From Plantactinospora mayteni (GTDB taxonomy: Bacteria > Actinomycetota > Actinomycetes > Mycobacteriales > Micromonosporaceae): a DNA stretch of 64,000 bases. Position numbers and translations under genes: made by a program. Each line of letters begins with the position of its first letter. The first letter of the stretch is position 1. The DNA lies in assembly GCF_016862935.1 (NCBI RefSeq), contig NZ_BONX01000001.1, positions 1 to 64,000 of the forward strand, in the 5' to 3' direction. The notes under the pieces are model-generated. The model saw only the letters and a program-made list of their open reading frames with translations. It was not told the DNA's origin and ran no database searches. Shown one piece after another: positions 1 through 64,000 of the stretch.

Positions 1-234
1 ATGAACGGCGCCGATCGGCAGTGGGAGGACGTGCCTGCCTGGCCGAAGGTCCTCGTACACGGCAACGCCACCCCCGAGCAGCTCGCCGCTGTCATGGTCG
101 TACTCGCAGGCACCGCAAGGACGTGCGGCCCTGCCCTCGGCCGTACCTCGGTATGGGGCGAACGTGGCCGCCCTGCGCGCCAACCGTCAGCACCCGGGCC
201 CGATGCCTGGCGCAGGTCGGCCCTGCCCCGCTGA
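1..234 (+). CDS. Acyl-CoA carboxylase epsilon subunit
   Basis: This 77-residue frame is open at the window edge, so the ATG at base 1 may be the true start or an internal methionine. It reads like the small epsilon subunit that stabilises the acyl-CoA carboxylase complex in actinomycetes: a KVLVHGNATPEQLAAV strand-helix near residues 16-31, a poorly conserved middle, and the characteristic tail with W, then PGPDAWRRSALPR. The biotin carboxylase/BCCP alpha chain follows 88 bases downstream on the same strand, which is the expected company; the beta (carboxyltransferase) gene would be expected upstream, outside the window. The assignment rests on the short family motif and the context. Epsilon subunits diverge strongly, so the exact acyl-CoA substrate cannot be told. 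Confidence 0.72.
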   Translation: MNGADRQWEDVPAWPKVLVHGNATPEQLAAVMVVLAGTARTCGPALGRTSVWGERGRPARQPSAPGPDAWRRSALPR

Positions 235-322
235 CCAGGGTGAGCCCTCGGAGCACCATCCCCGAAATCGTCGAAACCGTCGGTCGACTCAGCCTCTGCC
301 CTGACTAGCCATGGAGCCCACC

Positions 323-2092
323 ATGCTGAAGAAAGTGTTGATCGCAAACCGTGGCGAGATCGCCGTCCGTATCGCTCGGGCATGCAGAGACAGCGGCATC
401 GGGTCGGTTGCCGTCTATGCCGATCCGGACCGGGACGCGTTGCACGTCAAGGTCGCGGACGAGGCGTACGCCATCGGAGGGACCACTCCTGCCGGTTCCT
501 ACCTCGTCCAGCAGAGGTTGCTCGAGGTCGCCCGCAAGTCGGGCGCGGACGCGGTCCACCCCGGCTACGGCTTCCTCGCGGAGAACGCCTCGTTCGCCCA
601 GGCGGTCATCGACGCCGGCCTCACCTGGATCGGCCCCTCCCCCGAAGCCATCGACGCGCTGGGCGACAAGATCAAGGCTCGGCACATCGCGGCCCGGGCC
701 AACGCCCCACTCGTACCCGGCACGCCCGACCCGGTCGCCGACGCCGAGGAGGTCGTCGCCTTCGCCAAGGAACACGGCCTGCCCGTGGCCATCAAGGCCG
801 CCTACGGCGGGGGTGGGCGCGGCCTGAAGGTCGCGCGCGCCCTGGCGGAGATCCCGGAACTCTTCGAGTCCGCCAGCCGCGAGGCCGTGGCGGCGTTCGG
901 GCGCGGGGAGTGCTTCGTCGAGCGATACCTGGACAAGCCCCGCCACGTCGAAACCCAGTGCCTTGCCGACATCCACGGCAACGTCGTGGTCGTCTCCACC
1001 CGCGACTGCACGTTGCAGCGCCGCCACCAGAAGCTTGTCGAGGAGGCACCCGCCCCGTTCCTGACCGACGAGCAGAACGCCGAACTGGTCCGCGCGTCCA
1101 AGGCCATCCTGAAAGAAGCCGGCTACCGCGGGGCCGGCACGTGCGAGTTTCTCGTCGGACAGGACGGCGCCATCTCGTTCCTCGAGGTCAACACCCGCCT
1201 CCAGGTCGAACACCCGGTCACCGAGGAGGTCACCGGCATCGACCTCGTACGCGAGCAGTTCCGCATCGCCAACGGCGAGTCGCTCGGCTACGACGACCCC
1301 GCCCCGACGCGGCACTCCATCGAGTTCCGGATCAACGGCGAGGACGCCGGCCGGGGCTTCCTGCCCGCACCGGGCGTCATCACCCGGTTCCGCGCGCCGA
1401 CCGGACCGGGTGTGCGGCTCGACAGCGGTGTCGAAGCCGGCGACGTCGTCGGCGGCGCCTTCGACTCGATGCTGGCCAAGCTGATCGTCACCGGCCGCAA
1501 CCGCAGCCAGGCCCTGGAGCGCTCCCGGCGTGCGCTGGCTGAATTCGTCGTCGACGGCATGCCCACGGTGATCCCGTTCCACCGCGCCGTGGTCGACGAC
1601 GAGGCGTTCGCCCCGGCCGACCCGAACGAGGCGTTCTCCGTGCACACGCGGTGGATCGAGACCGAGTGGGAGAACACCGTCGAGCCCCACCCCGGCCCGG
1701 TCGCCGGGACGGACGAGAACGAGGGCGAGCGGCAGACCGTCGTCGTCGAGGTCGACGGCAAGCGGCTCGAGGTCGTACTACCGGGCGGGATGAGCTTCGA
1801 TGGCAGCCCGGCGAGGAAGAAGCCGTCCACGCGCGCCAACGGCAGCAAGCGGGGCGCGGCGGTGTCCGGCGACGTACTCACCGCACCCATGCAGGGCACC
1901 ATCGTCAAGATCTCAGTTGAGGAAGGTCAAGCCGTCGAGGCCGGCGAGCTGGTCGCGGTCCTGGAAGCCATGAAGATGGAACAGCCCATCAACGCCCACA
2001 AGGCCGGCACCATCACAGGCATCGCCACCGCCGTCGGCGACACCGTCCCCAGCGGCGCGGTCATCGTCGAGATCAAGGACATGGCGCCGTAA
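323..2092 (+). CDS. Acyl-CoA carboxylase alpha chain (biotin carboxylase fused to biotin carboxyl carrier protein)
   Basis: This 589-residue protein carboxylates its own biotin with ATP and bicarbonate and hands the carboxyl group to a beta subunit, making malonyl- or methylmalonyl-CoA for fatty acid and polyketide synthesis in the cytoplasm. The N-terminus [14 protein letters not shown], the glycine-rich ATP-grasp loop ([11 protein letters not shown]) and [14 protein letters not shown] mark biotin carboxylase over about residues 1-445. After a linker, the C-terminal 75 residues form a biotinyl domain with EAMKMEQ; the biotinylated lysine would be about K551. A start at 323 is preferred to the in-frame ATG at 311 because GGAG at 313-316 sits six bases ahead of it and family members begin close to KVLIANRG. 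The length is normal for AccA-type alpha chains. It follows the epsilon subunit. Confidence 0.95.
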
Positions 2093-2291
2093 AACGCGAG
2101 CGCCTACCTCGGCGGCACCAGAACACCGTGCCGGCCGTCCGGGACCGGGTGGCTCGGGCGGGCATCGCCGGGCGGGGCAGACGTCGATGGCTGCCCCGGT
2201 GGTGGGCGATGCCGCCCGCCGTGGGCCAGCCCCTGGTGGGGCGGCCCACGGTCCGGCCTCGGACGACCCGCAGGTCGATCGCGGTACGGGT

Positions 2292-3584
2292 TCAGCCCGC
2301 CCTACAGGTCGGGGCGCTGCCGACCCCGCTCCCGTTGCCCTGGAAGCCGAACTCGGTCGCCTGGCCAGGAGCAAGCTGTCCGTTGTAGCCGACGTTGCCG
2401 AACCGGATGGTGCCGGTGCTGCCGCTGGCGGTGGCGTTCCAGGTGTTCGTCACCGACGCGCCACCCGGCAGAGTCAGGCTGACCGTCCAGCCGTCGGTGC
2501 CGCCGGAGCCGGCGGTGACGCGTACCGTGGTGACGAACCCACCGGTCCAGGACTGGACCGAGGCGGTGGCCGAACAACCACCGGGGGCCGGCGGCGAGGT
2601 GGTGGCCGGCGGGGTGGTCGGGTTCCCCGGCGGGGTGGTGGCGGGCGGCGTCGTCGGACCCGTGGCGCCGTCGAGGCCGAGGAAGCGGACAGCCTGGGCC
2701 CCGTCGAAGGGGATGGAATGGCCGTACCCCTGGAAACTGATCGCCTCGACCGGCGCCGTGCCACCGGTGCCGCCGTAGCGGGTACGGGTGGCGCTGGACT
2801 GCGGGTAGTCGGTATAGCTGGGGGTCTGGGACACTCCGTGCAGGTTGGTCCACTGCTTGATCTGCTCGCCGAAGTTGACGTAGCTCAGCGTGGTGTCCGT
2901 GGTGCCGTGCCAGATCTGGATCCGAGGGCGTCGCCCGGGGTAGCCGGGGTAGGCGTTGCGGACCAGGTCGCCCCACTGCTGCGGGGTCCTGGTGATCCGC
3001 CCACCGGAGCATTCGCTGTTCCACTCCGAGCCGTTGGTGGTGGCGAAACAGCCGAACGGAACGCCGGAGGAACTCACCCCGGCGCTGAACACGTCCGGAT
3101 AGAGGCCGAGCATCACGTTGGTCATCATGGCGCCGGAGGAGAAGCCGGCGGCGACGATCCTGCTCGCGTCGACGGGGTAGCGCTGTCGCACGTAGTCGAC
3201 CATGGATTTGAGGCCGATCGGATCACTGCCGCCGTCCCGCCGCAGGGCCTGCGGGGACGAGACGTCCCAGCACTTGCTGCTGCGGGTCACCGACGGGTAG
3301 ATCACGATGTAGCCGTAGCGGTCGGCCAGGGAGCTGAGCGGGAAGCCGGTGTGCAGCGCCGGTCCGCTGCCCGTGCAGTAGTGCAGGGCGAGGAGTAGCG
3401 CCGGCCGGGCCGCCACCCGGTCCGGCACGTAGAGGTGCATCTGTAGGTTGGTCGGATTGGCACCGAAGTTGGTGACCTGGGTCAAGGTGGCGGCCTGCGC
3501 CGGTGCGGCGACCATCAGCACGGTGGTCACCGCGGCCACGGCCGTCGCCAGCCCGGCCGCCAGCAGGGAGCTTCTCGTTCTCAT
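2292..3584 (-). CDS. Secreted CE1-type (acetylxylan) esterase with C-terminal CBM2
   Basis: A Sec leader (about residues 1-32) precedes an alpha/beta-hydrolase domain of the PHB-depolymerase/CE1 esterase type. The nucleophile elbow GFSSG places the catalytic serine near residue 149; ALHYCTGSG supplies the oxyanion region, and GYGHSIPFDG probably holds the catalytic histidine. A Pro/Thr-rich linker ([12 protein letters not shown]) leads to a CBM2 of about 95 residues (SWTGGFVTTVRVTAG to the end), which binds cellulose or xylan. Family members remove acetyl groups from xylan outside the cell. An ATG at 3584 fits AAGGA seven bases upstream better than the GTG at 3590. The gene lies downstream of the GH10 xylanase on the same strand, separated by a strong hairpin, so the two act together but may be transcribed separately. 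Feruloyl esterase activity is an alternative. Confidence 0.85.
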   Translation of the reverse strand: MRTRSSLLAAGLATAVAAVTTVLMVAAPAQAATLTQVTNFGANPTNLQMHLYVPDRVAARPALLLALHYCTGSGPALHTGFPLSSLADRYGYIVIYPSVTRSSKCWDVSSPQALRRDGGSDPIGLKSMVDYVRQRYPVDASRIVAAGFSSGAMMTNVMLGLYPDVFSAGVSSSGVPFGCFATTNGSEWNSECSGGRITRTPQQWGDLVRNAYPGYPGRRPRIQIWHGTTDTTLSYVNFGEQIKQWTNLHGVSQTPSYTDYPQSSATRTRYGGTGGTAPVEAISFQGYGHSIPFDGAQAVRFLGLDGATGPTTPPATTPPGNPTTPPATTSPPAPGGCSATASVQSWTGGFVTTVRVTAGSGGTDGWTVSLTLPGGASVTNTWNATASGSTGTIRFGNVGYNGQLAPGQATEFGFQGNGSGVGSAPTCRAG

Positions 3585-3703
3585 CGGCACTTCCTTGTCG
3601 GAATCGACGGTGGAGGTTCCAGCCCCACGGATGCCCGGCCCACGGATCGTTGCCGTTCCTGGCCGGGACGAGGCGCCGGATCCGAGCCGTCGGTGCAGGG
3701 CGG

Positions 3704-3740
3704 GCCGGCCCGGCCCGGGTGAATCCCGGGCCGGGCCGGC
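3704..3740 (-). terminator. Perfect GC hairpin after the GH10 xylanase gene
   Basis: Sixteen bases at 3704-3719 are perfectly complementary to 3725-3740 around a five-base TGAAT loop. The hairpin starts seven bases past the xylanase stop codon (minus strand) and lies upstream of the esterase gene. It has no U tract, as is common for actinomycete terminators. It may end most xylanase transcripts or stabilise their 3' ends. Confidence 0.7.
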
Positions 3741-3746
3741 GGTGGA

Positions 3747-5154
<1,408 letters not shown>

Positions 5155-5166
5155 GCGCGGTAACGC

Positions 5167-7266
5167 TCATGGGGTGGTGAGGTCGAAGCGGCGTACGGTG
5201 ACGGCGCCGCCGAGTGCCTGGGTGGCGTGGTTGAAGATGCCGAAGCGGTAGCCCATGAAGAACTGCCAGGCGTTGTTGAGGGTGAAGGCCGGCCCGAGGC
5301 TGGTGAAGGTGGTGCCGTCGGTGCTGTAGGAGAAGCGGGCCTGTCGGCCGCTGCCGGGCCGGATGTCGGCGTTGACGCGCAGCCAGAGCCGGCCGCCGGA
5401 GACGGTGGCGGAGGCGCGCTCGGTGCCGGTGCCGGTGGTGTTCCAGTTGCTGTCCATGGTGAGGCCGTCGGTCATCACGACCCGGGCGGCGCCGTTGTCG
5501 CGTTTGACGCCGATCCAGGCGGACTGGTCGCGGAGCATGGCCAGGCCGGTCCGGTCACCGTCGCGCATGGTGGAGTAGTCCAGCTCGATGGTGGCGGTCG
5601 ACGACGGCCCCTGGATGCGGTGGGTCAGGGTGTTGCGGGCGTTGTAGAGATCGTTCGTGACGGTGGCGGTCTGTAGCCGCAGGCCGTTGTTGACCGACCA
5701 GCGGGCGTTGTCCGGGACGTGGTTCCACTCGTACTGCGGACCCAGCGCCGTGCCGGCGAACGTGTCGGAGCCGGTGAGGGGCTTGACCGGCCGGATGGGC
5801 AGCGGATTGGGATAGTTGACGCCCCAGCCGCCGTTGACGGTCTGGATGCTGGGCCAACCGTCGCCGCTCCAGGTGATCGGGGCGAGCGCGGGGACCCGGC
5901 CGCCCGGATAGGCGTCGACGAAGCTCATGTAGTACCAGGCGCCGTTCTGGGTCTGGACGAGGCCGCCCTGGTGGGGTACCCCGCCGCCGGAGATCGGGCC
6001 GGGCATGTTGAGCAGCACCTGGCGCATCTCGTACGGGCCCCACGGGTTGTTCGCCTTCAGCACGTACTGGCCGTTGGCCGGGCGGGTGAGCCAGATGTAG
6101 TAGCTGCCGTTGCGCTTGTAGAAGCGGGCCCCCTCCAGGGTTCCCACGCTCGACGGGGTCTGGAACACCTGCTGCGCGCGGACCTGGGACAGGCCGTCGG
6201 CGGAGAGCTGCGCGACACTGATGGTGCCGTTGCCGTACGCGACGTACATGGTGTCGTTGTCGTCGACGAGCAGGCCGGCGTCGTAGTAGCAGTTGTTGAT
6301 CCGTGAGCGCTTCGTCCACGGTCCCTCCGCCGCGCTGGCGGTGTAGACGTAGCTGCGGTTGAACTCGGTGCAGCCGACCCAGTAGAAGGTGTTGTTGCTG
6401 CGCCGGTGGCCGAGGGTGGAGGCCCAGATGCCCCGCACGTACGCCCGTCCGCCGGTCAGGCTGTAGGCGTTGTTCTCGAACTCGGCCAGGCTCGGCACCG
6501 AGTGCCCGGCGAACTCCCAGTTCACCAGGTCGTACGACCGCAGGATCGGCGCACCTGGCGAGTAGTGCATGGTCGAGGCCGTCATGTAGTAGACGTCGTT
6601 CACCCGGATGACCTCGACATCGGCGAAGTCCTGCCACACCACCGGGTTCGTGTACGAGCCGCCGGGCGGCGGTGTGCTGGGGTTGCCGCCGCCGCCCACC
6701 CGGACGAGCTGCCACTGCTGGTTGGCACCGTTCCAGTCGTCGTACTGCACGACGTTCCCGCCGTCGGCGGTCGAGGCGTTCTGCACCTCCATCACCTTGT
6801 TGCTGTTCCGGTTGACCAACCGGACGTAGCCGCCGTCGGAGTCGACCAACCGGAACTGCTGGTTCGTCCCGTTGCCGTCCGCCCACTGCACGACGGCGGC
6901 ACCGTTCGCGGTCGAGAAGTTGTAGACGTCCAGCACCTTGCCGGAATGCCGCGACTTCAGCCGGTAGTAGCCACCGCCGGAGTCCACGAACTGCCACTGC
7001 TGCTGGTTACCGTCGTTCCGCGTCCACTGGGTGATCCGCGCACCGTCGTTGGTGGCCGAGTTGTACACATCCAGCGCCTTGCCGCTGTTCCGGTTCACCA
7101 ACACGTACCAGGCACTGGTATCCACTGTCGCCGCGGCGGCCGGCACCGAGCCCACCGCCACGGCACCACCGCCCACCAGCACCGCCGCCACTGCCCCGGC
7201 GACAGCCCGCGGCAACCACCTCAGCCGTGCCGGTGCGGGCAAAGAAGATCCGCCAAAAATACCCAT
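5167..7266 (-). CDS. Secreted ricin-type CBM13 + GH43 glycosidase (beta-xylosidase/arabinofuranosidase-like)
   Basis: The ATG at 7266 is chosen because GGAGGA stands just ahead of it and a Sec leader follows; the frame is open 139 codons further upstream but that part has no leader. The 699-residue product has a leader (about 1-47), a ricin-type carbohydrate-binding trefoil (about 48-180) with three repeats ending in QQW or QQF, a Gly/Pro linker, a GH43 five-bladed propeller (about 190-480) and a C-terminal concanavalin-like beta-sandwich (DTFAG to the end). Candidate catalytic residues are the aspartates in QDFADVEV and YYDAGLL and the glutamate in LEGARF. It would trim xylose or arabinose from xylan fragments outside the cell. 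It is a close paralogue of the CBM2-GH43 gene at 34969, which has the other binding module in front. Confidence 0.9.
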   Translation of the reverse strand: MGIFGGSSLPAPARLRWLPRAVAGAVAAVLVGGGAVAVGSVPAAAATVDTSAWYVLVNRNSGKALDVYNSATNDGARITQWTRNDGNQQQWQFVDSGGGYYRLKSRHSGKVLDVYNFSTANGAAVVQWADGNGTNQQFRLVDSDGGYVRLVNRNSNKVMEVQNASTADGGNVVQYDDWNGANQQWQLVRVGGGGNPSTPPPGGSYTNPVVWQDFADVEVIRVNDVYYMTASTMHYSPGAPILRSYDLVNWEFAGHSVPSLAEFENNAYSLTGGRAYVRGIWASTLGHRRSNNTFYWVGCTEFNRSYVYTASAAEGPWTKRSRINNCYYDAGLLVDDNDTMYVAYGNGTISVAQLSADGLSQVRAQQVFQTPSSVGTLEGARFYKRNGSYYIWLTRPANGQYVLKANNPWGPYEMRQVLLNMPGPISGGGVPHQGGLVQTQNGAWYYMSFVDAYPGGRVPALAPITWSGDGWPSIQTVNGGWGVNYPNPLPIRPVKPLTGSDTFAGTALGPQYEWNHVPDNARWSVNNGLRLQTATVTNDLYNARNTLTHRIQGPSSTATIELDYSTMRDGDRTGLAMLRDQSAWIGVKRDNGAARVVMTDGLTMDSNWNTTGTGTERASATVSGGRLWLRVNADIRPGSGRQARFSYSTDGTTFTSLGPAFTLNNAWQFFMGYRFGIFNHATQALGGAVTVRRFDLTTP

Positions 7267-7464
7267 GGTTCTCCTCCAACTGGCGATACTCGGGCTAGCC
7301 GCCCCGCCGGCAGGTGCACGGCGACGCACGAGGTGCGACCCACCCTCACCGGCTGATCTAGAACGCTCACAGGGCGTCCGCATGCCCTGACGCACGCCTG
7401 GAGCGGAGGTACGACGAGGCGGCTCGCCCGGTGAGCCATCTTCACGTCGCCCTCGCCCATCGAC

Positions 7465-7478
7465 TGTGAGCGATAACA
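7465..7478. promoter_or_regulatory. LacI-type operator-like site TGTGAGCGATAACA
   Basis: This 14-mer has TGTGA and TAACA arms. The reverse complement of the site at 7718 is TGTGAGCGGTAACA, differing at one base. The form is typical of operators bound by LacI-family repressors in actinomycetes. It lies upstream of the minus-strand ricin-GH43 gene. No cognate repressor for this sequence is encoded next to it. Confidence 0.55.
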
Positions 7479-7717
7479 TGCCCGTCGTCAAGTTGTGGCG
7501 GCGCCGCAAAATCGATACAGCCGGGCAACCGCTTTCTTCCCCCGTTCCACCAGTCCGCACCCCCGGGCCGCCTGGCAACAGGTCCCCGCCACCCGCTTCG
7601 GGCAGCAGATACGGCCGCCAGGCGGGGCGTCGTCGCACTTGAACCTGTGTCGCCCGGATCTCGGCCGGGTATCGGGGCGGCAATGGCAGGCTTGCGGACG
7701 CGTTATCGGCGGGTGTA

Positions 7718-7731
7718 TGTTACCGCTCACA
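7718..7731. promoter_or_regulatory. LacI-type operator-like site TGTTACCGCTCACA
   Basis: This is the inverted partner of the site at 7465, matching 13 of 14 bases on the opposite strand. It lies upstream of the plus-strand GH43-AbfB operon. The two sites face the two divergent transcription units and could be bridged by a tetrameric repressor. Confidence 0.55.
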
Positions 7732-7989
7732 TCGACGCTCGCTTATGGCATCACTGACGTACCGTCCCCTACCCGTCAGGTAACGACCTCGGCCCGAGCG
7801 GTCCAGACGGCACAGCCGGGTCGCCGGCCGCCCGGACAGCGCCACAGCGCTTCCGTGGGCTCCGGAAGTCCCCGAGACCCGCTCGGCCGGATGCCCGCCC
7901 GCGGCGACAGGTTCGGGCAACGAGAAAGCTTCCCCCTCACTGCCGTCCCAAGCTCGACCGCAGGCCCGGCGGTCAGAAAGGTCAACATC

Positions 7990-9381
7990 GTGGCGATAAC
8001 CCGACGACAGTTCACCCTGGGGGCCCTCGCCTCCTCCGCGCTCACCGCGACCGGTCTGGCCGCCAGCCCGGGAGCCGCGCTGGCCGCGACATACACCGCC
8101 TACGTCATGACCTACTTCACCGAGTCGCCCAACCAGAGCGGTGCCAACTACGGCCTGCACGTCGCGGTGAGCCGGGACGGGCTCACCTGGACACCGCTGA
8201 ACCAGAACAATCCGCTCGTCACCCCGACCGCCGGTGACCTGGGCCTGCGCGACCCCTACATCTTCCGCAAGCAGGACGGCACCTTCGTGGTGGTCGCGAC
8301 CGACCTGTACGGCACCAACTTCGGCCGCAACAGCCAGTACCTACACGTGTACGACTCGACGGACCTGACGAGCTTCACCGGGTACCGGCGGATCCGCATG
8401 CACACCTACACCAACGTCCACACCTGGGCGCCGACGGTCTTCTGGGACGCCGGGCGCGGCCAGTACGCCATCGTCTACTCGGCCAACACCAGCACGGACC
8501 TGTTCCTGGTGAACTACACCTCGGACTTCCGCACCGCCAGTGGGCCGCAGACCTACTTCAGCCCGGGATTCCCCATTCTCGACGCGGACATCCGGGTCAG
8601 CGGCGGCGTCACGTACATGTTCTACAAGAACCTCTCGAACGGGAACCTGTACGGGGCACGGTCCAGCACCGGCGCGCCGAACAGCTTCACCACCTACACC
8701 AGTGGGCTGCGGCAGGGCAACGCCATCGAGGGAGCGCACCTGGTGCCGCGCAACGACGGCGGCGCCTGGTGGCTGTGGGGTGACTCGTTCTCCCCGGTCA
8801 ACAACGACATGTACCTGTGGTCCACCGGCAACGTCGGCGGCAACTCGTGGTCCGTGATGAACCAGCGCGACTACACCCCGCCGCTCAACTCCAAGCACGG
8901 CTCGATCACCGGAATCACCGACGCCGAGTACAACGCCGCGGTCAACCGCTGGGGTACGCCGAACTGGGTCCGGCTCAAGTCCTCCAACTTCCCCGACTAC
9001 TTCGTCCGGCATTCCAACAACGCGGTCCGGATCGACCCGTACCCGTTCGAGCCGTACCAGGACCAGATGTGGCGGATGGTGCCCGGCCTCGCCGACTCGG
9101 CCGGGGTCTCCTTCGAGTCGGTGAACCGCCCCGGCCAGTACATCCGGCACAGCGGCTACGTGGCGCGGATCGACCCGAACGACAACAGCTCGACCTTCCG
9201 CGCCGACGCCACCTTCTACCGCACCGCGGGCCTGGCCGACAGCTCGTGGTCGTCCTTCCGCTCGTACAACGTCCCCGACCGTTACCTGCGGCACGCCGGA
9301 TACGTCCTGCGCATCGACCCGCTCAGCTCCAGTTCCAGCGCGACGGACCGGCAGGACGCCACCTTCCGCGTCACCTCGTAG
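7990..9381 (+). CDS. Tat-secreted GH43 glycosidase with C-terminal AbfB (CBM42) domain
   Basis: A GTG at 7990, preceded by AGAAAGG, begins a protein of 463 residues with a twin-arginine leader (ITRRQFTLGALASS). Residues of about 30-310 form a GH43-type propeller: GLRDPYIFRKQDG carries the RDP strand, DADIRVSGGVTYMFYK a second acidic site, and IEGAHLV the likely acid glutamate. The last 140 residues hold three AbfB-type repeats with RHSNNAVRIDP, RHSGYVARIDP and RHAGYVLRIDP, a module that binds arabinofuranose side chains. The likely role is extracellular release of arabinose from arabinan or arabinoxylan; the exact linkage is not readable. It is the first gene of a three-gene run (GH43, GH127, GH27) with gaps of 105 and 77 bases, probably one operon under the operator at 7718. 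Confidence 0.85.
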   Translation: MAITRRQFTLGALASSALTATGLAASPGAALAATYTAYVMTYFTESPNQSGANYGLHVAVSRDGLTWTPLNQNNPLVTPTAGDLGLRDPYIFRKQDGTFVVVATDLYGTNFGRNSQYLHVYDSTDLTSFTGYRRIRMHTYTNVHTWAPTVFWDAGRGQYAIVYSANTSTDLFLVNYTSDFRTASGPQTYFSPGFPILDADIRVSGGVTYMFYKNLSNGNLYGARSSTGAPNSFTTYTSGLRQGNAIEGAHLVPRNDGGAWWLWGDSFSPVNNDMYLWSTGNVGGNSWSVMNQRDYTPPLNSKHGSITGITDAEYNAAVNRWGTPNWVRLKSSNFPDYFVRHSNNAVRIDPYPFEPYQDQMWRMVPGLADSAGVSFESVNRPGQYIRHSGYVARIDPNDNSSTFRADATFYRTAGLADSSWSSFRSYNVPDRYLRHAGYVLRIDPLSSSSSATDRQDATFRVTS

Positions 9382-9486
9382 TCACCACCGCCCGCGGCCG
9401 GGGCTTCCGCCGTCCGGCCCGGCTCCCGCCGCCTCGACCCGTCGCACCCCACAGCACACCGCTCCTCGCCAACCTGGAGAGCCACC

Positions 9487-11820
9487 GTGTCACTTCCGCA
9501 CCTGAGCCGGCGCCGGCTGTTGCAGGCCGCCGGCGCCGCCACCGTCGCCACCGCCGTCGGCCCAGCGATCGCCGGCGCCCACGCGGCAGCCGCAGTCCCC
9601 CCGGTCCGGCCGGACATCGGCGTCTCCGCGTACCCGTTCGAGCTCGGCCGGGTACGGCTGACCAACAGCCGATGGCTGGACAACCAGAACCGGACGATGA
9701 ACTACCTGCGTTTCGTCGACGTCAACCGGCTGCTCTACAACTTCCGGGCCAACCACCGGTTGTCCACCAACGGCGCCGCCTCGAACGGCGGCTGGGACGC
9801 GCCGTCGTTCCCGTTCCGCACCCACATGCAGGGGCACTTCCTGACCGCCTGGGCGCAGGCGTACGCGGTGCTCGGCGACACCACCTGCCGGGACAAGGCC
9901 AACTCCATGGTGGCCGAACTCGCCAGGTGCCAGGCCAACAACGCCGCCGCCGGATTCAACCCCGGATACCTCTCCGGCTTCCCCGAGTCCGACTTCAACG
10001 CCCTGGAGGCGCGCACGCTGAGCAACGGCAACGTGCCGTACTACGTCATCCACAAGACCCTGGCGGGCCTGCTCGACGTGTGGCGCCTCATCGGCAACAA
10101 CCAGGCCCGCGACGTGCTCCTGTCGCTCGCCGGCTGGGTCGACTGGCGCACCGGCCGGCTGACTCCCAGCCAGATGCAGAACATGCTCGGCACCGAGTTC
10201 GGCGGCATGAACGCCGTACTCACCGACATCTACCAGCAGACCGGCGACGGTCGCTGGCTGACCGCGGCGCAACGGTTCGACCACGCCGCCGTGTTCAACC
10301 CGTTGGCGGCCAACTCCGACCAACTCAACGGGCTGCACGCCAACACGCAGGTGCCGAAGTGGGTGGGGGCCGCCCGGGAGTACAAGGCCACCGGCACCAC
10401 GCGGTACCGCGACATCGCCAGCAACGCCTGGAGCATCTGCGTCGGCGCGCACACGTACGCGATCGGCGGCAACAGCCAGGCCGAGCACTTCCGCCCGCCG
10501 AACGCCATCGCCGGCTACCTCCGGCAGGACACCTGCGAGCACTGCAACACCTACAACATGCTCAAGCTGACCCGGGAACTGTGGCTGCTGGACCCGAACC
10601 GGGCCGCCTACTTCGACTTCTACGAGCGAGCCCTGCTCAACCACATCGTCGGGGCGCAGAACCCGACCGACAGCCACGGGCACATCACCTACTTCACCCC
10701 ACTCAACCCTGGCGGCAGGCGTGGTGTGGGTCCGGCGTGGGGCGGCGGCACCTGGAGCACCGACTACAACTCCTTCTGGTGCTGCCAGGGCACGGGCATC
10801 GAGGTGAACACGGCGCTGATGGACTCCGTCTACTTCTACAACGGCAGCACGCTGACCGTGAACCTGTTCCTGCCGTCGGTACTCACCTGGGCCCAGCGGG
10901 GCATCACCGTCACCCAGACCACCAGCTACCCGGTCAGCGACACCACCACGCTCGCCCTGTCCGGCACGATGAGCGGCTCGTGGAGCATCCGGGTACGGAT
11001 CCCGGCCTGGACCACCGGCGCGACGATCAGCGTCAACGGCACGGCGCAGAGCATCGCCACCACCCCTGGCAGCTACGCGACCATCACCCGCACCTGGTCC
11101 GCGGGCGACACCATCACCGTCCGGCTGCCCATGCGGGCCGTCACGCAGGCCGCCAACGACAACCCGAACGTCGCCGCGGTCACGTACGGCCCGGTCGTGC
11201 TGTCCGGGAACTACGGCAACACCGCCCTCAGCGCCCTGCCGGCGCTCACCGTCTCGTCGGTCACCCGCACCAGTGGCAGTTCGCTGGCCTTCACCGCCGC
11301 CGCGAACGGCGCCACGGTCAACCTGGGCCCCTTCTACGACGCCCACGGGCACAACTACACCGTCTACTGGAGCACCAGCGGCGGCGGCGACCCCGGTGGT
11401 GCCAGCCACCGGCTGGTCAACGCCGGCACCGGCCAGGTCCTCGGCATCCAGGACATGTCCACCGCCGACGGCGGACTCGCGGTCCAATGGGGTGACACCG
11501 GCACCGCCGACCACAACTGGGTCGTGGTCACCGAGGGCAGCGCCGTCAAGCTACGCAACGTCAACAGCGGCAAGGTCCTCGGCGTGGAGAACATGTCCAC
11601 CGCCGACAACGCCCGCGTCCTGCAATGGTCTGACAACGGCACCGCCGACCACCTGTGGACGCTCCTGGACCAGGGCGACGGAACCTACAAGATCCGCAAT
11701 GTGCACAGCGGCAAGCTGCTCGGCATCCTCGACGGCTCCACCGCCTGGGGGGCGCAGGCCGTGCAGGACTCCGACAACGGCAGCGCCGACAACCGCTGGC
11801 GACTCGTCCGCAACAACTGA
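9487..11820 (+). CDS. Tat-secreted GH127 beta-L-arabinofuranosidase with ricin-type CBM13
   Basis: A GTG start at 9487 follows GGAG by seven bases and opens with a twin-arginine leader (SRRRLLQAAGAA). The catalytic domain (about 35-635) matches the DUF1680/GH127 family, which splits beta-L-arabinofuranosyl bonds with a zinc-bound cysteine nucleophile. The metal and catalytic set is visible: E351 and C353 in TCEHCN, and C432-C433 in FWCCQGTG, with nearly the spacing of characterised GH127 enzymes (Glu-X-Cys then Cys-Cys about 80 residues later). The final 140 residues are a ricin-type trefoil with QWGDTG, QWSDNG and related repeats. The substrate would be beta-arabinosylated glycans such as plant extensin or arabinan decorations. 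It sits between GH43-AbfB and GH27 in the same direction. Confidence 0.9.
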   Translation: MSLPHLSRRRLLQAAGAATVATAVGPAIAGAHAAAAVPPVRPDIGVSAYPFELGRVRLTNSRWLDNQNRTMNYLRFVDVNRLLYNFRANHRLSTNGAASNGGWDAPSFPFRTHMQGHFLTAWAQAYAVLGDTTCRDKANSMVAELARCQANNAAAGFNPGYLSGFPESDFNALEARTLSNGNVPYYVIHKTLAGLLDVWRLIGNNQARDVLLSLAGWVDWRTGRLTPSQMQNMLGTEFGGMNAVLTDIYQQTGDGRWLTAAQRFDHAAVFNPLAANSDQLNGLHANTQVPKWVGAAREYKATGTTRYRDIASNAWSICVGAHTYAIGGNSQAEHFRPPNAIAGYLRQDTCEHCNTYNMLKLTRELWLLDPNRAAYFDFYERALLNHIVGAQNPTDSHGHITYFTPLNPGGRRGVGPAWGGGTWSTDYNSFWCCQGTGIEVNTALMDSVYFYNGSTLTVNLFLPSVLTWAQRGITVTQTTSYPVSDTTTLALSGTMSGSWSIRVRIPAWTTGATISVNGTAQSIATTPGSYATITRTWSAGDTITVRLPMRAVTQAANDNPNVAAVTYGPVVLSGNYGNTALSALPALTVSSVTRTSGSSLAFTAAANGATVNLGPFYDAHGHNYTVYWSTSGGGDPGGASHRLVNAGTGQVLGIQDMSTADGGLAVQWGDTGTADHNWVVVTEGSAVKLRNVNSGKVLGVENMSTADNARVLQWSDNGTADHLWTLLDQGDGTYKIRNVHSGKLLGILDGSTAWGAQAVQDSDNGSADNRWRLVRNN

Positions 11821-11897
11821 ACATTCGCGAGCTGGCAGCGTACGTCCACCGGCAGGCCCGGGATCAGCGCTGCCACTTCGCGAGGATTGGAGAGCCA

Positions 11898-13544
11898 ATG
11901 CGCGTACACATCCGATGGCTGGCCGCGCTGAGCATCGCCCTGGTCGCGGCCGGCACCACCGTGGTCGACGCGGTTCTCTCACCGCGTCCGGCACAGGCGT
12001 TGAACAACGGCGTGGCCCGCACTCCGCCGATGGGTTGGAACAGCTGGAACACCTTCGGCTGCAACATCAACGAAACCCTGATCCGGCAGATGGCCGATGC
12101 GATCGTCAACTCCGGCATGCGGGACCTGGGCTACAAGTACGTCGTGGTCGACGACTGCTGGATGAACTCGACCCGGGACGCGCAGGGCAACCTCCAGGCC
12201 AGCCCGAGCCGGTTCCCCAGCGGTATGAAGGCCCTCGGCGACTACCTGCACTCCCGTGGCCTGCTCTTCGGCATCTACCAGGCGCCGCTGGACCGCACCT
12301 GCGCCCAGTACTTCGGCGCCTATCCCGGCGCGACCGGCGCCCAGGGCCACGAGGTCCAGGACGCCCGCCAGTTCGCCGCCTGGGGCGTCGACTACCTGAA
12401 GTACGACTGGTGCTCCCCCAGCGGCACCATCGACGAGCAGGTGGCGAGGTTCGCCGTCATGCGCGACGCCCTCGCCGCCACCGGCCGTCCCATCCTCTAC
12501 AGCATCAACCCGAACAGCATCCACGCCAAGACCGGACCGCTGCGTAACTGGGGCGACGTCGCCAACATCTGGCGTACCACCGAGGACATCACCAACGCCT
12601 GGAACACCGGCCAGACCAACGGCTACCCCATGGGCATCCAGAACATCGTCGACGTCAACGTGCCGCTGGCCCACTACGCCGGACCCGGTGCGTTCAACGA
12701 CCCGGACATGATGGAGGTCGGCCGGGGCGGCATGACCGACACCGAGATGCGCAGCCACTTCGCCCTGTGGGCCATCATGGCGGCGCCACTCGTCGCCGGC
12801 AACGACATTCGCAGCATGGACGCCGCCACCCAGACCATCCTGAAGGCCCAGAACCTGATCGCGATCAACCAGGATCCATTGGGCCTACAGGCGGCACAGG
12901 TGTCCAACGACGGTACCCGGCGGGTGCTCGCCAAGCGGCTGGGCAACGGGGACGTCGCGGTGGCCCTGTTCAACCAGGGCAGCACCAGCACGACCGTCAC
13001 CACCACGGCAGCGGCGATCGGCAAGTCCGGCACCTCGTTCACGCTGCGCGATGCCTGGACCAATGCCACCTCCACGACCTCCGGATCGATCAGCGCGTCG
13101 GTGCCGGCGCACGGCACCGTCGTCTACCGGGTCAGCGGCGGGGGCACCACCCCGCCACCCACGACCGCCTTCCGGCTGCGTAGCGAGTCCAGCGGCCGAT
13201 GCCTCGACCTCGACGACAACAACACCGCCAACGGCACCGGAATGCTGGTCTGGGACTGCCACACCAGCGCCAACCAGCAATTCACCCAGTCCGGTCAGTC
13301 GCTGCGGGTGCTCGGCAAGTGCCTGGACATACCGACGAACGCCACCGCCGGTACCCGGGTGCAGATCTGGGACTGTAACGGCGGAACCAACCAGCAGTGG
13401 ACCTTCAACGGCAACGGCACCATCAGCAACGTCAGGTTCCCCTCGCTCTGTCTGGACGTCGACAACAACGGCACGGCCAACGGCACCGCCGTGCTCGTCT
13501 GGACCTGCCACACCGCCGCCAACCAACGGTGGGCTCGGGCGTGA
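11898..13544 (+). CDS. Secreted GH27 alpha-galactosidase with ricin-type CBM13
   Basis: An ATG at 11898 with GGAG at 11889 starts a protein of 548 residues; the frame is open further upstream but lacks a leader there. After a Sec leader (to about residue 34), the GH27 barrel begins with NNGVARTPPMGWNSW. The nucleophile aspartate is in YLKYDWC (D170) and the acid/base aspartate in FNDPDMMEVG; a small beta domain follows to about residue 405. The C-terminal module is a ricin-type trefoil with CLDLDDNN, CLDIPTNA and CLDVDNNG repeats. The family removes terminal alpha-galactose; some close relatives act on beta-L-arabinopyranose, which would suit this cluster. A paralogue at 37009 has a very similar barrel but carries CBM2 instead. 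Confidence 0.92.
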   Translation: MRVHIRWLAALSIALVAAGTTVVDAVLSPRPAQALNNGVARTPPMGWNSWNTFGCNINETLIRQMADAIVNSGMRDLGYKYVVVDDCWMNSTRDAQGNLQASPSRFPSGMKALGDYLHSRGLLFGIYQAPLDRTCAQYFGAYPGATGAQGHEVQDARQFAAWGVDYLKYDWCSPSGTIDEQVARFAVMRDALAATGRPILYSINPNSIHAKTGPLRNWGDVANIWRTTEDITNAWNTGQTNGYPMGIQNIVDVNVPLAHYAGPGAFNDPDMMEVGRGGMTDTEMRSHFALWAIMAAPLVAGNDIRSMDAATQTILKAQNLIAINQDPLGLQAAQVSNDGTRRVLAKRLGNGDVAVALFNQGSTSTTVTTTAAAIGKSGTSFTLRDAWTNATSTTSGSISASVPAHGTVVYRVSGGGTTPPPTTAFRLRSESSGRCLDLDDNNTANGTGMLVWDCHTSANQQFTQSGQSLRVLGKCLDIPTNATAGTRVQIWDCNGGTNQQWTFNGNGTISNVRFPSLCLDVDNNGTANGTAVLVWTCHTAANQRWARA

Positions 13545-13548
13545 CCGT

Positions 13549-13612
13549 GCTCGACCGGGTGGCCCGGGGACGTCAACCTCGGGAAGCCTTCCCCCTGGCC
13601 ACCCGGTCGAGC
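13549..13612 (+). terminator. Long-stem terminator after the GH27 gene
   Basis: Bases 13549-13564 pair perfectly with 13597-13612 (16 bp), and the 32-base loop contains a smaller GGGGA/TCCCC stem. It begins five bases after the GH27 stop codon and would end the GH43-GH127-GH27 operon. Confidence 0.7.
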
Positions 13613-13697
13613 TCGCACGCCAGAACCTCGCTCGCCCGCCCGCCCCCAGCGTGGCCAACTGAACCCCGGGTTTGAGGATCATGCCGTCCCCTACCAC

Positions 13698-13726
13698 TTG
13701 ACACGGCGGCGGGTGGCGCGCATCCT
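13698..13726 (+). promoter_or_regulatory. Candidate promoter of the esterase gene
   Basis: TTGACA at 13698-13703 is a perfect -35 box. CATCCT at 13721-13726, 17 bases later, is a weak -10. The LacI-type operator begins four bases after it, where it would cover the transcription start. Inferred from spacing only. Confidence 0.4.
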
Positions 13727-13729
13727 CCT

Positions 13730-13745
13730 GCTAAATCAGTTTAGC
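13730..13745. promoter_or_regulatory. LacI-type operator, copy 1 (GCTAAATCAGTTTAGC)
   Basis: GCTAAA and TTTAGC arms flank a four-base centre. The same arms occur at 21051, and a near copy at 22290. The site lies about 95 bases upstream of the esterase start and just downstream of a candidate promoter, a normal place for repression. It links the esterase to the LacI gene at 21228. Confidence 0.75.
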
Positions 13746-13838
13746 GACCCGCCTCCCAGACAACCCGCCGAGCGCTGGCGCCGTGTGTCGGCCGGCTGCG
13801 CGGACCGGGCGGGCCGCCTCCGGGAGGAAGGGATCTGG

Positions 13839-15158
13839 ATGAGGCTACGAAGAGGGGTGATCGTCGGGCTCGTCTCCGTGCTGGCGCTCGCCTCTTCTGG
13901 TACTGCCTACGGAAGCCTGGGTAACCAGGGCGCTTCGGAGACGGGTGTCCGGAGCGTCACGCCGATCACCACGGTCTACACGTACGGGCAGAAGGTGTCC
14001 GCGGTCGCGGTCGAGTACGCCGGGACGGTCAACCCACGGACGGTGGACAAGACGACGTTCGGGGTGTCGGACACGATCTACAACTTCCGGTTCAACCCCA
14101 TCGAGGATCTCCCGAAGCTGGCCGACCGGACCGTCACGCACACCTACACCAACAGCGCACCGACGACCCGACCGGACCGCCGCTCGGTGCCGGGCAGGTA
14201 CGTCATCGTCGAGCTGGATCCGGCCGACCCCGGCGGCTGGACGGTCATCGTCTCCAAGTGCCCGACCTTTCTCTGCACCGTGAAGGTGAATCCCGAGCTC
14301 CCGACCCGGGTGGTGCAGCGGAAGGACGTCCACGGCCAACCGGGGCACGGGTCGGGTAAGGGCCCGGTACTCGCCAAAGCCGCGCCGCACCGCTCTCTCG
14401 GTGTCACCGAGAAGGCGGTCAACCTCCTCGTCGACGAGTTCACGTACGGCTCGTTCCTGAGCGGCGGAATGGTGCTGCCCTACCACTACCACCTGCCGAA
14501 GAACTACCAGCCCGGCAGGAGATATCCGCTCGTGGTCGTCCTGCCCGGTCACGGCATGGGCTGGGACGGAGACAACCTGGGGGTCCAGATCGCGGCCGAC
14601 ATCCCCGCGACCGCGTGGCTGCGGCCGAGCTGGACCGGCAGCAGCGAGGACGTGATCGTGCTGGCCCCGCAGAACCAGCGGGTCGGTGCCGCCGCCGAGG
14701 CCGACCTGCTGGTCAAGCTGCTCGACCAGTTCGTCCGCGACTTCGCCGTGGACACCCGACGGGTCTACGCGTCGACCGTCTCGTACGGCTCCAGGCTGCT
14801 GTGGGAGGCATTCGCGAAACGCCCTGACCTGTTCGCCGCCGGACTGCTCACCGGTGGTTTCCCGGTCAGCGCGGAGCAGGCGACCGCGATCGCGAACGCC
14901 GAGATTCCGCTCTGGATCACGCACGGCGTACACGACCACCTGCTCAACGTCTCGGGGGCGCGCAACTCCGCCGCGGCGTTGCGGGCGGCGTACGCGGGGC
15001 GGGGGAAGACACCGGAGCAGACCGCCGATCTCGTGCGCTACATCGAGTACGAGGACAACGCCTTCTCGTTGCCGGACTACCACGCGGCGTTCGGACCGAC
15101 GTACGAGGACAGCGGAATCCTGCGCTGGCTGCTGGCCCAGACGAAGCCGTCAGCGTAA
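13839..15158 (+). CDS. Secreted alpha/beta-hydrolase (esterase/peptidase-like) with N-terminal Ig-like region
   Basis: The ATG at 13839 follows GGGAGGAAGGG and a Sec leader follows (RRGVIVGLVSVLALASSGTA). Of 439 residues, about 40-180 form a beta-rich region (VTPITTVYTYGQKVSAVAVEY) resembling the Ig-like front domain of EstA-type esterases. About 190-430 is an alpha/beta hydrolase of the PHB-depolymerase/prolyl-oligopeptidase kind. The nucleophile would be S315 in STVSYGS, an elbow lacking the usual first glycine; VVVLPGHG is the oxyanion loop, THGVHDH a probable Asp/His region, and DYHAAF may hold the catalytic histidine. The substrate is unknown. Operator copy 1 upstream suggests that it releases or deacylates something related to the sugar imported by the ABC system at 17722-20851. 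Confidence 0.7.
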   Translation: MRLRRGVIVGLVSVLALASSGTAYGSLGNQGASETGVRSVTPITTVYTYGQKVSAVAVEYAGTVNPRTVDKTTFGVSDTIYNFRFNPIEDLPKLADRTVTHTYTNSAPTTRPDRRSVPGRYVIVELDPADPGGWTVIVSKCPTFLCTVKVNPELPTRVVQRKDVHGQPGHGSGKGPVLAKAAPHRSLGVTEKAVNLLVDEFTYGSFLSGGMVLPYHYHLPKNYQPGRRYPLVVVLPGHGMGWDGDNLGVQIAADIPATAWLRPSWTGSSEDVIVLAPQNQRVGAAAEADLLVKLLDQFVRDFAVDTRRVYASTVSYGSRLLWEAFAKRPDLFAAGLLTGGFPVSAEQATAIANAEIPLWITHGVHDHLLNVSGARNSAAALRAAYAGRGKTPEQTADLVRYIEYEDNAFSLPDYHAAFGPTYEDSGILRWLLAQTKPSA

Positions 15159-15161
15159 CGC

Positions 15162-15202
15162 CCGGTCGGCCCGTCCTGCTCTGTCGAGGGCGGGCCGACC
15201 GG
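15162..15202 (+). terminator. Hairpin terminator after the esterase gene
   Basis: CCGGTCGGCCCG at 15162-15173 pairs perfectly with 15191-15202 across a 17-base loop, beginning four bases after the esterase stop. Confidence 0.65.
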
Positions 15203-15356
15203 CCCGGCTCGTCCTGATGCAATCGGGCGGGGTCCGGGTGCCACCGTGCGGACGAGCTGAACCTGACCAGCACCTGGACCGACACCAAGCCCAGCCCGGA
15301 CAAGATACTGGTCTGACGCGCGCCGAACCTTTACCTGTCTCTCCCGGGAGTCACCA

Positions 15357-15450
15357 GTGAACCTTTTTCAACCTGAACCGCGCGGCGCTCACACACCGCC
15401 TCCGACCTTGCGCTGCGACAGACCGCAAGGGGAGGTTGAAAAAGGTTCAG
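15357..15450. repeat. Dispersed palindromic repeat, copy A
   Basis: The ends GTGAACCTTTTTCAACCT (15357-15374) and its inverse at 15433-15450 match in 17 of 18 bases. An inner CCTTGCG/CGCAAGG stem occupies part of the loop, and TGATCAG follows the right arm. A similar element lies at 41500-41590. It could be a small mobile-element relic (MITE-like), an attenuator, or a processed 3' structure. It stands 77 bases ahead of the kinase start. Confidence 0.65.
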
Positions 15451-15526
15451 TGATCAGACCGACGCCGACGGCGATCGAGTGGAACGACCGCCCCTGGTGG
15501 GTAACCGGGAAGGCCGCCGTACCGTC

Positions 15527-16510
15527 ATGACAGAGGGCACCACCCATTTTCGTGATCACGCCAGCCGTTCGGCAGGTTCGCTGGCAGGGCACGTGCTCGT
15601 CGTCGGCGAGGCGCTGATCGACATCGTCGGCACCGGCAACTCGACGCACGGCACCAAGGCGATCCCGGGCGGCTCGCCGGCCAACGTCGCGGTCGGCCTC
15701 GCCCGGCTCGGCGTTCCGACCGAGTTGGTCACCCGGTTCGGCACCGACCGGTACGGTCACCAACTCGGCGCACATCTCTCGGGCAACGGCGTCCAGCTCG
15801 CGCCGGGCTCGGTGGACCCTGGGTTCCGGACCAGCACGGCGACCGCGGTCCTGGACCGGGATGGTGTCGCGTCGTACGAGTTCGACATTCGCTGGGAGCC
15901 GCCTGGTCTGACCATGAACCGTGGCTGCTCCGCCATCCACACCGGGTCCATCGCGGCCGTCCTGGAGCCAGGGGCCGACGCGATCCGGACGTTCCTCGGC
16001 GAGGTGGCGGATCATCCGGTCACGGTGACCCTGGACCCGAACGCCCGCCCGACGATCACCCCGGATTCCGACACCACCTGGTCCGCGATACGAGGGCTGG
16101 CCGCACTGTCGGATCTGGTCAAGCTCAGCGATGAGGATTGCGCGTTCCTCCGGGCCGGATCGTCGCCGGACGAGGTCGCGGCCGAGTTGCTCGCGGCGGA
16201 CCGGACCAGGTGCGTCGTGATCACCCGGGGTGGCGACGGCGCGATCGGCCTCACCCGCACAGCTCGGGTCGAGGTCAACGCGCCGGACATCACGGTGATC
16301 GACACCGTGGGCGCGGGCGACTCGTTCATGTCCGCGCTGATCGCCGGACTGCACGCGCGCGGGCTGCTCGGCGGCGCCCGGCTCGATGGCCTGGACGACG
16401 TCGTCCTGCGCGATGTCCTCGACTACGCGGTGAAGGCAGCAGCAATCACGTGTACCCGGCATGGCGCCGACCCGCCGACGGCCACCGAGCACACCAACAC
16501 CTGGGGCTGA
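15527..16510 (+). CDS. PfkB-family sugar kinase (fructokinase-like)
   Basis: A cytoplasmic ribokinase-fold enzyme of 327 residues that would phosphorylate a free sugar with ATP. The first family signature appears as GGSPANVAVGLARLG near residue 48 and the second as DTVGAGDSFMSALIAGL, with D265 in GAGDS as the catalytic base. The pattern GEALIDIV near the start and a middle YEFDIRWEPPG are typical of the fructokinase group rather than ribokinase, but specificity is inference. The ATG at 15527 is preferred over an in-frame GTG at 15479 because homologues begin shortly before the GEALID strand. The gene stands alone after copy A of the repeat. Its neighbours (LacI-controlled importer and GH32-type hydrolase) fit fructose released inside the cell, although no operator was found at this gene. 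Confidence 0.85.
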   Translation: MTEGTTHFRDHASRSAGSLAGHVLVVGEALIDIVGTGNSTHGTKAIPGGSPANVAVGLARLGVPTELVTRFGTDRYGHQLGAHLSGNGVQLAPGSVDPGFRTSTATAVLDRDGVASYEFDIRWEPPGLTMNRGCSAIHTGSIAAVLEPGADAIRTFLGEVADHPVTVTLDPNARPTITPDSDTTWSAIRGLAALSDLVKLSDEDCAFLRAGSSPDEVAAELLAADRTRCVVITRGGDGAIGLTRTARVEVNAPDITVIDTVGAGDSFMSALIAGLHARGLLGGARLDGLDDVVLRDVLDYAVKAAAITCTRHGADPPTATEHTNTWG

Positions 16511-16524
16511 CGACGTGCCGGGGT

Positions 16525-16567
16525 CGGGCCGATCGCTGGCCGGCGAGTCCTGATCGGCATCGGCCCG
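16525..16567 (+). terminator. Hairpin after the kinase gene
   Basis: CGGGCCGAT at 16525-16533 pairs perfectly with 16559-16567, with a 25-base loop able to fold further. It lies 15 bases past the kinase stop in the convergent gap before the PAP2 gene. Confidence 0.5.
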
Positions 16568-16675
16568 CTCATCCTCGTCAAAGGAGGCGCCTTCGGCCGG
16601 TAAACGCCTGGTAGCCGACGAGCGGTAACACCCCCTCGTGGGTGCGCTGCCGCTCGTCCACCTCAGCACATCTGC

Positions 16676-17611
16676 TCAGGTAACCGCCGCGATGCTCACC
16701 GCGCTGTAGATCGCCGCCAGAGCGCCGAGGGCGGTGACGGTGAAGGCGACGACAGGGCGAAGCGCGGCGCCTGCTACCCGTCCCGGGGCGGGTTGCAGGC
16801 GGGCGAGGGGAAGAATGACCGTCTCGGGCAGTCGTGCGGCTGTCGCCACCGTCACCAGCCAGCAGGCTCCCAGCGCCCAACCGGCCAGGACGTCGCTCGG
16901 GTAGTGCACACCCAGGTACACGCGTGACAGGCCCACCGCGACGGCGAGGACGCCGGCGGTCAGCCAGGCGGTGGCCTGGAGAGTCCGGCTCGCCGTGACC
17001 ATGGAGATCAACCAGGCCACCGTGCCGAGGATGACCAGCGCACTGGCCGCGTGCCCGGACGGGAACGAGAACCCGGACTCGAACACGGCCCGGTACAGCG
17101 GGTCGGGCCGGTCACGGCTGATCAGAGCCTTGATGCCGGCCACGAGCAGCGCTCCACCGCCACCGGCGACGGCAGCGAGTACGACGGGCCGCCATGACCG
17201 CAGCCGCAGCGCGACGGCGCAGGCCACTGTGCTGAGGATGGCGGCGAGCAGGACCTTGCCGCCGATATCGGTGACGAGCACGACGACGTGATCGCCGCCG
17301 CCGCGCCGGTCGGCTATCCATTCGACAATCGGACGATCGACAACGGTGAGGTCGTCGTTGTCGAGTACCCCGTCCAGGATCTCCAGGAAGACCGCGATGA
17401 GCGCGAACGCCGTCGCCACGCCCGCGACGATGACGAGCAGACCCCGCACCGTCTCGTGCTCAAGCCAGCGCGGTGGTCGCCGGCGGTCCGAGCGGGCCCG
17501 GAACCGGCGCACGGCCGGTCGCGCGCAGACCACGACCCCGAACGCGACCGCCACCGCGACCAGCGCGAGGGCCAAGCTGACGAACATGGTTGCGCTCAAC
17601 GGTGTTCCCAC
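16676..17611 (-). CDS. PAP2-family membrane phosphatase
   Basis: A 311-residue integral membrane protein of the phosphatidic acid phosphatase type 2 superfamily, which dephosphorylates lipid phosphates or undecaprenyl pyrophosphate at the membrane. Its three active-site motifs are intact: KALISRDRP, the FPSGHA histidine motif, and SRVYLGVHYPSD. Hydrophobic segments occur near residues 9-27, 55-78, 115-135, 147-165, 190-208, 215-232, 240-258 and 290-310, with a basic cytoplasmic loop RRFRARSDRRRPPRWLEH after the first. The start is uncertain between GTG 17611 and ATG 17587, neither with a good ribosome site. It faces the kinase tail to tail and is separated from the sugar transporter genes by about 110 bases on the same side; it has no evident link to sugar uptake. 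Confidence 0.88.
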   Translation of the reverse strand: MGTPLSATMFVSLALALVAVAVAFGVVVCARPAVRRFRARSDRRRPPRWLEHETVRGLLVIVAGVATAFALIAVFLEILDGVLDNDDLTVVDRPIVEWIADRRGGGDHVVVLVTDIGGKVLLAAILSTVACAVALRLRSWRPVVLAAVAGGGGALLVAGIKALISRDRPDPLYRAVFESGFSFPSGHAASALVILGTVAWLISMVTASRTLQATAWLTAGVLAVAVGLSRVYLGVHYPSDVLAGWALGACWLVTVATAARLPETVILPLARLQPAPGRVAGAALRPVVAFTVTALGALAAIYSAVSIAAVT

Positions 17612-17721
17612 CTTCGCTCAGGCAGCGGCTCGGAGACGTCGCACGGCCTGAGTATCCCGGTTCGGGCGGGCAAAGGCGCCCGGCCCGACCCCTCGCTCCG
17701 CCGCGGACGTGTCGTCGACGG

Positions 17722-18546
17722 CTATCCCTTCAGGGATCCCTGGAGCAGTGCCTTGATGAACTGGCGCTGGAAGATCAGGAACACGATGAGGGTCGGGGTG
17801 AGGATGAGCAGCGATCCGGCGCACAGCAGCACCAGGTCCGTGCCCCACTGGCCCTGGAACGCGCCGAGGGCGCCGGCCATGGTGCGTTTGGTGGCGTCGT
17901 CGACGAGCACGATGGCGAGCAGGAACTGGTTCCAGGTCCACAGGAACAGCAGGATCGTCAGGGACGCGATCGCCGGCCGCGCGAGCGGCACCTGGATCCG
18001 CCAGAACAGTTGCCAGGTGGTGCTGCCGTCCATCCGTGCCGCCTCGGAGAGTTCGGTCGGCACGTTGCTGAAGTGCGCCCGCATCCAGAACACCGCGAAC
18101 GGCATGTAGAGCGCGATGAGCGGCAGGATGATCGCCCACCGGGTGTTGAGCAGGCCGAGGTCCCGCATCTGGTAGTAGATCGGGGTTATCACGGCTTCGA
18201 AGGGAAGGGTCAGACCGAGCAGCAGGAGGCCGAAGGCGAACCTGCCGCCGGGCACCCGCAGCTGGCCGAGCCCGAAGCCGGCCATGGTGGCGATCAGTAC
18301 GGAGATCGGTACGACCCCGACCACGATCAGCAGGCTGGAGCGGAGCAGCGCGGCCATGTTCGCGACGGTGAACGCGTCGACGAAGTTTCCCCACTGCGGA
18401 TCCGACGGCCAGGCCAGCCCGGTGGGTACGGTGCCGCGGGGCTGCAACGCCGCCGACAGCATGCTCACGAACGGCAGGAGTGTGACGAGGACCAGCGCGA
18501 TCAGGAAGACGCGGCCGGTCAGCCACTCGCGTCGACTCAGGTTCAT
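17722..18546 (-). CDS. Sugar ABC transporter permease (MalG type)
   Basis: Inner-membrane permease of 274 residues for a CUT1-type (oligosaccharide) importer. It has a short basic start (NLSRREWLTGR), six predicted membrane segments and the EAA loop (LSEAARMDGSTTWQLFW) that docks the ATPase. It overlaps the preceding permease by four bases (ATGA at 18543-18546), so the two are translationally coupled; the order binding protein, MalF-like, MalG-like is the usual one. No ATPase gene is present nearby. Actinomycetes commonly serve several such importers with one shared MsiK-type ATPase encoded elsewhere, which is the likely case here. Confidence 0.92.
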   Translation of the reverse strand: MNLSRREWLTGRVFLIALVLVTLLPFVSMLSAALQPRGTVPTGLAWPSDPQWGNFVDAFTVANMAALLRSSLLIVVGVVPISVLIATMAGFGLGQLRVPGGRFAFGLLLLGLTLPFEAVITPIYYQMRDLGLLNTRWAIILPLIALYMPFAVFWMRAHFSNVPTELSEAARMDGSTTWQLFWRIQVPLARPAIASLTILLFLWTWNQFLLAIVLVDDATKRTMAGALGAFQGQWGTDLVLLCAGSLLILTPTLIVFLIFQRQFIKALLQGSLKG

Positions 18547-19493
18547 CCCTTGTCCTCCCGGGTCAACCGCTGGATCGGCAGTACACACGCCAGCACCAGC
18601 AGCATGAGCACGACGGCCAGCGCCGAGGCGAGCCCGACCTGACGCTGGGAGAACGCGAGCCGGTAGATCTCCAGACCCGGCACGGTGGTTTGCAGGCCGG
18701 GGCCGCCGCTGGTGGAGATGTAGACGATGTCGAAGCTGGCCAGGGCCGCGATCACGGTCACGGTGAGGCACACCCCGATCTCGTGTCGCAGGCTGGGCAG
18801 GGTGACGGCGAAGAACTCGCGTACCGGTCCGGCGCCGTCGATGCGGGCCGCCTCGTAGAGCGCCGGGTCGATCTTGCTCATACCGGTGACCATCAGGATC
18901 GTGCAGAGGCCGAGCAGGACCCACGCGCCGATCACCCCGACAGCGGGCAGCGCCGTGTCGAAGTCGCCGAGCCAGGCACGGGCGAGCCCACCCAGGCCGA
19001 CCGCGCCGAGCACCTGGTTGACCAGGCCGTTCGAGGAGAGCAGCCAACTCCACGCGATGCCGGCCGCCACCAGTGGGATCACCTGCGGCAGGAACAGGAT
19101 GGTACGCACGGCGGTGCCGAACGGGCCCGCGCTGATCCGTCGGACCAGGCTGGCGACCAGCAGGCCGAGCGCGACCGGGATGAGGCTGAAGAAGATGATC
19201 AGTACGAACGCGTTCGAGATGATCTTCAACAGATCGCTGTCGGTGAACACGGTGAGGTAGTTGTCCAGCCCCGCCCACCGGGCCACGCCGATACCGTTCC
19301 ACTGGTAGAGCGAGTACTGGAACGTCAGCGCGAGGGGGCGCAGCACGAAGACGGCGTACATGAGCATGGCGGGCAGCACGTACAGCCAGCCACTCCATCG
19401 GGCCGTGCGGCCCCACCGAGGTCGGTGGGGCCGCACGGGCGACGGGTGGTCCGTCGCCCGACTGGTCCGAGCGCTGCCAGCGGCAGACGTCAT
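18543..19493 (-). CDS. Sugar ABC transporter permease (MalF type)
   Basis: Permease of 316 residues with a long basic N-terminal tail (HPSPVRPHRPRWGRTARW) before the first membrane segment (LYVLPAMLMYAVFVL), six segments in all, and the EAA motif as LYEAARIDGAGPVREF. It forms the channel with the MalG-type partner whose gene overlaps its end. The start overlaps the binding-protein stop by four bases (19490-19493), so the three genes form one tight operon read from the operator at 21051. By family it imports di- or oligosaccharides; the specific sugar is inferred from context only. Confidence 0.92.
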   Translation of the reverse strand: MTSAAGSARTSRATDHPSPVRPHRPRWGRTARWSGWLYVLPAMLMYAVFVLRPLALTFQYSLYQWNGIGVARWAGLDNYLTVFTDSDLLKIISNAFVLIIFFSLIPVALGLLVASLVRRISAGPFGTAVRTILFLPQVIPLVAAGIAWSWLLSSNGLVNQVLGAVGLGGLARAWLGDFDTALPAVGVIGAWVLLGLCTILMVTGMSKIDPALYEAARIDGAGPVREFFAVTLPSLRHEIGVCLTVTVIAALASFDIVYISTSGGPGLQTTVPGLEIYRLAFSQRQVGLASALAVVLMLLVLACVLPIQRLTREDKG

Positions 19494-20851
19494 CGGGACA
19501 GTTCCTTCTCGTACTCGGCCTGGACCGCCTTGACGTACCCCTCCGGGGTCTGCTGGCCGGCGACCAGCTTCTGCATCTCAGGGGTGATCGCCGCGGCGAA
19601 GATGCCACCGGTGGCGTTCGCGGTGAAGTCCACCGCCCCGTTCTCCGACCCGAGTTGCTGCGACGCCTTGAGCGTCTGGGCCAACACGCTCCCCTCGGCA
19701 ACGGCCGGGACAGCCAGGTCGGACGGGCCGCCAGGGTGGGAACCACCGACGGTCACGGAGATCTCCCGGGCCTTGGCGTTGGTGTGGACCCAGTTGAGGA
19801 AGAAGGCGGCGGCGTCCGGGTGCTTGGCCTTCGCGCCGACGCCGAAGGTGTTGGGCGCGGACATCGCCACGTGCCTGCCACCGCCGGCCTCGGTGGGGAA
19901 CAGGAAGAAGCCCACGTTGCCGCTCGTGGACTTGTCGAGGGTGCCCGACTCCCAGTCACCGTTGAACATGAACAGGCCGTTGCCCTTCTGGAACTCACCC
20001 ATCATCGCGGTGTAGTCCAGGGCGTTCGCGTCCTTCGGGAAGTACCCGGCCCGCGCCCACCGTTGGATGGTCTGGGTGGCTTTCAGCGCGGCCGGCGTGT
20101 CGAACGTGGCGCCCGGCTTCTGGAAGATCCAGTCGGCGATCTGGGCGGGGTCGCCGAACTGGTTCTGTAGCGCCTGGTGGGGGAAGTTGACACCGGCGGT
20201 GTTCTTGTTGAACTGCATGATCGGTTGCACGCCGGCGGTCTTGGCCTTGGCCAGCAGGTCCTCGAACTCGGCGATGGTGGCCGGCGGCTGGGTCATGCCG
20301 ACCCGCTCGGCCAGGGTCTTGTTGTAGAACACCCCGGTCACGCTGTAGCCCAGTCCCATCCCGTACAGCGAACCGGTGCCGCGCGGACGACCTCCCTCGG
20401 CGACCCGAAGCTGCACGAGTTGCGAGGCAGGGAACGTGTCCCAGCCGTACGCGGTGAAGTACGGGTCCAGGTTCTTCAGCAGCCCGTCCTTGACCAGGTC
20501 GACCATGGTGGGCAGCCGGATGACGTCCGGCGCGTTGTCCGAGGCCAGCACCCGAGGTGCGTTCTCCACGATCACCGTGAACTGGTCCTCCCGGACGTTG
20601 AACGTCACGTTCGGGTGCTGCTTGGTGAACTCGTCGGCGAGCGCCTTCGCCAGCGGAAATCCGGTCTCCGCGTACATCTCCAGGGTGATCGGCTCGGTTC
20701 CCAGCTCGGTGCGGGCCGGTGCGGCGGAATCACCCGGGGATTCCGGATCCGCCCCAGGTGCACTACATGCAGTAACCGTCGCAGCGGCAGCCAGTAGCGA
20801 AGCAAGCACCACCAGCCTGCGTCGCGAGTACTTCGTCGAAAATCCGTACAT
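19490..20851 (-). CDS. Sugar ABC transporter substrate-binding lipoprotein
   Basis: Extracellular lipoprotein of 453 residues that captures the sugar for the two permeases. The ATG at 20851 has AAGGAG upstream; the frame stays open to 21043, but the lipoprotein leader starts here: basic YSRRR, a hydrophobic stretch, then the lipobox VTACS with cysteine near residue 28. The body matches family 1 extracellular binding proteins (ITLEMYAETGFPLAKALADEFTKQHPNV, later FNGDWESG and a GGSHPGG loop). It is the first gene of the transporter operon and lies opposite the LacI gene. The GCTAAA-type operator at 21051 sits in the shared promoter region, so repressor and transporter are probably controlled together. 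Confidence 0.92.
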   Translation of the reverse strand: MYGFSTKYSRRRLVVLASLLAAAATVTACSAPGADPESPGDSAAPARTELGTEPITLEMYAETGFPLAKALADEFTKQHPNVTFNVREDQFTVIVENAPRVLASDNAPDVIRLPTMVDLVKDGLLKNLDPYFTAYGWDTFPASQLVQLRVAEGGRPRGTGSLYGMGLGYSVTGVFYNKTLAERVGMTQPPATIAEFEDLLAKAKTAGVQPIMQFNKNTAGVNFPHQALQNQFGDPAQIADWIFQKPGATFDTPAALKATQTIQRWARAGYFPKDANALDYTAMMGEFQKGNGLFMFNGDWESGTLDKSTSGNVGFFLFPTEAGGGRHVAMSAPNTFGVGAKAKHPDAAAFFLNWVHTNAKAREISVTVGGSHPGGPSDLAVPAVAEGSVLAQTLKASQQLGSENGAVDFTANATGGIFAAAITPEMQKLVAGQQTPEGYVKAVQAEYEKELSR

Positions 20852-21227
20852 TCCTACGGCTCCTTGACTCCTCCGTGCGCGCCTCGCCGACCGGCGGTTG
20901 TCCCGGCAGTTACCTCGGACCCGCCATGACAGCCCAGGGCCGCCACGTGGTTCGGGCTCGCGAGCCAGACCCTGACCCAGGCGCGCAGTACCAACCATGT
21001 CCGTCTCCAGGCAGGGGGCGTCAGGTGCCCTCCGCAGGAGCACAACGTGCGCTAAACTGATTTAGCAGAGCATGGACGCGAGCCGCGAAGCTGTCAAGGA
21101 CAAGCCGGCAACGGCTCGGAAACGGCTGGTTCACACACCGCGCCGACGCCGACACTGGACACCGTCCGCCGACGCAGCATGATGGGCGGGGGCGGTGTCG
21201 GATCAACCGCCTCGATTCGGAGGACTG
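20852..21227. other. Divergent control region, binding protein and LacI genes
   Basis: 376 bases without a credible gene. The main structure is the operator at 21051-21066, nearly midway (about 200 bases from the binding-protein start and 160 from the LacI start). No strong -35/-10 pair was recognised in either direction. Confidence 0.5.
21051..21066. promoter_or_regulatory. LacI-type operator, copy 2 (GCTAAACTGATTTAGC)
   Basis: This is the exact reverse complement of copy 1 at 13730. It is placed between the divergent transporter operon and the LacI gene, the classical autoregulatory position. Confidence 0.8.
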
Positions 21228-22253
21228 ATGGGCCGCAACAGAGCAACCCTGGCCGATGTCGCACGGCGTGCCGGGCTCTCCAAGACCGCCGCGTCGATGG
21301 TGCTCAACGGGCGGGAGGGCACCCGACTCTCCGCCGAGGCGCACCAACGCGTCTTCGCGGCAGCGGAAGAGCTCGGCTACCGGCCCAACGTCGCCGCGCG
21401 CAGCCTGCGTACCCGCAAGACGGCCACCATCGCGTTCGTCTCCGACATCGTCGCCACCACCCGGTTCGCCGGCGGCCTCATCCGTGGCGCGCTGGACGCG
21501 GCCCGCGAACGCGACCACGTACTGCTCATCACCGAGACGCAGGGCGACGCGGCGTTCGAGCAGTACGCCATCGAGGCGATGCTCGACCGCCAGGTCGACG
21601 GCGTCATCTACGCGGCGATGGCGACCCGACGGCTGGCAGTACCGCCCGCCATCCTGAGCGGCCCCGTGGTGCTGCTCAACGCCACCAGCCCGGAGGCCCT
21701 GCCCTGCGTCCTACCCGACGACGAGCGAGCCGGTCGAACCGTCACCACCGCGCTCCTCGAACAGGGCCACCGCGACCGGATCGCGCTCATCGGCCGGGCC
21801 CGGCTCAAGGAGCGCGACCCCGAGGTCTCCCTCGCCGCGCAGGCTCGCCTGCGCGGAATCCGGGACATCCTCTCGGGCGCCGGCGCCACCCTGCTCGCCG
21901 AGGCGTTCTGCGGCGACTGGCTACCCGAACACGGCTACGCCGCCATGCGCGGCCTGCTGAGCAAGCCGACCCGCCCGAGCGCGGTCATCTGCATGAACGA
22001 CCGGCTGGCCTTCGGCGCCTACCAGGCACTCGGCGAGGCCGGGCTGGCCGTTCCCACCGACATCTCCGTCGTCTCCTTCGACGACGACCCGATCGCCACC
22101 TGGCTGCGCCCCGGCCTGTCCACCGCCGCCCTGCCGCACGAACAGATGGGGCGCCGCGCGGTGGAGATCCTCCTTGACGACCGTGGCACGGAACCGGTCC
22201 TCGTCCCCATGCCGCTGCGTCGACGCAGGTCCATCGCCACGCCCGCGTCGTAG
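21228..22253 (+). CDS. LacI-family transcriptional repressor
   Basis: A regulator of 341 residues. The N-terminal helix-turn-helix reads TLADVARRAGLSKTAASMVLNG (about 6-27), followed by the hinge helix region YRPNVAARSLRT, and then a periplasmic-binding-like effector domain (about 62-335). The effector domain contains DRQVDGVIYAAM and the C-terminal SVVSFDDDPIATWLRPGLST strand that is typical of sugar-sensing LacI proteins. The ATG at 21228 with CGGAGG just ahead is preferred to the in-frame GTG at 21195. Operator copies at 13730, 21051 and 22290 are its likely targets: one in its own promoter region, one ahead of the next gene and one ahead of the esterase. The inducer is unknown; a fructose-containing sugar is a reasonable guess from neighbours. 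Confidence 0.93.
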   Translation: MGRNRATLADVARRAGLSKTAASMVLNGREGTRLSAEAHQRVFAAAEELGYRPNVAARSLRTRKTATIAFVSDIVATTRFAGGLIRGALDAARERDHVLLITETQGDAAFEQYAIEAMLDRQVDGVIYAAMATRRLAVPPAILSGPVVLLNATSPEALPCVLPDDERAGRTVTTALLEQGHRDRIALIGRARLKERDPEVSLAAQARLRGIRDILSGAGATLLAEAFCGDWLPEHGYAAMRGLLSKPTRPSAVICMNDRLAFGAYQALGEAGLAVPTDISVVSFDDDPIATWLRPGLSTAALPHEQMGRRAVEILLDDRGTEPVLVPMPLRRRRSIATPAS

Positions 22254-22289
22254 GCCGTACCCTCCGGCGGGGAGATGAGGCTCCGACGG

Positions 22290-22305
22290 GCTAAACCGAT
22301 TTATC
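22290..22305. promoter_or_regulatory. LacI-type operator, copy 3 (GCTAAACCGATTTATC)
   Basis: It matches copy 2 in 14 of 16 bases, with changes in the centre and in the right arm. It ends 16 bases before the ATG of the GH32-type gene and overlaps the spacer of the probable leaderless promoter, so binding would block initiation. Confidence 0.7.
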
Positions 22306-22308
22306 TGG

Positions 22309-22314
22309 TAGCTT
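22309..22314 (+). promoter_or_regulatory. Probable -10 box (TAGCTT) of a leaderless promoter
   Basis: TAGCTT ends seven bases before the ATG at 22322, which has no ribosome site. This spacing is typical of actinomycete leaderless mRNAs, in which transcription starts on the start codon itself. No clear -35 box is visible. Confidence 0.5.
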
Positions 22315-22321
22315 TCCCGCC

Positions 22322-23308
22322 ATGTTACGTCTGCCAGACCACTGGGTGTGGGATAGCTGGTACGTGCAGGACGACGATGGAGTGCGGCACGCGTTCTTCC
22401 TGCGCGCCTCCCGCGCCCTGCTCGACCCGAACCGCCGCCACCTGCGCGCCGCCATCGGCCACGCCGTCTCCACCGACCTGCGCTCCTGGCGCCTGGTTGC
22501 CGACGCGCTCGTCCCGGCCGACACACCTGGGTGGGACGACCTGGCCACCTGGACCGGAAGCACCCTACGGGGACCGGACGGCCGGTGGTACCTGTTCTAC
22601 ACCGGCGTCAGCCGCGCCGAGGACGGGCTGGTCCAACGCATCGGCCTGGCCGTCTCCGACGACCTGACCACCTGGCACCGGTACGGCACCGCTCCCCTCG
22701 TCGTCGCCGACCCGACCTGGTACGAACTCCTCGACCTGAACCTCTGGTACGAACAAGCCTGGCGCGATCCGTGGGTCTTCCCCGACCCCACCGGCACCGG
22801 CTGGCACATGCTCGTCACCGCCCGGGCCAACCACGGGGCGGCGGCCGAGCGCGGCGTCATCGGCCACGCGACCTCCGATGACCTGGTCAACTGGACCGTC
22901 CAGCCGCCGCTGTCCACCCCCGCGGGGTTCGGGCACCTCGAGGTCCCGCAGGTCGCGGTCGTCGACGGGCAGCCCCTCCTGCTCTTCTGCACCAACGCCG
23001 TGGCAACCCCGCACCGCGCCGAGCACCAGATCTGGACCGCCACCGGCCCCTCCATCACCGGCCCCTGGGACGTCGCGTCCGCGCAACCGGTCCGGCACCC
23101 ACACCTGTACGCCCCCCGGCTGGTCCCCGACCTCGACGGAGGATGGGCTCTCATCGGCTTCGTCGACCATGTCGACGGCGAGTTCGTCGGCGAGCTCACC
23201 GATCCCATACCCGTGCACCGGCACCCCACCGGCGAGCTGGTGGTGGGCAGGCAGGCGGACGAGAGCTCGACGTCCCACCGGACGAGCCGATCCGGTGGTG
23301 GCGCATGA
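22322..23308 (+). CDS. Intracellular GH32/GH68-clan glycosidase (beta-fructosidase-like)
   Basis: A 328-residue protein without a leader, hence cytoplasmic. It is a single five-bladed propeller of the GH32/GH68/GH43 type: WVWDSWYVQDDDG holds a likely nucleophile aspartate on the first blade, QAWRDPWVFPDP is the RDP stabiliser motif, and GHLEVPQVAVV carries a glutamate in the position of the GH32 acid/base. It lacks the C-terminal beta-sandwich of classical invertases. It probably hydrolyses an oligosaccharide after uptake by the neighbouring ABC system, and the PfkB kinase could then phosphorylate fructose. The family is seen with fair confidence; the fructoside substrate is inference. It appears to be translated from a leaderless transcript repressed through operator copy 3. 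It ends 43 bases before the convergent fucosidase gene. Confidence 0.72.
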   Translation: MLRLPDHWVWDSWYVQDDDGVRHAFFLRASRALLDPNRRHLRAAIGHAVSTDLRSWRLVADALVPADTPGWDDLATWTGSTLRGPDGRWYLFYTGVSRAEDGLVQRIGLAVSDDLTTWHRYGTAPLVVADPTWYELLDLNLWYEQAWRDPWVFPDPTGTGWHMLVTARANHGAAAERGVIGHATSDDLVNWTVQPPLSTPAGFGHLEVPQVAVVDGQPLLLFCTNAVATPHRAEHQIWTATGPSITGPWDVASAQPVRHPHLYAPRLVPDLDGGWALIGFVDHVDGEFVGELTDPIPVHRHPTGELVVGRQADESSTSHRTSRSGGGA

Positions 23309-23350
23309 CATTCCGTACCGCCCGGCACCCGGCGGTCGCTGCGGGGCGGG

Positions 23351-25336
23351 TCAGACCGCGGTGATGGTCCATTGGAGGTTGGTGCTGGAGTCCGGCGTCC
23401 AGAGCTTCACCCTCGAGCCGACCGCGGAGTCGCCGCCGCTGTCGAGTGCCGTGCCGGTACCACGGTTGAGGATCTGGTGGCGGCCGTTGCCGAGACTGCT
23501 CAGCCGCCACTGCTGGTTGTTGCTGCCGCTCCACGGGGCCTGCATGGCGGTCGCGCCGTTGCTGGCGTTGCCCCAACTGTCGGCGACCATGCCGTTGCCG
23601 CGGTTGACCAGCCGGTAGTAGCCGCCGCCCAGGTCGACCAGTTGCCACTGAAGGTTTGCGCTGCCGTCGTAGGTCCACTGTTTGAGCATCGAGCCGGATG
23701 CGACGCCTCCGCCGCTGTCGAGCGCCAGGCCGGTGGTGACGTTGGTGATCCTCACCCAGCCGGTCGGGGTGCTACCGCCGCCGAGGGTAGGGATCTGGCC
23801 GGAGAAGGTCAGCTTCACCACGTACGCCGGGGCGCTGAACGGAGCACTGGCGGGCATGGTGATGCGCAGGCCGGAGCCGTCCTGGGTGCGGCCGGGCAGG
23901 TTGACGTACGAGCCGGCGGTGGCGCCGAGCAGTTGCACCGAGGTCAGTGTGCTGAGGTTGATCCGGTTCGAGTTCAGGGTCGCGATGTTCAGGGTGCCGC
24001 CCGGCCAACCCAGCACGGTGGCGTACAGGACCCGGTTGTCCTTGCCGCGGGTGAATCGGATGTCCCGGTTGGTACCCGGGCGGGGCTGGACGAAGGAGCC
24101 GCCGCCCATCTGCGTCGGGCCCTCCCCGTACGCGGCCCAGGCCCGGGTGGCGTAGATCGACTCGCCGAACCGCCGCAGGTAGTCACCGATGCCGAGCAGG
24201 ATCGTCCGCTGTCCGGACGGGATGGTGCCGTCCGCCGTCGGCGCGATGTTCAACAACATGTTGCCGTTCTTGCTGACGCGGTCGATCAGCGAGTGCAACA
24301 TGGCGTTGAGCGAGTAGTAGCCGATGCCGACCGTGTAGCACCAACTGGAACTGGAGATGCTGTCGTCGGTCAGCCAGAACGGGTGCTGGATGTCCGCCGG
24401 GCCGCCACGCTCGAAGTCGTAGACCGACCCCCTGTTGTTGAGGCCGTCCTTGTACGTGGTGACCACGTCCCTGTTCCACGCCACCGCCTGGTTGAAGTAG
24501 TACGCGAGGAAGTCCAGGCGCCGGGACTCGTCGATCCGGGGCAGGTTGAAGTCCTGCCAGATGATGTCGGGCTGGTATCCGTCGATGACCTCCCTGAGCT
24601 TGTCGTACCAGAGCTGCTGCTGCTCGGCGGCGCTGAGCTGGCCGTACAGCCTGCGGAGGCTGGCGGTCGGCTGCGCCGGTACGCGCTCGTAGAAGCCGGT
24701 GAAGTTGAAGGCGTGGTGCAGCGACACGATCAACTTGAGACCCTTGGCCCGGATGGCGTCGGCGTGCAGGCGCAGCAGGTCGAGCCTGGGTCCGGTGGCG
24801 ACGGAGTTCCACTCGTTCACCCTGCTGTTCCACATCGAGTAGCCGTCGTGGTGCTCGGCCACCGGCCCGGCGAACCTGGCCCCGGCGTCGGCGAACAACT
24901 GCGCCCACTCGGTCGGATCGAAGTTGCCGCCGGCGGATCTCAGTCTCGGCGCGAACTGCACCCAGTTGCCGGACCGGTCCGAAGCGCCGTTGATGAAGTT
25001 GTGGTACGGCCACACCGACGGATCTCCGTAGACGCTCCGGTGGTGGTTGTTCTCGTTCGAGCCGCTGAAGTACATGTTCCGCGGGTACCACTCGTTGGCG
25101 AACGCGGGGACGCTGAACACGCCCCAGTGGAAGTAGATGCCGAACTTGGCGTCCTGGAACCACTCCGGCGCCGGTGGATGCTGGTCGACCGACGGCCAGG
25201 TCGGCGTGTAGCTGCTCGGGCCTTCGGTGGCGTGGGCGTCGCCGACTCTCAGTAGACCGGTGAACGCGGCAGCTCCGGTCATGCCGGCCGTGGCGATGAG
25301 TCTGCGGCGCGTGAACCCAAACATTGACGAGGACAT
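23351..25336 (-). CDS. Tat-secreted GH29 alpha-L-fucosidase with ricin-type CBM13
   Basis: A 661-residue enzyme that releases terminal alpha-L-fucose from plant or animal glycans outside the cell. A twin-arginine leader (FTRRRLIATAGMTGAA) starts it. The GH29 barrel is marked by WFQDAKFGIYFHWGVFSVPAF, EHHDGYSMWNS and IIWQDFN, where D262 is the likely nucleophile, and a beta-sandwich domain follows to about residue 520. The last 130 residues are a ricin-type trefoil with GLALDSGGG, GMVADSWGN and GTALDSGGD repeats ending in QW. A well-formed promoter lies about 50 bases upstream. It faces away from an FCD-type GntR gene and heads a locus whose other genes look like intracellular L-fucose breakdown, so its product would feed the importer at 30800-34492. 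Confidence 0.93.
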   Translation of the reverse strand: MSSSMFGFTRRRLIATAGMTGAAAFTGLLRVGDAHATEGPSSYTPTWPSVDQHPPAPEWFQDAKFGIYFHWGVFSVPAFANEWYPRNMYFSGSNENNHHRSVYGDPSVWPYHNFINGASDRSGNWVQFAPRLRSAGGNFDPTEWAQLFADAGARFAGPVAEHHDGYSMWNSRVNEWNSVATGPRLDLLRLHADAIRAKGLKLIVSLHHAFNFTGFYERVPAQPTASLRRLYGQLSAAEQQQLWYDKLREVIDGYQPDIIWQDFNLPRIDESRRLDFLAYYFNQAVAWNRDVVTTYKDGLNNRGSVYDFERGGPADIQHPFWLTDDSISSSSWCYTVGIGYYSLNAMLHSLIDRVSKNGNMLLNIAPTADGTIPSGQRTILLGIGDYLRRFGESIYATRAWAAYGEGPTQMGGGSFVQPRPGTNRDIRFTRGKDNRVLYATVLGWPGGTLNIATLNSNRINLSTLTSVQLLGATAGSYVNLPGRTQDGSGLRITMPASAPFSAPAYVVKLTFSGQIPTLGGGSTPTGWVRITNVTTGLALDSGGGVASGSMLKQWTYDGSANLQWQLVDLGGGYYRLVNRGNGMVADSWGNASNGATAMQAPWSGSNNQQWRLSSLGNGRHQILNRGTGTALDSGGDSAVGSRVKLWTPDSSTNLQWTITAV

Positions 25337-25729
25337 CGAGGGGATCCTCTCGAAGGACTGTAATGCCCTGCTGCACCAATCATCACATGTTAGGTTACAT
25401 ATCTGAAACAGTCAATGTATTGCCAGAGAGGACACCGGAAGGCGAACCTCGCCTGGACTGTCAGCCTGAGCTGGCAATATGTGAGCATCAACGAGAGCGA
25501 CGGTCCATCAGCGACACTGGCGGGGGCCGGGGAACCTTGCCCAGCGGTGAGCAGAGGTCTGATGTATCCGGGACCAAGGCGTGAGGGGCGGTGAGTATCG
25601 CCGCCCGGAGCAGGTACCGTCGCCTCGGTACGCAGTCGGTTAGAATCCGCCAACCGGTCGGGTCAGCGCTCACCTCACCGATGGCCCGCCTGTGTGTCGG
25701 CCGGCCAGACGTCGAACGACGAGGGTGGC
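25337..25729. other. Divergent control region, fucosidase and GntR genes
   Basis: 393 bases with no credible gene. It is more AT-rich than its surroundings near 25380-25430, where the fucosidase promoter lies. TAGAAT at 25641-25646 could be a -10 box for the GntR gene, without a clear -35. Confidence 0.5.
25387..25415 (-). promoter_or_regulatory. Sigma-70-type promoter of the fucosidase gene
   Basis: Read on the minus strand: TTGACT, a spacer of exactly 17 bases, then TAACAT. The -10 box ends 51 bases before the fucosidase ATG. This is the best-formed housekeeping promoter noticed in the window, in a locally AT-rich stretch. Confidence 0.65.
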
Positions 25730-26449
25730 ATGTCTCGCACTGACGAAGTGATCAACAGCATCAAGCGGATGATCCTCGAAGGGGTACTCAAACCCGGGGA
25801 TCGGCTGCCGGTCGAGAAGGAACTCGCCGAGTCGCTGGGGGTCTCGCGTGGCTCACTGCGCGAGGGGATCTCGGCGTTGTCCCTGCTTGGCGTGGTCAAC
25901 ACCCGCCAGGGAGACGGGACGTACATCACCAAGCTCGACGTCACCCAACTGCTGGCCCCACTGGGCTTCGTGGTCGACCTCGAGGGTCGGGGCGACGCAC
26001 GGCACATCCACACGGTTCGTCGGCTGCTGGAGTGCGAGGCCGCCCGGTCAGCCGCGACCCGGATCACCGACGAGGCACTCATCCAGGCCCGCGAACTGCT
26101 GGACGAGGCGACCCGGATCGCGGGTCAGGCGCCGCAGTACCACGAACGCATCATCGAGATCGACATCCACTTCCACCGAATCATCGCGGTGCACAGCGGC
26201 AATCCGATCCTGGTAGGGCTGATCGATGCGTTCGCCGGGCGCACGGTCCGCGGCCGGTTGTGGCGCAGCCTGCATGAGGAGGGCGCCGACCGGCGTACCC
26301 ATGAGGAGCATCTGGCGATCTGGAGAGCGCTCGTGGCACGGGACCCGGAACGGGCGCGGATCCGGATGGCCAGCCATCTGATCGGGGTCGAGGAGTCTCT
26401 CCACGCGCTGGCCGACGACGAGCCGCTGCCTGAGCCGGGGGAAAGCTGA
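25730..26449 (+). CDS. GntR-family regulator, FCD (FadR) subfamily
   Basis: A regulator of 239 residues. The winged helix is at about 5-72 (INSIKRMILEGVLKPGDRLP, then ELAESLGVSRGSLREGIS and a GDGTYI wing). A helical FCD ligand domain runs from about 85 to 225, in which D and H residues of EIDIHFHRII and the later HEEHLAIWRAL would bind a metal and a sugar acid. The ATG at 25730 with GAGGG ahead is preferred to the GTG at 25694. It is transcribed away from the GH29 fucosidase and close to sugar-acid enzymes, so it probably responds to fuconate or its keto-deoxy product. A second FCD regulator is encoded at 28404. Confidence 0.9.
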   Translation: MSRTDEVINSIKRMILEGVLKPGDRLPVEKELAESLGVSRGSLREGISALSLLGVVNTRQGDGTYITKLDVTQLLAPLGFVVDLEGRGDARHIHTVRRLLECEAARSAATRITDEALIQARELLDEATRIAGQAPQYHERIIEIDIHFHRIIAVHSGNPILVGLIDAFAGRTVRGRLWRSLHEEGADRRTHEEHLAIWRALVARDPERARIRMASHLIGVEESLHALADDEPLPEPGES

Positions 26450-26599
26450 CGAACGGGTCGCCAGGCCAACCGAACCCTCGGGGGCGGTCGCCGACCGGGC
26501 GGGCCCACCGATCACGGATCACCGGTCCCCCGGCCGCCGCCACCTGACCTGGGGCCGCCCCTACCAGAGTCAGCAGGGCACGGGTCCCACGTGTGCCGG

Positions 26600-27361
26600 C
26601 TATCTCCCCAGCCAGCCGCCGTCCACGGGGATGACCGCTCCGCTGACATAGTCCGACGCCGGTGAGGCCAGGAAGACAGCAGCGCCGGCGAGGTCCTCGG
26701 GACGTCCCCATCGCCCGGCGGGGATGCGTTCGAGAATCGCGGCGCTGCGCCCCGGGTCGGCACGCAGCGCCTGGGTGTTGTCGGTGGCGACGTAGCCGGG
26801 GGCGATGGCGTTGACGTTGACACCCCGGGCGGCCCACTCGTTCGCCAACGCCCGGGTGAGCCCGACAAGCCCGGATTTGGCGGCGGCGTAGCCGGGCACG
26901 TTGATGCCACCTTGGAAGCTGAGCAGCGACGCCGTAAAGATGATCTTTCCCCGACCGCGATCGATCATGCCCCGACCGACCTCGCGGGTGAGGACGAACT
27001 GCGCGGACAGGTTGACCGCCAGCACCTCGTCCCACAACTCGTCGGCGTGCTGCGCCGCTGGCGCGCGGTGGATCGTACCGGCGTTGTTGACCAGGATGTC
27101 GACGGGGCGGTCGCCGCCTTCGAGCCGCGCGGCGAGCGCGGCGACGGCAGCGCGGTCGGCGAAGTCGACCTGGTAGGCGGTGAAGCCACGACCGCGGCCC
27201 CGCACCCGCTGCTCCACCTCGCTGCCGGTGGGTTCGAGCTGTGCGCTGACGGCGATGATGTCGGCGCCGGCGGCGGCGAGTGCGTCCGCGATGGCCAGGC
27301 CGATCCCACGGCGGGCTCCGGTGACGACGGCGAGCCGACCGGACAGGTCGAACGGGTTCAC
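26600..27361 (-). CDS. SDR oxidoreductase, KduD-like (2-keto-3-deoxy sugar acid dehydrogenase)
   Basis: A cytoplasmic short-chain dehydrogenase of 253 residues with GARRGIG for NAD(P) binding, LVNNAG, the catalytic serine in TASLLSFQGG and the Y-K pair in YAAAKSG. The C-terminal block GRWGRPEDLAGAAVFLASPA to DGGW is characteristic of 2-deoxy-D-gluconate/2-keto-3-deoxygluconate 5-dehydrogenase (KduD) and its fuconate-pathway relatives. Its GTG start overlaps the stop of the upstream zinc dehydrogenase by four bases (GTGA, 27358-27361), so the two are coupled. With an L-fuconate dehydratase close by, oxidation of 2-keto-3-deoxy-L-fuconate is the most likely reaction; pectin or hexuronate breakdown is the alternative. 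Confidence 0.88.
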   Translation of the reverse strand: MNPFDLSGRLAVVTGARRGIGLAIADALAAAGADIIAVSAQLEPTGSEVEQRVRGRGRGFTAYQVDFADRAAVAALAARLEGGDRPVDILVNNAGTIHRAPAAQHADELWDEVLAVNLSAQFVLTREVGRGMIDRGRGKIIFTASLLSFQGGINVPGYAAAKSGLVGLTRALANEWAARGVNVNAIAPGYVATDNTQALRADPGRSAAILERIPAGRWGRPEDLAGAAVFLASPASDYVSGAVIPVDGGWLGR

Positions 27362-28386
27362 GGCGACGTCTCCCGGCAGTCGACGAGGACCTTCATGACC
27401 TTGCCGCCGTTGCGTAGCGTGGCGAAGGCGGCGGCCGCGTTCGCCAGCGGCTCGACGTGCGTGATCAGTGTTTCGGCGGCTACCCTGCCGGCGCTGAGCA
27501 GACCGATCGCGGTGTCGTAGTCGGCACGTTCGTAGACGCGGGCGCCGACCATCGTCAGTTCGCGCCAGAAGAAGCGGAACACGTCGACCTCGCGGGGCTG
27601 GCTGTGGATGCCGACGATGACGAGCCGGCCCCGTACGGCGAGCAGCTCGACGGCGGTCTTGACGCCGGCGGCGGAACCGGACACCTCGAACGCCACGGCT
27701 GCGCCGGCGCCGCCGGTCCACGACTCCACCTCGGCGGCAACGTCGTCGGCGGCGGGGTCGAGGGCGCGGATGCCAAGCTGGCCGGCCACGGCGCGACGAT
27801 GGACGTCCAGCTCCAGGACGATGACATCGGCCCCGACCGAGCGCGCGACCAGGGCGATCAACAGGCCGACGGGCCCCCCGCCGATCACGACGGCCTTCTC
27901 GCCAGCGTGCAGGTCGGCGCGGCGCACGTCGTGCACGGCGACCGCGGCGGGTTCGACAAGCGCGCCATGGATCAGGGACAGGTTCTCGGGGAGGGGGACC
28001 ACGACCTCCGCCGGTACGGTCCACCGCTCCTGCAGCGCGCCCGGTGAGTCGATGCCGATGAAGTTCAGCCGGTGGCAGATGTGTCGGTGACCGGCGCGGC
28101 ACGCGGGGCAGGTCCCACACCATCGCAGAGGTATCACGGTGACCGGCGTACCGATGGCGAGGCTGGAGACGTCGGGCCCGAGGGCGGCGACGCGGCCGGA
28201 CATCTCGTGGCCGATCGTCTGTGGTAACGCCACCCGGTGATCCATCGTCCCGTGCAGGATGTGCAGATCGGTGCCGCAGATGCCGGTGTACGCCACCTCG
28301 ATCTGCACCTCACCGACCCCGGGAGGGACGGGCGGGCGGTCCTCGATCAGGATGGTCGAGTTGCCGGCGTACAGGGCTGAACGCAT
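27358..28386 (-). CDS. Zinc-dependent alcohol dehydrogenase (sugar/polyol type)
   Basis: A 342-residue medium-chain dehydrogenase. Catalytic zinc ligands are in YTGICGTDLH and GHEMSG; structural zinc cysteines are in CGTCPACRAGHRHIC; the NAD site is GGGPVGLLIAL. The group includes sorbitol, threonine and galactitol dehydrogenases. GGAGG precedes the ATG at 28386. It forms a coupled pair with the KduD-like gene and follows an FCD-type GntR gene 17 bases upstream, so regulator and two dehydrogenases are probably one operon. In an L-fucose pathway it could oxidise L-fucose to the lactone or act on a later intermediate; this is inference. Confidence 0.85.
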   Translation of the reverse strand: MRSALYAGNSTILIEDRPPVPPGVGEVQIEVAYTGICGTDLHILHGTMDHRVALPQTIGHEMSGRVAALGPDVSSLAIGTPVTVIPLRWCGTCPACRAGHRHICHRLNFIGIDSPGALQERWTVPAEVVVPLPENLSLIHGALVEPAAVAVHDVRRADLHAGEKAVVIGGGPVGLLIALVARSVGADVIVLELDVHRRAVAGQLGIRALDPAADDVAAEVESWTGGAGAAVAFEVSGSAAGVKTAVELLAVRGRLVIVGIHSQPREVDVFRFFWRELTMVGARVYERADYDTAIGLLSAGRVAAETLITHVEPLANAAAAFATLRNGGKVMKVLVDCRETSP

Positions 28387-28403
28387 GGAACCTCCGCTCG
28401 CGG

Positions 28404-29090
28404 TTACCGATCCTCACGCAGGTGTGCGCGTAACCAGGTCTCGGTCGTGGTGATGTGCAGCAGGGCAGCAGCTTGCGCCTGGATGGCGTCCCCGGCAGCC
28501 AGCGCCAGGTAGATTGCCTCGTGTTCGCGCAACGTGCGCCCGGCCGCGTCGGCGTCGACCAGCCCCCGCCACACCCGGGCGCGCAGGGTTCTGCTGGAAA
28601 TGCCTTCCAGCACCGTCGACAGTGTCTCGTTGCCGGTAGCGGCGACGACCGCGCGGTGGAAGGCAAGGTCGTGCTGGTTGAGCAGTTCCACGTCGTCGGC
28701 CGCGGCGCGCATGGCCTCCAGATGGCCCTCGACCTCGGCGAGCTGCCGCGGCGAGATGCGGGTGGCAGCGAGCCCGGTCGCGGCGGTCTCGAACAGCCTG
28801 CGCACCTCGGTGAGCTCCAGCATGGTGTTGCCCTGGAGCAGCTCGACCGCACCACCGATGCCTTCCAGCAGCACTCGCGGTTCCAGGCTGGTGACGAAGG
28901 TTCCGCTGCCCCGTCGCACCTCCAACACTCTGGCCGCCACGAGCGCCCGCACCGCCTCGCGCATGATGTTGCGCCCCACACCCAGCTCGGCGGCGAGTTG
29001 CTGCTCCGGCGGGAGCTTGGAGCCGGGCGGCAGCTCGCCCGCCTGGATCAACTCGCGGAGGCGGGTCATCGCCTTGTCGGTCAGCGACAT
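28404..29090 (-). CDS. GntR-family regulator, FCD (FadR) subfamily, second copy
   Basis: A regulator of 228 residues with a winged helix at about 1-70 (AMTRLRELIQAGELPPGSKLP, LAAELGVGRNIMREAVRAL, GSGTFV wing) and an FCD domain at about 80-220. The metal-type residues lie in LNQHDLAFHRAVV and REHEAIYLAL. The start at 29090 is set by AAGGGA upstream and the family N-terminus. It is the first gene of the minus-strand operon with the two dehydrogenases and lies opposite the fuconate dehydratase gene, so it probably controls both directions. A 19-base tandem repeat immediately upstream of the start may be its own binding site. Confidence 0.9.
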   Translation of the reverse strand: MSLTDKAMTRLRELIQAGELPPGSKLPPEQQLAAELGVGRNIMREAVRALVAARVLEVRRGSGTFVTSLEPRVLLEGIGGAVELLQGNTMLELTEVRRLFETAATGLAATRISPRQLAEVEGHLEAMRAAADDVELLNQHDLAFHRAVVAATGNETLSTVLEGISSRTLRARVWRGLVDADAAGRTLREHEAIYLALAAGDAIQAQAAALLHITTTETWLRAHLREDR

Positions 29091-29397
29091 GTCGGATCCC
29101 TTGTGATGTCCCGTGTCCCTTGTGATGTCCCGTGCCGAAAGGTCGCGGGGTTGAGGTCGGCAACCGTAGCAAAGTAATCCCATGTCTGGAAGCCGAAGGG
29201 GCGACGACTCCGAACAGATGCTCAACATGGACTTGATGAACTCGCTGGTACTGCCCAGGTTTCCATCCTGAGTCTAGACGCAGCCCTTGAGGCGGGTTAT
29301 AAAGACATCCCATGGCACACGGTTCAGTGGGCGATGCGACATCGCGGCGGCGGACGGCAACACCACAGCCGACAGGACCAGCGGCGGGACGGGGCGG
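29091..29397. other. Divergent control region, GntR and fuconate dehydratase genes
   Basis: About 300 bases with no gene. It contains the 19-base tandem repeat at 29098-29135 and an AT-rich TATAAA at about 29301, which could be part of a promoter toward the dehydratase. Confidence 0.45.
29098..29135. repeat. Two tandem 19-base repeats (CCCTTGTGATGTCCCGTGT)
   Basis: The copies at 29098-29116 and 29117-29135 differ only in the last base. They end eight bases upstream of the GntR start codon, where a bound regulator would block its own expression. Tandem sites on the same DNA face are common for dimeric regulators; binding here is inference. Confidence 0.6.
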
Positions 29398-30720
29398 ATG
29401 GCTATGACCGAGGTGATCAGCGCAGTCGACGCGGTCGACGTCCGGTTTCCCACCTCCCGCGAGCTGGACGGCTCCGACGCGATGAACCCGGAACCGGACT
29501 ACTCGGCGGCCTACGTGACCGTCCGGACCAGCAGCGGCCAGGAAGGATTCGGCCTGGCTTTCACCGTGGGACGCGGCAACGACGTCCAGGTGGCCGCGGT
29601 CCACGCGTTGGCGCCCCTCGTCGTCGGCCTGCCGGTCGCGGACGTCCTCTCCGACCTGCGGGGTTTCTCGGAGAGGCTGACCGGCGACAGCCAGTTGCGC
29701 TGGCTCGGCCCGCACAAGGGCGCCATCCACATGGCCGCCGGAGCGATCGTCAACGCGACCTGGGACCTGTACGCGCGCCGGGAGGGCAAGCCGCTGTGGC
29801 GGCTGCTGGCCGAGATGACGCCGACACAGCTCGTCAGCCTCATCGACTTCCGGTATCTACGGGACGCCCTCACCCCCGAGGAGGCGCTGGAGATCCTCCG
29901 GCGCGCCCGGCCAGGACGGGCGGAACGCCAGCAGCGGTTGCTCGAAAGCGGATACCCGGCGTACACCACCACACCGGGCTGGCTCGGCTACACGGACGAG
30001 AAACTTGTGCGGCTGTCGAAAGAGGCCGTGAACGACGGCTTCGATCTGATCAAGCTGAAGGTCGGGGCGGACAACGAAGCCGACGTACGACGGCTGGCCC
30101 TGGCCCGCGAGGCGGTGGGCTCCGACATCCGGATCGCCATCGACGCCAACCAGGCATGGGGAGTCGATCAGGCGGTCACCTGGTTGCAGTCCCTGGCACC
30201 GTACGACCCGTACTGGATCGAGGAACCGACCTCGCCGGACGACATACTCGGCCACGCCGCGATCCGCAGAGCGGTCGCGCCGGTCAAGGTCGCCACCGGC
30301 GAGCACTGTCACAACCAGGTCATGTTCAAACAGCTGCTACAGGCCGAGGCGATCGACGTCCTGCAACTCGACGCCACCCGCGTCGCCGGCGTGAACGAGA
30401 ACGTCGCGATCCTGCTGCTCGCCGCCAAGTTCGGCGTGCCGGTCTGCCCGCACGCCGGTGGCGTCGGCCTGTGCGAGATGGTGCAGCACCTGGCGATGTT
30501 CGACTACGTCGCCGTCAGCGGCAGCACCGACGGCCGCGTGATCGAGTACGTCGACCACCTGCATCAGCACTTCGTCGATCCCGTTGTCGTCCGGAATGGA
30601 CACTACGTGGCGCCGCGGGCCCCCGGCATCGGCGCGCGGATGCATCCCGAGTCGATCGCCGCGTACCGCTTCTCGACCGGATCGCAGGCCAAACACGCAC
30701 GTTGGTGGGTCGGCCAGTGA
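29398..30720 (+). CDS. L-fuconate dehydratase (enolase superfamily)
   Basis: A cytoplasmic enzyme of 440 residues that dehydrates L-fuconate to 2-keto-3-deoxy-L-fuconate. The enolase-superfamily residues are visible: the lysine motif [10 protein letters not shown], metal ligands in [19 protein letters not shown] and TGEHCHNQ, and the C-terminal [15 protein letters not shown]. Starting [29 protein letters not shown] in pieces, and having the [18 protein letters not shown] segment, it matches fuconate dehydratases rather than other mandelate-racemase members. ATG 29398 is chosen; ATG 29404 is possible, and the ribosome site is only GGGGCGG. It precedes the sugar importer genes by 79 bases on the same strand, so uptake and catabolism are probably co-transcribed. 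Confidence 0.9.
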
Positions 30721-30799
30721 ACCTCGTTGGCTGCCTCCCCCGCAAGCCAACGACCAGCATCGGAACTCACACGGGGGCATCTTCCAAACAGGAGCCGTG

Positions 30800-31861
30800 A
30801 TGAACCGTAGCCCAATCGCCGCGACCGCGGCCGTTGTCATGTCCGTCGCACTGCTCACCGGCTGCGCCGGCAGCGACAACTCCACCGGTGACAACGGCAG
30901 CGCCGGGGTGGTCGGTGTCGACTACCCCCGGTCGGACACCGACTTCTGGAACTCGTACATCAAGTACACCCCGCAGTTCGCCGACGAGCTGGGGTTGGCT
31001 CTGAAGACGACCAACTCCCAGAACGACGTGGCCAAGCTGACCTCCAACGTGCAGTCGTTCATCAGCCAGGGCGTCAAGGGCATCGCGATGGCGCCGCAGG
31101 ACACCGCCGCGATCGCACCGACGCTACAGACGCTGGCCAGCAAGAAGATTCCGGTCGTGACCATCGACACCCGCCCCGACCAGGGTGAGGTGTTCATGGT
31201 CGTACGCGCGGACAACCGCGCCTACGGCGAGAAGGCGTGCCAGTTCCTGGGAACCAAGCTCAACGGCACCGGCAAGGTGGTCATGTTGCAGGGTGACCTG
31301 GCCTCCATCAACGGCCGCGACCGCACCGAGGCGTTCAGCGAGTGCATGAAGAAGAACTTCCCAGGGATCACGGTCTTCGGCGAGGCGACGAACTGGGACG
31401 GTGCGATCGCCTCGCAGAAGTTGCAGATCCGGCTGACCGAGCACCCGGACATCAAGGGTGTCTACATGCAGTCCAGCTTCGCGCTGGCCGGTACGCTCCA
31501 ACTGCTGAAGCAGCGCGGCCTGCTCGCCGCGCCGGACGACCCGAAGCACGTCTTCGTGGTCTCCAACGACGGCATCCCGAAGGAGCTTCAGGACATCGCC
31601 GCCGGCAACATCGACGCCACCGTCTCGCAGCCCGCCGACCTCTACGCCAAGTACGCGCTCTATTACCTCAAGGCGGCCATCGAGGGCAAGACGTTCCAGC
31701 CGGGCCCGACCGATCACGACAGCACGATCATCCAGGTACGCGACGGGGTGCTCGAAGACCAGCTCTCCGCGCCGCTGGTGACCCTCGACGGCGGAACCTA
31801 TGGCGGCGTACCGAGCCTCAAGCCCGACGACAAGTCCCTCTGGGGCAACAACATCGGCTGA
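30800..31861 (+). CDS. Ribose-type ABC transporter substrate-binding lipoprotein
   Basis: A 353-residue lipoprotein with lipobox LLTGC (cysteine near residue 22). It is followed by a family 4 periplasmic-binding fold (VVGVDYPRSDTDFWNSYIKY, QGVKGIAMAPQDTAAIAPTL, VVTIDTRPDQ, FVVSNDGIPKELQDIAAG) typical of CUT2 importers for monosaccharides. GGAG stands six bases ahead of the ATG. It is followed by an ATPase and a permease in the usual RbsB-RbsA-RbsC-like order. The context of GH29 fucosidase and fuconate dehydratase suggests L-fucose as the ligand; the sequence alone does not fix it. Confidence 0.92.
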   Translation: MNRSPIAATAAVVMSVALLTGCAGSDNSTGDNGSAGVVGVDYPRSDTDFWNSYIKYTPQFADELGLALKTTNSQNDVAKLTSNVQSFISQGVKGIAMAPQDTAAIAPTLQTLASKKIPVVTIDTRPDQGEVFMVVRADNRAYGEKACQFLGTKLNGTGKVVMLQGDLASINGRDRTEAFSECMKKNFPGITVFGEATNWDGAIASQKLQIRLTEHPDIKGVYMQSSFALAGTLQLLKQRGLLAAPDDPKHVFVVSNDGIPKELQDIAAGNIDATVSQPADLYAKYALYYLKAAIEGKTFQPGPTDHDSTIIQVRDGVLEDQLSAPLVTLDGGTYGGVPSLKPDDKSLWGNNIG

Positions 31862-31887
31862 CCAGCCGCAGAGGAGAACATCGGCAG

Positions 31888-33456
31888 ATGAGCGGCAACG
31901 AGAAGTCGCCGACGCACTCGTCATCCGCCCGGGACGGCGACGGGCGGGCCCCGTCGGGCCCGCCCGTGGCGGAGGCGACCGACATCACCAAGCGGTACGG
32001 GTCGACGGTGGCGCTCGACCACGCGCGGCTCACCGTACGCGGCGGCGAGACGCACGCCCTGGTCGGCCGGAACGGGGCTGGCAAGTCCACCCTCGTCTCG
32101 ATCCTGACCGGTTTGCAGCCCCCCGACTCCGGAGAGATCCGGTTTTCCGGGCAGGCGGCACCACGGCTGTCCGACCGCGACGCCTGGCGGCAGCGGGTCG
32201 CCTGCGTCTACCAGAAGTCGACTATCATCCCCCAGCTGACCGTGGCCGAAAACCTCCTGCTCAACCGGTACGACCGGGGCCGCGGCGGGCTGATCAGCTG
32301 GCGCTCGCTGCGCCGCCGGGCCCGGGACCTGCTGGCCGTCTGGTCGGTCGACGTCGACGTCGACGCAAAGGCCGGGGACCTCAGCGTCGAGCATCGCCAG
32401 TTCGTGGAGATCGCCCGGGCCCTGTCGTTCGGTGCCCGGTTCATCATCCTCGACGAGCCGACCGCCCAACTCGACGCCGGCGCCATCGCCCGCCTGTTCG
32501 ACCATATCCGTGACCTACAGAACCAGGGCGTCACCTTTCTGTTCATCAGCCACCACCTACCGGAGATCTACGAGATCTGCGACATGGTGACGGTCTTCCG
32601 CGACGCCCGCCACATCGTCACCGCCCCGGTCGCCGACCTCCCACGCGGTGAACTCGTCGCCGCCATGACCGGCGAAGCCACCGCGCTGGATGCCCCGCGC
32701 TCACGAACGGCGCCAGCGGGCCCCGCCGACGCGGTCCTCGACGTGGCCGGCCTGTCCCTCGACGGCGTGTTCGACGACGTGTCATTCCAGGTCCGGTCCG
32801 GCGAGATCGTCGGCCTCGCCGGCTCCGGCGGCAGCGGCAGGACCGAAGTGGCCGAAACCATCGTCGGACTCCGTGCGCCGCAGGCCGGCACCGTCACGCT
32901 CAACGGCCGGTGTCCACGAGCCGGCAACGTCAGCGCCGCCCTGGCCAGCGGCGTGGGATTCGTCCCCCAGGACCGCCACCACCAGGGCCTGGTCGCCGGC
33001 ATGTCGATTGCCGACAACGCCACCATGACCATCCCGGAGCGCCTCGGCTCGGCCGGCTTCCTCAGCACCCGCCGCCGCGACGCCATCGCCAACACCCTCA
33101 TCGACGCCCTGGCCGTCAAGACACCCGGACCAGACCTGCCCGTCTCCGGACTCTCCGGCGGCAACCAACAGAAGGTCGTCATGGCACGCGCACTCGCCAA
33201 CGACCCCCGCCTGCTCGTCCTCATCACGCCCACGGCCGGCGTGGACGTCCGGTCCAAGGAGTTCCTCCTCGACAAGGTCGACGAGGTCGCCGGCACCGGC
33301 ACCGGCGTCGTCGTCGCCTCCGACGAACTCGACGACCTGCGCATCTGCGACCGCGTGCTGGTGATGTTCCAGGGCCGCGTCGTCGCCGAGATGCCCAGCG
33401 GCTGGCGCGACCACGACATCGTGGCCGCAATGGAAGGACTGACCGTCGATGCCTGA
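31888..33456 (+). CDS. Ribose-type ABC transporter ATPase (two nucleotide-binding domains)
   Basis: A 522-residue tandem ATPase of the RbsA/XylG type. The first domain has Walker A GRNGAGKST (60-68), Walker B IILDEPT (D189, E190) and a divergent signature LSVEHRQ. The second has the degenerate P-loop GSGGSGRTE normal for the family and an intact LSGGNQQK signature, but its Walker B reads LLVLITPTAGVD: I446 and T447 replace the aspartate and glutamate. Thus one composite ATP site (domain 1 Walker A/B with domain 2 signature) is complete and the other is fully degenerate. GAGGAGA lies ten bases upstream of the ATG. The gene overlaps the permease start by eight bases. Confidence 0.93.
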   Translation: MSGNEKSPTHSSSARDGDGRAPSGPPVAEATDITKRYGSTVALDHARLTVRGGETHALVGRNGAGKSTLVSILTGLQPPDSGEIRFSGQAAPRLSDRDAWRQRVACVYQKSTIIPQLTVAENLLLNRYDRGRGGLISWRSLRRRARDLLAVWSVDVDVDAKAGDLSVEHRQFVEIARALSFGARFIILDEPTAQLDAGAIARLFDHIRDLQNQGVTFLFISHHLPEIYEICDMVTVFRDARHIVTAPVADLPRGELVAAMTGEATALDAPRSRTAPAGPADAVLDVAGLSLDGVFDDVSFQVRSGEIVGLAGSGGSGRTEVAETIVGLRAPQAGTVTLNGRCPRAGNVSAALASGVGFVPQDRHHQGLVAGMSIADNATMTIPERLGSAGFLSTRRRDAIANTLIDALAVKTPGPDLPVSGLSGGNQQKVVMARALANDPRLLVLITPTAGVDVRSKEFLLDKVDEVAGTGTGVVVASDELDDLRICDRVLVMFQGRVVAEMPSGWRDHDIVAAMEGLTVDA

Positions 33457-34492
33457 GACCCTGACCGCGGCTGACACCACCGACGACCCCGGCGTCACGG
33501 CCGGCCCAGCGCCTCGCCGCCCCGGCGGCAGGCCGGCGGTCGCCCGGCTGCGGGACCTCGCACTGGTACCGGCGATCGTGCTCATCGCCATCGTCGGGCA
33601 GATCGTCAACCCGGTCTTCCTCCAGCCCGACAATCTGATCAACATCACCCAGACCATGTCCGAGATCGCGCTGCTCGTACTGGCCCAGACCATCGTCCTG
33701 GTCGCCGGCAAGATGGACCTGTCGCTGGAATCCACCTTCGGCCTCGCCCCGGGCGTGGCCGCATGGCTGACCGTCGCCGTCGGCACCGGGCATGGCATCG
33801 GGCTCGTACCCGGTGCCTGGGGCATCCCGATCACTCTGGCGGTCGGCGCGCTCATCGGCATCGCCAACGCCGCGCTGATCGTCCGGTTCGGCCTACACGG
33901 CTTCATCGTCACCCTCGGGATGCTCATCGTGCTGCGTGGCCTACTCACCGGCATCTCCGGCGGTCAGACGTTCTTCAACCTCCCCGAGTCGATGATGTAT
34001 CTCGGCACCGCCATCTGGTTCGGCGTTCCCGCATCCATCTGGCTCTGCGTCGCCCTGTTCGCGGCCGGGATCATCCTGCTCGGCTACACCGCCTTCGGGC
34101 GATCCCTGTACGCCATCGGCGGCAATGTCGACGCCGCCAGGGCAGCCGGCATCCGCACCGACCGCGTACTCTGGATCGCCCTCGTCGGCGCCAGCGTCCT
34201 GGCCGCCCTGGGCGGCCTCATGCTCTCCGGCCGTCTCGCCTCCGTCGCCGCCTCGCAGGGCAACGGTGCCATCTTCACCGTCTTCGCCGCGGCGGTGATC
34301 GGGGGTGTCAGCCTGAACGGCGGTAAGGGCACAATGTTCGGCGCGTTCACCGGCATTTTACTGCTCTTCATGATCCAGAACGTACTGACGCTCGCCGGCG
34401 TCCCGGCACAGTGGATCGGCGCGCTCAACGGCGCCATCATCCTCATCGCGCTCGTCGTGTCCCGGATCACCGGAGGCAAGGCGCAGGAGTAG
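33449..34492 (+). CDS. Ribose-type ABC transporter permease
   Basis: A 347-residue RbsC-like permease. It has a Pro/Gly-rich cytoplasmic tail of about 35 residues, then eight to ten membrane segments. Family landmarks are the LVAGKMDLSLESTFGLAPGV loop, the GLHGFIVTLGMLIVLRGL helix and the AIGGNVDAARAAGIRTDR cytoplasmic motif that contacts the ATPase. Its start lies inside the end of the ATPase gene (33449-33456 shared), indicating translational coupling. It is the last gene of the plus-strand fucose locus; a strong hairpin follows at 34642. Confidence 0.93.
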   Translation: MPETLTAADTTDDPGVTAGPAPRRPGGRPAVARLRDLALVPAIVLIAIVGQIVNPVFLQPDNLINITQTMSEIALLVLAQTIVLVAGKMDLSLESTFGLAPGVAAWLTVAVGTGHGIGLVPGAWGIPITLAVGALIGIANAALIVRFGLHGFIVTLGMLIVLRGLLTGISGGQTFFNLPESMMYLGTAIWFGVPASIWLCVALFAAGIILLGYTAFGRSLYAIGGNVDAARAAGIRTDRVLWIALVGASVLAALGGLMLSGRLASVAASQGNGAIFTVFAAAVIGGVSLNGGKGTMFGAFTGILLLFMIQNVLTLAGVPAQWIGALNGAIILIALVVSRITGGKAQE

Positions 34493-34641
34493 TGGTCGCC
34501 GACCGTGCCGCGGCATCAGGTGTCAAACAACGGACCTGCTGGGCATCGCGGCGCGGAGCAACCTGGTCCGGGGAGTCGTCGGTGATCGAGGTGGCGGCCT
34601 GTGCCGGCGTGGCGGTCATCCCATATCGGGGAACGCGGAGG

Positions 34642-34678
34642 CCACCGGCCGGCGGTCGGCGTTTCCGCCGGCCGGTGG
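34642..34678. terminator. Bidirectional hairpin terminator between convergent operons
   Basis: CCACCGGCCGGCGG at 34642-34655 pairs perfectly with 34665-34678 around a nine-base loop. It lies 150 bases after the plus-strand permease and 52 bases past the end of the minus-strand GH12 remnant. Confidence 0.7.
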
Positions 34679-34729
34679 AGTCTCGACCGGCGGTGGGACG
34701 CCTCCGCCGGACAGCCGTTCACCGCGCCG

Positions 34730-34961
34730 TCACGAGATGGTGACCGAGTAGGAGTTGGTCTCCACCCGACCGACCGTTGCCTGTGAAGATCTCCGGACCG
34801 GCCTGCACGCTGGTCAGGTACTTGGAACTGCTCATCCAGCCGCGCGAGACCACGTCGTTGGTGAAGTCGCGGAGGTTGAGCGTCGCGCTGGTGATGTTGC
34901 TGGTGCGTACGTAGGAGTACACGTTCCAGGTGCCCACGACCCCGTGCTCCTCGTCTGACAT
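34730..34961 (-). pseudogene. Broken 3' remnant of a GH12 endoglucanase gene
   Basis: The minus-strand frame from 34961 reads TWNVYSYVRTSN, then LRDFTNDVVSRGWMSSSKYL and TSVQAGPEIFTGNG, which corresponds to the C-terminal quarter of GH12 (xyloglucanase/endoglucanase) catalytic domains. After GNG the frame shifts by one base: the neighbouring frame gives VETNSYSVTIS and a stop at 34730, the normal GH12 end. The N-terminal three quarters, including the nucleophile region, are absent. Only eight bases separate it from the GH43 stop upstream, suggesting that a deletion joined the GH43 gene to the tail of a former GH12 gene. Confidence 0.75.
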
Positions 34962-34968
34962 GTGCCTT

Positions 34969-36975
34969 TCAGGGGGTTGTCACGTCGAACCGGTTGACGG
35001 TCACCGAGCCGCCGAGGGCCTGGGTGGCGTAGTTGAAGATGCCGTAGCGGTACGCCATGAAGAACTGCCAGGCGTGGTTGAGCGTGAACGCCGGCCCGAG
35101 GCTGATGAAGTTGCTTCCGTCGGTGCTGTACGAGAAACGAGCCTGCCGGCCGGCGCCAGGTCTGACATCGGCGTTGACCCGCAGCCAGATCCGTCCGCCG
35201 GAAACCGCGGCGGATGCCTGCTCGGTGCCGGTCCCGGTGGTTTGCCAGCTGGAGTTCATGGTCAGCCCGTTGGTCATCACCACCCGGGTGGTGTTGTTGT
35301 CGCGTCGGATGCCGATCCACGCCGACGAGTCGCGCAACATCGCCAGCCCAGCCCGGTCACCGTTGGCCATGCCCGAGTAGTTCAGCTCGATCGTCGCGGT
35401 CGACGACGGACCCTGTATCCGGTGGGTCAACGTGTTCCGCGCCTGGTACAGGTCGTTGGTCACCGTCGCCGTCTGCAACCTCAACCCGTTGTTGACCGAC
35501 CAACGGGTGTTGTCCGGGTTGTGGTTCCACTCGTACTGCGGCGCCAACGCGGTGCCGGCAAACGTGTCCGTACCGGTCATCGGCTTCACCTGCCGGGGCG
35601 GGCGCGGCACTGCCGGATACGGGTACGTGGCGCCCCAGCGGCCGTTGACGGTCTGTAGCACCGGCCAGTCCCCGACCCAGTTGACCGGAGCCAGCGTCGG
35701 GATGCGGCCACCAGGATAGGCGTCGATGAACGCCAGGTAATACCACTGGCCGTTCTGGGTTTGCACCATGCCGCCCTGGTGCGGCACCGAACCCGGCTCG
35801 CCCTGGATCGGACCGGGCAGGTTCAGCAGGACCTCGCGTACCTCGTACGGTCCGAACGGGCTGCGCGACCTCAGCACGTACTGGCCGTTGGCCGGCTTGG
35901 TGAGCCAGATGTAGTAGTAGCCGTTCCGCTTGTAGAACCGGGCGCCCTCGATGTAGCCGATGTTCGACGGGGACGTCCACACCTGTTGGGCGCGGACCTG
36001 GGACAGCCCGTCGGCGGACAACTGCGCCACGCTGATGTTGGTGCTGCCGTAGGCGACGTACATGGTGTCGTTGTCGTCGATCAGCAGACCCGCGTCGTAG
36101 TAGCAGTTGTTGATCCGCGACCGCTTCGTCCACGGCCCTTCCACGGTGCCGGCCGTGTATACGTAGGTGCGGTTGAACTCGGTACAGCCGATCCAGTAGA
36201 ACGTGCGGTTGCTCTGCCGGTAGTTGAACGCTGACGCCCAGATGCCCTTCACGTACGCCCTGCCTCCGGACAGGTTGTACGCGGACGAGTCGAAGTCCAG
36301 ACTGGGCACCGAGTGGCCGGCGAACTCCCAGTTCACCAGGTCGTACGACCGCAGGATCGGCGCTCCCGGGGAGTAGTGCATGGTCGAGGCCGAGTAGTAG
36401 TACACGTCCCCGACCCGGATGATGTCGATGTCCGCGAAGTCCTGCCACAACACGGGGTTGCTGAAGGTCGACGACGGCGGCCACGGCCCCGAGGTCGTCG
36501 GCGGCGGCGAAGACGTCGGCGTGGAGGTGGGTGGCGCGGAGGTGGGCGGCCCACTGGTAGGGGTGGCGGCACCGGTGCAGGTCGTGCCGTTGAGCGCGAA
36601 GCTGGTCGGGACCGGGTTCGACGAGGTCGAACTGCCGTTGAACCCGAAGCTCGCGCTGCCGTTTGTCGGGAGACTCCCGTTCCAGTCGGTGTTTGTCACG
36701 GTCACGTTCGGACCGGATTGGGTGAAGCTGCCGTTCCACAGTTGGGTGATGGTCTGACCGGCGCCGAACGACCAGGTGAGCTGCCAGCCGTTCACCGGGT
36801 CGCCGAGGTTGTCGATGGTGACGTTGGCGCCGAACCCGCCCGGCCACTGGCTGCTGATCGTGTACGTCACTCGGCACCCGGCGGCGGCGCTCGCCCCGGT
36901 CACGGTCATGCCGACCATGACCAGCGCGGCGGCGACGCCGGCGGCCAGCATCGATTTCCCAGGTGTTCGAGACAT
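34969..36975 (-). CDS. Secreted CBM2 + GH43 glycosidase (paralogue of the 5167 gene)
   Basis: A 668-residue protein: Sec leader (1-31), N-terminal CBM2 (about 33-135, CRVTYTISSQWPGGFGANVTI), Pro/Thr/Ser linker, GH43 propeller (about 175-460) and C-terminal concanavalin-like domain (about 470-668). From SNPVLWQDFADIDIIRV onward it runs nearly residue for residue with the 5167 gene, with the same catalytic candidates (QDFADID, YYDAGLL, IEGARF), but the ricin module in front is replaced by CBM2. It would trim xylan or arabinoxylan while anchored to a crystalline polysaccharide. It lies 33 bases downstream of the GH27 gene, as the last intact member of the minus-strand operon. Confidence 0.92.
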   Translation of the reverse strand: MSRTPGKSMLAAGVAAALVMVGMTVTGASAAAGCRVTYTISSQWPGGFGANVTIDNLGDPVNGWQLTWSFGAGQTITQLWNGSFTQSGPNVTVTNTDWNGSLPTNGSASFGFNGSSTSSNPVPTSFALNGTTCTGAATPTSGPPTSAPPTSTPTSSPPPTTSGPWPPSSTFSNPVLWQDFADIDIIRVGDVYYYSASTMHYSPGAPILRSYDLVNWEFAGHSVPSLDFDSSAYNLSGGRAYVKGIWASAFNYRQSNRTFYWIGCTEFNRTYVYTAGTVEGPWTKRSRINNCYYDAGLLIDDNDTMYVAYGSTNISVAQLSADGLSQVRAQQVWTSPSNIGYIEGARFYKRNGYYYIWLTKPANGQYVLRSRSPFGPYEVREVLLNLPGPIQGEPGSVPHQGGMVQTQNGQWYYLAFIDAYPGGRIPTLAPVNWVGDWPVLQTVNGRWGATYPYPAVPRPPRQVKPMTGTDTFAGTALAPQYEWNHNPDNTRWSVNNGLRLQTATVTNDLYQARNTLTHRIQGPSSTATIELNYSGMANGDRAGLAMLRDSSAWIGIRRDNNTTRVVMTNGLTMNSSWQTTGTGTEQASAAVSGGRIWLRVNADVRPGAGRQARFSYSTDGSNFISLGPAFTLNHAWQFFMAYRYGIFNYATQALGGSVTVNRFDVTTP

Positions 36976-37008
36976 GCCACTCTCCGTCCCTCCGTTAGGT
37001 TCAATCGG

Positions 37009-38646
37009 TCAGAGTGCGGTGCAGGCCGATCCGTTGAGAGTGAAGGCGGTCGGCTTCGCGTTGCCGCCGGTCCAGTTGGCGATGAACCCGAAGGTCGCGG
37101 TCCCACCGGGGCTGATCAATCCATTCCACGACACGTTGGTCGCGGTGACCTGTGCGCCGGTCTGGGTGAAACTGGCGCCCCACCCCTGATCCACCCGTTG
37201 ACCGTTGGTGAACGACCAGCGCAGGCTCCACCCGTCGACCGCCGCGGTACCGGTGTTGCGGATCGTCACATCACCCTGAAAGCCGTCGGGCCATTGGCCG
37301 GTGATCGCGTACGTCACCTGGCACAGGCCGGTCGGCGCGGACGGGCTGGTCGTGGGCGTCGGGCTCACGGTCGTGGGCGTGGCGGTCGGGTTGCCCGGTC
37401 CGGCACTGACGCGGTAGACGGTGGTGCCGTGGCCCGGCACACTGGCGGAGATCGTTCCGGTCGTGCTGCTCGTTGCGTTTGTCCACGCGTCGCGCAGGGT
37501 GAACGAGCTGCCCGACAGACCGATCGCGGACGCGGTGGTGGAGATCGTGGTGGTAGTAGTTCCTTGGTTGAACAGGGCCACCGCGACGTCGCCATTGGCC
37601 AATCGCTTGGCCAGCACCCGACGGGTACCGTCGAAGGACACCTGAACCCCCTGCAACCCGAGCGTGTCCTGGTTGATGGCGATCAGGTTCTGGTTCTTCA
37701 GGATCGTCTGGGTGGCCGCGTTCATGTTCCGCAGATCGTTCCCCGCGATCAGCGGGGACGCCATGATCGCCCACATCGCGAAATGGGACCGCATCTCGGT
37801 GTCGGTCATGCCACCCCGGCCGACCTCCATCATGTCCGGGTCGTTGAAGCTGCCCGGGCGCGCGTACCCGGCCAACGGCACGGTGACGTTGATGATGTTC
37901 TGGATACCCATCGGATAACCGTTGGTCTGACCGGTGTCCCAGGCGTTGGTGATGTCCTCTGTGGTCCGCCATATATTCGCCACATCACCCCAGTTGCGAC
38001 GCGGCCCGGTCTTGTCATGGATACTGTTCGGGTTGATGCTGTACACGATGGGCCGCCCGGAGGCGGCCAACGCGTCACGCATTCTGGCGAACGTACGCAC
38101 CTGATCGTCGATGGTCCCGGAGGGCGAGCACCAGTCGTACTTCAGATAGTCCACGCCCCACGCCGCGAACTGCCGGGCGTCCTGCGCCTCATGCCCCTGC
38201 GCGCCCGTCCGCCCCGGATACGCCCCGAAGTACTGCGCACAGGTCCGATCCAACGGCGCCTGATAGATACCAAACTTCAACCCGCGGGCGTGAATGTAGT
38301 CACCCAGAGCCTTCATACCACTGGGGAACCGCCCTGGATCACCCTGCAGATTGCCGGCCGAATCACGGTTCGGGTTCATCCAGCAGTCATCCACCACCAC
38401 ATACTCGTAGCCCACGTCCCGCATCCCGGAGCTGACCATCGCATCCGCCATCTGACGGATCAATCCCTCGTTGATGTTGCAACCAAACGTGTTCCACGAA
38501 TTCCAGCCCATCGGCGGAGTTCGCGCCACACCGTTCTCCAACGCCTGCGCGTCGGAGCTCCGCAGCACGGTAGCGACGGCCGTCACCGCCAGCAGCCCAG
38601 CCGCCAACGCGGTCGCCAACCGGCGCCCGCCAGCGAGGTTCCTCAT
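37009..38646 (-). CDS. Secreted GH27 alpha-galactosidase with C-terminal CBM2 (paralogue of the 11898 gene)
   Basis: A 545-residue protein with a Sec leader (1-34) and a GH27 barrel starting ENGVARTPPMGWNSW. The nucleophile aspartate is in YLKYDWC and the acid/base in FNDPDMMEVG; a beta domain runs to about residue 405. A Thr/Pro/Ser linker with repeated TVSPTPTTSP leads to a CBM2 of about 100 residues (CQVTYAITGQWPDGFQGDVTI). The barrel is strikingly similar to that at 11898, where the partner is a ricin trefoil. It probably removes alpha-galactose (or beta-L-arabinopyranose) side groups from plant polysaccharides. The gap to the upstream GH95 gene is 25 bases. Confidence 0.93.
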   Translation of the reverse strand: MRNLAGGRRLATALAAGLLAVTAVATVLRSSDAQALENGVARTPPMGWNSWNTFGCNINEGLIRQMADAMVSSGMRDVGYEYVVVDDCWMNPNRDSAGNLQGDPGRFPSGMKALGDYIHARGLKFGIYQAPLDRTCAQYFGAYPGRTGAQGHEAQDARQFAAWGVDYLKYDWCSPSGTIDDQVRTFARMRDALAASGRPIVYSINPNSIHDKTGPRRNWGDVANIWRTTEDITNAWDTGQTNGYPMGIQNIINVTVPLAGYARPGSFNDPDMMEVGRGGMTDTEMRSHFAMWAIMASPLIAGNDLRNMNAATQTILKNQNLIAINQDTLGLQGVQVSFDGTRRVLAKRLANGDVAVALFNQGTTTTTISTTASAIGLSGSSFTLRDAWTNATSSTTGTISASVPGHGTTVYRVSAGPGNPTATPTTVSPTPTTSPSAPTGLCQVTYAITGQWPDGFQGDVTIRNTGTAAVDGWSLRWSFTNGQRVDQGWGASFTQTGAQVTATNVSWNGLISPGGTATFGFIANWTGGNAKPTAFTLNGSACTAL

Positions 38647-38671
38647 TGCCTCTGGCCCCCTTCCCGAGTGG

Positions 38672-41479
38672 TCAGGTCGTGGTGCAGGTGATGTTGGTCG
38701 GCGGGTTGTTCGTACCGTTCACGGTGGCGATGAAGCCGAAGGTGGTGGAGGCGCCAGCGGCGAGCGCACCGTTGTAGGCGACGTTCGCCACTGCCACGTT
38801 CGCGCCGTTCTGGGTGTACGACCCACTCCAGATCTGGTTGATGACCTGCCCGTTGGGGAATGCCCAGGAGACGGTCCAGCCCGTAATCGGTTTCGATCCG
38901 GCGGTCACTCTGACGTCTGCCTGGAAGCCACCGGGCCACGAGCCGGTCACGGAGTACGCCGCTGTCGCCCCCGACGGCGTGGGCGAGCTGGTCGCGCTCG
39001 GCGGGGCGGACGGACTGGCCGAGGGCGTGACGCTGAGGGTCGGCGACGGCGTCACGCCGGGCCGCGCCGCCCGGTAGGTGTGGCCGGCCCGGACGGTGAG
39101 CTGGATGACGTCGGCCTCGGGTCGCGTGGTGGCCGGCGTGGTGCCGTCGGTGACGTCGACCACCGTGTGGTTCCCGGTGAACAGCCGGGCGCGGAGCTTG
39201 ACGGTGCCGTCGCGGTCGGCCCGGATGAGAAACTCGTCGGCCTGTCCCCTGGTCCATGCCATGCCGACGGTGTATCCGCCGCGGCCACGCAGCCCGGTCA
39301 CGTTCCCGGTGGGCCAGGCGGTTGGCAGTGCGGGGAGCAGGTGTAGTTCGTTGTGGTGGCTCTGTAGCAGCATCTCCGCGATGCCGGAGGTGGCGCCGAA
39401 GTTGCCGTCGATCTGGAATGGTGGGTGCAGGTCGAACATGTTCGGCGCGAGCCGGTCGGTCCGTACCAGATCCCGGATGAGTTTGTGCGCGCGGGTGGCG
39501 TCCTCCATCCGCGCCCAATAGTTGATCTTCCAGGCCAGGGACCAGCCCGTCCCGTCATCACCACGCAGATCCAACGTCCGACGCGCCGCCTCATACAACT
39601 GCGGCGTACCACGCCGGGTGATCTGGTTACTCGGATGCAGACCATACAGGTGCGAGATGTGCCGGTGGGTCCGCTCGGTCTCCACCCAGTCAGCGAGCCA
39701 CTCCTGAATGTTCCCCCGGGACCCGACCCGCATCGGCGCCAACCGCTCCCGGGCCGCCCGCACCTGAACCCGGAAATCGGCGTCCACCCCCAGAACCTCG
39801 CCGGCCCGGACGACACCGTCGAACAGATCCCGCAGAATCTGATTGTCCATCGTCGGCCCCGCACACACGCTGACCCCGGAGTGGTGAGCGAGCTCCGGCG
39901 AGTTCGACGGATTGGTGACCAGGAACCCGAGCGACGGATGGGCGACCAGGGTATCGAGGAAGAACTGGGCCGCACCCTTCAACGCCGGATAGTTGGACCG
40001 AAGGAAGCCGACATCACCAGTGAAAAGATAATGATCCCAGATCAGACTGGCCAGCCACGCCCCACCGGTCTGCCACATACCCCACAACGCACCATCGACC
40101 ACCGACGTACCCCGCCACCCGTCGGTGTTGTGATGCGCGACCCAACCACCCGCGCCATACTGCACCTGCGCCGTACGAGCACCCGTCACCGCCAGATCCC
40201 GGACCAGATCGAAGACTGGCGCGAAACACTCGGCTAGATTCGTCGTGTCCGCAGGCCAGTAGTTCATCGGCAGATTCGCGTTGATCGTGTACTTCGAGTC
40301 CCACGGCGGAGCCATCTGATCATTCCAGATACCCTGAAGATTCGCCGGCTGCGTACCCGGCCGCGACGAAGAGATCAACAGGTACCGGCCAAACTGGAAC
40401 AACAACGCCGAGAACTGCGGATCATCCACACCCCCATGCTGCGCAATCCGCACATCAGTCGGCTGATCGGCCGCGGACGTACGCCCCAGATCAATCGACA
40501 CCCGCCCGAACAACCGCTGGTAATCAGCCACATGCCGACCCCGCAACTGGTCGTAGCCGACGTTGCGGGCGGCGTTGAGACGGGTACGCGCGATGCCCTG
40601 GTAGTCGCCGTTGACGGTGCGATAGTTGACGTAGCTGGAGCCGATCGAGACCAGCAGGGTGACGCTGGTCGCGCCGGACACCCGCAGCGTGCCGGCGGAG
40701 TTGCTCACGGTGCCACCGGTGGCGACGGCGTTGGCCAGGGCGAGGAACCGCACCGAGCCGTTGATGCCCTCCATGTTGCCGGAGATCCCGTCCAGTGCGA
40801 TCGTGGCGCCGTCCGGGCTGGACACCGTGGTCCGTTGCGGACTGTCGAAGGTGGCGTTGAACGTGATCGAGTTGGCCCGGTCGGCGGTCAGCCGGACCAC
40901 GATCACCTGGTCCGGGGCGCTCGCGAACACCTCACGCTGGTACCGCACGCCGTTCAACACGTAGGTCGTGGAGGTGGTGGCGGTGGTCAGATCGAGAATC
41001 CGGTTGTACTGCGACGCCCCGCTGGCGGTGCCGAAGGCGAGCCGAAGGTTGCCGACGGGTTGGTAGGCGAGCTGCCCACCCGGGGTCCCCATCATCGCCT
41101 GGTTGATCAGATTCTGCGCCTGGCTCCACTGATCCGCGAAGACCAGTCGCCGGATCTCCGGCAGCGCCGCCGCGCCGCGAGGGTTGGCGGAGTCGTACGG
41201 CCCACCGGCCCAGACCGTGTCCTCGTTGAGCTGGAGCCGTTCCGTGTCGACATTCCCGAACACCATCGCACCGAGACGACCGTTGCCGATCGGAAGCGCC
41301 CGCAACCAATCGGCGCCCGCCGGCTCGTCGTACCACAGCGCCAGGTCGTTGGCCGCGAGTACCTCGGCTGGCGCGGTCGAACCGGCCCGGGCCAGGGCGG
41401 TCCACCCGGCCGGGAGCAGCGCGGCTCCCATTCCGGCCGCGCCGGCGGTGAGGAGTCTCCTTCGAGTCACTTCGGACAT
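38672..41479 (-). CDS. Tat-secreted GH95 alpha-fucosidase/galactosidase with C-terminal CBM2
   Basis: A 935-residue protein. ATG 41479 is chosen since GGAGAT lies just ahead and the Tat leader (VTRRRLLTAGAAG) follows. The GH95 domain (about 35-800) has the N-terminal LWYDEPAGADWLRALPIGNGRLGAMVFG signature in pieces, the active-site loop NLPMNYWPA, a likely acid glutamate near NSPEL, and the base aspartate in QIDGNFGATSG. A Ser/Pro linker leads to CBM2 (YSVTGSWPGGFQADVRV). Family members split alpha-1,2-L-fucosyl bonds, for example on xyloglucan side chains, and some act on L-galactose. With a GH12 relic and a GH27 alongside, xyloglucan or fucosylated hemicellulose is plausible. The palindromic repeat copy B lies immediately upstream. 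Confidence 0.92.
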   Translation of the reverse strand: MSEVTRRRLLTAGAAGMGAALLPAGWTALARAGSTAPAEVLAANDLALWYDEPAGADWLRALPIGNGRLGAMVFGNVDTERLQLNEDTVWAGGPYDSANPRGAAALPEIRRLVFADQWSQAQNLINQAMMGTPGGQLAYQPVGNLRLAFGTASGASQYNRILDLTTATTSTTYVLNGVRYQREVFASAPDQVIVVRLTADRANSITFNATFDSPQRTTVSSPDGATIALDGISGNMEGINGSVRFLALANAVATGGTVSNSAGTLRVSGATSVTLLVSIGSSYVNYRTVNGDYQGIARTRLNAARNVGYDQLRGRHVADYQRLFGRVSIDLGRTSAADQPTDVRIAQHGGVDDPQFSALLFQFGRYLLISSSRPGTQPANLQGIWNDQMAPPWDSKYTINANLPMNYWPADTTNLAECFAPVFDLVRDLAVTGARTAQVQYGAGGWVAHHNTDGWRGTSVVDGALWGMWQTGGAWLASLIWDHYLFTGDVGFLRSNYPALKGAAQFFLDTLVAHPSLGFLVTNPSNSPELAHHSGVSVCAGPTMDNQILRDLFDGVVRAGEVLGVDADFRVQVRAARERLAPMRVGSRGNIQEWLADWVETERTHRHISHLYGLHPSNQITRRGTPQLYEAARRTLDLRGDDGTGWSLAWKINYWARMEDATRAHKLIRDLVRTDRLAPNMFDLHPPFQIDGNFGATSGIAEMLLQSHHNELHLLPALPTAWPTGNVTGLRGRGGYTVGMAWTRGQADEFLIRADRDGTVKLRARLFTGNHTVVDVTDGTTPATTRPEADVIQLTVRAGHTYRAARPGVTPSPTLSVTPSASPSAPPSATSSPTPSGATAAYSVTGSWPGGFQADVRVTAGSKPITGWTVSWAFPNGQVINQIWSGSYTQNGANVAVANVAYNGALAAGASTTFGFIATVNGTNNPPTNITCTTT

Positions 41480-41499
41480 ATTGATCTCCATTATCGTAA

Positions 41500-41590
41500 G
41501 TGAACCTTTTCCACCTGGACCGTGTGGCGTCCGCCCCGACCTCGACCTGCGGCCAGGACGGACCACAAGGGAGATTGGAAAAGGGTTCGG
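41500..41590. repeat. Dispersed palindromic repeat, copy B
   Basis: GTGAACCTTTTCCACCT at 41500-41516 faces AGATTGGAAAAGGGTTCGG at 41572-41590, followed by TGATCAG as in copy A at 15357. Similarity to copy A extends through the loop (roughly 70 percent by eye). It fills the gap between the GH43 stop and the GH95 start, so both genes are transcribed across it. Confidence 0.65.
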
Positions 41591-41593
41591 TGA

Positions 41594-43354
41594 TCAGGGG
41601 CTGGTGCACGTGAGGGACGGGGTCGAGGGCGTACCGCTGCCGATGAAGCCGAACGTCGTCCCGGCGCCCGCGCCGAGCGAGCCGTTCCACGCGACGTTCC
41701 GTACGGTCGCCGCCGATCCGCTCGTGGTCAGCGTCCCGTTCCAGATCTGGCCGATGGTCTGTCCGTTCGCGAGCGTCCAGCGGACCGTCCAACCGTTGAT
41801 CGCCGCGGATCCGGCTGTCACGGTCACGTCGCCCTGGAAGCCACCCGACCAGGAGTTGGTGGTGCGATAGGTCGCGGCGCACAACCCGGACGGCGTGGTC
41901 GGCGGCGGCGTCGTCGGTGGAGTCGTCGGTGGAGTCGTCGGCGGCGGTGTGGTCGGGTCGCCGGCGTCGAACTGCCACCAGTTGAGGTTGAAGAGGTTGC
42001 CGCTACCGCCGGTGAACCGCAGATACAGGTCGTGGGTGCCGGTCGCGCCGTTCACCGCGCAGGAGACGGTGGTCCAGGTCTGCCAGCCGCCGGTGCCCGG
42101 GACGTTGCAGGTGCCGACGACGGGGCCGTTCGTGCCGTCCAGGCGCACTTCGATACGGCCGCCGCTGGTGGCCGAGGCCACCCGGGCGTTGAACGACGTC
42201 GCGCCGGTACCGAAGGCGGCGCCCTTGACTTTGGTGTAGTCGCCGTTGCTTATCTGGGCGACGTTCATTCCGCCTTCGCTGGACGGTTCGGTTTCGACAC
42301 CGACTTCCCAGGCGATCGTCTCGGCCTCTTGACGCAGGTAGGGGTTCAGGGTGCCGATCTGCGGAGGACCGGCGGTGGTCATGTTGATCGTCGGGATGGT
42401 GCCGTTCGTGTTGTAGGTGAACTTCTCCACCGCCACCGACCGGGTGAAACCACCACCGCCCGGTAGCGCGCCGTTGTGATAGAAGAAGTACGAACCGCCG
42501 TTGAAGTCCACGATCCCGGGGTGGTTGGTGAAGCTGCTACCCTGCCGGGGCATGATCGTGCCCCGGTATGTCCAGGGCCCGGTCGGGGTCGGGGCGGTGG
42601 AGTAGGCGATGAACTCGGCGCAGCATTCCGCCGCGAAAATCATGTAGTAGAGGCCGTTGCGCTTGTAGACCCACGGCGCCTCCTCGTACAGGGTGGGCCG
42701 ACTGGGGTTGCCGGTGCGGGTGCCGAACCCGGCCGTGGTCAACGGGATCTGCGTCGGGTTGCCGGTGTACGAGATCATGTCCGGGTTCAGCCGCACGTAC
42801 CACAATCGCGGGTTGCCCCAGTACAGATACGCCTGGCCGTCGTCGTCGATGAACACCGCCGGGTCGATCTCACCGTTGGCGACCAACGGCCGACCCAACG
42901 CGTCCCGGAACGGCCCGGTCGGGCTGTCCGACACACCCACCCCGATGGCCATCGACCCGGTGGCCCGGTTCTTCACCGGCACGTACCAGTAGAACTTGCC
43001 GTTTCTGTATGTGGTGTGCCCGGCCCACGCGTCCGCGCTCGCCCAACTAAAAGTGGACAGGTTCATCGGTGAGCCGTGATCGGTCCAGTTGACCATGTCC
43101 GCCGACGACCACACCCGCCACTCCCGCATGGTGAAGTAGGTCGAACCGTCCTCGTCACGGCCGGTATACAGATACACCCGGCCGTCGTGCACCAGAGGGG
43201 CCGGATCAGCGGTGTAGATCGTCTGGACAATTGGATTGTCCGCCCGCGCGGGAGCCGGCACGGCGAACAGCGCCACAAGACACAACACGCTCGCGACGCG
43301 GGCCACAGTAGCCCTGAATCCTTCCCTGGCCGAAAATGGGAATGCGAATCTCAC
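41594..43354 (-). CDS. Secreted GH43 arabinofuranosidase-like enzyme with CBM6 and CBM2
   Basis: A GTG at 43354 with AAGGGGC upstream opens a 586-residue protein with a Sec leader. The GH43 propeller (about 35-335) shows IYTADPAPLVHDG with the base aspartate, GEIDPAVFIDDDG with the second aspartate and YEEAPWVYKRNG with the acid glutamate, the layout of arabinoxylan arabinofuranohydrolases (XynD-like). A CBM6-type beta-sandwich (about 345-475, with QAETIAWE and RVASATSGGRIEVRLDG) and a Pro/Thr linker of TTPP units precede the CBM2 (about 495-586). It would remove arabinose from arabinoxylan. It lies 94 bases after the esterase gene and 114 before GH95. Confidence 0.92.
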   Translation of the reverse strand: MRFAFPFSAREGFRATVARVASVLCLVALFAVPAPARADNPIVQTIYTADPAPLVHDGRVYLYTGRDEDGSTYFTMREWRVWSSADMVNWTDHGSPMNLSTFSWASADAWAGHTTYRNGKFYWYVPVKNRATGSMAIGVGVSDSPTGPFRDALGRPLVANGEIDPAVFIDDDGQAYLYWGNPRLWYVRLNPDMISYTGNPTQIPLTTAGFGTRTGNPSRPTLYEEAPWVYKRNGLYYMIFAAECCAEFIAYSTAPTPTGPWTYRGTIMPRQGSSFTNHPGIVDFNGGSYFFYHNGALPGGGGFTRSVAVEKFTYNTNGTIPTINMTTAGPPQIGTLNPYLRQEAETIAWEVGVETEPSSEGGMNVAQISNGDYTKVKGAAFGTGATSFNARVASATSGGRIEVRLDGTNGPVVGTCNVPGTGGWQTWTTVSCAVNGATGTHDLYLRFTGGSGNLFNLNWWQFDAGDPTTPPPTTPPTTPPTTPPPTTPSGLCAATYRTTNSWSGGFQGDVTVTAGSAAINGWTVRWTLANGQTIGQIWNGTLTTSGSAATVRNVAWNGSLGAGAGTTFGFIGSGTPSTPSLTCTSP

Positions 43355-43448
43355 GACTGCCCCTTGAGGAGTGGTTTCTGAACCGGGTGGTCGCCGACCG
43401 GGCACGCGGTCGCGTGCCCGGTTGGCTGTCGCGGTGGCGAAGGAGCCG

Positions 43449-44738
43449 TTACGCCCGCGCGCAGGTCAGGGACGGCACGCTGTTGGTGCCGGTCCAACTG
43501 CCGATGAAGCCGAAGGTGGTCGAGGCGCCCGCGGCCAGGTTGCCGTTCCAGGTCTCGTTCGAGACGTTCTGGGTGCTGCCGCTGGGTGCGTTGCGGCCGC
43601 CCCAGATCTGGGTGATGGTCTGCCCGTTGGTGAAGGTCCAGCTCACCCGCCATCCGGTCAGGCCGCCGTTGCCGGCGGTGACGGCCACCTCGCCCTGGAA
43701 TCCGTCCTGCCACTGACTGGCGATCCGGTAGGTGGCGGCACAGCTTCCCGGCGGCGGGCTGGCCGACGGCGACGTCGTCGGCGGCGTGCCAGGGGTCGTG
43801 GTGGGCGGGGTCGGCGGCGTGCCCTGGAACTGGGTGAAGAACCTCCACACCTCTCCCGGAACCCAGGTCCTGGACCCGCTGTCACCCGGGGCGCCGTCCT
43901 GCGGAGCGGCGATGTGACCTCCGTCGAACGCCGCCCAGACAACCGGATGCCCGGCCGAGCACCCCGAGTAGGTGGTGACCCTGTGTGTCAGGCTGCCCGC
44001 CGTCGGCTCCGGCGGATTCGAGGCCGCGCAGCCGTTGTTCCTGACGAACCGATCGCGCAACGACCGGCCGCTGGCGATATTGTCGCCGATGCCATGCACC
44101 CCGAGATACGCGACGGGCTGGGTGCCACCGTTGCACCCGCTGAGCGTGCCGGGAGAGGACTGGACGGCAACCGCGCGGAACACGTTCGGCCGGGCACACG
44201 CGAGCGCATAACTCATGGCGCCGCCATAGCTGAAGCCCACGGAGAAGCGCTGCGTGGTGTCGACGCAGAGCCCGTTCTCGATTAGCCGGAGCATGTCGTC
44301 GGTGAAGGTCACGTCCTCGCCGCCCGCATTGGCCCAACCGTTGCCGATGCCCTGGGGCGCGACGAATATCGTGCTGTTGTTCGACAGTCGCAGCAGTCCG
44401 TAGTACGCCCACACGTCCCGTTGCACGGTCTGACCAGTGGCGACGTCGACGGCAGTACCGCCCCACCAATGGAACCCGAAGACCAACCGGTACGGACGGT
44501 TTCTGTCATAGCCGTCGGGAACCCTCAGGATGAAGCTACGGCTCTTGCCGCTGCTCTGGATCGTGTGCGTGCCACTCGTGAGCGCCGGATTCTTACCGCA
44601 TCCAGCGGTCGCCGCGAGGGTTCCGACATCCGCTGCCGAGGCCCTGCCACCGAGCCCACCGCTCAGCATCGCGCCACTGATGGCCACGACGAGAGCCGCC
44701 ACCGCAGCCGGCCCGGCAATAAATCTGCGCCTTAACAT
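43449..44738 (-). CDS. Secreted CE1 feruloyl/acetylxylan esterase with C-terminal CBM2
   Basis: The ATG at 44738 has AGGGAG eight bases ahead; 429 residues. A leader (RRRFIAGPAAVAALVVAI) and a short spacer precede an alpha/beta hydrolase (about 45-300) with the oxyanion segment FGFHWWGG, the nucleophile elbow VGFSYGGAMS, GVHGIGDN near the catalytic acid and FDGGHIAAP with the likely histidine. This is the pattern of PHB-depolymerase-like feruloyl esterases. A Pro/Thr linker leads to CBM2 (YRIASQWQDGFQGEVAV). It is the first gene of the minus-strand hemicellulase operon (esterase, GH43, GH95, GH27, GH43, GH12 relic). It is only distantly like the CE1 at 2292, so it is not a recent duplicate. 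Confidence 0.88.
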   Translation of the reverse strand: MLRRRFIAGPAAVAALVVAISGAMLSGGLGGRASAADVGTLAATAGCGKNPALTSGTHTIQSSGKSRSFILRVPDGYDRNRPYRLVFGFHWWGGTAVDVATGQTVQRDVWAYYGLLRLSNNSTIFVAPQGIGNGWANAGGEDVTFTDDMLRLIENGLCVDTTQRFSVGFSYGGAMSYALACARPNVFRAVAVQSSPGTLSGCNGGTQPVAYLGVHGIGDNIASGRSLRDRFVRNNGCAASNPPEPTAGSLTHRVTTYSGCSAGHPVVWAAFDGGHIAAPQDGAPGDSGSRTWVPGEVWRFFTQFQGTPPTPPTTTPGTPPTTSPSASPPPGSCAATYRIASQWQDGFQGEVAVTAGNGGLTGWRVSWTFTNGQTITQIWGGRNAPSGSTQNVSNETWNGNLAAGASTTFGFIGSWTGTNSVPSLTCARA

Positions 44739-45246
44739 GACAAAACTCCCTCTGCTCGTCGAAACTGGCATACGTGGGGTGTGGGTCTTGGCCCGCAGAG
44801 ACCCGCTCTCGCGACGCGACCGTGCCCGGAAGGGTCGCCCGGTGGACACGGCGCTTGCCCAGTCACCATGCCTGCCATCGAGGGCTGTCAACGCGACCGT
44901 AGGGCAGTCATCAGATGAAAGTCAATAGTGGACGCGCAGTCCAATCCTCCACCTGGCATTTCTCGCCGAGCGCTGCGTACCCTAACCAGGATTCGTCTGA
45001 TGACCACTTGAGCCGGACGCTGCGCGCCGGCCGAAGCCGTGGGCGTCGCGGGCGACGGTCTTGATCAACCACTGCTGCGGGAGTGAGCGCGGCCACGGCA
45101 GGTGATCATCGAGTGACGAGGGTTGGGATACTTGTCCGCTGGCGATCACCTTCGGTAGGTGGGGCCGGGGAGTTCGGCCCGGACGGCCCCGGAATCGCTG
45201 ATGGTGAGCCGACGACGGGAGGTCGCCGGCCCACCAAGCCTGCTGG
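44739..45246. other. Non-coding region upstream of the hemicellulase operon
   Basis: About 500 bases. Apart from the candidate promoter, no gene or repeat was recognised. A minus-strand frame at 44982-45302 is open for 106 codons but matches nothing recognised and has no ribosome site. Confidence 0.45.
44896..44925 (-). promoter_or_regulatory. Candidate promoter of the minus-strand hemicellulase operon
   Basis: Read on the minus strand: TTGACT, an 18-base spacer, then TACGGT. It is about 160 bases upstream of the esterase ATG, in a locally AT-richer stretch. Confidence 0.35.
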
Positions 45247-45550
45247 CTACCGAACCCGCAGCTTCTGCTGGACTGCCGCGTCGGGAGCGTAGGTCGAGTC
45301 ACCGGAGTAGGCGACGTGGACCGGGTAGACGCCTGTGGCCAGTCCGGTGGTCGGCAGTGTGAGGACGGCCGCGCCGCCGACCAGCGGAACCACCTGCGTG
45401 ATACCGCCGAAGGTGACGGCGATCTCGCCGGTCACCTCCGGAGCCTTCCCGTGCGGGGACTGTCCGCACCTCGACGTCCAGGGTGAGCTGGCTCGCCGTC
45501 ATCCCGTCGTGCGCGCCGGGGACCTGAGTCGTCGTGCGGGTGGTCGAGAG
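45247..45550 (-). pseudogene. Frameshifted remnant of a bacterial Ig-like (Big_3/Big_5) domain
   Basis: The minus-strand frame ending at 45247 reads TGEIAVTFGGITQVVPLV, then LPTTGLATGVYPVHVAYSGD, the core of a bacterial Ig-like repeat with its YSGDSTYAP hallmark. The expected N-terminal strand (TTTQVPGAHDG, QLTLDVEVRT) is present just upstream but in another frame, implying a one-base shift near 45460. No leader or other domain remains. It is probably a relic of a large surface or glycosidase protein. The sequence further upstream (to about 45635) stays open but is unrecognised. Confidence 0.5.
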
Positions 45551-45668
45551 CTCCGAGCCAGATCAGCGCGCGGGCATGCAGTGCGTAGGCGAGTGCTTCC
45601 GCTGGCCAGTCGTGGCAACGGGCGGCGGCGTTCATCGCGACCCGTTGCCTGCCGGCCGGTGGGAGACC

Positions 45669-46952
45669 CTAGTCCTCAGCCGCCCGGCTCAGGGTGCCGT
45701 TGAGGTAGAGCCCCTCCTGGCAGGTCCGCGGCGCGGAAGCACCGACCGGGGTGCCGGGTTGCCGGCACCCGACCGTGAGGGTCACCCGGGCTCCGGCCGG
45801 CACCCGGATCGGGGTGACCGAGTGGTAGTCCTGGTTGCGAAAGTTCTCCAGGCCGTAGGTGACCACCCGCACCTCGTCGGCGGTGATGGTCAGCGTCCCG
45901 GTGTCCCCCTGCGGGTTGTCGACCAGGAAGTCCGTGATCAGGAGCACCCGGTTGCGGGGCACGGTGTAGCTGCGCGAGGCCGTGCTCCCGGGATTGGTCC
46001 GCAGCACAAGCGCGGTGGCGAACTGCCCACCGCCGGTGCCGTCGCTCCCACTGGCAGCCTCCGGCGACGGCGGCGGGGCGGTGGGGGTGTCGGCGCGTTC
46101 CTCCGCGACGGCGTCGCGCGCGGCCTGGCCGGCGGCCTCGCTCGCCGCCTCCTCCGCCTCGTTCGCGACCTGCGCCACCTTGTCGTCGACGGCCTCCTCG
46201 GCCGCCGAGCGCACCGCCGGGCGCAGTAGACCGAACCAGAGGGCGAGCAGGAGCAACAGCAGCGCCAGCAGCAGCGCCAACACTCTGAGCAGCCAACCGG
46301 AGAGTACGGGCTGCTGCACCAGTGTCCCGTCCAGGGTGACGGCCCGACCCGCCCGGTCGGTCAGCAGCGCCCGGAACGGCAGGTGTCGCGGTGCGCCGCG
46401 CCAGAGCAGCCGCCGGGCCCGTACGCCGAGGACGGCCAGATACCGCTCGCCCGCAGCCAGGGTCGTCGCCCTCGGCCGGGGCGCGAAGCGTAGCTGCTCG
46501 GCTCCGTCGGCCGCGGTGACGGTCAGCGCCTCTTCGACGTTGCCGCCGTTGACCACGGCGAGGCGATAACGGGCGCCGAGCAGTGCCCGCCGCACCTGTG
46601 GCCGCAGCTCCGCGGTCACCTCGGAGAACGGCGCGATGGTCAGCACGCCTTCCTCGACCGTCGCGGTCTGCGGTGCCTCGGACGGGACCACCCGGACGCC
46701 GTACGGCAGCTCCCCGGCCCGGACCTCGGCGGACCGGGGCGGCCGGACGGTGAGCACGACGATCTGGCTGGCGCCGGGATAGAGGGAGACCCTCGGCGGG
46801 TCGAACGTCGCCCACGCGTCGGGCATGCCGACGATGGCGAGGTCGTACGCTTCGACGACGTCACCCGAGTTCCGGACGGTCACCGGGATGTCGGCGCTTT
46901 CTCCCGGCACGACCACTGTCGGGGTGTCCACCAGGCCCAACGAGACACTCAT
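45669..46952 (-). CDS. Membrane-anchored NEW3/Ig-like protein of the eCIS cluster
   Basis: A 427-residue protein often found beside actinobacterial contractile injection clusters. The N-terminal half (1-215) is beta-rich: VVPGESADIPVTVRNSGDVVEAYDLAI resembles NPCBM-associated NEW3/alpha-galactosidase-NPCBM Ig-like domains, and two more such units follow. A single strong membrane helix is at about 223-247 (LLRVLALLLALLLLLLALWFGLL). It is followed by an Ala/Glu-rich helical stretch (AAEEAVDDKVAQVANEAEEA) and a C-terminal beta domain of about 110 residues with two cysteines (GCRQPG, RTCQEG). There is no leader, so the N-terminal half is probably cytoplasmic. It may tether the particle or its regulators at the membrane; this is inference. 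It is divergent from the LuxR gene. Confidence 0.7.
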   Translation of the reverse strand: MSVSLGLVDTPTVVVPGESADIPVTVRNSGDVVEAYDLAIVGMPDAWATFDPPRVSLYPGASQIVVLTVRPPRSAEVRAGELPYGVRVVPSEAPQTATVEEGVLTIAPFSEVTAELRPQVRRALLGARYRLAVVNGGNVEEALTVTAADGAEQLRFAPRPRATTLAAGERYLAVLGVRARRLLWRGAPRHLPFRALLTDRAGRAVTLDGTLVQQPVLSGWLLRVLALLLALLLLLLALWFGLLRPAVRSAAEEAVDDKVAQVANEAEEAASEAAGQAARDAVAEERADTPTAPPPSPEAASGSDGTGGGQFATALVLRTNPGSTASRSYTVPRNRVLLITDFLVDNPQGDTGTLTITADEVRVVTYGLENFRNQDYHSVTPIRVPAGARVTLTVGCRQPGTPVGASAPRTCQEGLYLNGTLSRAAED

Positions 46953-47027
46953 GTCCGCCCACGCTAGGCGCGCGGCACTGCCTGCCGACCGTCCAGCCGG
47001 GTACCGGCACGGGCAGAACCCTTGCCC

Positions 47028-47049
47028 GTTAGGTCCACGTTAGGTGCAC
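47028..47049. promoter_or_regulatory. Tandem GTTAGGTSCAC repeat upstream of the LuxR-type gene
   Basis: Two 11-base units (47028-47038 and 47039-47049) differ by one base. They lie in the 213-base divergent gap between the membrane protein and regulator genes, about 120 bases ahead of the regulator start. A period of about one helical turn suits binding on one DNA face. Target status is inferred. Confidence 0.35.
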
Positions 47050-47165
47050 GCGAAGTCGGATCCGGCACCCTCTGCCGTACCGCCGCGCGCTGGTGCCCGG
47101 CGCGCCGGCACCGTCCGGACCGGACGCCCGGGACAGGGCGCCGACCTGTGTGGGGGAGGCTGGAG

Positions 47166-47789
47166 ATGCACCGTGTCACGGTGAGCGTCCACGCGGAGGA
47201 CCCGATCTCGCGGCTGGGGGTGGAGAGCCAACTCCGCGCCAGGCCGGACCTGTGGGTGGTCGAGCCGGGCCAGGAGACGCCCGAGAGTGTCGCGCTGGTG
47301 GTCGTCGACGCCCTCGACGAGTCGGCCACCCGGCTACTGCGCCGGCTGCACCGGGCCGGCCCGGCCAAACTGGTGCTGGTGCCGGCCAGGATCGACGACG
47401 CCGGGCTCTCCCTGGCGGTGGAGCACGGCGTGGTGGGGGTGGTCCGCCGGGCCGAGGCGAGCGCGGAACGGCTCAGCCACATCGTCCTGGCCGTCGCCCG
47501 CGGCGAAGGAGCGCTCCCCGCGGACCTGCTGGGTCGGCTGATGGCCCAGATGGGGCGGCTCCAGCGGCAGGTACTCGAACCGCGGGGCCTCACCCTGCTC
47601 GGGTTGAGCACCCGGGAGGTGGACGTGCTTCGGCTGATCGCGGACGGACTCGACACCCGGGAGATCGCCAGCAAGCTCTCCTATTCGGAGCGGACCGTGA
47701 AGAACATCCTGCATGACGTCACCAGTCGGCTACAGCTGCGCAACCGGGCGCACGCCGTGGCCTATGCCCTACGCAACGGGTTGATCTAG
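47166..47789 (+). CDS. LuxR-type transcriptional regulator of the eCIS cluster
   Basis: A 207-residue protein. The front 125 residues resemble a response-regulator receiver (SVHAEDPISRLGVESQLRARPDL, ALVVVDAL, AKLVLVPARID). It keeps the VVVDA strand end where the phosphoacceptor would sit but has lost the acidic pocket at the N-terminus, so it may work without phosphorylation. The C-terminal LuxR helix-turn-helix is clear: LSTREVDVLRLIADGLDTREIASKLSYSERTVKNILHDV, in pieces, about 147-190. The ATG at 47166 has GGAGGCTGGAG just upstream. Standing at the head of the eCIS genes and divergent from the membrane protein, it is the probable cluster activator. Confidence 0.85.
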   Translation: MHRVTVSVHAEDPISRLGVESQLRARPDLWVVEPGQETPESVALVVVDALDESATRLLRRLHRAGPAKLVLVPARIDDAGLSLAVEHGVVGVVRRAEASAERLSHIVLAVARGEGALPADLLGRLMAQMGRLQRQVLEPRGLTLLGLSTREVDVLRLIADGLDTREIASKLSYSERTVKNILHDVTSRLQLRNRAHAVAYALRNGLI

Positions 47790-47892
47790 ACGGTGCTCGC
47801 CACCGCGGATTGCCTGAACGGGCCGGCACCGCTGCCCCCACCGGTGCCCCCCGGGCCGAGGCGGCCGGCCGGAGGAACCCCGGAGGATGACG

Positions 47893-50800
47893 ATGGCCGC
47901 CCCGTACACCGCACGCCCCGCCGAGGTCCACTTGCGACGCATGATCGGATTCCCCGCCGTCCTGGCGGTGCTGCTCGTCGCCGCGCCGCCGCCTACCGCC
48001 GGGTTCGTCGCCCAGGGCCGGGCCGCCGCGCCCGCACCAGCCCCGACGGCGGTGCCCGTACCGGCCCCGAACGCCGACCTGAGCCAGCGAATCGCGTACG
48101 CGGGCACCGGGCACCGCAGCCTCGGCGTGATCCGGGGCGAGGGGTCTGCGGCGACCGCGGTGCCGTTCTTCGACACCGGACCTGACCACTTCGACGACGA
48201 GGTCTCGGCCCGCGGGTCGGCGGTGACCTGGGTGAGCCGGCGCGACGCGCGCAGCACCGAGGTGTACCTGCGCCGCGGCACGGGTCCGGTGCTCCGGGTC
48301 ACCCGGAACTCGACCGACGAGTCCCGGCCGGTGCTCTCCCCGGACGGCACCCGGATCGCGTACAGCTCCGCCGCCGGCCGCGCCGACGGCGGGCACGACG
48401 TCTTCGTGGTCGACGCCGACGGTGGCGGCAGCCGACGGGTGACCGACGGGACCGGCGACAACACGTGGCCGACCTGGTCACCGGAGGGCACGACGCTGGC
48501 CTTCGCCGGTCAGCGCGGCAACGACAGCGTCCCCCAGATCTACCGGCTGCCCGCCGAGGGCGGCCGGATCACCCGGGTCACCGCCGAACCCACCGGGGCC
48601 GCCGAGCCGGCCTGGGACCCGAACCCGGCGCACCAGCGCATCGCCTACACGATTGGGCCCTCCGGCCCGAGTCCCGAAGTGTGGCTGACCGCCCCGGACG
48701 GCACCGGCCGGGCCCAGTTGCTGCCGGCCGGCTGGCAGGCCCGGCAGCCGGCCTGGACGGCCGACGGGGCAACCGTGGCGTTCGTCAGCCGTACGCTGCC
48801 GGACGGCGAGACGAGCGGGGACGTCGACCGGGTCTACTCGGTGCTGGTCCAGGAGGACGTCTGCGAGTGCGTGGTGGTGCCACGGCTCGGCGAGGACCGC
48901 GACGTCAGCCATCCCACCTGGTACACCGCCCCCGGCGCCAGCAGCGAATCCCTGCTGGTCGGCCGGACCAGTGCCCCCGACCGGACCACCGCCACCCTCC
49001 AGGACATCCGGCCGAACGGGGTGGATCCCCGCGACCTGCGCCTGCCGGTGCTGCGTGAGGACCCCGGGGCGATCATCGACTCGCGGCTGCTCTGGGAGCC
49101 GGTCGACGGCGATCCGTGGTTCGAACGGCAGGCGTACTCGCCCGACGGGCAGCAGATCGCGGTCAGCCGGTTCGAGACGGTCGGTGGCGTCCGGACCGAG
49201 CGGATCTGGATCGTGGCCGCCGACGGGCGCCAGCCACGCCTGCTGCCGATCGAGGGGCGGGGCCGCGGCGACCGGGAGACCGACCCGGCCTGGTCACCGG
49301 ATGGCACCCGACTCGCCCTGGTCCGCAACTCGCCCGGGGACGGGGCCGAGGCGCCGCGTACCCCGTCCCGGATCGAGGTGGTCGACGCCGGCACCGGGCA
49401 GCGCCTGCTGGACCTGCCGATCCCGGACGCGCTGGCCGGGCTCGACGACACCCAGCCGGCCTGGTCGCCCGACGGCACCCGGCTCGCCTTCACCCGGGGC
49501 ACCTACCGGGGCGACGTCTCCACCCACATCTGGACCGCCAATGCCAGCGACGGGCTCGACCAGACCGACCTGACCGAGACGATCTGCGGCAGCGAATGCC
49601 CGGTCGTCGACGACAGCGCCGGGTACTCCCCGGACGGCACCCGGCTGGTCTTCAACCGGGAGGCCGACGGCCTGGTCCTGGTCGACCTGGCCGACGGCGG
49701 CTGCCGGCTGCTGCTCCCCGCCGGCGGCGGATCCTGCGCCCTACCGGTCCCCAACCGGCCCGACGGCCCACACCAGCCGCGCGACGTGGCCTGGTCGCCG
49801 GATGGCGAGCGGCTCGCCTTCTCGGCCCGCCGGGCCGAAGACAACAACTCGCCCGAGGCGCTGTGGAGCTACGATCTCGCCGACGGCACGGTCGGGCCGC
49901 TCACCGGGCACCTGCCCGGACGGCAGAAGGAGCCGACCTGGCAACGCCGCGTCGATGTCGCCGCCACCGTGTCGGCCCCCGCGCCCAGCACTGTCGTCGG
50001 CGGCCGGACCTCGCTGCGGCTCGCCGTCACCGACCAGGGGCCGACCGCCGCCGACGACGTCCGGGGCACCCTCCGTGTCCCGGCCGGGCTGTCGGTGACG
50101 GGTCTCGACACACCGGTCGGCGACTGCGTGCTCGCCACCCTGCGCTGCGCGCTGGGCCGGCTCGGGGTGGGACGTACCGTCGAAATCAGGGTCGACCTGG
50201 TGGGCACCGCCCTCGGCAGCTTCGAGGTGGGCTGGTCGGTCGAGGCCAGCCCGACCGACGCGGACCCGTCGGACAACCGCGCGGTGACCACGGTACGGGT
50301 CGCCCCCGCGCCACCCGGCAGCCCGGCCGATCCGACGTTGACCGTCTCGGTCGACCCGCGGCCGGGATACGTCGGCGGCACCGTCACCGTCACGTACACG
50401 GTGCGCAACGCGGGCGGGACGACCGCGACCGGTCTGCGGGTCCGGCCCGGGCTGCCCAGCGGCGTACCGGTCGGCGGGCCCCTCGCCAACTGCCCGGTCG
50501 ACGGCTGCCCGGTGCCGGACCTCGCCCCGGGCGCCGCCGCCACCGTCACCGGCACGCTCTCCCCGGGCGCGGCGCTCAGCACGACCGTCCGGGGCACCGT
50601 CACCACCACCGGCGGCAACACCGACCCGGACAACGACACCGCCACCGCCCCGCTCCGGGTCGTCGCCCCACGGATCGTGGCGCTGCCGTCGATCGGGCCG
50701 CCCGGCTTCGTCGCCGCCATCCGGGGACTCGACTTCCCACCCGGCCGGCCGGTGCGGCTGACCTGGGACGTCGGCATCACCGCAGCCGCCGCACCGGTGC

Positions 50801-50970
50801 GACCGGCGGCCGACGGCACCTTCACCGCCCAGTTGCTGGTGCTGCCGAAGGACCGGTTGGGCAGGCGGCTGGCGGTGGCCACCGGCACCGGGTTCAGTCC
50901 GGTGAGCACACCGTTCCTGGTGGTGCTGCCGGCCCAGCAACCACCCGGGCTGCTGCACCGGAGCTGGTGA
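47893..50970 (+). CDS. Secreted or anchored beta-propeller (TolB/PD40) protein with DUF11/CARDB-like repeats
   Basis: A protein of 1025 residues. ATG 47893 is chosen because GGAGG sits six bases ahead; ATG 47887 would leave no spacing. A leader or membrane helix lies near residues 18-45 (GFPAVLAVLLVAAPPPTAG). About 60-680 consists of TolB/PD40-type blades, with repeated SPDGTRIAY, SPEGTTLAFAG, SPDGTRLAL, SPDGTRLAFTRG and SPDGERLAFSAR. About 690-890 holds two DUF11/CARDB-like Ig repeats with SLRLAVTDQGPTAADDVRG and VTYTVRNAGGTTATGLRV, and a short C-terminal beta domain follows. Such WD40-like proteins are regular neighbours of actinobacterial eCIS genes, but their job is not established. Confidence 0.78.
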   Translation: MAAPYTARPAEVHLRRMIGFPAVLAVLLVAAPPPTAGFVAQGRAAAPAPAPTAVPVPAPNADLSQRIAYAGTGHRSLGVIRGEGSAATAVPFFDTGPDHFDDEVSARGSAVTWVSRRDARSTEVYLRRGTGPVLRVTRNSTDESRPVLSPDGTRIAYSSAAGRADGGHDVFVVDADGGGSRRVTDGTGDNTWPTWSPEGTTLAFAGQRGNDSVPQIYRLPAEGGRITRVTAEPTGAAEPAWDPNPAHQRIAYTIGPSGPSPEVWLTAPDGTGRAQLLPAGWQARQPAWTADGATVAFVSRTLPDGETSGDVDRVYSVLVQEDVCECVVVPRLGEDRDVSHPTWYTAPGASSESLLVGRTSAPDRTTATLQDIRPNGVDPRDLRLPVLREDPGAIIDSRLLWEPVDGDPWFERQAYSPDGQQIAVSRFETVGGVRTERIWIVAADGRQPRLLPIEGRGRGDRETDPAWSPDGTRLALVRNSPGDGAEAPRTPSRIEVVDAGTGQRLLDLPIPDALAGLDDTQPAWSPDGTRLAFTRGTYRGDVSTHIWTANASDGLDQTDLTETICGSECPVVDDSAGYSPDGTRLVFNREADGLVLVDLADGGCRLLLPAGGGSCALPVPNRPDGPHQPRDVAWSPDGERLAFSARRAEDNNSPEALWSYDLADGTVGPLTGHLPGRQKEPTWQRRVDVAATVSAPAPSTVVGGRTSLRLAVTDQGPTAADDVRGTLRVPAGLSVTGLDTPVGDCVLATLRCALGRLGVGRTVEIRVDLVGTALGSFEVGWSVEASPTDADPSDNRAVTTVRVAPAPPGSPADPTLTVSVDPRPGYVGGTVTVTYTVRNAGGTTATGLRVRPGLPSGVPVGGPLANCPVDGCPVPDLAPGAAATVTGTLSPGAALSTTVRGTVTTTGGNTDPDNDTATAPLRVVAPRIVALPSIGPPGFVAAIRGLDFPPGRPVRLTWDVGITAAAAPVRPAADGTFTAQLLVLPKDRLGRRLAVATGTGFSPVSTPFLVVLPAQQPPGLLHRSW

Positions 50971-50989
50971 CGACGATGGGGGCGGAGGC

Positions 50990-51607
50990 GTGATACACGA
51001 GGTCGACGAGGCACTGCGCGGGCTGGTCGTGGCCGAGGCACTGGCGGGTACCGGAGTGGACGTGTCGTTCGACGCACCCACCCGGGACTGGGCGAACCGG
51101 CGCAACGCGCCGACGGTGAACCTGTTCCTGTACGACATTCGGGAGGACCGGTCCCGGCACTTCCAGGGCCGGGTCGCCGAGCGGGACGCGGCGGGTCAGA
51201 TGGTGGCCTGGCACGACTCGCCGCACTTCTTCGCCCTGTCCTATCTGGTCACCGCGTGGACCAACCGGCCCACCGACGAGCACCGCCTACTCTCCGCCCT
51301 GCTCACCAATCTGGTCCGGTACGACGAGCTGCCGGCCGACCGGATGACCGGCTCGCTGGCCGCGCTGCGCCTGGCGGTGCCGATGGCGGTCGCCGCACCG
51401 CCCGGCGAGGGACGTGCCCTGGCCGATGTGTGGACCGCGCTCGGCGGGGAACTCAAACCGTCGTTGGACCTGGTGGTCACCGCCCCGGTCTCGGCCCGCC
51501 GGACGCCGGCCGCGCCTCCGGTGCGGGAACGGACTGTCGGGGTCAGCGACATCACCGGGGCGCGGGCGAGCCGGCGTACCCGCGTCGTCCCGGACGGCCG
51601 CCGATGA
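50990..51607 (+). CDS. DUF4255 protein (Pvc16-like tail-terminator/cap candidate)
   Basis: A 205-residue protein matching the DUF4255 family of contractile injection clusters: IHEVDEALRGLV, VSFDAPTRDWANRR, PTVNLFLYDIRED and the SPHFFALSYLVTAWT block are all family landmarks. In characterised phage-tail-like particles this family is assigned to the cap or terminator end of the tube-sheath. The GTG at 50990 follows GGCGGAGGC. The C-terminal 45 residues are basic and disordered. Its TGA overlaps the ATPase start (ATGA at 51604-51607). Confidence 0.88.
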   Translation: MIHEVDEALRGLVVAEALAGTGVDVSFDAPTRDWANRRNAPTVNLFLYDIREDRSRHFQGRVAERDAAGQMVAWHDSPHFFALSYLVTAWTNRPTDEHRLLSALLTNLVRYDELPADRMTGSLAALRLAVPMAVAAPPGEGRALADVWTALGGELKPSLDLVVTAPVSARRTPAAPPVRERTVGVSDITGARASRRTRVVPDGRR

Positions 51608-53790
51608 CCGGACGGCCGCCGATGACCAGGCGGCCCCGGACGAGCGGCGCGGACGGCACGGCGTACCTGTTCGCCCGGCTCGGGCTGGTCGCCGCGCGGG
51701 TACGTCGGCTGGTGGCCGAGCGCCGCCGCGACGATCCCGACCCGGACGACGCCTTCCGCGGGCTGTACGTGTCGGCGGCCGACGCCGAACGCCTGGCCGC
51801 CACGCCGTCAGCGACCACCGAAACCGGCTGCGGGGACCCGTCCGACGCCCAGGCGTTGGCCGAAGTGGAGGAGACGGCGGACCGGGCCGCCGCGGACGGG
51901 ACCGAACCCCGGCTGCGCCGGCTGGCGCGCGGCTTCGGGCTCACCGCGTTGGACCTGGAGTTCCTGCTCGTCGCGTTACTGCCCGACGTCGAGGCGCGGT
52001 ACGAGCGGCTCTACGGCTATCTCAACGACGACGTCAGCCGGCGCCGGGCGACCATCGGGCTGGCCCTGGAGCTGTCCGGGATCCCCGCCTCGGCAGTCGC
52101 CGGACGATCCCGGCTCGACGGCTCCGCGCCCCTGGTCGGTGGCGGTCTGCTGCTGGTCGAGCGGGCGGACCAGCCGTACCTGTCCCGATCGTTACGGGTA
52201 CCCGACCGGGTGGCCGGGTATCTGCTCGGCGACGACACCGTCGACGCCCAGCTCGCCGAGCTCGCCTGGCCGGCGGAGGAGGACGAAGACGCGGCCAGCA
52301 TCGGCGACGCGGCGGCGCGGGCCGACCTCGCGAGCCGGCTCGGCGCGGCGCTGCGTGCCGGGGTACACCTGGGCTACCTGCGGGAGCGGTCCGGCGCCGC
52401 CGCCGACGACCTGGCGATCGCGGCGCTGGTCACGGCCGGCTGGTCGGTGCTCCGGCTCGACCTGGACGCGCTGACCGCCGCCTCGGCCCCGGCCGACCTG
52501 CTCGCCGTCGCGGTGCGGGAGGCCCGGCTGCGCGGCGCCGGCCTGGTCGCCGGCCCGGTCCAGGCACTCGACCCGGCCGGAAAGCCGGCACACGCCCGGC
52601 TGCTCCGCCGGGTCGCCGACCAGCCGGTACCGGTGCTGCTCACCGGGACGGTCGAGTGGGATCCGCACTGGAGCCGGCAGGCGCCACTGCTGGTCACCGC
52701 CGCGCCGCTGGACGAGCGGGGCCGGGCCAGGCTGTGGCGGAGAGCCGTCGGGGCACGGGCCACGGACCGGCCCGCCGGCTGGCTCGATGGAGTGGACCCG
52801 GCGCGGGAGCTGGCGCCGTACCTGCTCGGCCCGGACCAGCTACGGCGAGCCGCGCAGGCCGCCGACCAGCTCGCGCTCTTCGCCGGTGCGGACCGGGTCG
52901 ACGCCGGCCACCTGCGCGCCGGGGTACGCGGACAGAACGCCGGCGGCCTGGCCCGGCTGGCCCGGCGGATCGAACCCGGCGTCGGCTGGGCCGACCTGGT
53001 GCTCCCCGACCCGGTGCACGACCAGTTGCGGGAACTGGCCCTGCGGGTGCGGTACCGGGACCGGGTGCTGGGCCGGTGGCGGATGCGCCCCGGCGGCGGC
53101 CGGGGGCGGGGCGTACTGGCGCTGTTCGCCGGCGACTCGGGCACCGGCAAGACCATGTCGGCGGAGGTGGTCGCCGCCGACCTCGGCCTGGACCTGTACG
53201 TCGTGGACCTCTCCACGGTGGTGGACAAGTACGTCGGCCAGACGGAGAAGAACCTGGAGCGGATCTTCACCGAGGCGGCCGGCATCAACGGACTGCTGCT
53301 CTTCGACGAGGCGGACGCGATCTTCGGCAAGCGGTCGGAGGTCAGGGACGCCCACGACCGCTATGCCAACCTGGAGAGCGCCTACCTGCTGCAACGGATG
53401 GAGTCCTTCGACGGGGTCGCGGTGCTCACCACGAACCTGCGGGCCAACCTGGACGAGGCGTTCACCCGGCGGCTCGACCTGATCGTCGACTTCGCCATGC
53501 CGGACGTGGCGCAGCGGCGCGCGCTCTGGGACCGCTGCCTCGGCACCGAACTCCCCCGCGACGAGGATCTGGACCTGGACTTCTGCGCCCAGAACTTCGA
53601 GCTGGCCGGCGGCAGCATCCGGGCCTGCGTGGTGACCGCCGCGTACCTGGCGGCGGAGGCCGGTCGGCCGGTACGGATGTCGGACCTGATCGGCGCGGTG
53701 CAGCGGGAGTACCGCAAGCTCGGCCGACTGCTGCTGGAAAGCGAGTTCGGCGCGCACCAACCACGTACGGAACCCGCGCGGGTCCACTGA
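51604..53790 (+). CDS. AAA+ ATPase of the contractile injection cluster
   Basis: A 728-residue protein. The C-terminal third (about 475-710) is an AAA+ domain with Walker A GDSGTGKT (510-517), a KYVGQTEKNLERIF pore-type segment, Walker B LLLFDEAD (D568, E569), sensor 1 AVLTTNLRANLD and arginine-finger region EAFTRRLDLIVDF. The N-terminal 470 residues are helical and Ala/Leu-rich, as in the Pvc15-type ATPases of eCIS clusters, and include a second degenerate ATPase-like region without a P-loop. Such ATPases help assembly or the loading of cargo rather than powering contraction. The start overlaps the DUF4255 stop; the core protein gene follows 17 bases later. Confidence 0.9.
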   Translation: MTGRPPMTRRPRTSGADGTAYLFARLGLVAARVRRLVAERRRDDPDPDDAFRGLYVSAADAERLAATPSATTETGCGDPSDAQALAEVEETADRAAADGTEPRLRRLARGFGLTALDLEFLLVALLPDVEARYERLYGYLNDDVSRRRATIGLALELSGIPASAVAGRSRLDGSAPLVGGGLLLVERADQPYLSRSLRVPDRVAGYLLGDDTVDAQLAELAWPAEEDEDAASIGDAAARADLASRLGAALRAGVHLGYLRERSGAAADDLAIAALVTAGWSVLRLDLDALTAASAPADLLAVAVREARLRGAGLVAGPVQALDPAGKPAHARLLRRVADQPVPVLLTGTVEWDPHWSRQAPLLVTAAPLDERGRARLWRRAVGARATDRPAGWLDGVDPARELAPYLLGPDQLRRAAQAADQLALFAGADRVDAGHLRAGVRGQNAGGLARLARRIEPGVGWADLVLPDPVHDQLRELALRVRYRDRVLGRWRMRPGGGRGRGVLALFAGDSGTGKTMSAEVVAADLGLDLYVVDLSTVVDKYVGQTEKNLERIFTEAAGINGLLLFDEADAIFGKRSEVRDAHDRYANLESAYLLQRMESFDGVAVLTTNLRANLDEAFTRRLDLIVDFAMPDVAQRRALWDRCLGTELPRDEDLDLDFCAQNFELAGGSIRACVVTAAYLAAEAGRPVRMSDLIGAVQREYRKLGRLLLESEFGAHQPRTEPARVH

Positions 53791-53807
53791 CGAGGAAGAG
53801 GGCAGCC

Positions 53808-55631
53808 ATGCGAGCACATGATCCGCCGGACCGCGACGCCTCGACCCGCCCCACCACGCCGACCCGACCGGAGACCACCGCTGCCGGGTTGACCCGACCG
53901 GAGACCACCGCCGGGCTGACCGGTTCGGCGGCCGCGATCCTGGCCCTGCAACGCCGGGCCGGCAACGCCGCGGTGACCCGGGCGGTACAGCGCCGCGGCA
54001 GCGACCCGGACCAGGAACACCCCCACGACGGCCGCCACGACGGGCTCGCACCCGGGTCCGAGCCGGTACAGCGGTCGGCGGTGCACGAGGTGCTGCGCTC
54101 ACCCGGCACCTCGCTGACCGAGCCGGTACGGCAGGACATGGAAGCCCGACTCGGCGCCGACTTCTCCGACGTACGACTGCACACCGGCCCCCTCGCCGAG
54201 CGCTCGGCGGCGGAGGTGAACGCCCGCGCCTACACGTCGGGACCGCACGTGGTACTCGGCCAGGGTGGCACCGACCGGCACACCCTCGCCCACGAACTCA
54301 CGCACGTCATCCAGCAACGCTCCGGCCCGGTCGCCGGCACCGACAACGGTCACGGCCTGCAAGTCTCCGACCCGGGCGACACCTTCGAGCGGGCGGCGGA
54401 GTCGAACGCGCGCCGTGCCCTCAGTACCCGGCCCGCACAGCCGGCGGCGCGGACCGCACCCGAACCGACCGGATCGCCGTCGGGCACCCCGGCGGTCCAG
54501 CGGGTGAGCGCCGACGAGCTGCACCGGGAGCCGACCGGCCCGTCCGTCCAGGTCCGCGGCCCACGCCGGTCGTTCTCCGGCCGACGCGCCACCGCTCAGG
54601 CGAGCCAGGACACCTGGGACCAGCTGAGCGCCGCTTATCAGGCGGCCACCGGGCAGACGCCGGTCAAGGAGCGAATCAACCTCGACACCGACCTGACCTC
54701 GCTGAGCGAGATGAGCCCGCCGGGGGCGGGGTACCAGCTCGGCACCGCCCTGAACCAGGTGGCGATGCAGGAGGGTATCTCGTTGGCAGGCGGCGCCACC
54801 GGCGCCCGCAGCAACGCCGAGATGATGGAGGAACTGGGTCGTAGGGATCCGGTGTCTCGCCCGTACTGGGAGGCACAGGCCGCCCGGGACCAGCAGCTCG
54901 GCAACGACGCGGTTGCCCGGGCCACGCGGTACCAGGACGAGGACGGTGCCGACAACGCACAGGCGCGGAGGGCGGCGACCGCCGGGATGCTGCGCGGAAT
55001 CCCGATGCCGGCGGCCGACGCCACGGACATGCTCCTGATGGCCAGTGACGGTCTGGTCATCGGCGGAGCGCACCGCGAGGAGCCGTTCTTCTCCTGGGCC
55101 ACCGACAACATGGCGCGGTTACACCAGAACGGGGTGCAGACCCTCTACCTCGAGTCGCTCCGGGAGGACGCACACCAGCGCCTGGTCGACGCGTATCTCA
55201 GCAGCGGCGACATGAGCCCGGAGCTGACCAACTTCTGCGCGACCTACCAGCGGTCACACGCCGTCGACCTCGCCGGGTTCCTGGCCGCGGCCCAGAGCAC
55301 GGGCGTACGGGTCAAGGGCACGGGCGGCCGTCCCGCGCGCCAGCAGGGAATGAACATCCACAGCCGCGCGGTCATGCTGAACACCTACGGAGAGCAGGTG
55401 GTCCGGCGGGACCGGGCGCAGACGGTCGCCAGGGGAGAAGAGCCTGGCAAGTACCTGATGCAGGCCGGCGAGTCGCACGCCCACACGCACGCCAACACCC
55501 AGCCGACCCCGGCCGTCGCGGGCGGAGTGAACCTGCCCGACCAGTTCCCAGGCATCAACGAGTTGCTCGACGTCCCCGCCGTACGTCTCGAAGACAGCTA
55601 TGGCGGCGGCAAGCACTTCCGCCCCATCTGA
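53808..55631 (+). CDS. eCIS core protein: DUF4157 zincin-like domain fused to an uncharacterised C-terminal domain
   Basis: A 607-residue protein. After a disordered Pro/Thr head with a duplicated TRPETTAGLT-like stretch comes ILALQRRAGNAAV (44-56) and then the DUF4157 domain (about 85-175) with the metalloprotease-type HELTH (162-166). This domain is a hallmark of eCIS loci and is found on many cargo proteins. Residues 176-240 are a linker with VQR repeats. The rest (about 255-607) is not a known eCIS part. VIGGAH (417-422), LYLES (446-450), a GVRVKG strand and AGESHAHTHAN (553-563) recall the paired histidine/glutamate pattern of ChaN/EreA/TIKI-type hydrolases; this resemblance is tentative. 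The protein may be cargo with its own enzymatic domain. Confidence 0.8.
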   Translation: MRAHDPPDRDASTRPTTPTRPETTAAGLTRPETTAGLTGSAAAILALQRRAGNAAVTRAVQRRGSDPDQEHPHDGRHDGLAPGSEPVQRSAVHEVLRSPGTSLTEPVRQDMEARLGADFSDVRLHTGPLAERSAAEVNARAYTSGPHVVLGQGGTDRHTLAHELTHVIQQRSGPVAGTDNGHGLQVSDPGDTFERAAESNARRALSTRPAQPAARTAPEPTGSPSGTPAVQRVSADELHREPTGPSVQVRGPRRSFSGRRATAQASQDTWDQLSAAYQAATGQTPVKERINLDTDLTSLSEMSPPGAGYQLGTALNQVAMQEGISLAGGATGARSNAEMMEELGRRDPVSRPYWEAQAARDQQLGNDAVARATRYQDEDGADNAQARRAATAGMLRGIPMPAADATDMLLMASDGLVIGGAHREEPFFSWATDNMARLHQNGVQTLYLESLREDAHQRLVDAYLSSGDMSPELTNFCATYQRSHAVDLAGFLAAAQSTGVRVKGTGGRPARQQGMNIHSRAVMLNTYGEQVVRRDRAQTVARGEEPGKYLMQAGESHAHTHANTQPTPAVAGGVNLPDQFPGINELLDVPAVRLEDSYGGGKHFRPI

Positions 55632-55639
55632 CCCTGCGT

Positions 55640-55699
55640 CCCGCACCGCACCGCACCGCTCGGCACCGGCACCGCTCGGCACCGGCACCGGCACCGGTC
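55640..55699. repeat. Simple CACCG/CGGCAC repeat tract between convergent genes
   Basis: A 60-base low-complexity run of CCGCA, GCTCGGCACC and GGCACC units in the short gap between the core protein and the minus-strand unknown gene. It probably expands and contracts by slippage. No hairpin with a good stem was seen. Confidence 0.5.
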
Positions 55700-55712
55700 G
55701 CCGTCGCCCGCC

Positions 55713-57377
55713 TCAGGCGGGAGCGGGCTCGATCCTGTCCGGGTCCGCCGACTCGGCCGTGGCGGCGGTGGCCGGCGGTTCGCCTGCCAGGAACTGCCCG
55801 AAGTCGTCCCTGGTACCGACCAGCGCCGCGAAGATCGCCTTCAACTGCTGCTCGTCCTGGCCGGCCTTGTTGATTTTCCTGGTCAGCTCCTCGTCCTGCG
55901 CCTTCAGCCGTCTCAGCCAGTCGCCGCTCAACGTGACCCGCATGGTGTCCAGCTTGCCCACCCCGAGCTTGTCCTGCTTGAGGCCGCCGAAGCTGGACGC
56001 CGGGTTGGCGGTCTTCTCGGTGGACTTGGCGGTGTGTCGGTATCCGACCGGGTTCTTCGGGGCATTCGGGTCCGGCTTGGGCCGCAGTGCGTCGGGCAGG
56101 TGCATCGCCGCGACGAAGAACTCCTTCAGCGCGTCGGAGACGCTCTCCGGAGCGGTGGTCTCCATGCCGATTTCAAGCACGCCGATGCTGCGGGCGGTGG
56201 GCGGTCGGTATACCAGCAGGATGTGACCGTGCATGCCGTTGGGTAGCACCACGTCGCCGTTGAAGTCGCGGCTGCCGATCCCGCCGGCCGCCACGTCGGC
56301 GCCGCGCTCGTCGCGCCGCGGGAACTCCACGAGCTTGCGGATCGTCGCCCCGTGGCCGCCGCGCTCTCTCAGCGTCTCCTCGTTGCCGCCGGTCACGTCG
56401 TGTGTGCTGAACGGCCGCTTGTCCAGGTCGTACATATCCAGCCAGGTCGGCAGCGACGTGCCGTCGATCGGTTCCTCGGTCCGCCCGTGATGGGGAATCT
56501 CCACCCGGACATTGACCCGGCCGCCGTGGGCCAGCGCCCGGGCGACGTTGCCGGTGTGCCGGCGCCAGTCCCGGTCCGCCGAGTACTTTCCCTCGGCCCC
56601 GGCCACCTCCAGCCCCTGCTGGATGATCACGAAGAGTCGCCTGAGCAGCGTGTTGGCCTGCTGATTCTTTTTGTTGTACGCGTCGATCTGCTCCGGGCTC
56701 AGGCCCTCGGCGCCATCCTGGTCGGCCCGTAGTTGGTTGCTGGCAAGGGTCGCCGCGAACTTGTCGCGCACATCGACGTTGAGCTCCGCTTCCAGTTCCT
56801 GTAACAGCGGGTGCTCCTTCGGAAGGGAGTGCATCTGGATGCCCCGGGCCAGCACATACGCGGGGCTGTCCCGGACGCGCGCGGCATCCGGGCCACCGCG
56901 CGCCTCCCAGGCCAGGGTGGCGACGAACAGCCGCTTTCCGGGCGGCAGTTGCAACCAGTCGTAGTACCTGCTGGCGTTGAGATACCGCTGGGCATCGTCG
57001 TGCGTGCCGGTCTCGACCCGCAACGCGTCGCCGGGGTCGGCCCGCTCGATGTGGGACTGCTCCTCGGAGCTGAGCAGCGGTCCGTTCGACAGCCGCAGGT
57101 TGTAGTCCTGCCGCAGTTGGGCGACCTCGGTCGACTCCTTGCTTTTCCCCTTCTTCTTCCCCTGGTTGTCGCCGGGTGCCCGTTGCACCGGTACGGACGG
57201 GGCGGCGCCGTGTTCACCGGAGAGGGCCGCGGCGACGGCGGCGTTGCCGGCGGTGTGCTGAAGCGCCAGTATCGAATGTTCTGGGCCGGCGCCGGACGCG
57301 GCGTCCCTGCGCTGGCCCGACCCCACCGTGCCGCGCTCACCGGCATGCTTCTCCTGCCGCCACTCGCCTGACCGCAT
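55713..57377 (-). CDS. Unknown protein with eCIS-type N-terminal motif; candidate cargo
   Basis: A 554-residue protein that I do not recognise as a family. The ATG at 57377 has GGAGGAG just ahead. Residues 36-48 read ILALQHTAGNAAV, matching 11 of 13 positions of the motif in the DUF4157 core protein, and VPVQRAPG follows near residue 62. Neither a DUF4157 nor a HEXXH motif is present. A Lys-rich break (KKKGKSKE) at about 74 separates this head from a long alpha/beta body with many charged residues: TLAWEARGGPDAARV, NVRVEIPHHGRTEEPIDG, and GHGATIRKLVEFPRRDERG. MHGHILLVYRPPTARSIGVLEIGMET looks like a buried strand pair. There is no leader and no membrane helix. Position inside the cluster plus the shared motif suggest a protein loaded into the particle. 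Confidence 0.7.
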   Translation of the reverse strand: MRSGEWRQEKHAGERGTVGSGQRRDAASGAGPEHSILALQHTAGNAAVAAALSGEHGAAPSVPVQRAPGDNQGKKKGKSKESTEVAQLRQDYNLRLSNGPLLSSEEQSHIERADPGDALRVETGTHDDAQRYLNASRYYDWLQLPPGKRLFVATLAWEARGGPDAARVRDSPAYVLARGIQMHSLPKEHPLLQELEAELNVDVRDKFAATLASNQLRADQDGAEGLSPEQIDAYNKKNQQANTLLRRLFVIIQQGLEVAGAEGKYSADRDWRRHTGNVARALAHGGRVNVRVEIPHHGRTEEPIDGTSLPTWLDMYDLDKRPFSTHDVTGGNEETLRERGGHGATIRKLVEFPRRDERGADVAAGGIGSRDFNGDVVLPNGMHGHILLVYRPPTARSIGVLEIGMETTAPESVSDALKEFFVAAMHLPDALRPKPDPNAPKNPVGYRHTAKSTEKTANPASSFGGLKQDKLGVGKLDTMRVTLSGDWLRRLKAQDEELTRKINKAGQDEQQLKAIFAALVGTRDDFGQFLAGEPPATAATAESADPDRIEPAPA

Positions 57378-57577
57378 CGCGCTCCTCCGGGCCGCCGGCT
57401 CTCCTGCTGTTGTTCAGTGTGTGCCGTCGGTGGTCCCGCCGCGGTGACCGCGAGGGCACACTCACGGGTAGGGCCGGCGGGAACATCGGGGAAGCGTCGG
57501 CGGCGCGTGCGGGCACCTGCCAGGCCCGGCTCGTCCTGGTTGAACTCGTCCTGGTTGAACTCGTCCTGCTTGAACAT
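57378..57577 (-). other. Possible upstream open frame with FNQDE repeats
   Basis: On the minus strand an ATG at 57577, with GGGGGAG five bases ahead, begins MFKQDEFNQDEFNQDE, encoded by a tandem 15-base repeat (about 57533-57570). The frame stays open past 57377 into the unknown gene in another frame, so it cannot be a separate intact protein of normal length. It may be a short leader peptide, the original N-terminus of the unknown protein lost by a frameshift, or chance in GC-rich DNA. Confidence 0.35.
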
Positions 57578-57621
57578 GACACTCCCCCGACCGGTCGACG
57601 CGGGGAAGCGGACCACGCGGA

Positions 57622-58590
57622 TCAGGCCAGCCGTAGCGCCCGCTTCAGGAAGGTGACCGCCTGGTTGATGGCCGCCTCGGCCGCCTCGGTGCCGCGCAGC
57701 GCGTCGAGCATCACGAAGTCGTGGATGATCCCCTGGTATCGGGTCGCCGAGACCTGGACACCGGCCGACCGCAGCCGGTGGGCGTACGCCTCGCCCTCGT
57801 CCCGCAGCACGTCGGCCTCGGCCGTGATGACCAGCGCGGGCGGCAGCCCGGCGAGTTGTTCGGGTGCCGCCCGCAGCGGCGAGGCGGCCGCCTCGGCCCG
57901 TACCGCCTCGTCCGGCGCGTACTGGTCCCAGAACCAACGCATCGCGTCCCCGCGCAGATGGAAGCCCTCGGCGAACATCCGGTACGACGTGGTGTCGAAC
58001 CGGGCGTCGGTGACCGGGTAGAAGAGCACCTGCCCGACCGCTCTCGGCGCACCGCGCCGCTTCGCCAGCAGCGCCACCGCCGTCGCCAGGTTGCCGCCCA
58101 CCGAGTCGCCGGCCACGGCGATCCGCTCCCCGTCCAGGTCGGCCGCGCCGTCTCCGGCGAGCCAGCACAGCACCGTGTAGCACTCCTCGACCGCCACCGG
58201 ATAGCACGCCTCGGGCGAGAGACTGTAGTACGGAAAGACCACCGCGGCCCCGGTGCCGACGGCCAACTCCCGGATCAGCCGGTCGTGGGTGCGGCAGTTC
58301 CCGAAGACCCAACCGGTGCCGTGCAGATAGAGGATCACCGGCAACCGGCCGATGGCACCCGCCGGCCGGACCACCCGGACCGCGATCTCACCGCCCGGCC
58401 CACCCGGCACCACCCGCTCGTCGAGGTCGGCGTCGGGCCTGGCGACGTTGCCGGACTGGAGTTGGTCGAGGACCCGCCGACCCCGCTCCGGCCCGAGCTG
58501 GTGGAGGAACGGCGGTTTCGCGGTCGCCTCCGCGAACTGTCGGGCGGCGGGTTCCAGCACGATCCCGGCGACGCCACTCCGCGCGCTCAC
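57622..58590 (-). CDS. Alpha/beta-hydrolase of the hormone-sensitive lipase (HSL) family
   Basis: About 322 residues, cytoplasmic. Motifs are complete: oxyanion YLHGTGWVFGN (HGTG in place of the commoner HGGG), nucleophile elbow GDSVGGNLA, catalytic aspartate in ITAEADVLRDEG and histidine in GIIHDFVM. Such enzymes hydrolyse small acyl esters. The start is uncertain. The frame is open to 58896, but family members begin just before LEPAARQFAEATAKPPFL, so the GTG at 58590 (or 58560) is preferred, though neither has a good ribosome site. It lies between the unknown cargo candidate and the sheath gene. It is not a usual eCIS component; it may be an accessory, or an unrelated gene inserted with its neighbour. 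Confidence 0.8.
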   Translation of the reverse strand: MSARSGVAGIVLEPAARQFAEATAKPPFLHQLGPERGRRVLDQLQSGNVARPDADLDERVVPGGPGGEIAVRVVRPAGAIGRLPVILYLHGTGWVFGNCRTHDRLIRELAVGTGAAVVFPYYSLSPEACYPVAVEECYTVLCWLAGDGAADLDGERIAVAGDSVGGNLATAVALLAKRRGAPRAVGQVLFYPVTDARFDTTSYRMFAEGFHLRGDAMRWFWDQYAPDEAVRAEAAASPLRAAPEQLAGLPPALVITAEADVLRDEGEAYAHRLRSAGVQVSATRYQGIIHDFVMLDALRGTEAAEAAINQAVTFLKRALRLA

Positions 58591-58926
58591 CGCTGCGGCC
58601 CGCGGACCGGCGGCACCGTCGCCGCCGCCGCGAAAGAGCGGGTACGCCGACGGGATGCGGGACTCTGCCGCCTGGGGATGGGCATCCGACCACTCCGGGA
58701 ATCCGGGCCGCGAGCGCGGCGGAGACGGTCCGAGGTGTCCCTCGGGTACGCGGAGCCTCCCCGGCACCCGCCCGGAAGACATCCGCCATTTGACGGCACT
58801 CGCGGGGAACTGCCTCTTCGGGTAGTGGCCGCTTCCCCGGTGCCCGCCCGTCGAGTCATGGTTCCCGGTCCCGGACCGGCCCAGACTTCTTTGCACGGAT
58901 CACCGTCGTGCCCGAGGGAGTCTGTC
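58591..58926. other. Divergent region upstream of the sheath gene
   Basis: 336 bases. TTGACG occurs near 58792 but has no well-placed -10 box. No repeat or operator was recognised. It probably contains the promoter of the structural eCIS genes. Confidence 0.4.
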
Positions 58927-60474
58927 ATGCCGTCGTACCTGTCACCCGGGGTGTACGTGGAGGAGGTGCCGAGCGGCTCACGCCCGATCGAGGGGGTGGG
59001 TACCGCCGTCGCCGCCTTCGTGGGTTTCGCCGCCAGGGGGCCGTTCAACACCGCGACGCTGGTGACCAACTGGAGCCAGTTCGTCCAGACGTTCGGGGAG
59101 ATGGTCGAGGACGCCTACCTGGCCCAGGCGGTGTACGGCTACTTCGCCAACGGTGGCGGTATCTGCTACGTGGTCCGGGTGGGCGACCCGGCGACGACGA
59201 CCGGTGGGGGCGCGGCGGGCCGGACGGTCACCGGGCCGCCGGTGCCGCTCGGCACCTTCACCGTCACCGCCCTGCCCGGCTCCGGCGACGCCGGTGAGAT
59301 CACCGTGGAGGTGGCCGACGTCGAGGGCGAGTCCGTGCCGGAGGACCGGTTCCGGCTGGTGGTTCGGCAGGACGGCGCGGAGCGGGAGACGTTCGACGTC
59401 TCCGCGAAGCGGAACACCAAGGCGTACGTGGTCAACCAGGTACGGGAGCGGTCGAAGCTGATCGCGGTCGAGGAGGCGGCGCCGGCGAACGCGCTGGCCC
59501 GGCCCGCGAAGCAGTCGGTGAGCGTACCGCCGGTGCCGGCCGAGGACGCCGGCCTGCCCGCCCGGGTCTCCGCCGACGACTACGTCGGTGACGCGGACGC
59601 CCGGACCGGCTTCGGCGGGCTGGAGGCGATCGACGAGGTCACCATGGTCGCGGTGCCCGATCTGATGAGCGCGTACCAGCGGGGGCGGCTCGGCCTCGAC
59701 GACGTCAAGGCGGTCCAACTGGCGGTCATCTCGCACTGCGAGCAGATGGGGGACCGGATGGCGATCCTCGACCCACCGCCGGAACTGACCGCCCGGCAGG
59801 TGTTGACCTGGCGGCAGGGCGAGGCGGGGTACGACTCCCGGTTCGCCGCCCTCTACTACCCCTGGATCAAGGTGTTCGACCCGGCGAGCGGGCAGCACCG
59901 GTTCATGCCGCCGAGCGGGCACGTCGCCGGGCTGTGGTCGCGTACCGACGCGGAGCGCGGGGTGCACAAGGCCCCCGCGAACGACGTGCTCCGCGGCGTG
60001 ATCGAGGTGCAGAACACGGTGACCAAGGGCGAACAGGACCTGCTCAACCCGATCGGGGTGAACTGCATCCGCACCTTCCCCGGCCGGGGGATCCGGGTGT
60101 GGGGCGCCCGGACCCTCTCCGCCGACCCCGCCTGGCGCTACATCAACGTACGTCGGCTCTTCAACTACATCGAGGAGTCGATCCTGCTCGGCACCCAGTG
60201 GGCGGTCTTCGAGCCGAACGACGAACGGCTCTGGGGCACGATCCGGCGCAACATCGCCGCGTTCCTCACCGAGGAGTGGCGCGGCGGGGCACTGTTCGGC
60301 AGCACCGCCGCCGAGGCCTTCTATGTCAAGTGCGACCGGGAGACCAACCCGCCGGAGTCGGTCGATCTCGGCCGGGTGGTCTGCGAGGTCGGGGTCTCCC
60401 CGGTACGGCCGGCCGAGTTCGTCGTCTTCCGGATGTCCCAGTACTCCGACAGCACCAGCCTCGTCTCCGAATGA
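58927..60474 (+). CDS. Contractile sheath protein (phage tail sheath family)
   Basis: A 515-residue protein that forms the contractile outer tube. It begins PSYLSPGVYVEEVPSGSRPIEGVGTAVAAFVGFA, in pieces, the invariant sheath N-terminus that interlocks subunits. Later come NWSQFVQTFGE, AVYGYFANGGGICYVVRVG, a variable insertion (about 110-215), then VAVPDLMSAYQ, CEQMGDRMAILDPP, and PSGHVAGLWSRTDAERGVHKAPAN. The C-terminal block INVRRLFNYIEESILLGTQWAVFEPND to VGVSPVRPAEFVVFRMSQ is full length. GAGGGAG precedes the ATG by six bases. It begins the structural half of the cluster; the tube gene follows after 62 bases. Confidence 0.96.
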   Translation: MPSYLSPGVYVEEVPSGSRPIEGVGTAVAAFVGFAARGPFNTATLVTNWSQFVQTFGEMVEDAYLAQAVYGYFANGGGICYVVRVGDPATTTGGGAAGRTVTGPPVPLGTFTVTALPGSGDAGEITVEVADVEGESVPEDRFRLVVRQDGAERETFDVSAKRNTKAYVVNQVRERSKLIAVEEAAPANALARPAKQSVSVPPVPAEDAGLPARVSADDYVGDADARTGFGGLEAIDEVTMVAVPDLMSAYQRGRLGLDDVKAVQLAVISHCEQMGDRMAILDPPPELTARQVLTWRQGEAGYDSRFAALYYPWIKVFDPASGQHRFMPPSGHVAGLWSRTDAERGVHKAPANDVLRGVIEVQNTVTKGEQDLLNPIGVNCIRTFPGRGIRVWGARTLSADPAWRYINVRRLFNYIEESILLGTQWAVFEPNDERLWGTIRRNIAAFLTEEWRGGALFGSTAAEAFYVKCDRETNPPESVDLGRVVCEVGVSPVRPAEFVVFRMSQYSDSTSLVSE

Positions 60475-60536
60475 CCCGGCACGCACCCAGCACAGTGGAC
60501 GTCGACGTGACGACAAGGAAAGGACGGTAACCAGCG

Positions 60537-60980
60537 ATGGCGGAGACGGGCGACACCTTCGTGACCCACCGGTTCCAGGTGGAACTGGGCAAGGCCCGGG
60601 TCGAGTCGGTCCAGGAGGTCAGCGGGCTCACCGTGGAACTCGACGCGATCGAGGTCACCCAGGTCACCCCGACCGGGGAGTACATCATCCGCAAGATACC
60701 CGGGGCGAGGAAGGGCGGCGAGGTGACCATCACCCGCGGTCTGGACAAGAGCAGCGCGTTCACCGAGTGGATCAAGGACACCTACGAGAAGGGCGCGATC
60801 AACGCGGCCCGGCAGAACATCAGCGTCATCGTCGTGGACGCGGAAAACGCGGAGCAGCGCCGGTGGGATCTGACCAACGCCTGGGTGAGCCGGTGGGAAG
60901 GCCCCAACCTGAGGGCCGGTGACACGTCCCCGGCCACCGAGAAGATCACGATCGTCTTCGAGGAAATCACCAGTTCCTGA
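60537..60980 (+). CDS. Inner tube protein (phage tail tube family)
   Basis: A 147-residue protein of the gp19/Hcp-like tube family that stacks as rings inside the sheath. Landmarks are FVTHRFQVELGKARVESVQEVSGL, KIPGARKGGEVTITRGLDKSSAFTEWIKDTY and RWDLTNAWVSRWEGPNL in pieces, with EKITIVFEEI at the end. The length is normal. AAGGAAAGGA lies upstream of the ATG. It follows the sheath directly, as in all eCIS loci. Confidence 0.95.
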   Translation: MAETGDTFVTHRFQVELGKARVESVQEVSGLTVELDAIEVTQVTPTGEYIIRKIPGARKGGEVTITRGLDKSSAFTEWIKDTYEKGAINAARQNISVIVVDAENAEQRRWDLTNAWVSRWEGPNLRAGDTSPATEKITIVFEEITSS

Positions 60981-61088
60981 TATCCACTCCGGTCCTCCGC
61001 CCCGGCGCGATTCCACAGACTCCGTGAAGGGAGGTAGCGGCGCCTTCTCCCGGTCCCGAAACGGCCGGGGTGCCACGCCGCGAGGTCG

Positions 61089-61568
61089 ATGAGGCGACGT
61101 ACCGTTTCGCACACCGCCCAGGACGAGCCGCCGGACGGCCCGGACTCCGACCCGGGGGCCGCCCCGGTCGGCCGGGCCACGCAGCCCGGGCCGCCGAGGC
61201 TCCAGACCGAGTTCTCCTTCGAACTCCCCCGGGGATACGTCGACGAGGCGGGCACCCTCCACCGGCACGGCAGCATGCGGCTGGCCACCGCCCGGGACGA
61301 ACTCGCCCCGCTGGTCGACCTGAGGGTCAAGGACAATCCCGCCTACCTGTCGGTCGTGCTGCTAAGCATGGTCGTCACCCGGCTGGGCACGATCACCGAG
61401 GTACGGGCCGAGCACGTGGAGCGGCTGTTCGCCTCGGACCTGACCTTCCTCCAGGACTTCTACCGGCGGATCAACGCGGAGGGGCACACCCGCGCCGCGG
61501 TCACCTGCCCGCACTGCGCCGGAGGCTTCGAGGTGGATCTCGCCGGTGGTCGCCCGGGGGAATCGTGA
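61089..61568 (+). CDS. Small eCIS-associated protein with C-terminal CPHC motif
   Basis: A 159-residue protein. A disordered head of about 35 residues precedes FSFELPRGYVDEAGTLHRHGSMRLATARDEL, LRVKDNPAYLSVVLLSMVVTRLGTI and LFASDLTFLQDFYRRIN, a pattern found in conserved phage-tail/eCIS proteins encoded just after the tube and thought to resemble tail assembly chaperones. The end has CPHC followed by FEVDL, half a zinc-ribbon site. Its stop overlaps the DUF6760 start (GTGA at 61565-61568). GAGG lies close before the ATG. Confidence 0.75.
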   Translation: MRRRTVSHTAQDEPPDGPDSDPGAAPVGRATQPGPPRLQTEFSFELPRGYVDEAGTLHRHGSMRLATARDELAPLVDLRVKDNPAYLSVVLLSMVVTRLGTITEVRAEHVERLFASDLTFLQDFYRRINAEGHTRAAVTCPHCAGGFEVDLAGGRPGES

Positions 61569-61723
61569 CGTACGCGGCCGACCGGCTCTACGAGGAGGTC
61601 GCGTACGTCGCCTACCACTTCCACTGGTCCCGCGACGAGATCCTCGACCTGCGTCACGACGAACGGCGGCGGTACGTCGCGGAGATCGCCGCCATCAACA
61701 CCCGCGTCAACGAGGGCCGTTGA
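61565..61723 (+). CDS. DUF6760-type short eCIS protein
   Basis: A 52-residue protein starting at a GTG that overlaps the previous stop by four bases. TYAADRLYEEVAYVAYHFHW is followed by SRDEILDLRHDERRRYVAEI, matching the small DUF6760 family, which resembles the second product of tail-chaperone gene pairs in phages (a short helical domain with a hydrophobic-aromatic start). It is always beside the previous gene in such loci and probably works with it during tube assembly. Confidence 0.82.
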   Translation: MTYAADRLYEEVAYVAYHFHWSRDEILDLRHDERRRYVAEIAAINTRVNEGR

Positions 61724-61726
61724 CGT

Positions 61727-61896
61727 CCTCCCCGCCCCTAAAGCTGTACGCCGTACGCAGGTACGAATTCCATCCGAGGAGGCATCGTGACTGAACCGAC
61801 CCGCCGCAGGACGACGGGCTTCGTTCCCGGACCGTCCCGGCTCCCCCGGACTGCTCCTGACGGAGTCCAGATTCCTCCCCGCCCTACAGTACGGGG
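61727..61896. repeat. Pair of CCTCCCCGCCC motifs, possible IS200/IS605-type relic
   Basis: CCTCCCCGCCCCTAAAG at 61727-61743 and CCTCCCCGCCCTA at 61874-61886 are direct repeats 147 bases apart. The second sits in a CCCCG/CGGGG hairpin (61877-61896). Similar motifs are common at the ends of IS200/IS605-type elements in actinomycetes. No TnpA or TnpB reading frame remains. Confidence 0.3.
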
Positions 61897-61918
61897 CATC
61901 CTCCGGAGGGTTCGCTGA
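61787..61918 (+). CDS. Possible small ORF (43 residues) in the eCIS operon
   Basis: A GTG at 61787 stands four bases after a perfect GAGGAGG. It encodes a basic, Pro/Arg-rich peptide starting TEPTRRRTTGFVPGPSRLPR, ending with a TGA six bases before the next gene. The strong ribosome site and tight spacing argue for translation. Against it, the codons use fewer G/C third positions than their neighbours, and the frame lies between the possible IS-type ends listed at 61727. It may be a genuine small particle protein, a leader peptide coupling translation of the long gene, or noise. Confidence 0.4.
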   Translation: MTEPTRRRTTGFVPGPSRLPRTAPDGVQIPPRPTVRGILRRVR

Positions 61919-61924
61919 TCGGCG

Positions 61925-64000
61925 ATGGGCGTACGCGACCTGCTCCGGCGGTGGCGCGGACCAGCCGGATCCGCTCCACGACCGGACGACCCTACTCCGG
62001 ACCCGGGCGCCCCCGTCCCGGGCCCGGGCACCACAGATCAGGGCTGGCGGAGCGTGCCGCCGATGGCGGGTCTGCTCCCCGGTGTCGAGATGCCGATCAG
62101 CGACCCGCTCGGGTTCCGGCGCCAGCTGGCCACCTGGCAGGATCCCGCCCTCCGGCGCCCGCTGAACCACTTGGTCAGCCCGGAGGCGCCCAGCGGGCTG
62201 GCGCACGACCTGCTCCGTCCGGTGCCCCCGGCATCGGCGACACCGGCTGGGCCTCCAGGGTCCGCCCTGCCGGTGCAACGCCGGGCCGCCGCCGAATCCC
62301 CGGCCGATATCGGCGTAGCCGCCTCGGCGATCCCTCCGGCCCTCGGTGAACTGCCCGGCTCTGACACTGGCCCGATGGCCGAGCGCGGAGGTCGGGCGGC
62401 CAGCGCCGGAGGTCCATCTCCGACCGGCCCGGCCACGACGCCGACCGTCGCCGTGCCGCCTCGACCGGTCCCGCCCTCCCCCGCCCGCCGGGCTGGTACG
62501 CCACTGACGCTCGCCCGGGTCACCGCGCCGCCGCGTCGACTTCCCGCCCGGCTGCCCGACCGCGCCGACCTCTCCCGGACACCGGCCGACCGCGCCGGCC
62601 TCTCCCGGACACCGGCCGACCGCGCCGACCTCTCCCGGACACCGGCCGACCGCGCCGACCTCTCCTGGACACCGGTCTCCGCTGTCCAGGCCGCCCCGGC
62701 ACCAGCCACCCCGATCCCGGCCCCCGCCACCTCGGCTGTCCCTGTCGGCCGCGACCCGGCGCCGACCGGAGCGACCCGACCGGCGCCGGTGGCGCGGGCC
62801 CCCAGGGTTGGATCGACGCCCCCGCGGCTCGGTCTCGGCGAGCCCATCGTGTTGCCGGCCCCCGCTCCGGACGCTCCGGCGGCGGTACCGTCCAGGCCCC
62901 GGCCGTCCACGGACCAGCCGCTGCCCCGGTCCGGGGCGCCCGGCTCCGGTCCCGGGGCGCTCGCTGGCGGCGGCCCGCTGGCACCGGTGCAGCGGTCCGG
63001 CGCGGCCCGGCGTCGCGGGTCGTCGGCCGGCAGTGTTCCGGCGGCACCCGAACGCGGCGGCACCCGGCAGGGTTCCCCGCCCAGCGGCCCACCCGGGCAC
63101 GCGAGCGGCGGTCCGCACCTCCCGGACGCCACGGTCGACCACACCGCCGCCGGCCGACCGGCCGCCTCCGGCCGTCCCGAAGCCGGTCCGGTGGCGCGGG
63201 CACCTCGTGCTGTGCCATCGTCAGGGGCGGGGCCGGGGTCGACTGTGGCCGGAGCAGGCCCCGCCAGCCCAGACAGCGCACCGTCCTGGGACGCCCCGCC
63301 GGGCCCGAGCAGACCGCCGGCTCACCAGCAGGTCCGGCCGCCGGTCGGCCTCGGGACCCCGCTCCCCCCGGATGCCCAGCCACGGATCGTGGCCCGGCCC
63401 CGACCGGTCGCCGCCCCCAGCCCGGCCACGAGCCTCCGACCCCGCTCGCCCGCCGATCCGTCGCCGCACTCCGGCGTCACCCCCGACCGGTCCACTCCGT
63501 CGACGGTCTCCGCCCCGGCCGCAGCATCCCCGCAGCCGGATGGCCCCGCCCCGACCCGGACGGACGGTGTACCCCCGGCGGCCCGGCCCCGGGCGGGCGG
63601 CGCGGCCACGGCGGTCCCGGCCCAGGCAGCCGGCCCACGCCAGGGATCCCGCCCGGTGCCACGTCCCGCCGCGCCGCCCGCCCCGATGCCGGCCGGGCAA
63701 CCGCACCCTGCGGCGACGGTCGCCAGGTCGGAAACGCGGATGCCGGTCGTCCGACCGCACTCCCCTGCGTCGCCGTCGCTGGTCGCCGCCCCGACAGCGG
63801 GTGGTGGCGGCGGACGACGGCAGGGCCAGGCCCCGCTTCTCGGCGATCGGCCTCTGACGCCGGTGCTACAGCGGTCTGCCGGGGTCGCCGCGACGGCACG
63901 GCACCGCGCGGACTCCGGGTCGAGGGTGCCAACTGGTACCGGCAATCCGGCCAGGATGACGGTGCCGATCCGCTGGGTCCGGCCGCCCGGACACGGCTCG
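61925..64000 (+). CDS. Long Pro/Ala-rich eCIS protein with VQR motifs, cut by the window end
   Basis: An open frame of 692 codons with no stop before base 64000. The head is ordered-looking: GVRDLLRRWRG, PPMAGLLPGVEMPISDPLGFRRQLATW, and NHLVSPEAPSGLAHDLL. The rest is dominated by Pro, Ala, Arg, Ser and Gly. It contains PVQRRAAAE, APVQRSGAARR and PVLQRSAGVAA, like the VQR spacers of the DUF4157 core protein, and four tandem copies of a ten-residue unit (DRADLSRTPA). Such low-complexity proteins with VQR motifs in eCIS loci often end in a DUF4157 or other folded domain, so one may lie beyond the window. The ribosome site is weak (GGAGGG 15 bases away), so it may depend on translation of the short ORF before it. 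Confidence 0.7.
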   Translation, partial: MGVRDLLRRWRGPAGSAPRPDDPTPDPGAPVPGPGTTDQGWRSVPPMAGLLPGVEMPISDPLGFRRQLATWQDPALRRPLNHLVSPEAPSGLAHDLLRPVPPASATPAGPPGSALPVQRRAAAESPADIGVAASAIPPALGELPGSDTGPMAERGGRAASAGGPSPTGPATTPTVAVPPRPVPPSPARRAGTPLTLARVTAPPRRLPARLPDRADLSRTPADRAGLSRTPADRADLSRTPADRADLSWTPVSAVQAAPAPATPIPAPATSAVPVGRDPAPTGATRPAPVARAPRVGSTPPRLGLGEPIVLPAPAPDAPAAVPSRPRPSTDQPLPRSGAPGSGPGALAGGGPLAPVQRSGAARRRGSSAGSVPAAPERGGTRQGSPPSGPPGHASGGPHLPDATVDHTAAGRPAASGRPEAGPVARAPRAVPSSGAGPGSTVAGAGPASPDSAPSWDAPPGPSRPPAHQQVRPPVGLGTPLPPDAQPRIVARPRPVAAPSPATSLRPRSPADPSPHSGVTPDRSTPSTVSAPAAASPQPDGPAPTRTDGVPPAARPRAGGAATAVPAQAAGPRQGSRPVPRPAAPPAPMPAGQPHPAATVARSETRMPVVRPHSPASPSLVAAPTAGGGGGRRQGQAPLLGDRPLTPVLQRSAGVAATARHRADSGSRVPTGTGNPARMTVPIRWVRPPGHGS
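62558..62677 (+). repeat. Four tandem 30-base repeats inside the Pro/Ala-rich gene
   Basis: The units at 62558, 62588, 62618 and 62648 encode DRADLSRTPA, DRAGLSRTPA, DRADLSRTPA and DRADLSWTPV. Near identity at the DNA level indicates recent expansion; copy number probably varies between strains. Confidence 0.85.

Follow-up and report, generated by a model that had tools for sequence, protein, structure and literature searches.

Cargo recognition by an extracellular contractile injection system (eCIS) is the subject of this analysis of a minus-strand gene of the soil bacterium Plantactinospora mayteni, whose product (P0001) shares a short N-terminal head with the DUF4157 core protein of the same injection cluster. 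The gene was analysed in a window of 64,000 nucleotides (the whole stretch of DNA under study, with a base composition of 70% G+C) and in samples of related genomes. From the window alone, the original prediction had taken the head for a loading or recognition tag and the body behind it for a protein of no nameable family, possibly a new kind of cargo. On sequence comparisons, the gene product is probably a toxin carried as cargo by the neighbouring eCIS, made up of an N-terminal address for loading and an Ntox11 body. As the motif follows the sheath gene in both genome samples examined, cargo recognition becomes directly testable in actinomycetes.

The contractile injection cluster occupies about 47-69 kb of the contig. 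Its 5′ part encodes a PD40-repeat protein, a small protein which we take to be DUF4255-like, an AAA ATPase and the DUF4157 core protein; the genes for P0001 and an alpha/beta hydrolase follow on the minus strand, between core and sheath, and the 3′ part comprises sheath, tube, a second tube-like gene, a CIS tube/LysM gene, spike hub and gp25 (Table 1). The P0001 gene lies 81 bases from the end of the core gene, which is the gene context of an eCIS-associated toxin (EAT), and the start of the sheath gene is at most 1.6 kb from it.

Table 1. Coordinates of P0001, its parts and the neighbouring cluster genes in the window
Feature	Position	Strand	Evidence or remark
AAA ATPase with winged-helix domain, cluster ATPase	51622..53790	+	PF22977, PF00004
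eCIS core (DUF4157) protein, own head at residues 44-56, C-terminal body unnamed	53808..55631	+	PF13699, E 2.9e-25
Head + Ntox11 protein P0001	55713..57377	-	554 aa; PF15521, E 2.8e-21, best stretch residues 237-414
P0001 Ntox11 region, residues 226-532	55782..56702	-	Pfam and invariant R287, R321, H326, H385, E406, H448
VQR after the P0001 head, residues 64-66	57180..57188	-	Translation
P0001 head motif ILALQHTAGNAAV, residues 36-48	57234..57272	-	Translation, pattern search, predicted structure
P0001 N-terminal tail, residues 1-35, polar, predicted-disordered	57273..57377	-	pLDDT, Kyte-Doolittle
Alpha/beta hydrolase, between toxin and sheath	57622..58590	-	Profile search
Contractile sheath protein	58927..60474	+	PF04984, PF17482 in longer frame 57721-60474
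Tail tube protein, gp19 family	60537..60980	+	Profile search

P0001 and the Ntox11 family

Translation returned the open reading frame and the protein length that had been predicted. The start is supported by the sequence GGAGGAG 4 bases upstream of the ATG at 57377, and the head is thus N-terminal. In the predicted structure of P0001, which pointed to no enzyme class, residues 1-31 have a pLDDT below 50 and the head sits within a helix of low confidence (residues 32-53); the mean Kyte-Doolittle value of residues 3-35 is -1.53. In the core protein, read from position 53808, ILALQRRAGNAAV forms residues 44-56. As had been noticed at the outset, ILALQxxAGNAAV is common to both proteins, with 11 of 13 positions identical, VQR follows downstream in each, and P0001 is without a DUF4157 domain, since the PF13699 profile gave no match to it in the Pfam search.

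The body was assigned to Ntox11 (PF15521) with 76.6 bits at a Pfam gathering cut-off of 25, over positions 2-214 of the 294 positions of the profile. The body does have a nameable family, therefore, and its reading as a new kind of cargo is not supported: Ntox11 is a known polymorphic-toxin family for which the link to PVC/eCIS is already listed. A fused relative matched the same profile with an E value of 1.7e-42 (positions 35-285). In the table of Zhang et al. (2012; PMC3482391), Ntox11 is entered as PVC-delivered and without an immunity partner, and the signature given for it there is GxR, RxxxoH, H, GxE and GxxH. The corresponding residues of P0001 are G285xR287, R321-xxx-T325-H326, H385, G404xE406 and G445xxH448, where the lone H of the signature was set to H385 by our own choice. 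These residues are invariant across 22 aligned sequences, save for T325, the alcohol of RxxxoH, which is conserved in at least 90%. In profile match, signature residues and PVC/eCIS context P0001 is thus like the Ntox11 proteins of PF15521 and Zhang et al. (2012), but it has no DUF4157 in its own chain and bears a head of its own. P0001 is presumed to be toxic.

The family is rare: in the class and family samples described below it was found in 1 of 246 and in 2 of 200 genomes, the P. mayteni genome being one in each. In four congeners and one more genome of the family the same cluster is present with core and hydrolase genes side by side and without Ntox11, and PF15521 was not found by profile search in six congeners. 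By this comparison, the toxin is an addition at a variable site between core and sheath, and because the five toxin-less relatives have the hydrolase too, the latter is unlikely to be the immunity gene of the toxin. The place between core and sheath holds further head proteins in other clusters, namely three in G124 (core protein not counted) as well as three in G101 and two in G253 (core protein counted in both).

In order to collect relatives, a species-genome collection was scanned with a three-row profile of the Ntox11 body, which yielded 20 mutually related loci, all actinobacterial by their titles and one of them (L083) the Symbioplanes gene already contained in the query. Their Ntox11 proteins are 32-39% identical to P0001, and a head of the form [LVI]Q-x2-[AVL]GN stands upstream of the Ntox11 body in 18 of them. 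By our own reading, the strict pattern used below fits no more than 4 of the 18, and counts made with it are therefore low estimates. In Symbioplanes lichenis, head, DUF4157 (assigned by similarity to the core domain of the window) and Ntox11 are joined in one chain of 732 residues, encoded syntenically between ATPase and sheath; in Streptomyces sp. BHT-5-2, head-DUF4157 and head-Ntox11 are encoded by adjacent genes, in that order. The two headless loci are L076, where the toxin is fused to DUF4157, and L087, where it is the last part of an open frame of 3746 residues. By similarity to the genes of the window, further CIS genes or domains were recognised in 10 of the 20 loci (only the core domain in L075 and L086; a sheath within the locus itself in L083 and L084), and no CIS gene was found in the examined flanks, some of them cut, of the other 10. 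A sheath gene is present in 16 of the 17 genomes searched (from 18 of the 20 loci, of which L078 was left out), compared with 41/246 and 117/200 genomes in the class and family samples.

The head and the bodies behind it

Two alanine-rich N-termini encoded by a genome of 70% G+C may resemble each other by chance. A degenerate-codon pattern of the head with up to two mismatches matched the window twice, in P0001 and in the core gene, with 0.00 matches expected from 100 shuffles (a narrower codon set picks up the core only). When 41,610 residues from head proteins were shuffled 300 times, no hit was obtained, and the head is kept in 18/20 Ntox11 loci. A chance likeness, the probability of which is considered negligible, was rejected on these grounds. 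In the whole genome of 9.84 Mb the strict head pattern found only the P0001 and core sites, and the relaxed pattern added one match on contig C44, LQWVAGNPAS, which is without the head architecture.

For the analysis of the architecture, 74 sites of the motif were inspected, 48 from the class sample and 26 from three family genomes (20 of 22 in G251, 4 of 13 in G270 and 2 of 2 in G253, some frames being cut). Five sites (G237, G083:C10, G047, G027 and G094) were judged chance-like by eye and left out of the body clustering. The remaining 69 show, by eye, a polar tail, a hydrophobic pair, LQ-x2-AGN-x-AV and another hydrophobic pair. Clustering of the bodies (BLAST, single linkage, E < 1e-3) resulted in 36 clusters, the largest of which (19 proteins) contains most of the DUF4157 proteins and the second (8 proteins) long proteins, several with weak coiled-coil-like Pfam matches. 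When one protein per cluster is counted, conservation extends beyond the searched letters to L at -3 (25/36), L at -2 (22/36), R at +2 (24/36), L at +12 (22/36) and L/V at +13 (24/36), and it fades out over some 20 residues downstream. The 30 residues before the head have a mean Kyte-Doolittle value of -0.93 (68 proteins) versus -0.33 further downstream (67 proteins); together with the prediction for P0001, this corresponds to the hydrophilic, disordered N-terminus of PVC/Afp-kind signal peptides.

Pfam families above the cut-off were assigned to 5 of 30 scanned class proteins (from 43 kept sites; two eCIS_core, SH3_3, GT4-conflict and Scabin-like) and to 7 of 20 scanned family proteins (from 26 sites; two eCIS_core, three PG_binding_1, N-acetylmuramidase and Endonuclea_NS_2), the other 25 and 13 having no Pfam family above the cut-off. 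Five head peptides gave no match in Pfam and NCBIfam at E values up to 10. In G251, the 22 motif sites are spread over its contigs (L117-L132); the bodies include muramidase, nuclease and peptidoglycan-binding types, and a deaminase match stayed below the threshold. The tag reading was therefore strongly supported as far as it concerns a short N-terminal head on unrelated bodies, and the association with sheath genomes reported below also agrees with it; the part on a new kind of cargo is the one that found no support.

A VQR-type triplet follows within 70 residues of the head in 52 of the 69 head proteins. Head and triplet might thus be a processing site, which the DUF4157 metallopeptidase would recognise or cut in itself and in its partners, so that the toxin is freed in the course of injection or afterwards and no loading address is involved. 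Such a function would suit the position of the head shortly upstream of DUF4157 in many core proteins and in the Symbioplanes fusion, and autoprocessing has been proposed for the DUF4157 domain by Zhang et al. (2012; PMC3482391). However, the conserved part has a hydrophobic, helix-like pattern and is not just a bond-like site, 17 of the 69 proteins are without the triplet, and growth inhibition was independent of the metalloprotease motifs in one study as cited in PMC11297309. Processing is therefore regarded as improbable.

Sheath association and the putative loading address

Two genome samples, a class sample of 246 and a family sample of 200 with three genomes in common (G000, G082 and G175), were searched with the strict DNA pattern of the head, which also admits F for L, and with PF17482 for the sheath. 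In the class sample 48 sites were found in 24 of 246 genomes (2 hits for the reversed-pattern control), and the PF17482 domain, which is not eCIS-specific and also matches in 3 of 14 control genomes, was found in 41. Motif and sheath coincide in 18 genomes, 23 have the sheath only, 6 the motif only and 199 neither (Fisher p 1.6e-11, with all sites kept and related genomes counted as independent). In the family sample 92 sites were found in 32 of 200 genomes (3 hits for the control), while 117 genomes have a sheath gene. These include every one of the 32 motif genomes (p 5e-9), so that 0 of the 83 genomes without a sheath carry the strict motif. As the genomes of the samples share ancestry, both p-values treat relatives as independent.

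The sites are also enriched in the vicinity of the sheath, in the way that the check proposed with the original prediction asks for. Within 30 kb of a sheath gene lie 16 of 48 class sites versus 0.47 expected (computed for the 41 class sites in sheath genomes) and 27 of the 90 family sites listed, out of 92, versus 1.0 expected; among the sites listed, 22 of the 32 family motif genomes have at least one such site. About two thirds of the motif sites listed are more than 30 kb from the sheath or on another contig, and the head is for this reason not tied to the cluster; draft assemblies break up clusters. Of the 24 class motif genomes, 6 are without a sheath match. Four of the five chance-like class sites are in sheath-less motif genomes and one in a sheath genome, and three head-like sites belong to G015 and G116, with neither sheath nor core match in either genome. 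In the family sample, the G420 site may be a chance match, its first codon, allowed by the pattern, being one for Phe.

In a side count, the motif was present in 17 of 23 class sheath genomes with a best sheath score of at least 69.8 bits and in 1 of the 18 that score no more than 69.0 bits, a split counted by ourselves with a threshold set after the fact; the head may be a feature of a single sheath lineage.

It is conceivable that the head is part of another export route and overlaps with eCIS through shared lineage only. The scattering of head genes (22 sites in G251, 13 in G270) and the two genomes with head-like sites but without sheath or core matches would fit such a route, against which stand the absence of the motif from the 83 sheath-less family genomes and the clustering of sites near sheaths (27 versus 1.0 expected among the sites listed); it is considered highly improbable. 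At the level of genomes, the refutation named with the original prediction, a motif just as common away from eCIS loci, does not hold, as none of the 83 sheath-less family genomes has it. Since many unrelated effector-like proteins carry the head and since it is nearly confined to sheath genomes, it probably marks cargo for loading.

In the proposed address, a polar, disordered stretch of about 35 residues would precede the short helix L-L-x-LQR-x-AGN-x-AV-x2-L-[LV] and a linker, mostly with VQR. Its reader in the producing cell would probably be a factor shared by all headed cargos, for which the DUF4157 core protein and/or the AAA ATPase and the tube initiator/spike are the most likely candidates, and this reader would load the toxin protein into the particle. 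Often the DUF4157 protein bears the same head, and it can be fused to the toxin instead of being adjacent. In Streptomyces lividans, potential contacts have been reported between the DUF4157 protein Sle2 and the tube initiator and between Sle2 and the N-terminal region of the cargo Sle1 (PMC13277306). As in P. mayteni, the gene for the DUF4157 protein lies there beside the cargo gene and next to sheath genes; Sle1 differs from P0001 in being described as a tape-measure-like coiled coil (PMC13277306). The DUF4157/eCIS core domain (PVC-metallopeptidase), for its part, is encoded in the same cluster as P0001, has the head in common with it and occurs joined to this toxin in a relative, but the domain itself is missing from P0001.

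Alternatively, the head could be a helix that docks on nothing but the DUF4157 protein; the latter would act as a chaperone and would itself hold the address. Both partners are headed in P. mayteni and fused in Symbioplanes, the Sle1-Sle2 and potential Sle2-tube-initiator contacts (PMC13277306) are of this kind, and the L076 toxin, fused to DUF4157, has no head. Among the compared clusters, 8 of 13 core frames have the head by the relaxed expression; the five headless frames are both frames of L141, a congener, and one each of L041, L046 and L047, and in the last three the core is headless next to a headed neighbour. Many DUF4157 proteins, however, bear the head themselves, DUF4157 is part of the chain in only 16 of the 69 head proteins (own count), and most sites are distant from the sheath, which makes exclusive docking rather unlikely.

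For the loading address, a close precedent is given by PVC and Afp, where 50-70 disordered N-terminal residues load unrelated effectors with the help of the AAA ATPase (PMC11495950). The arrangement of the head is alike in being N-terminal, polar and disordered and in standing before unrelated effectors, with an AAA ATPase in the system. According to a 2024 paper, no specific conserved sequence was detected in PVC and Afp signals (PMC11297309), while in PMC11495950 sequence alignment is reported to sort the signals of lineage I into groups; the actinobacterial head differs in having a short shared sequence. The simplest reading, by analogy, is that the head may be the actinobacterial counterpart address, read at the ATPase, DUF4157 or the spike. 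The Ntox11 family and its PVC/eCIS link were already known, and a description of the shared head was not found in the literature searched (motif strings, phrases and DUF4157 papers, with few subscription papers and no preprints).

With somewhat better than even probability, LQ-x2-AGN-x-AV would be a general, sequence-defined address for the cargo of one actinobacterial eCIS lineage, including core proteins, cluster toxins and orphan effectors. MIX is a family-independent N-terminal effector marker of the T6SS. The head is like MIX and LXG as a family-independent N-terminal marker with orphan effectors away from the apparatus genes, but it is much shorter, belongs to a different system and has a putative marker role. 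Such a short motif would allow effectors that are without DUF4157 and distant from the cluster to be found, and if the address is general, unknown eCIS arsenals could be read from genomes as with MIX and LXG. LXG has been described as a marker of this type for the T7SS (PMC12691689).

Other genes of the cluster

No Pfam family matches the core protein in its C-terminal body (54498-55631, plus strand). In the relative L140, a match to this body is located in a protein apart from the core domain, as if the body were exchangeable cargo, too. Between a small gene and the second tube-like gene, a proline/alanine-rich low-complexity open frame of 994 residues with five VQR-type triplets was observed at 61925-64909 (plus strand; L005:11925-14909). 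It had no match in Pfam, NCBIfam and PHROGs and is possibly a linker or tape-measure-like protein; L040 and L038 have a stretch free of gene calls at the corresponding place. A small gene at 61089-61568 (plus strand) is kept in related clusters and weakly matches phrog_508 (phage tail assembly chaperone, E 6e-4). A short direct repeat encoding FNQDE-FNQDE is located between the hydrolase and toxin genes (57525-57580, minus strand). Beside the cluster, at 38672-43405 on the minus strand, two carbohydrate-active enzymes, GH95 and GH43, are encoded, both with CBM2 domains.
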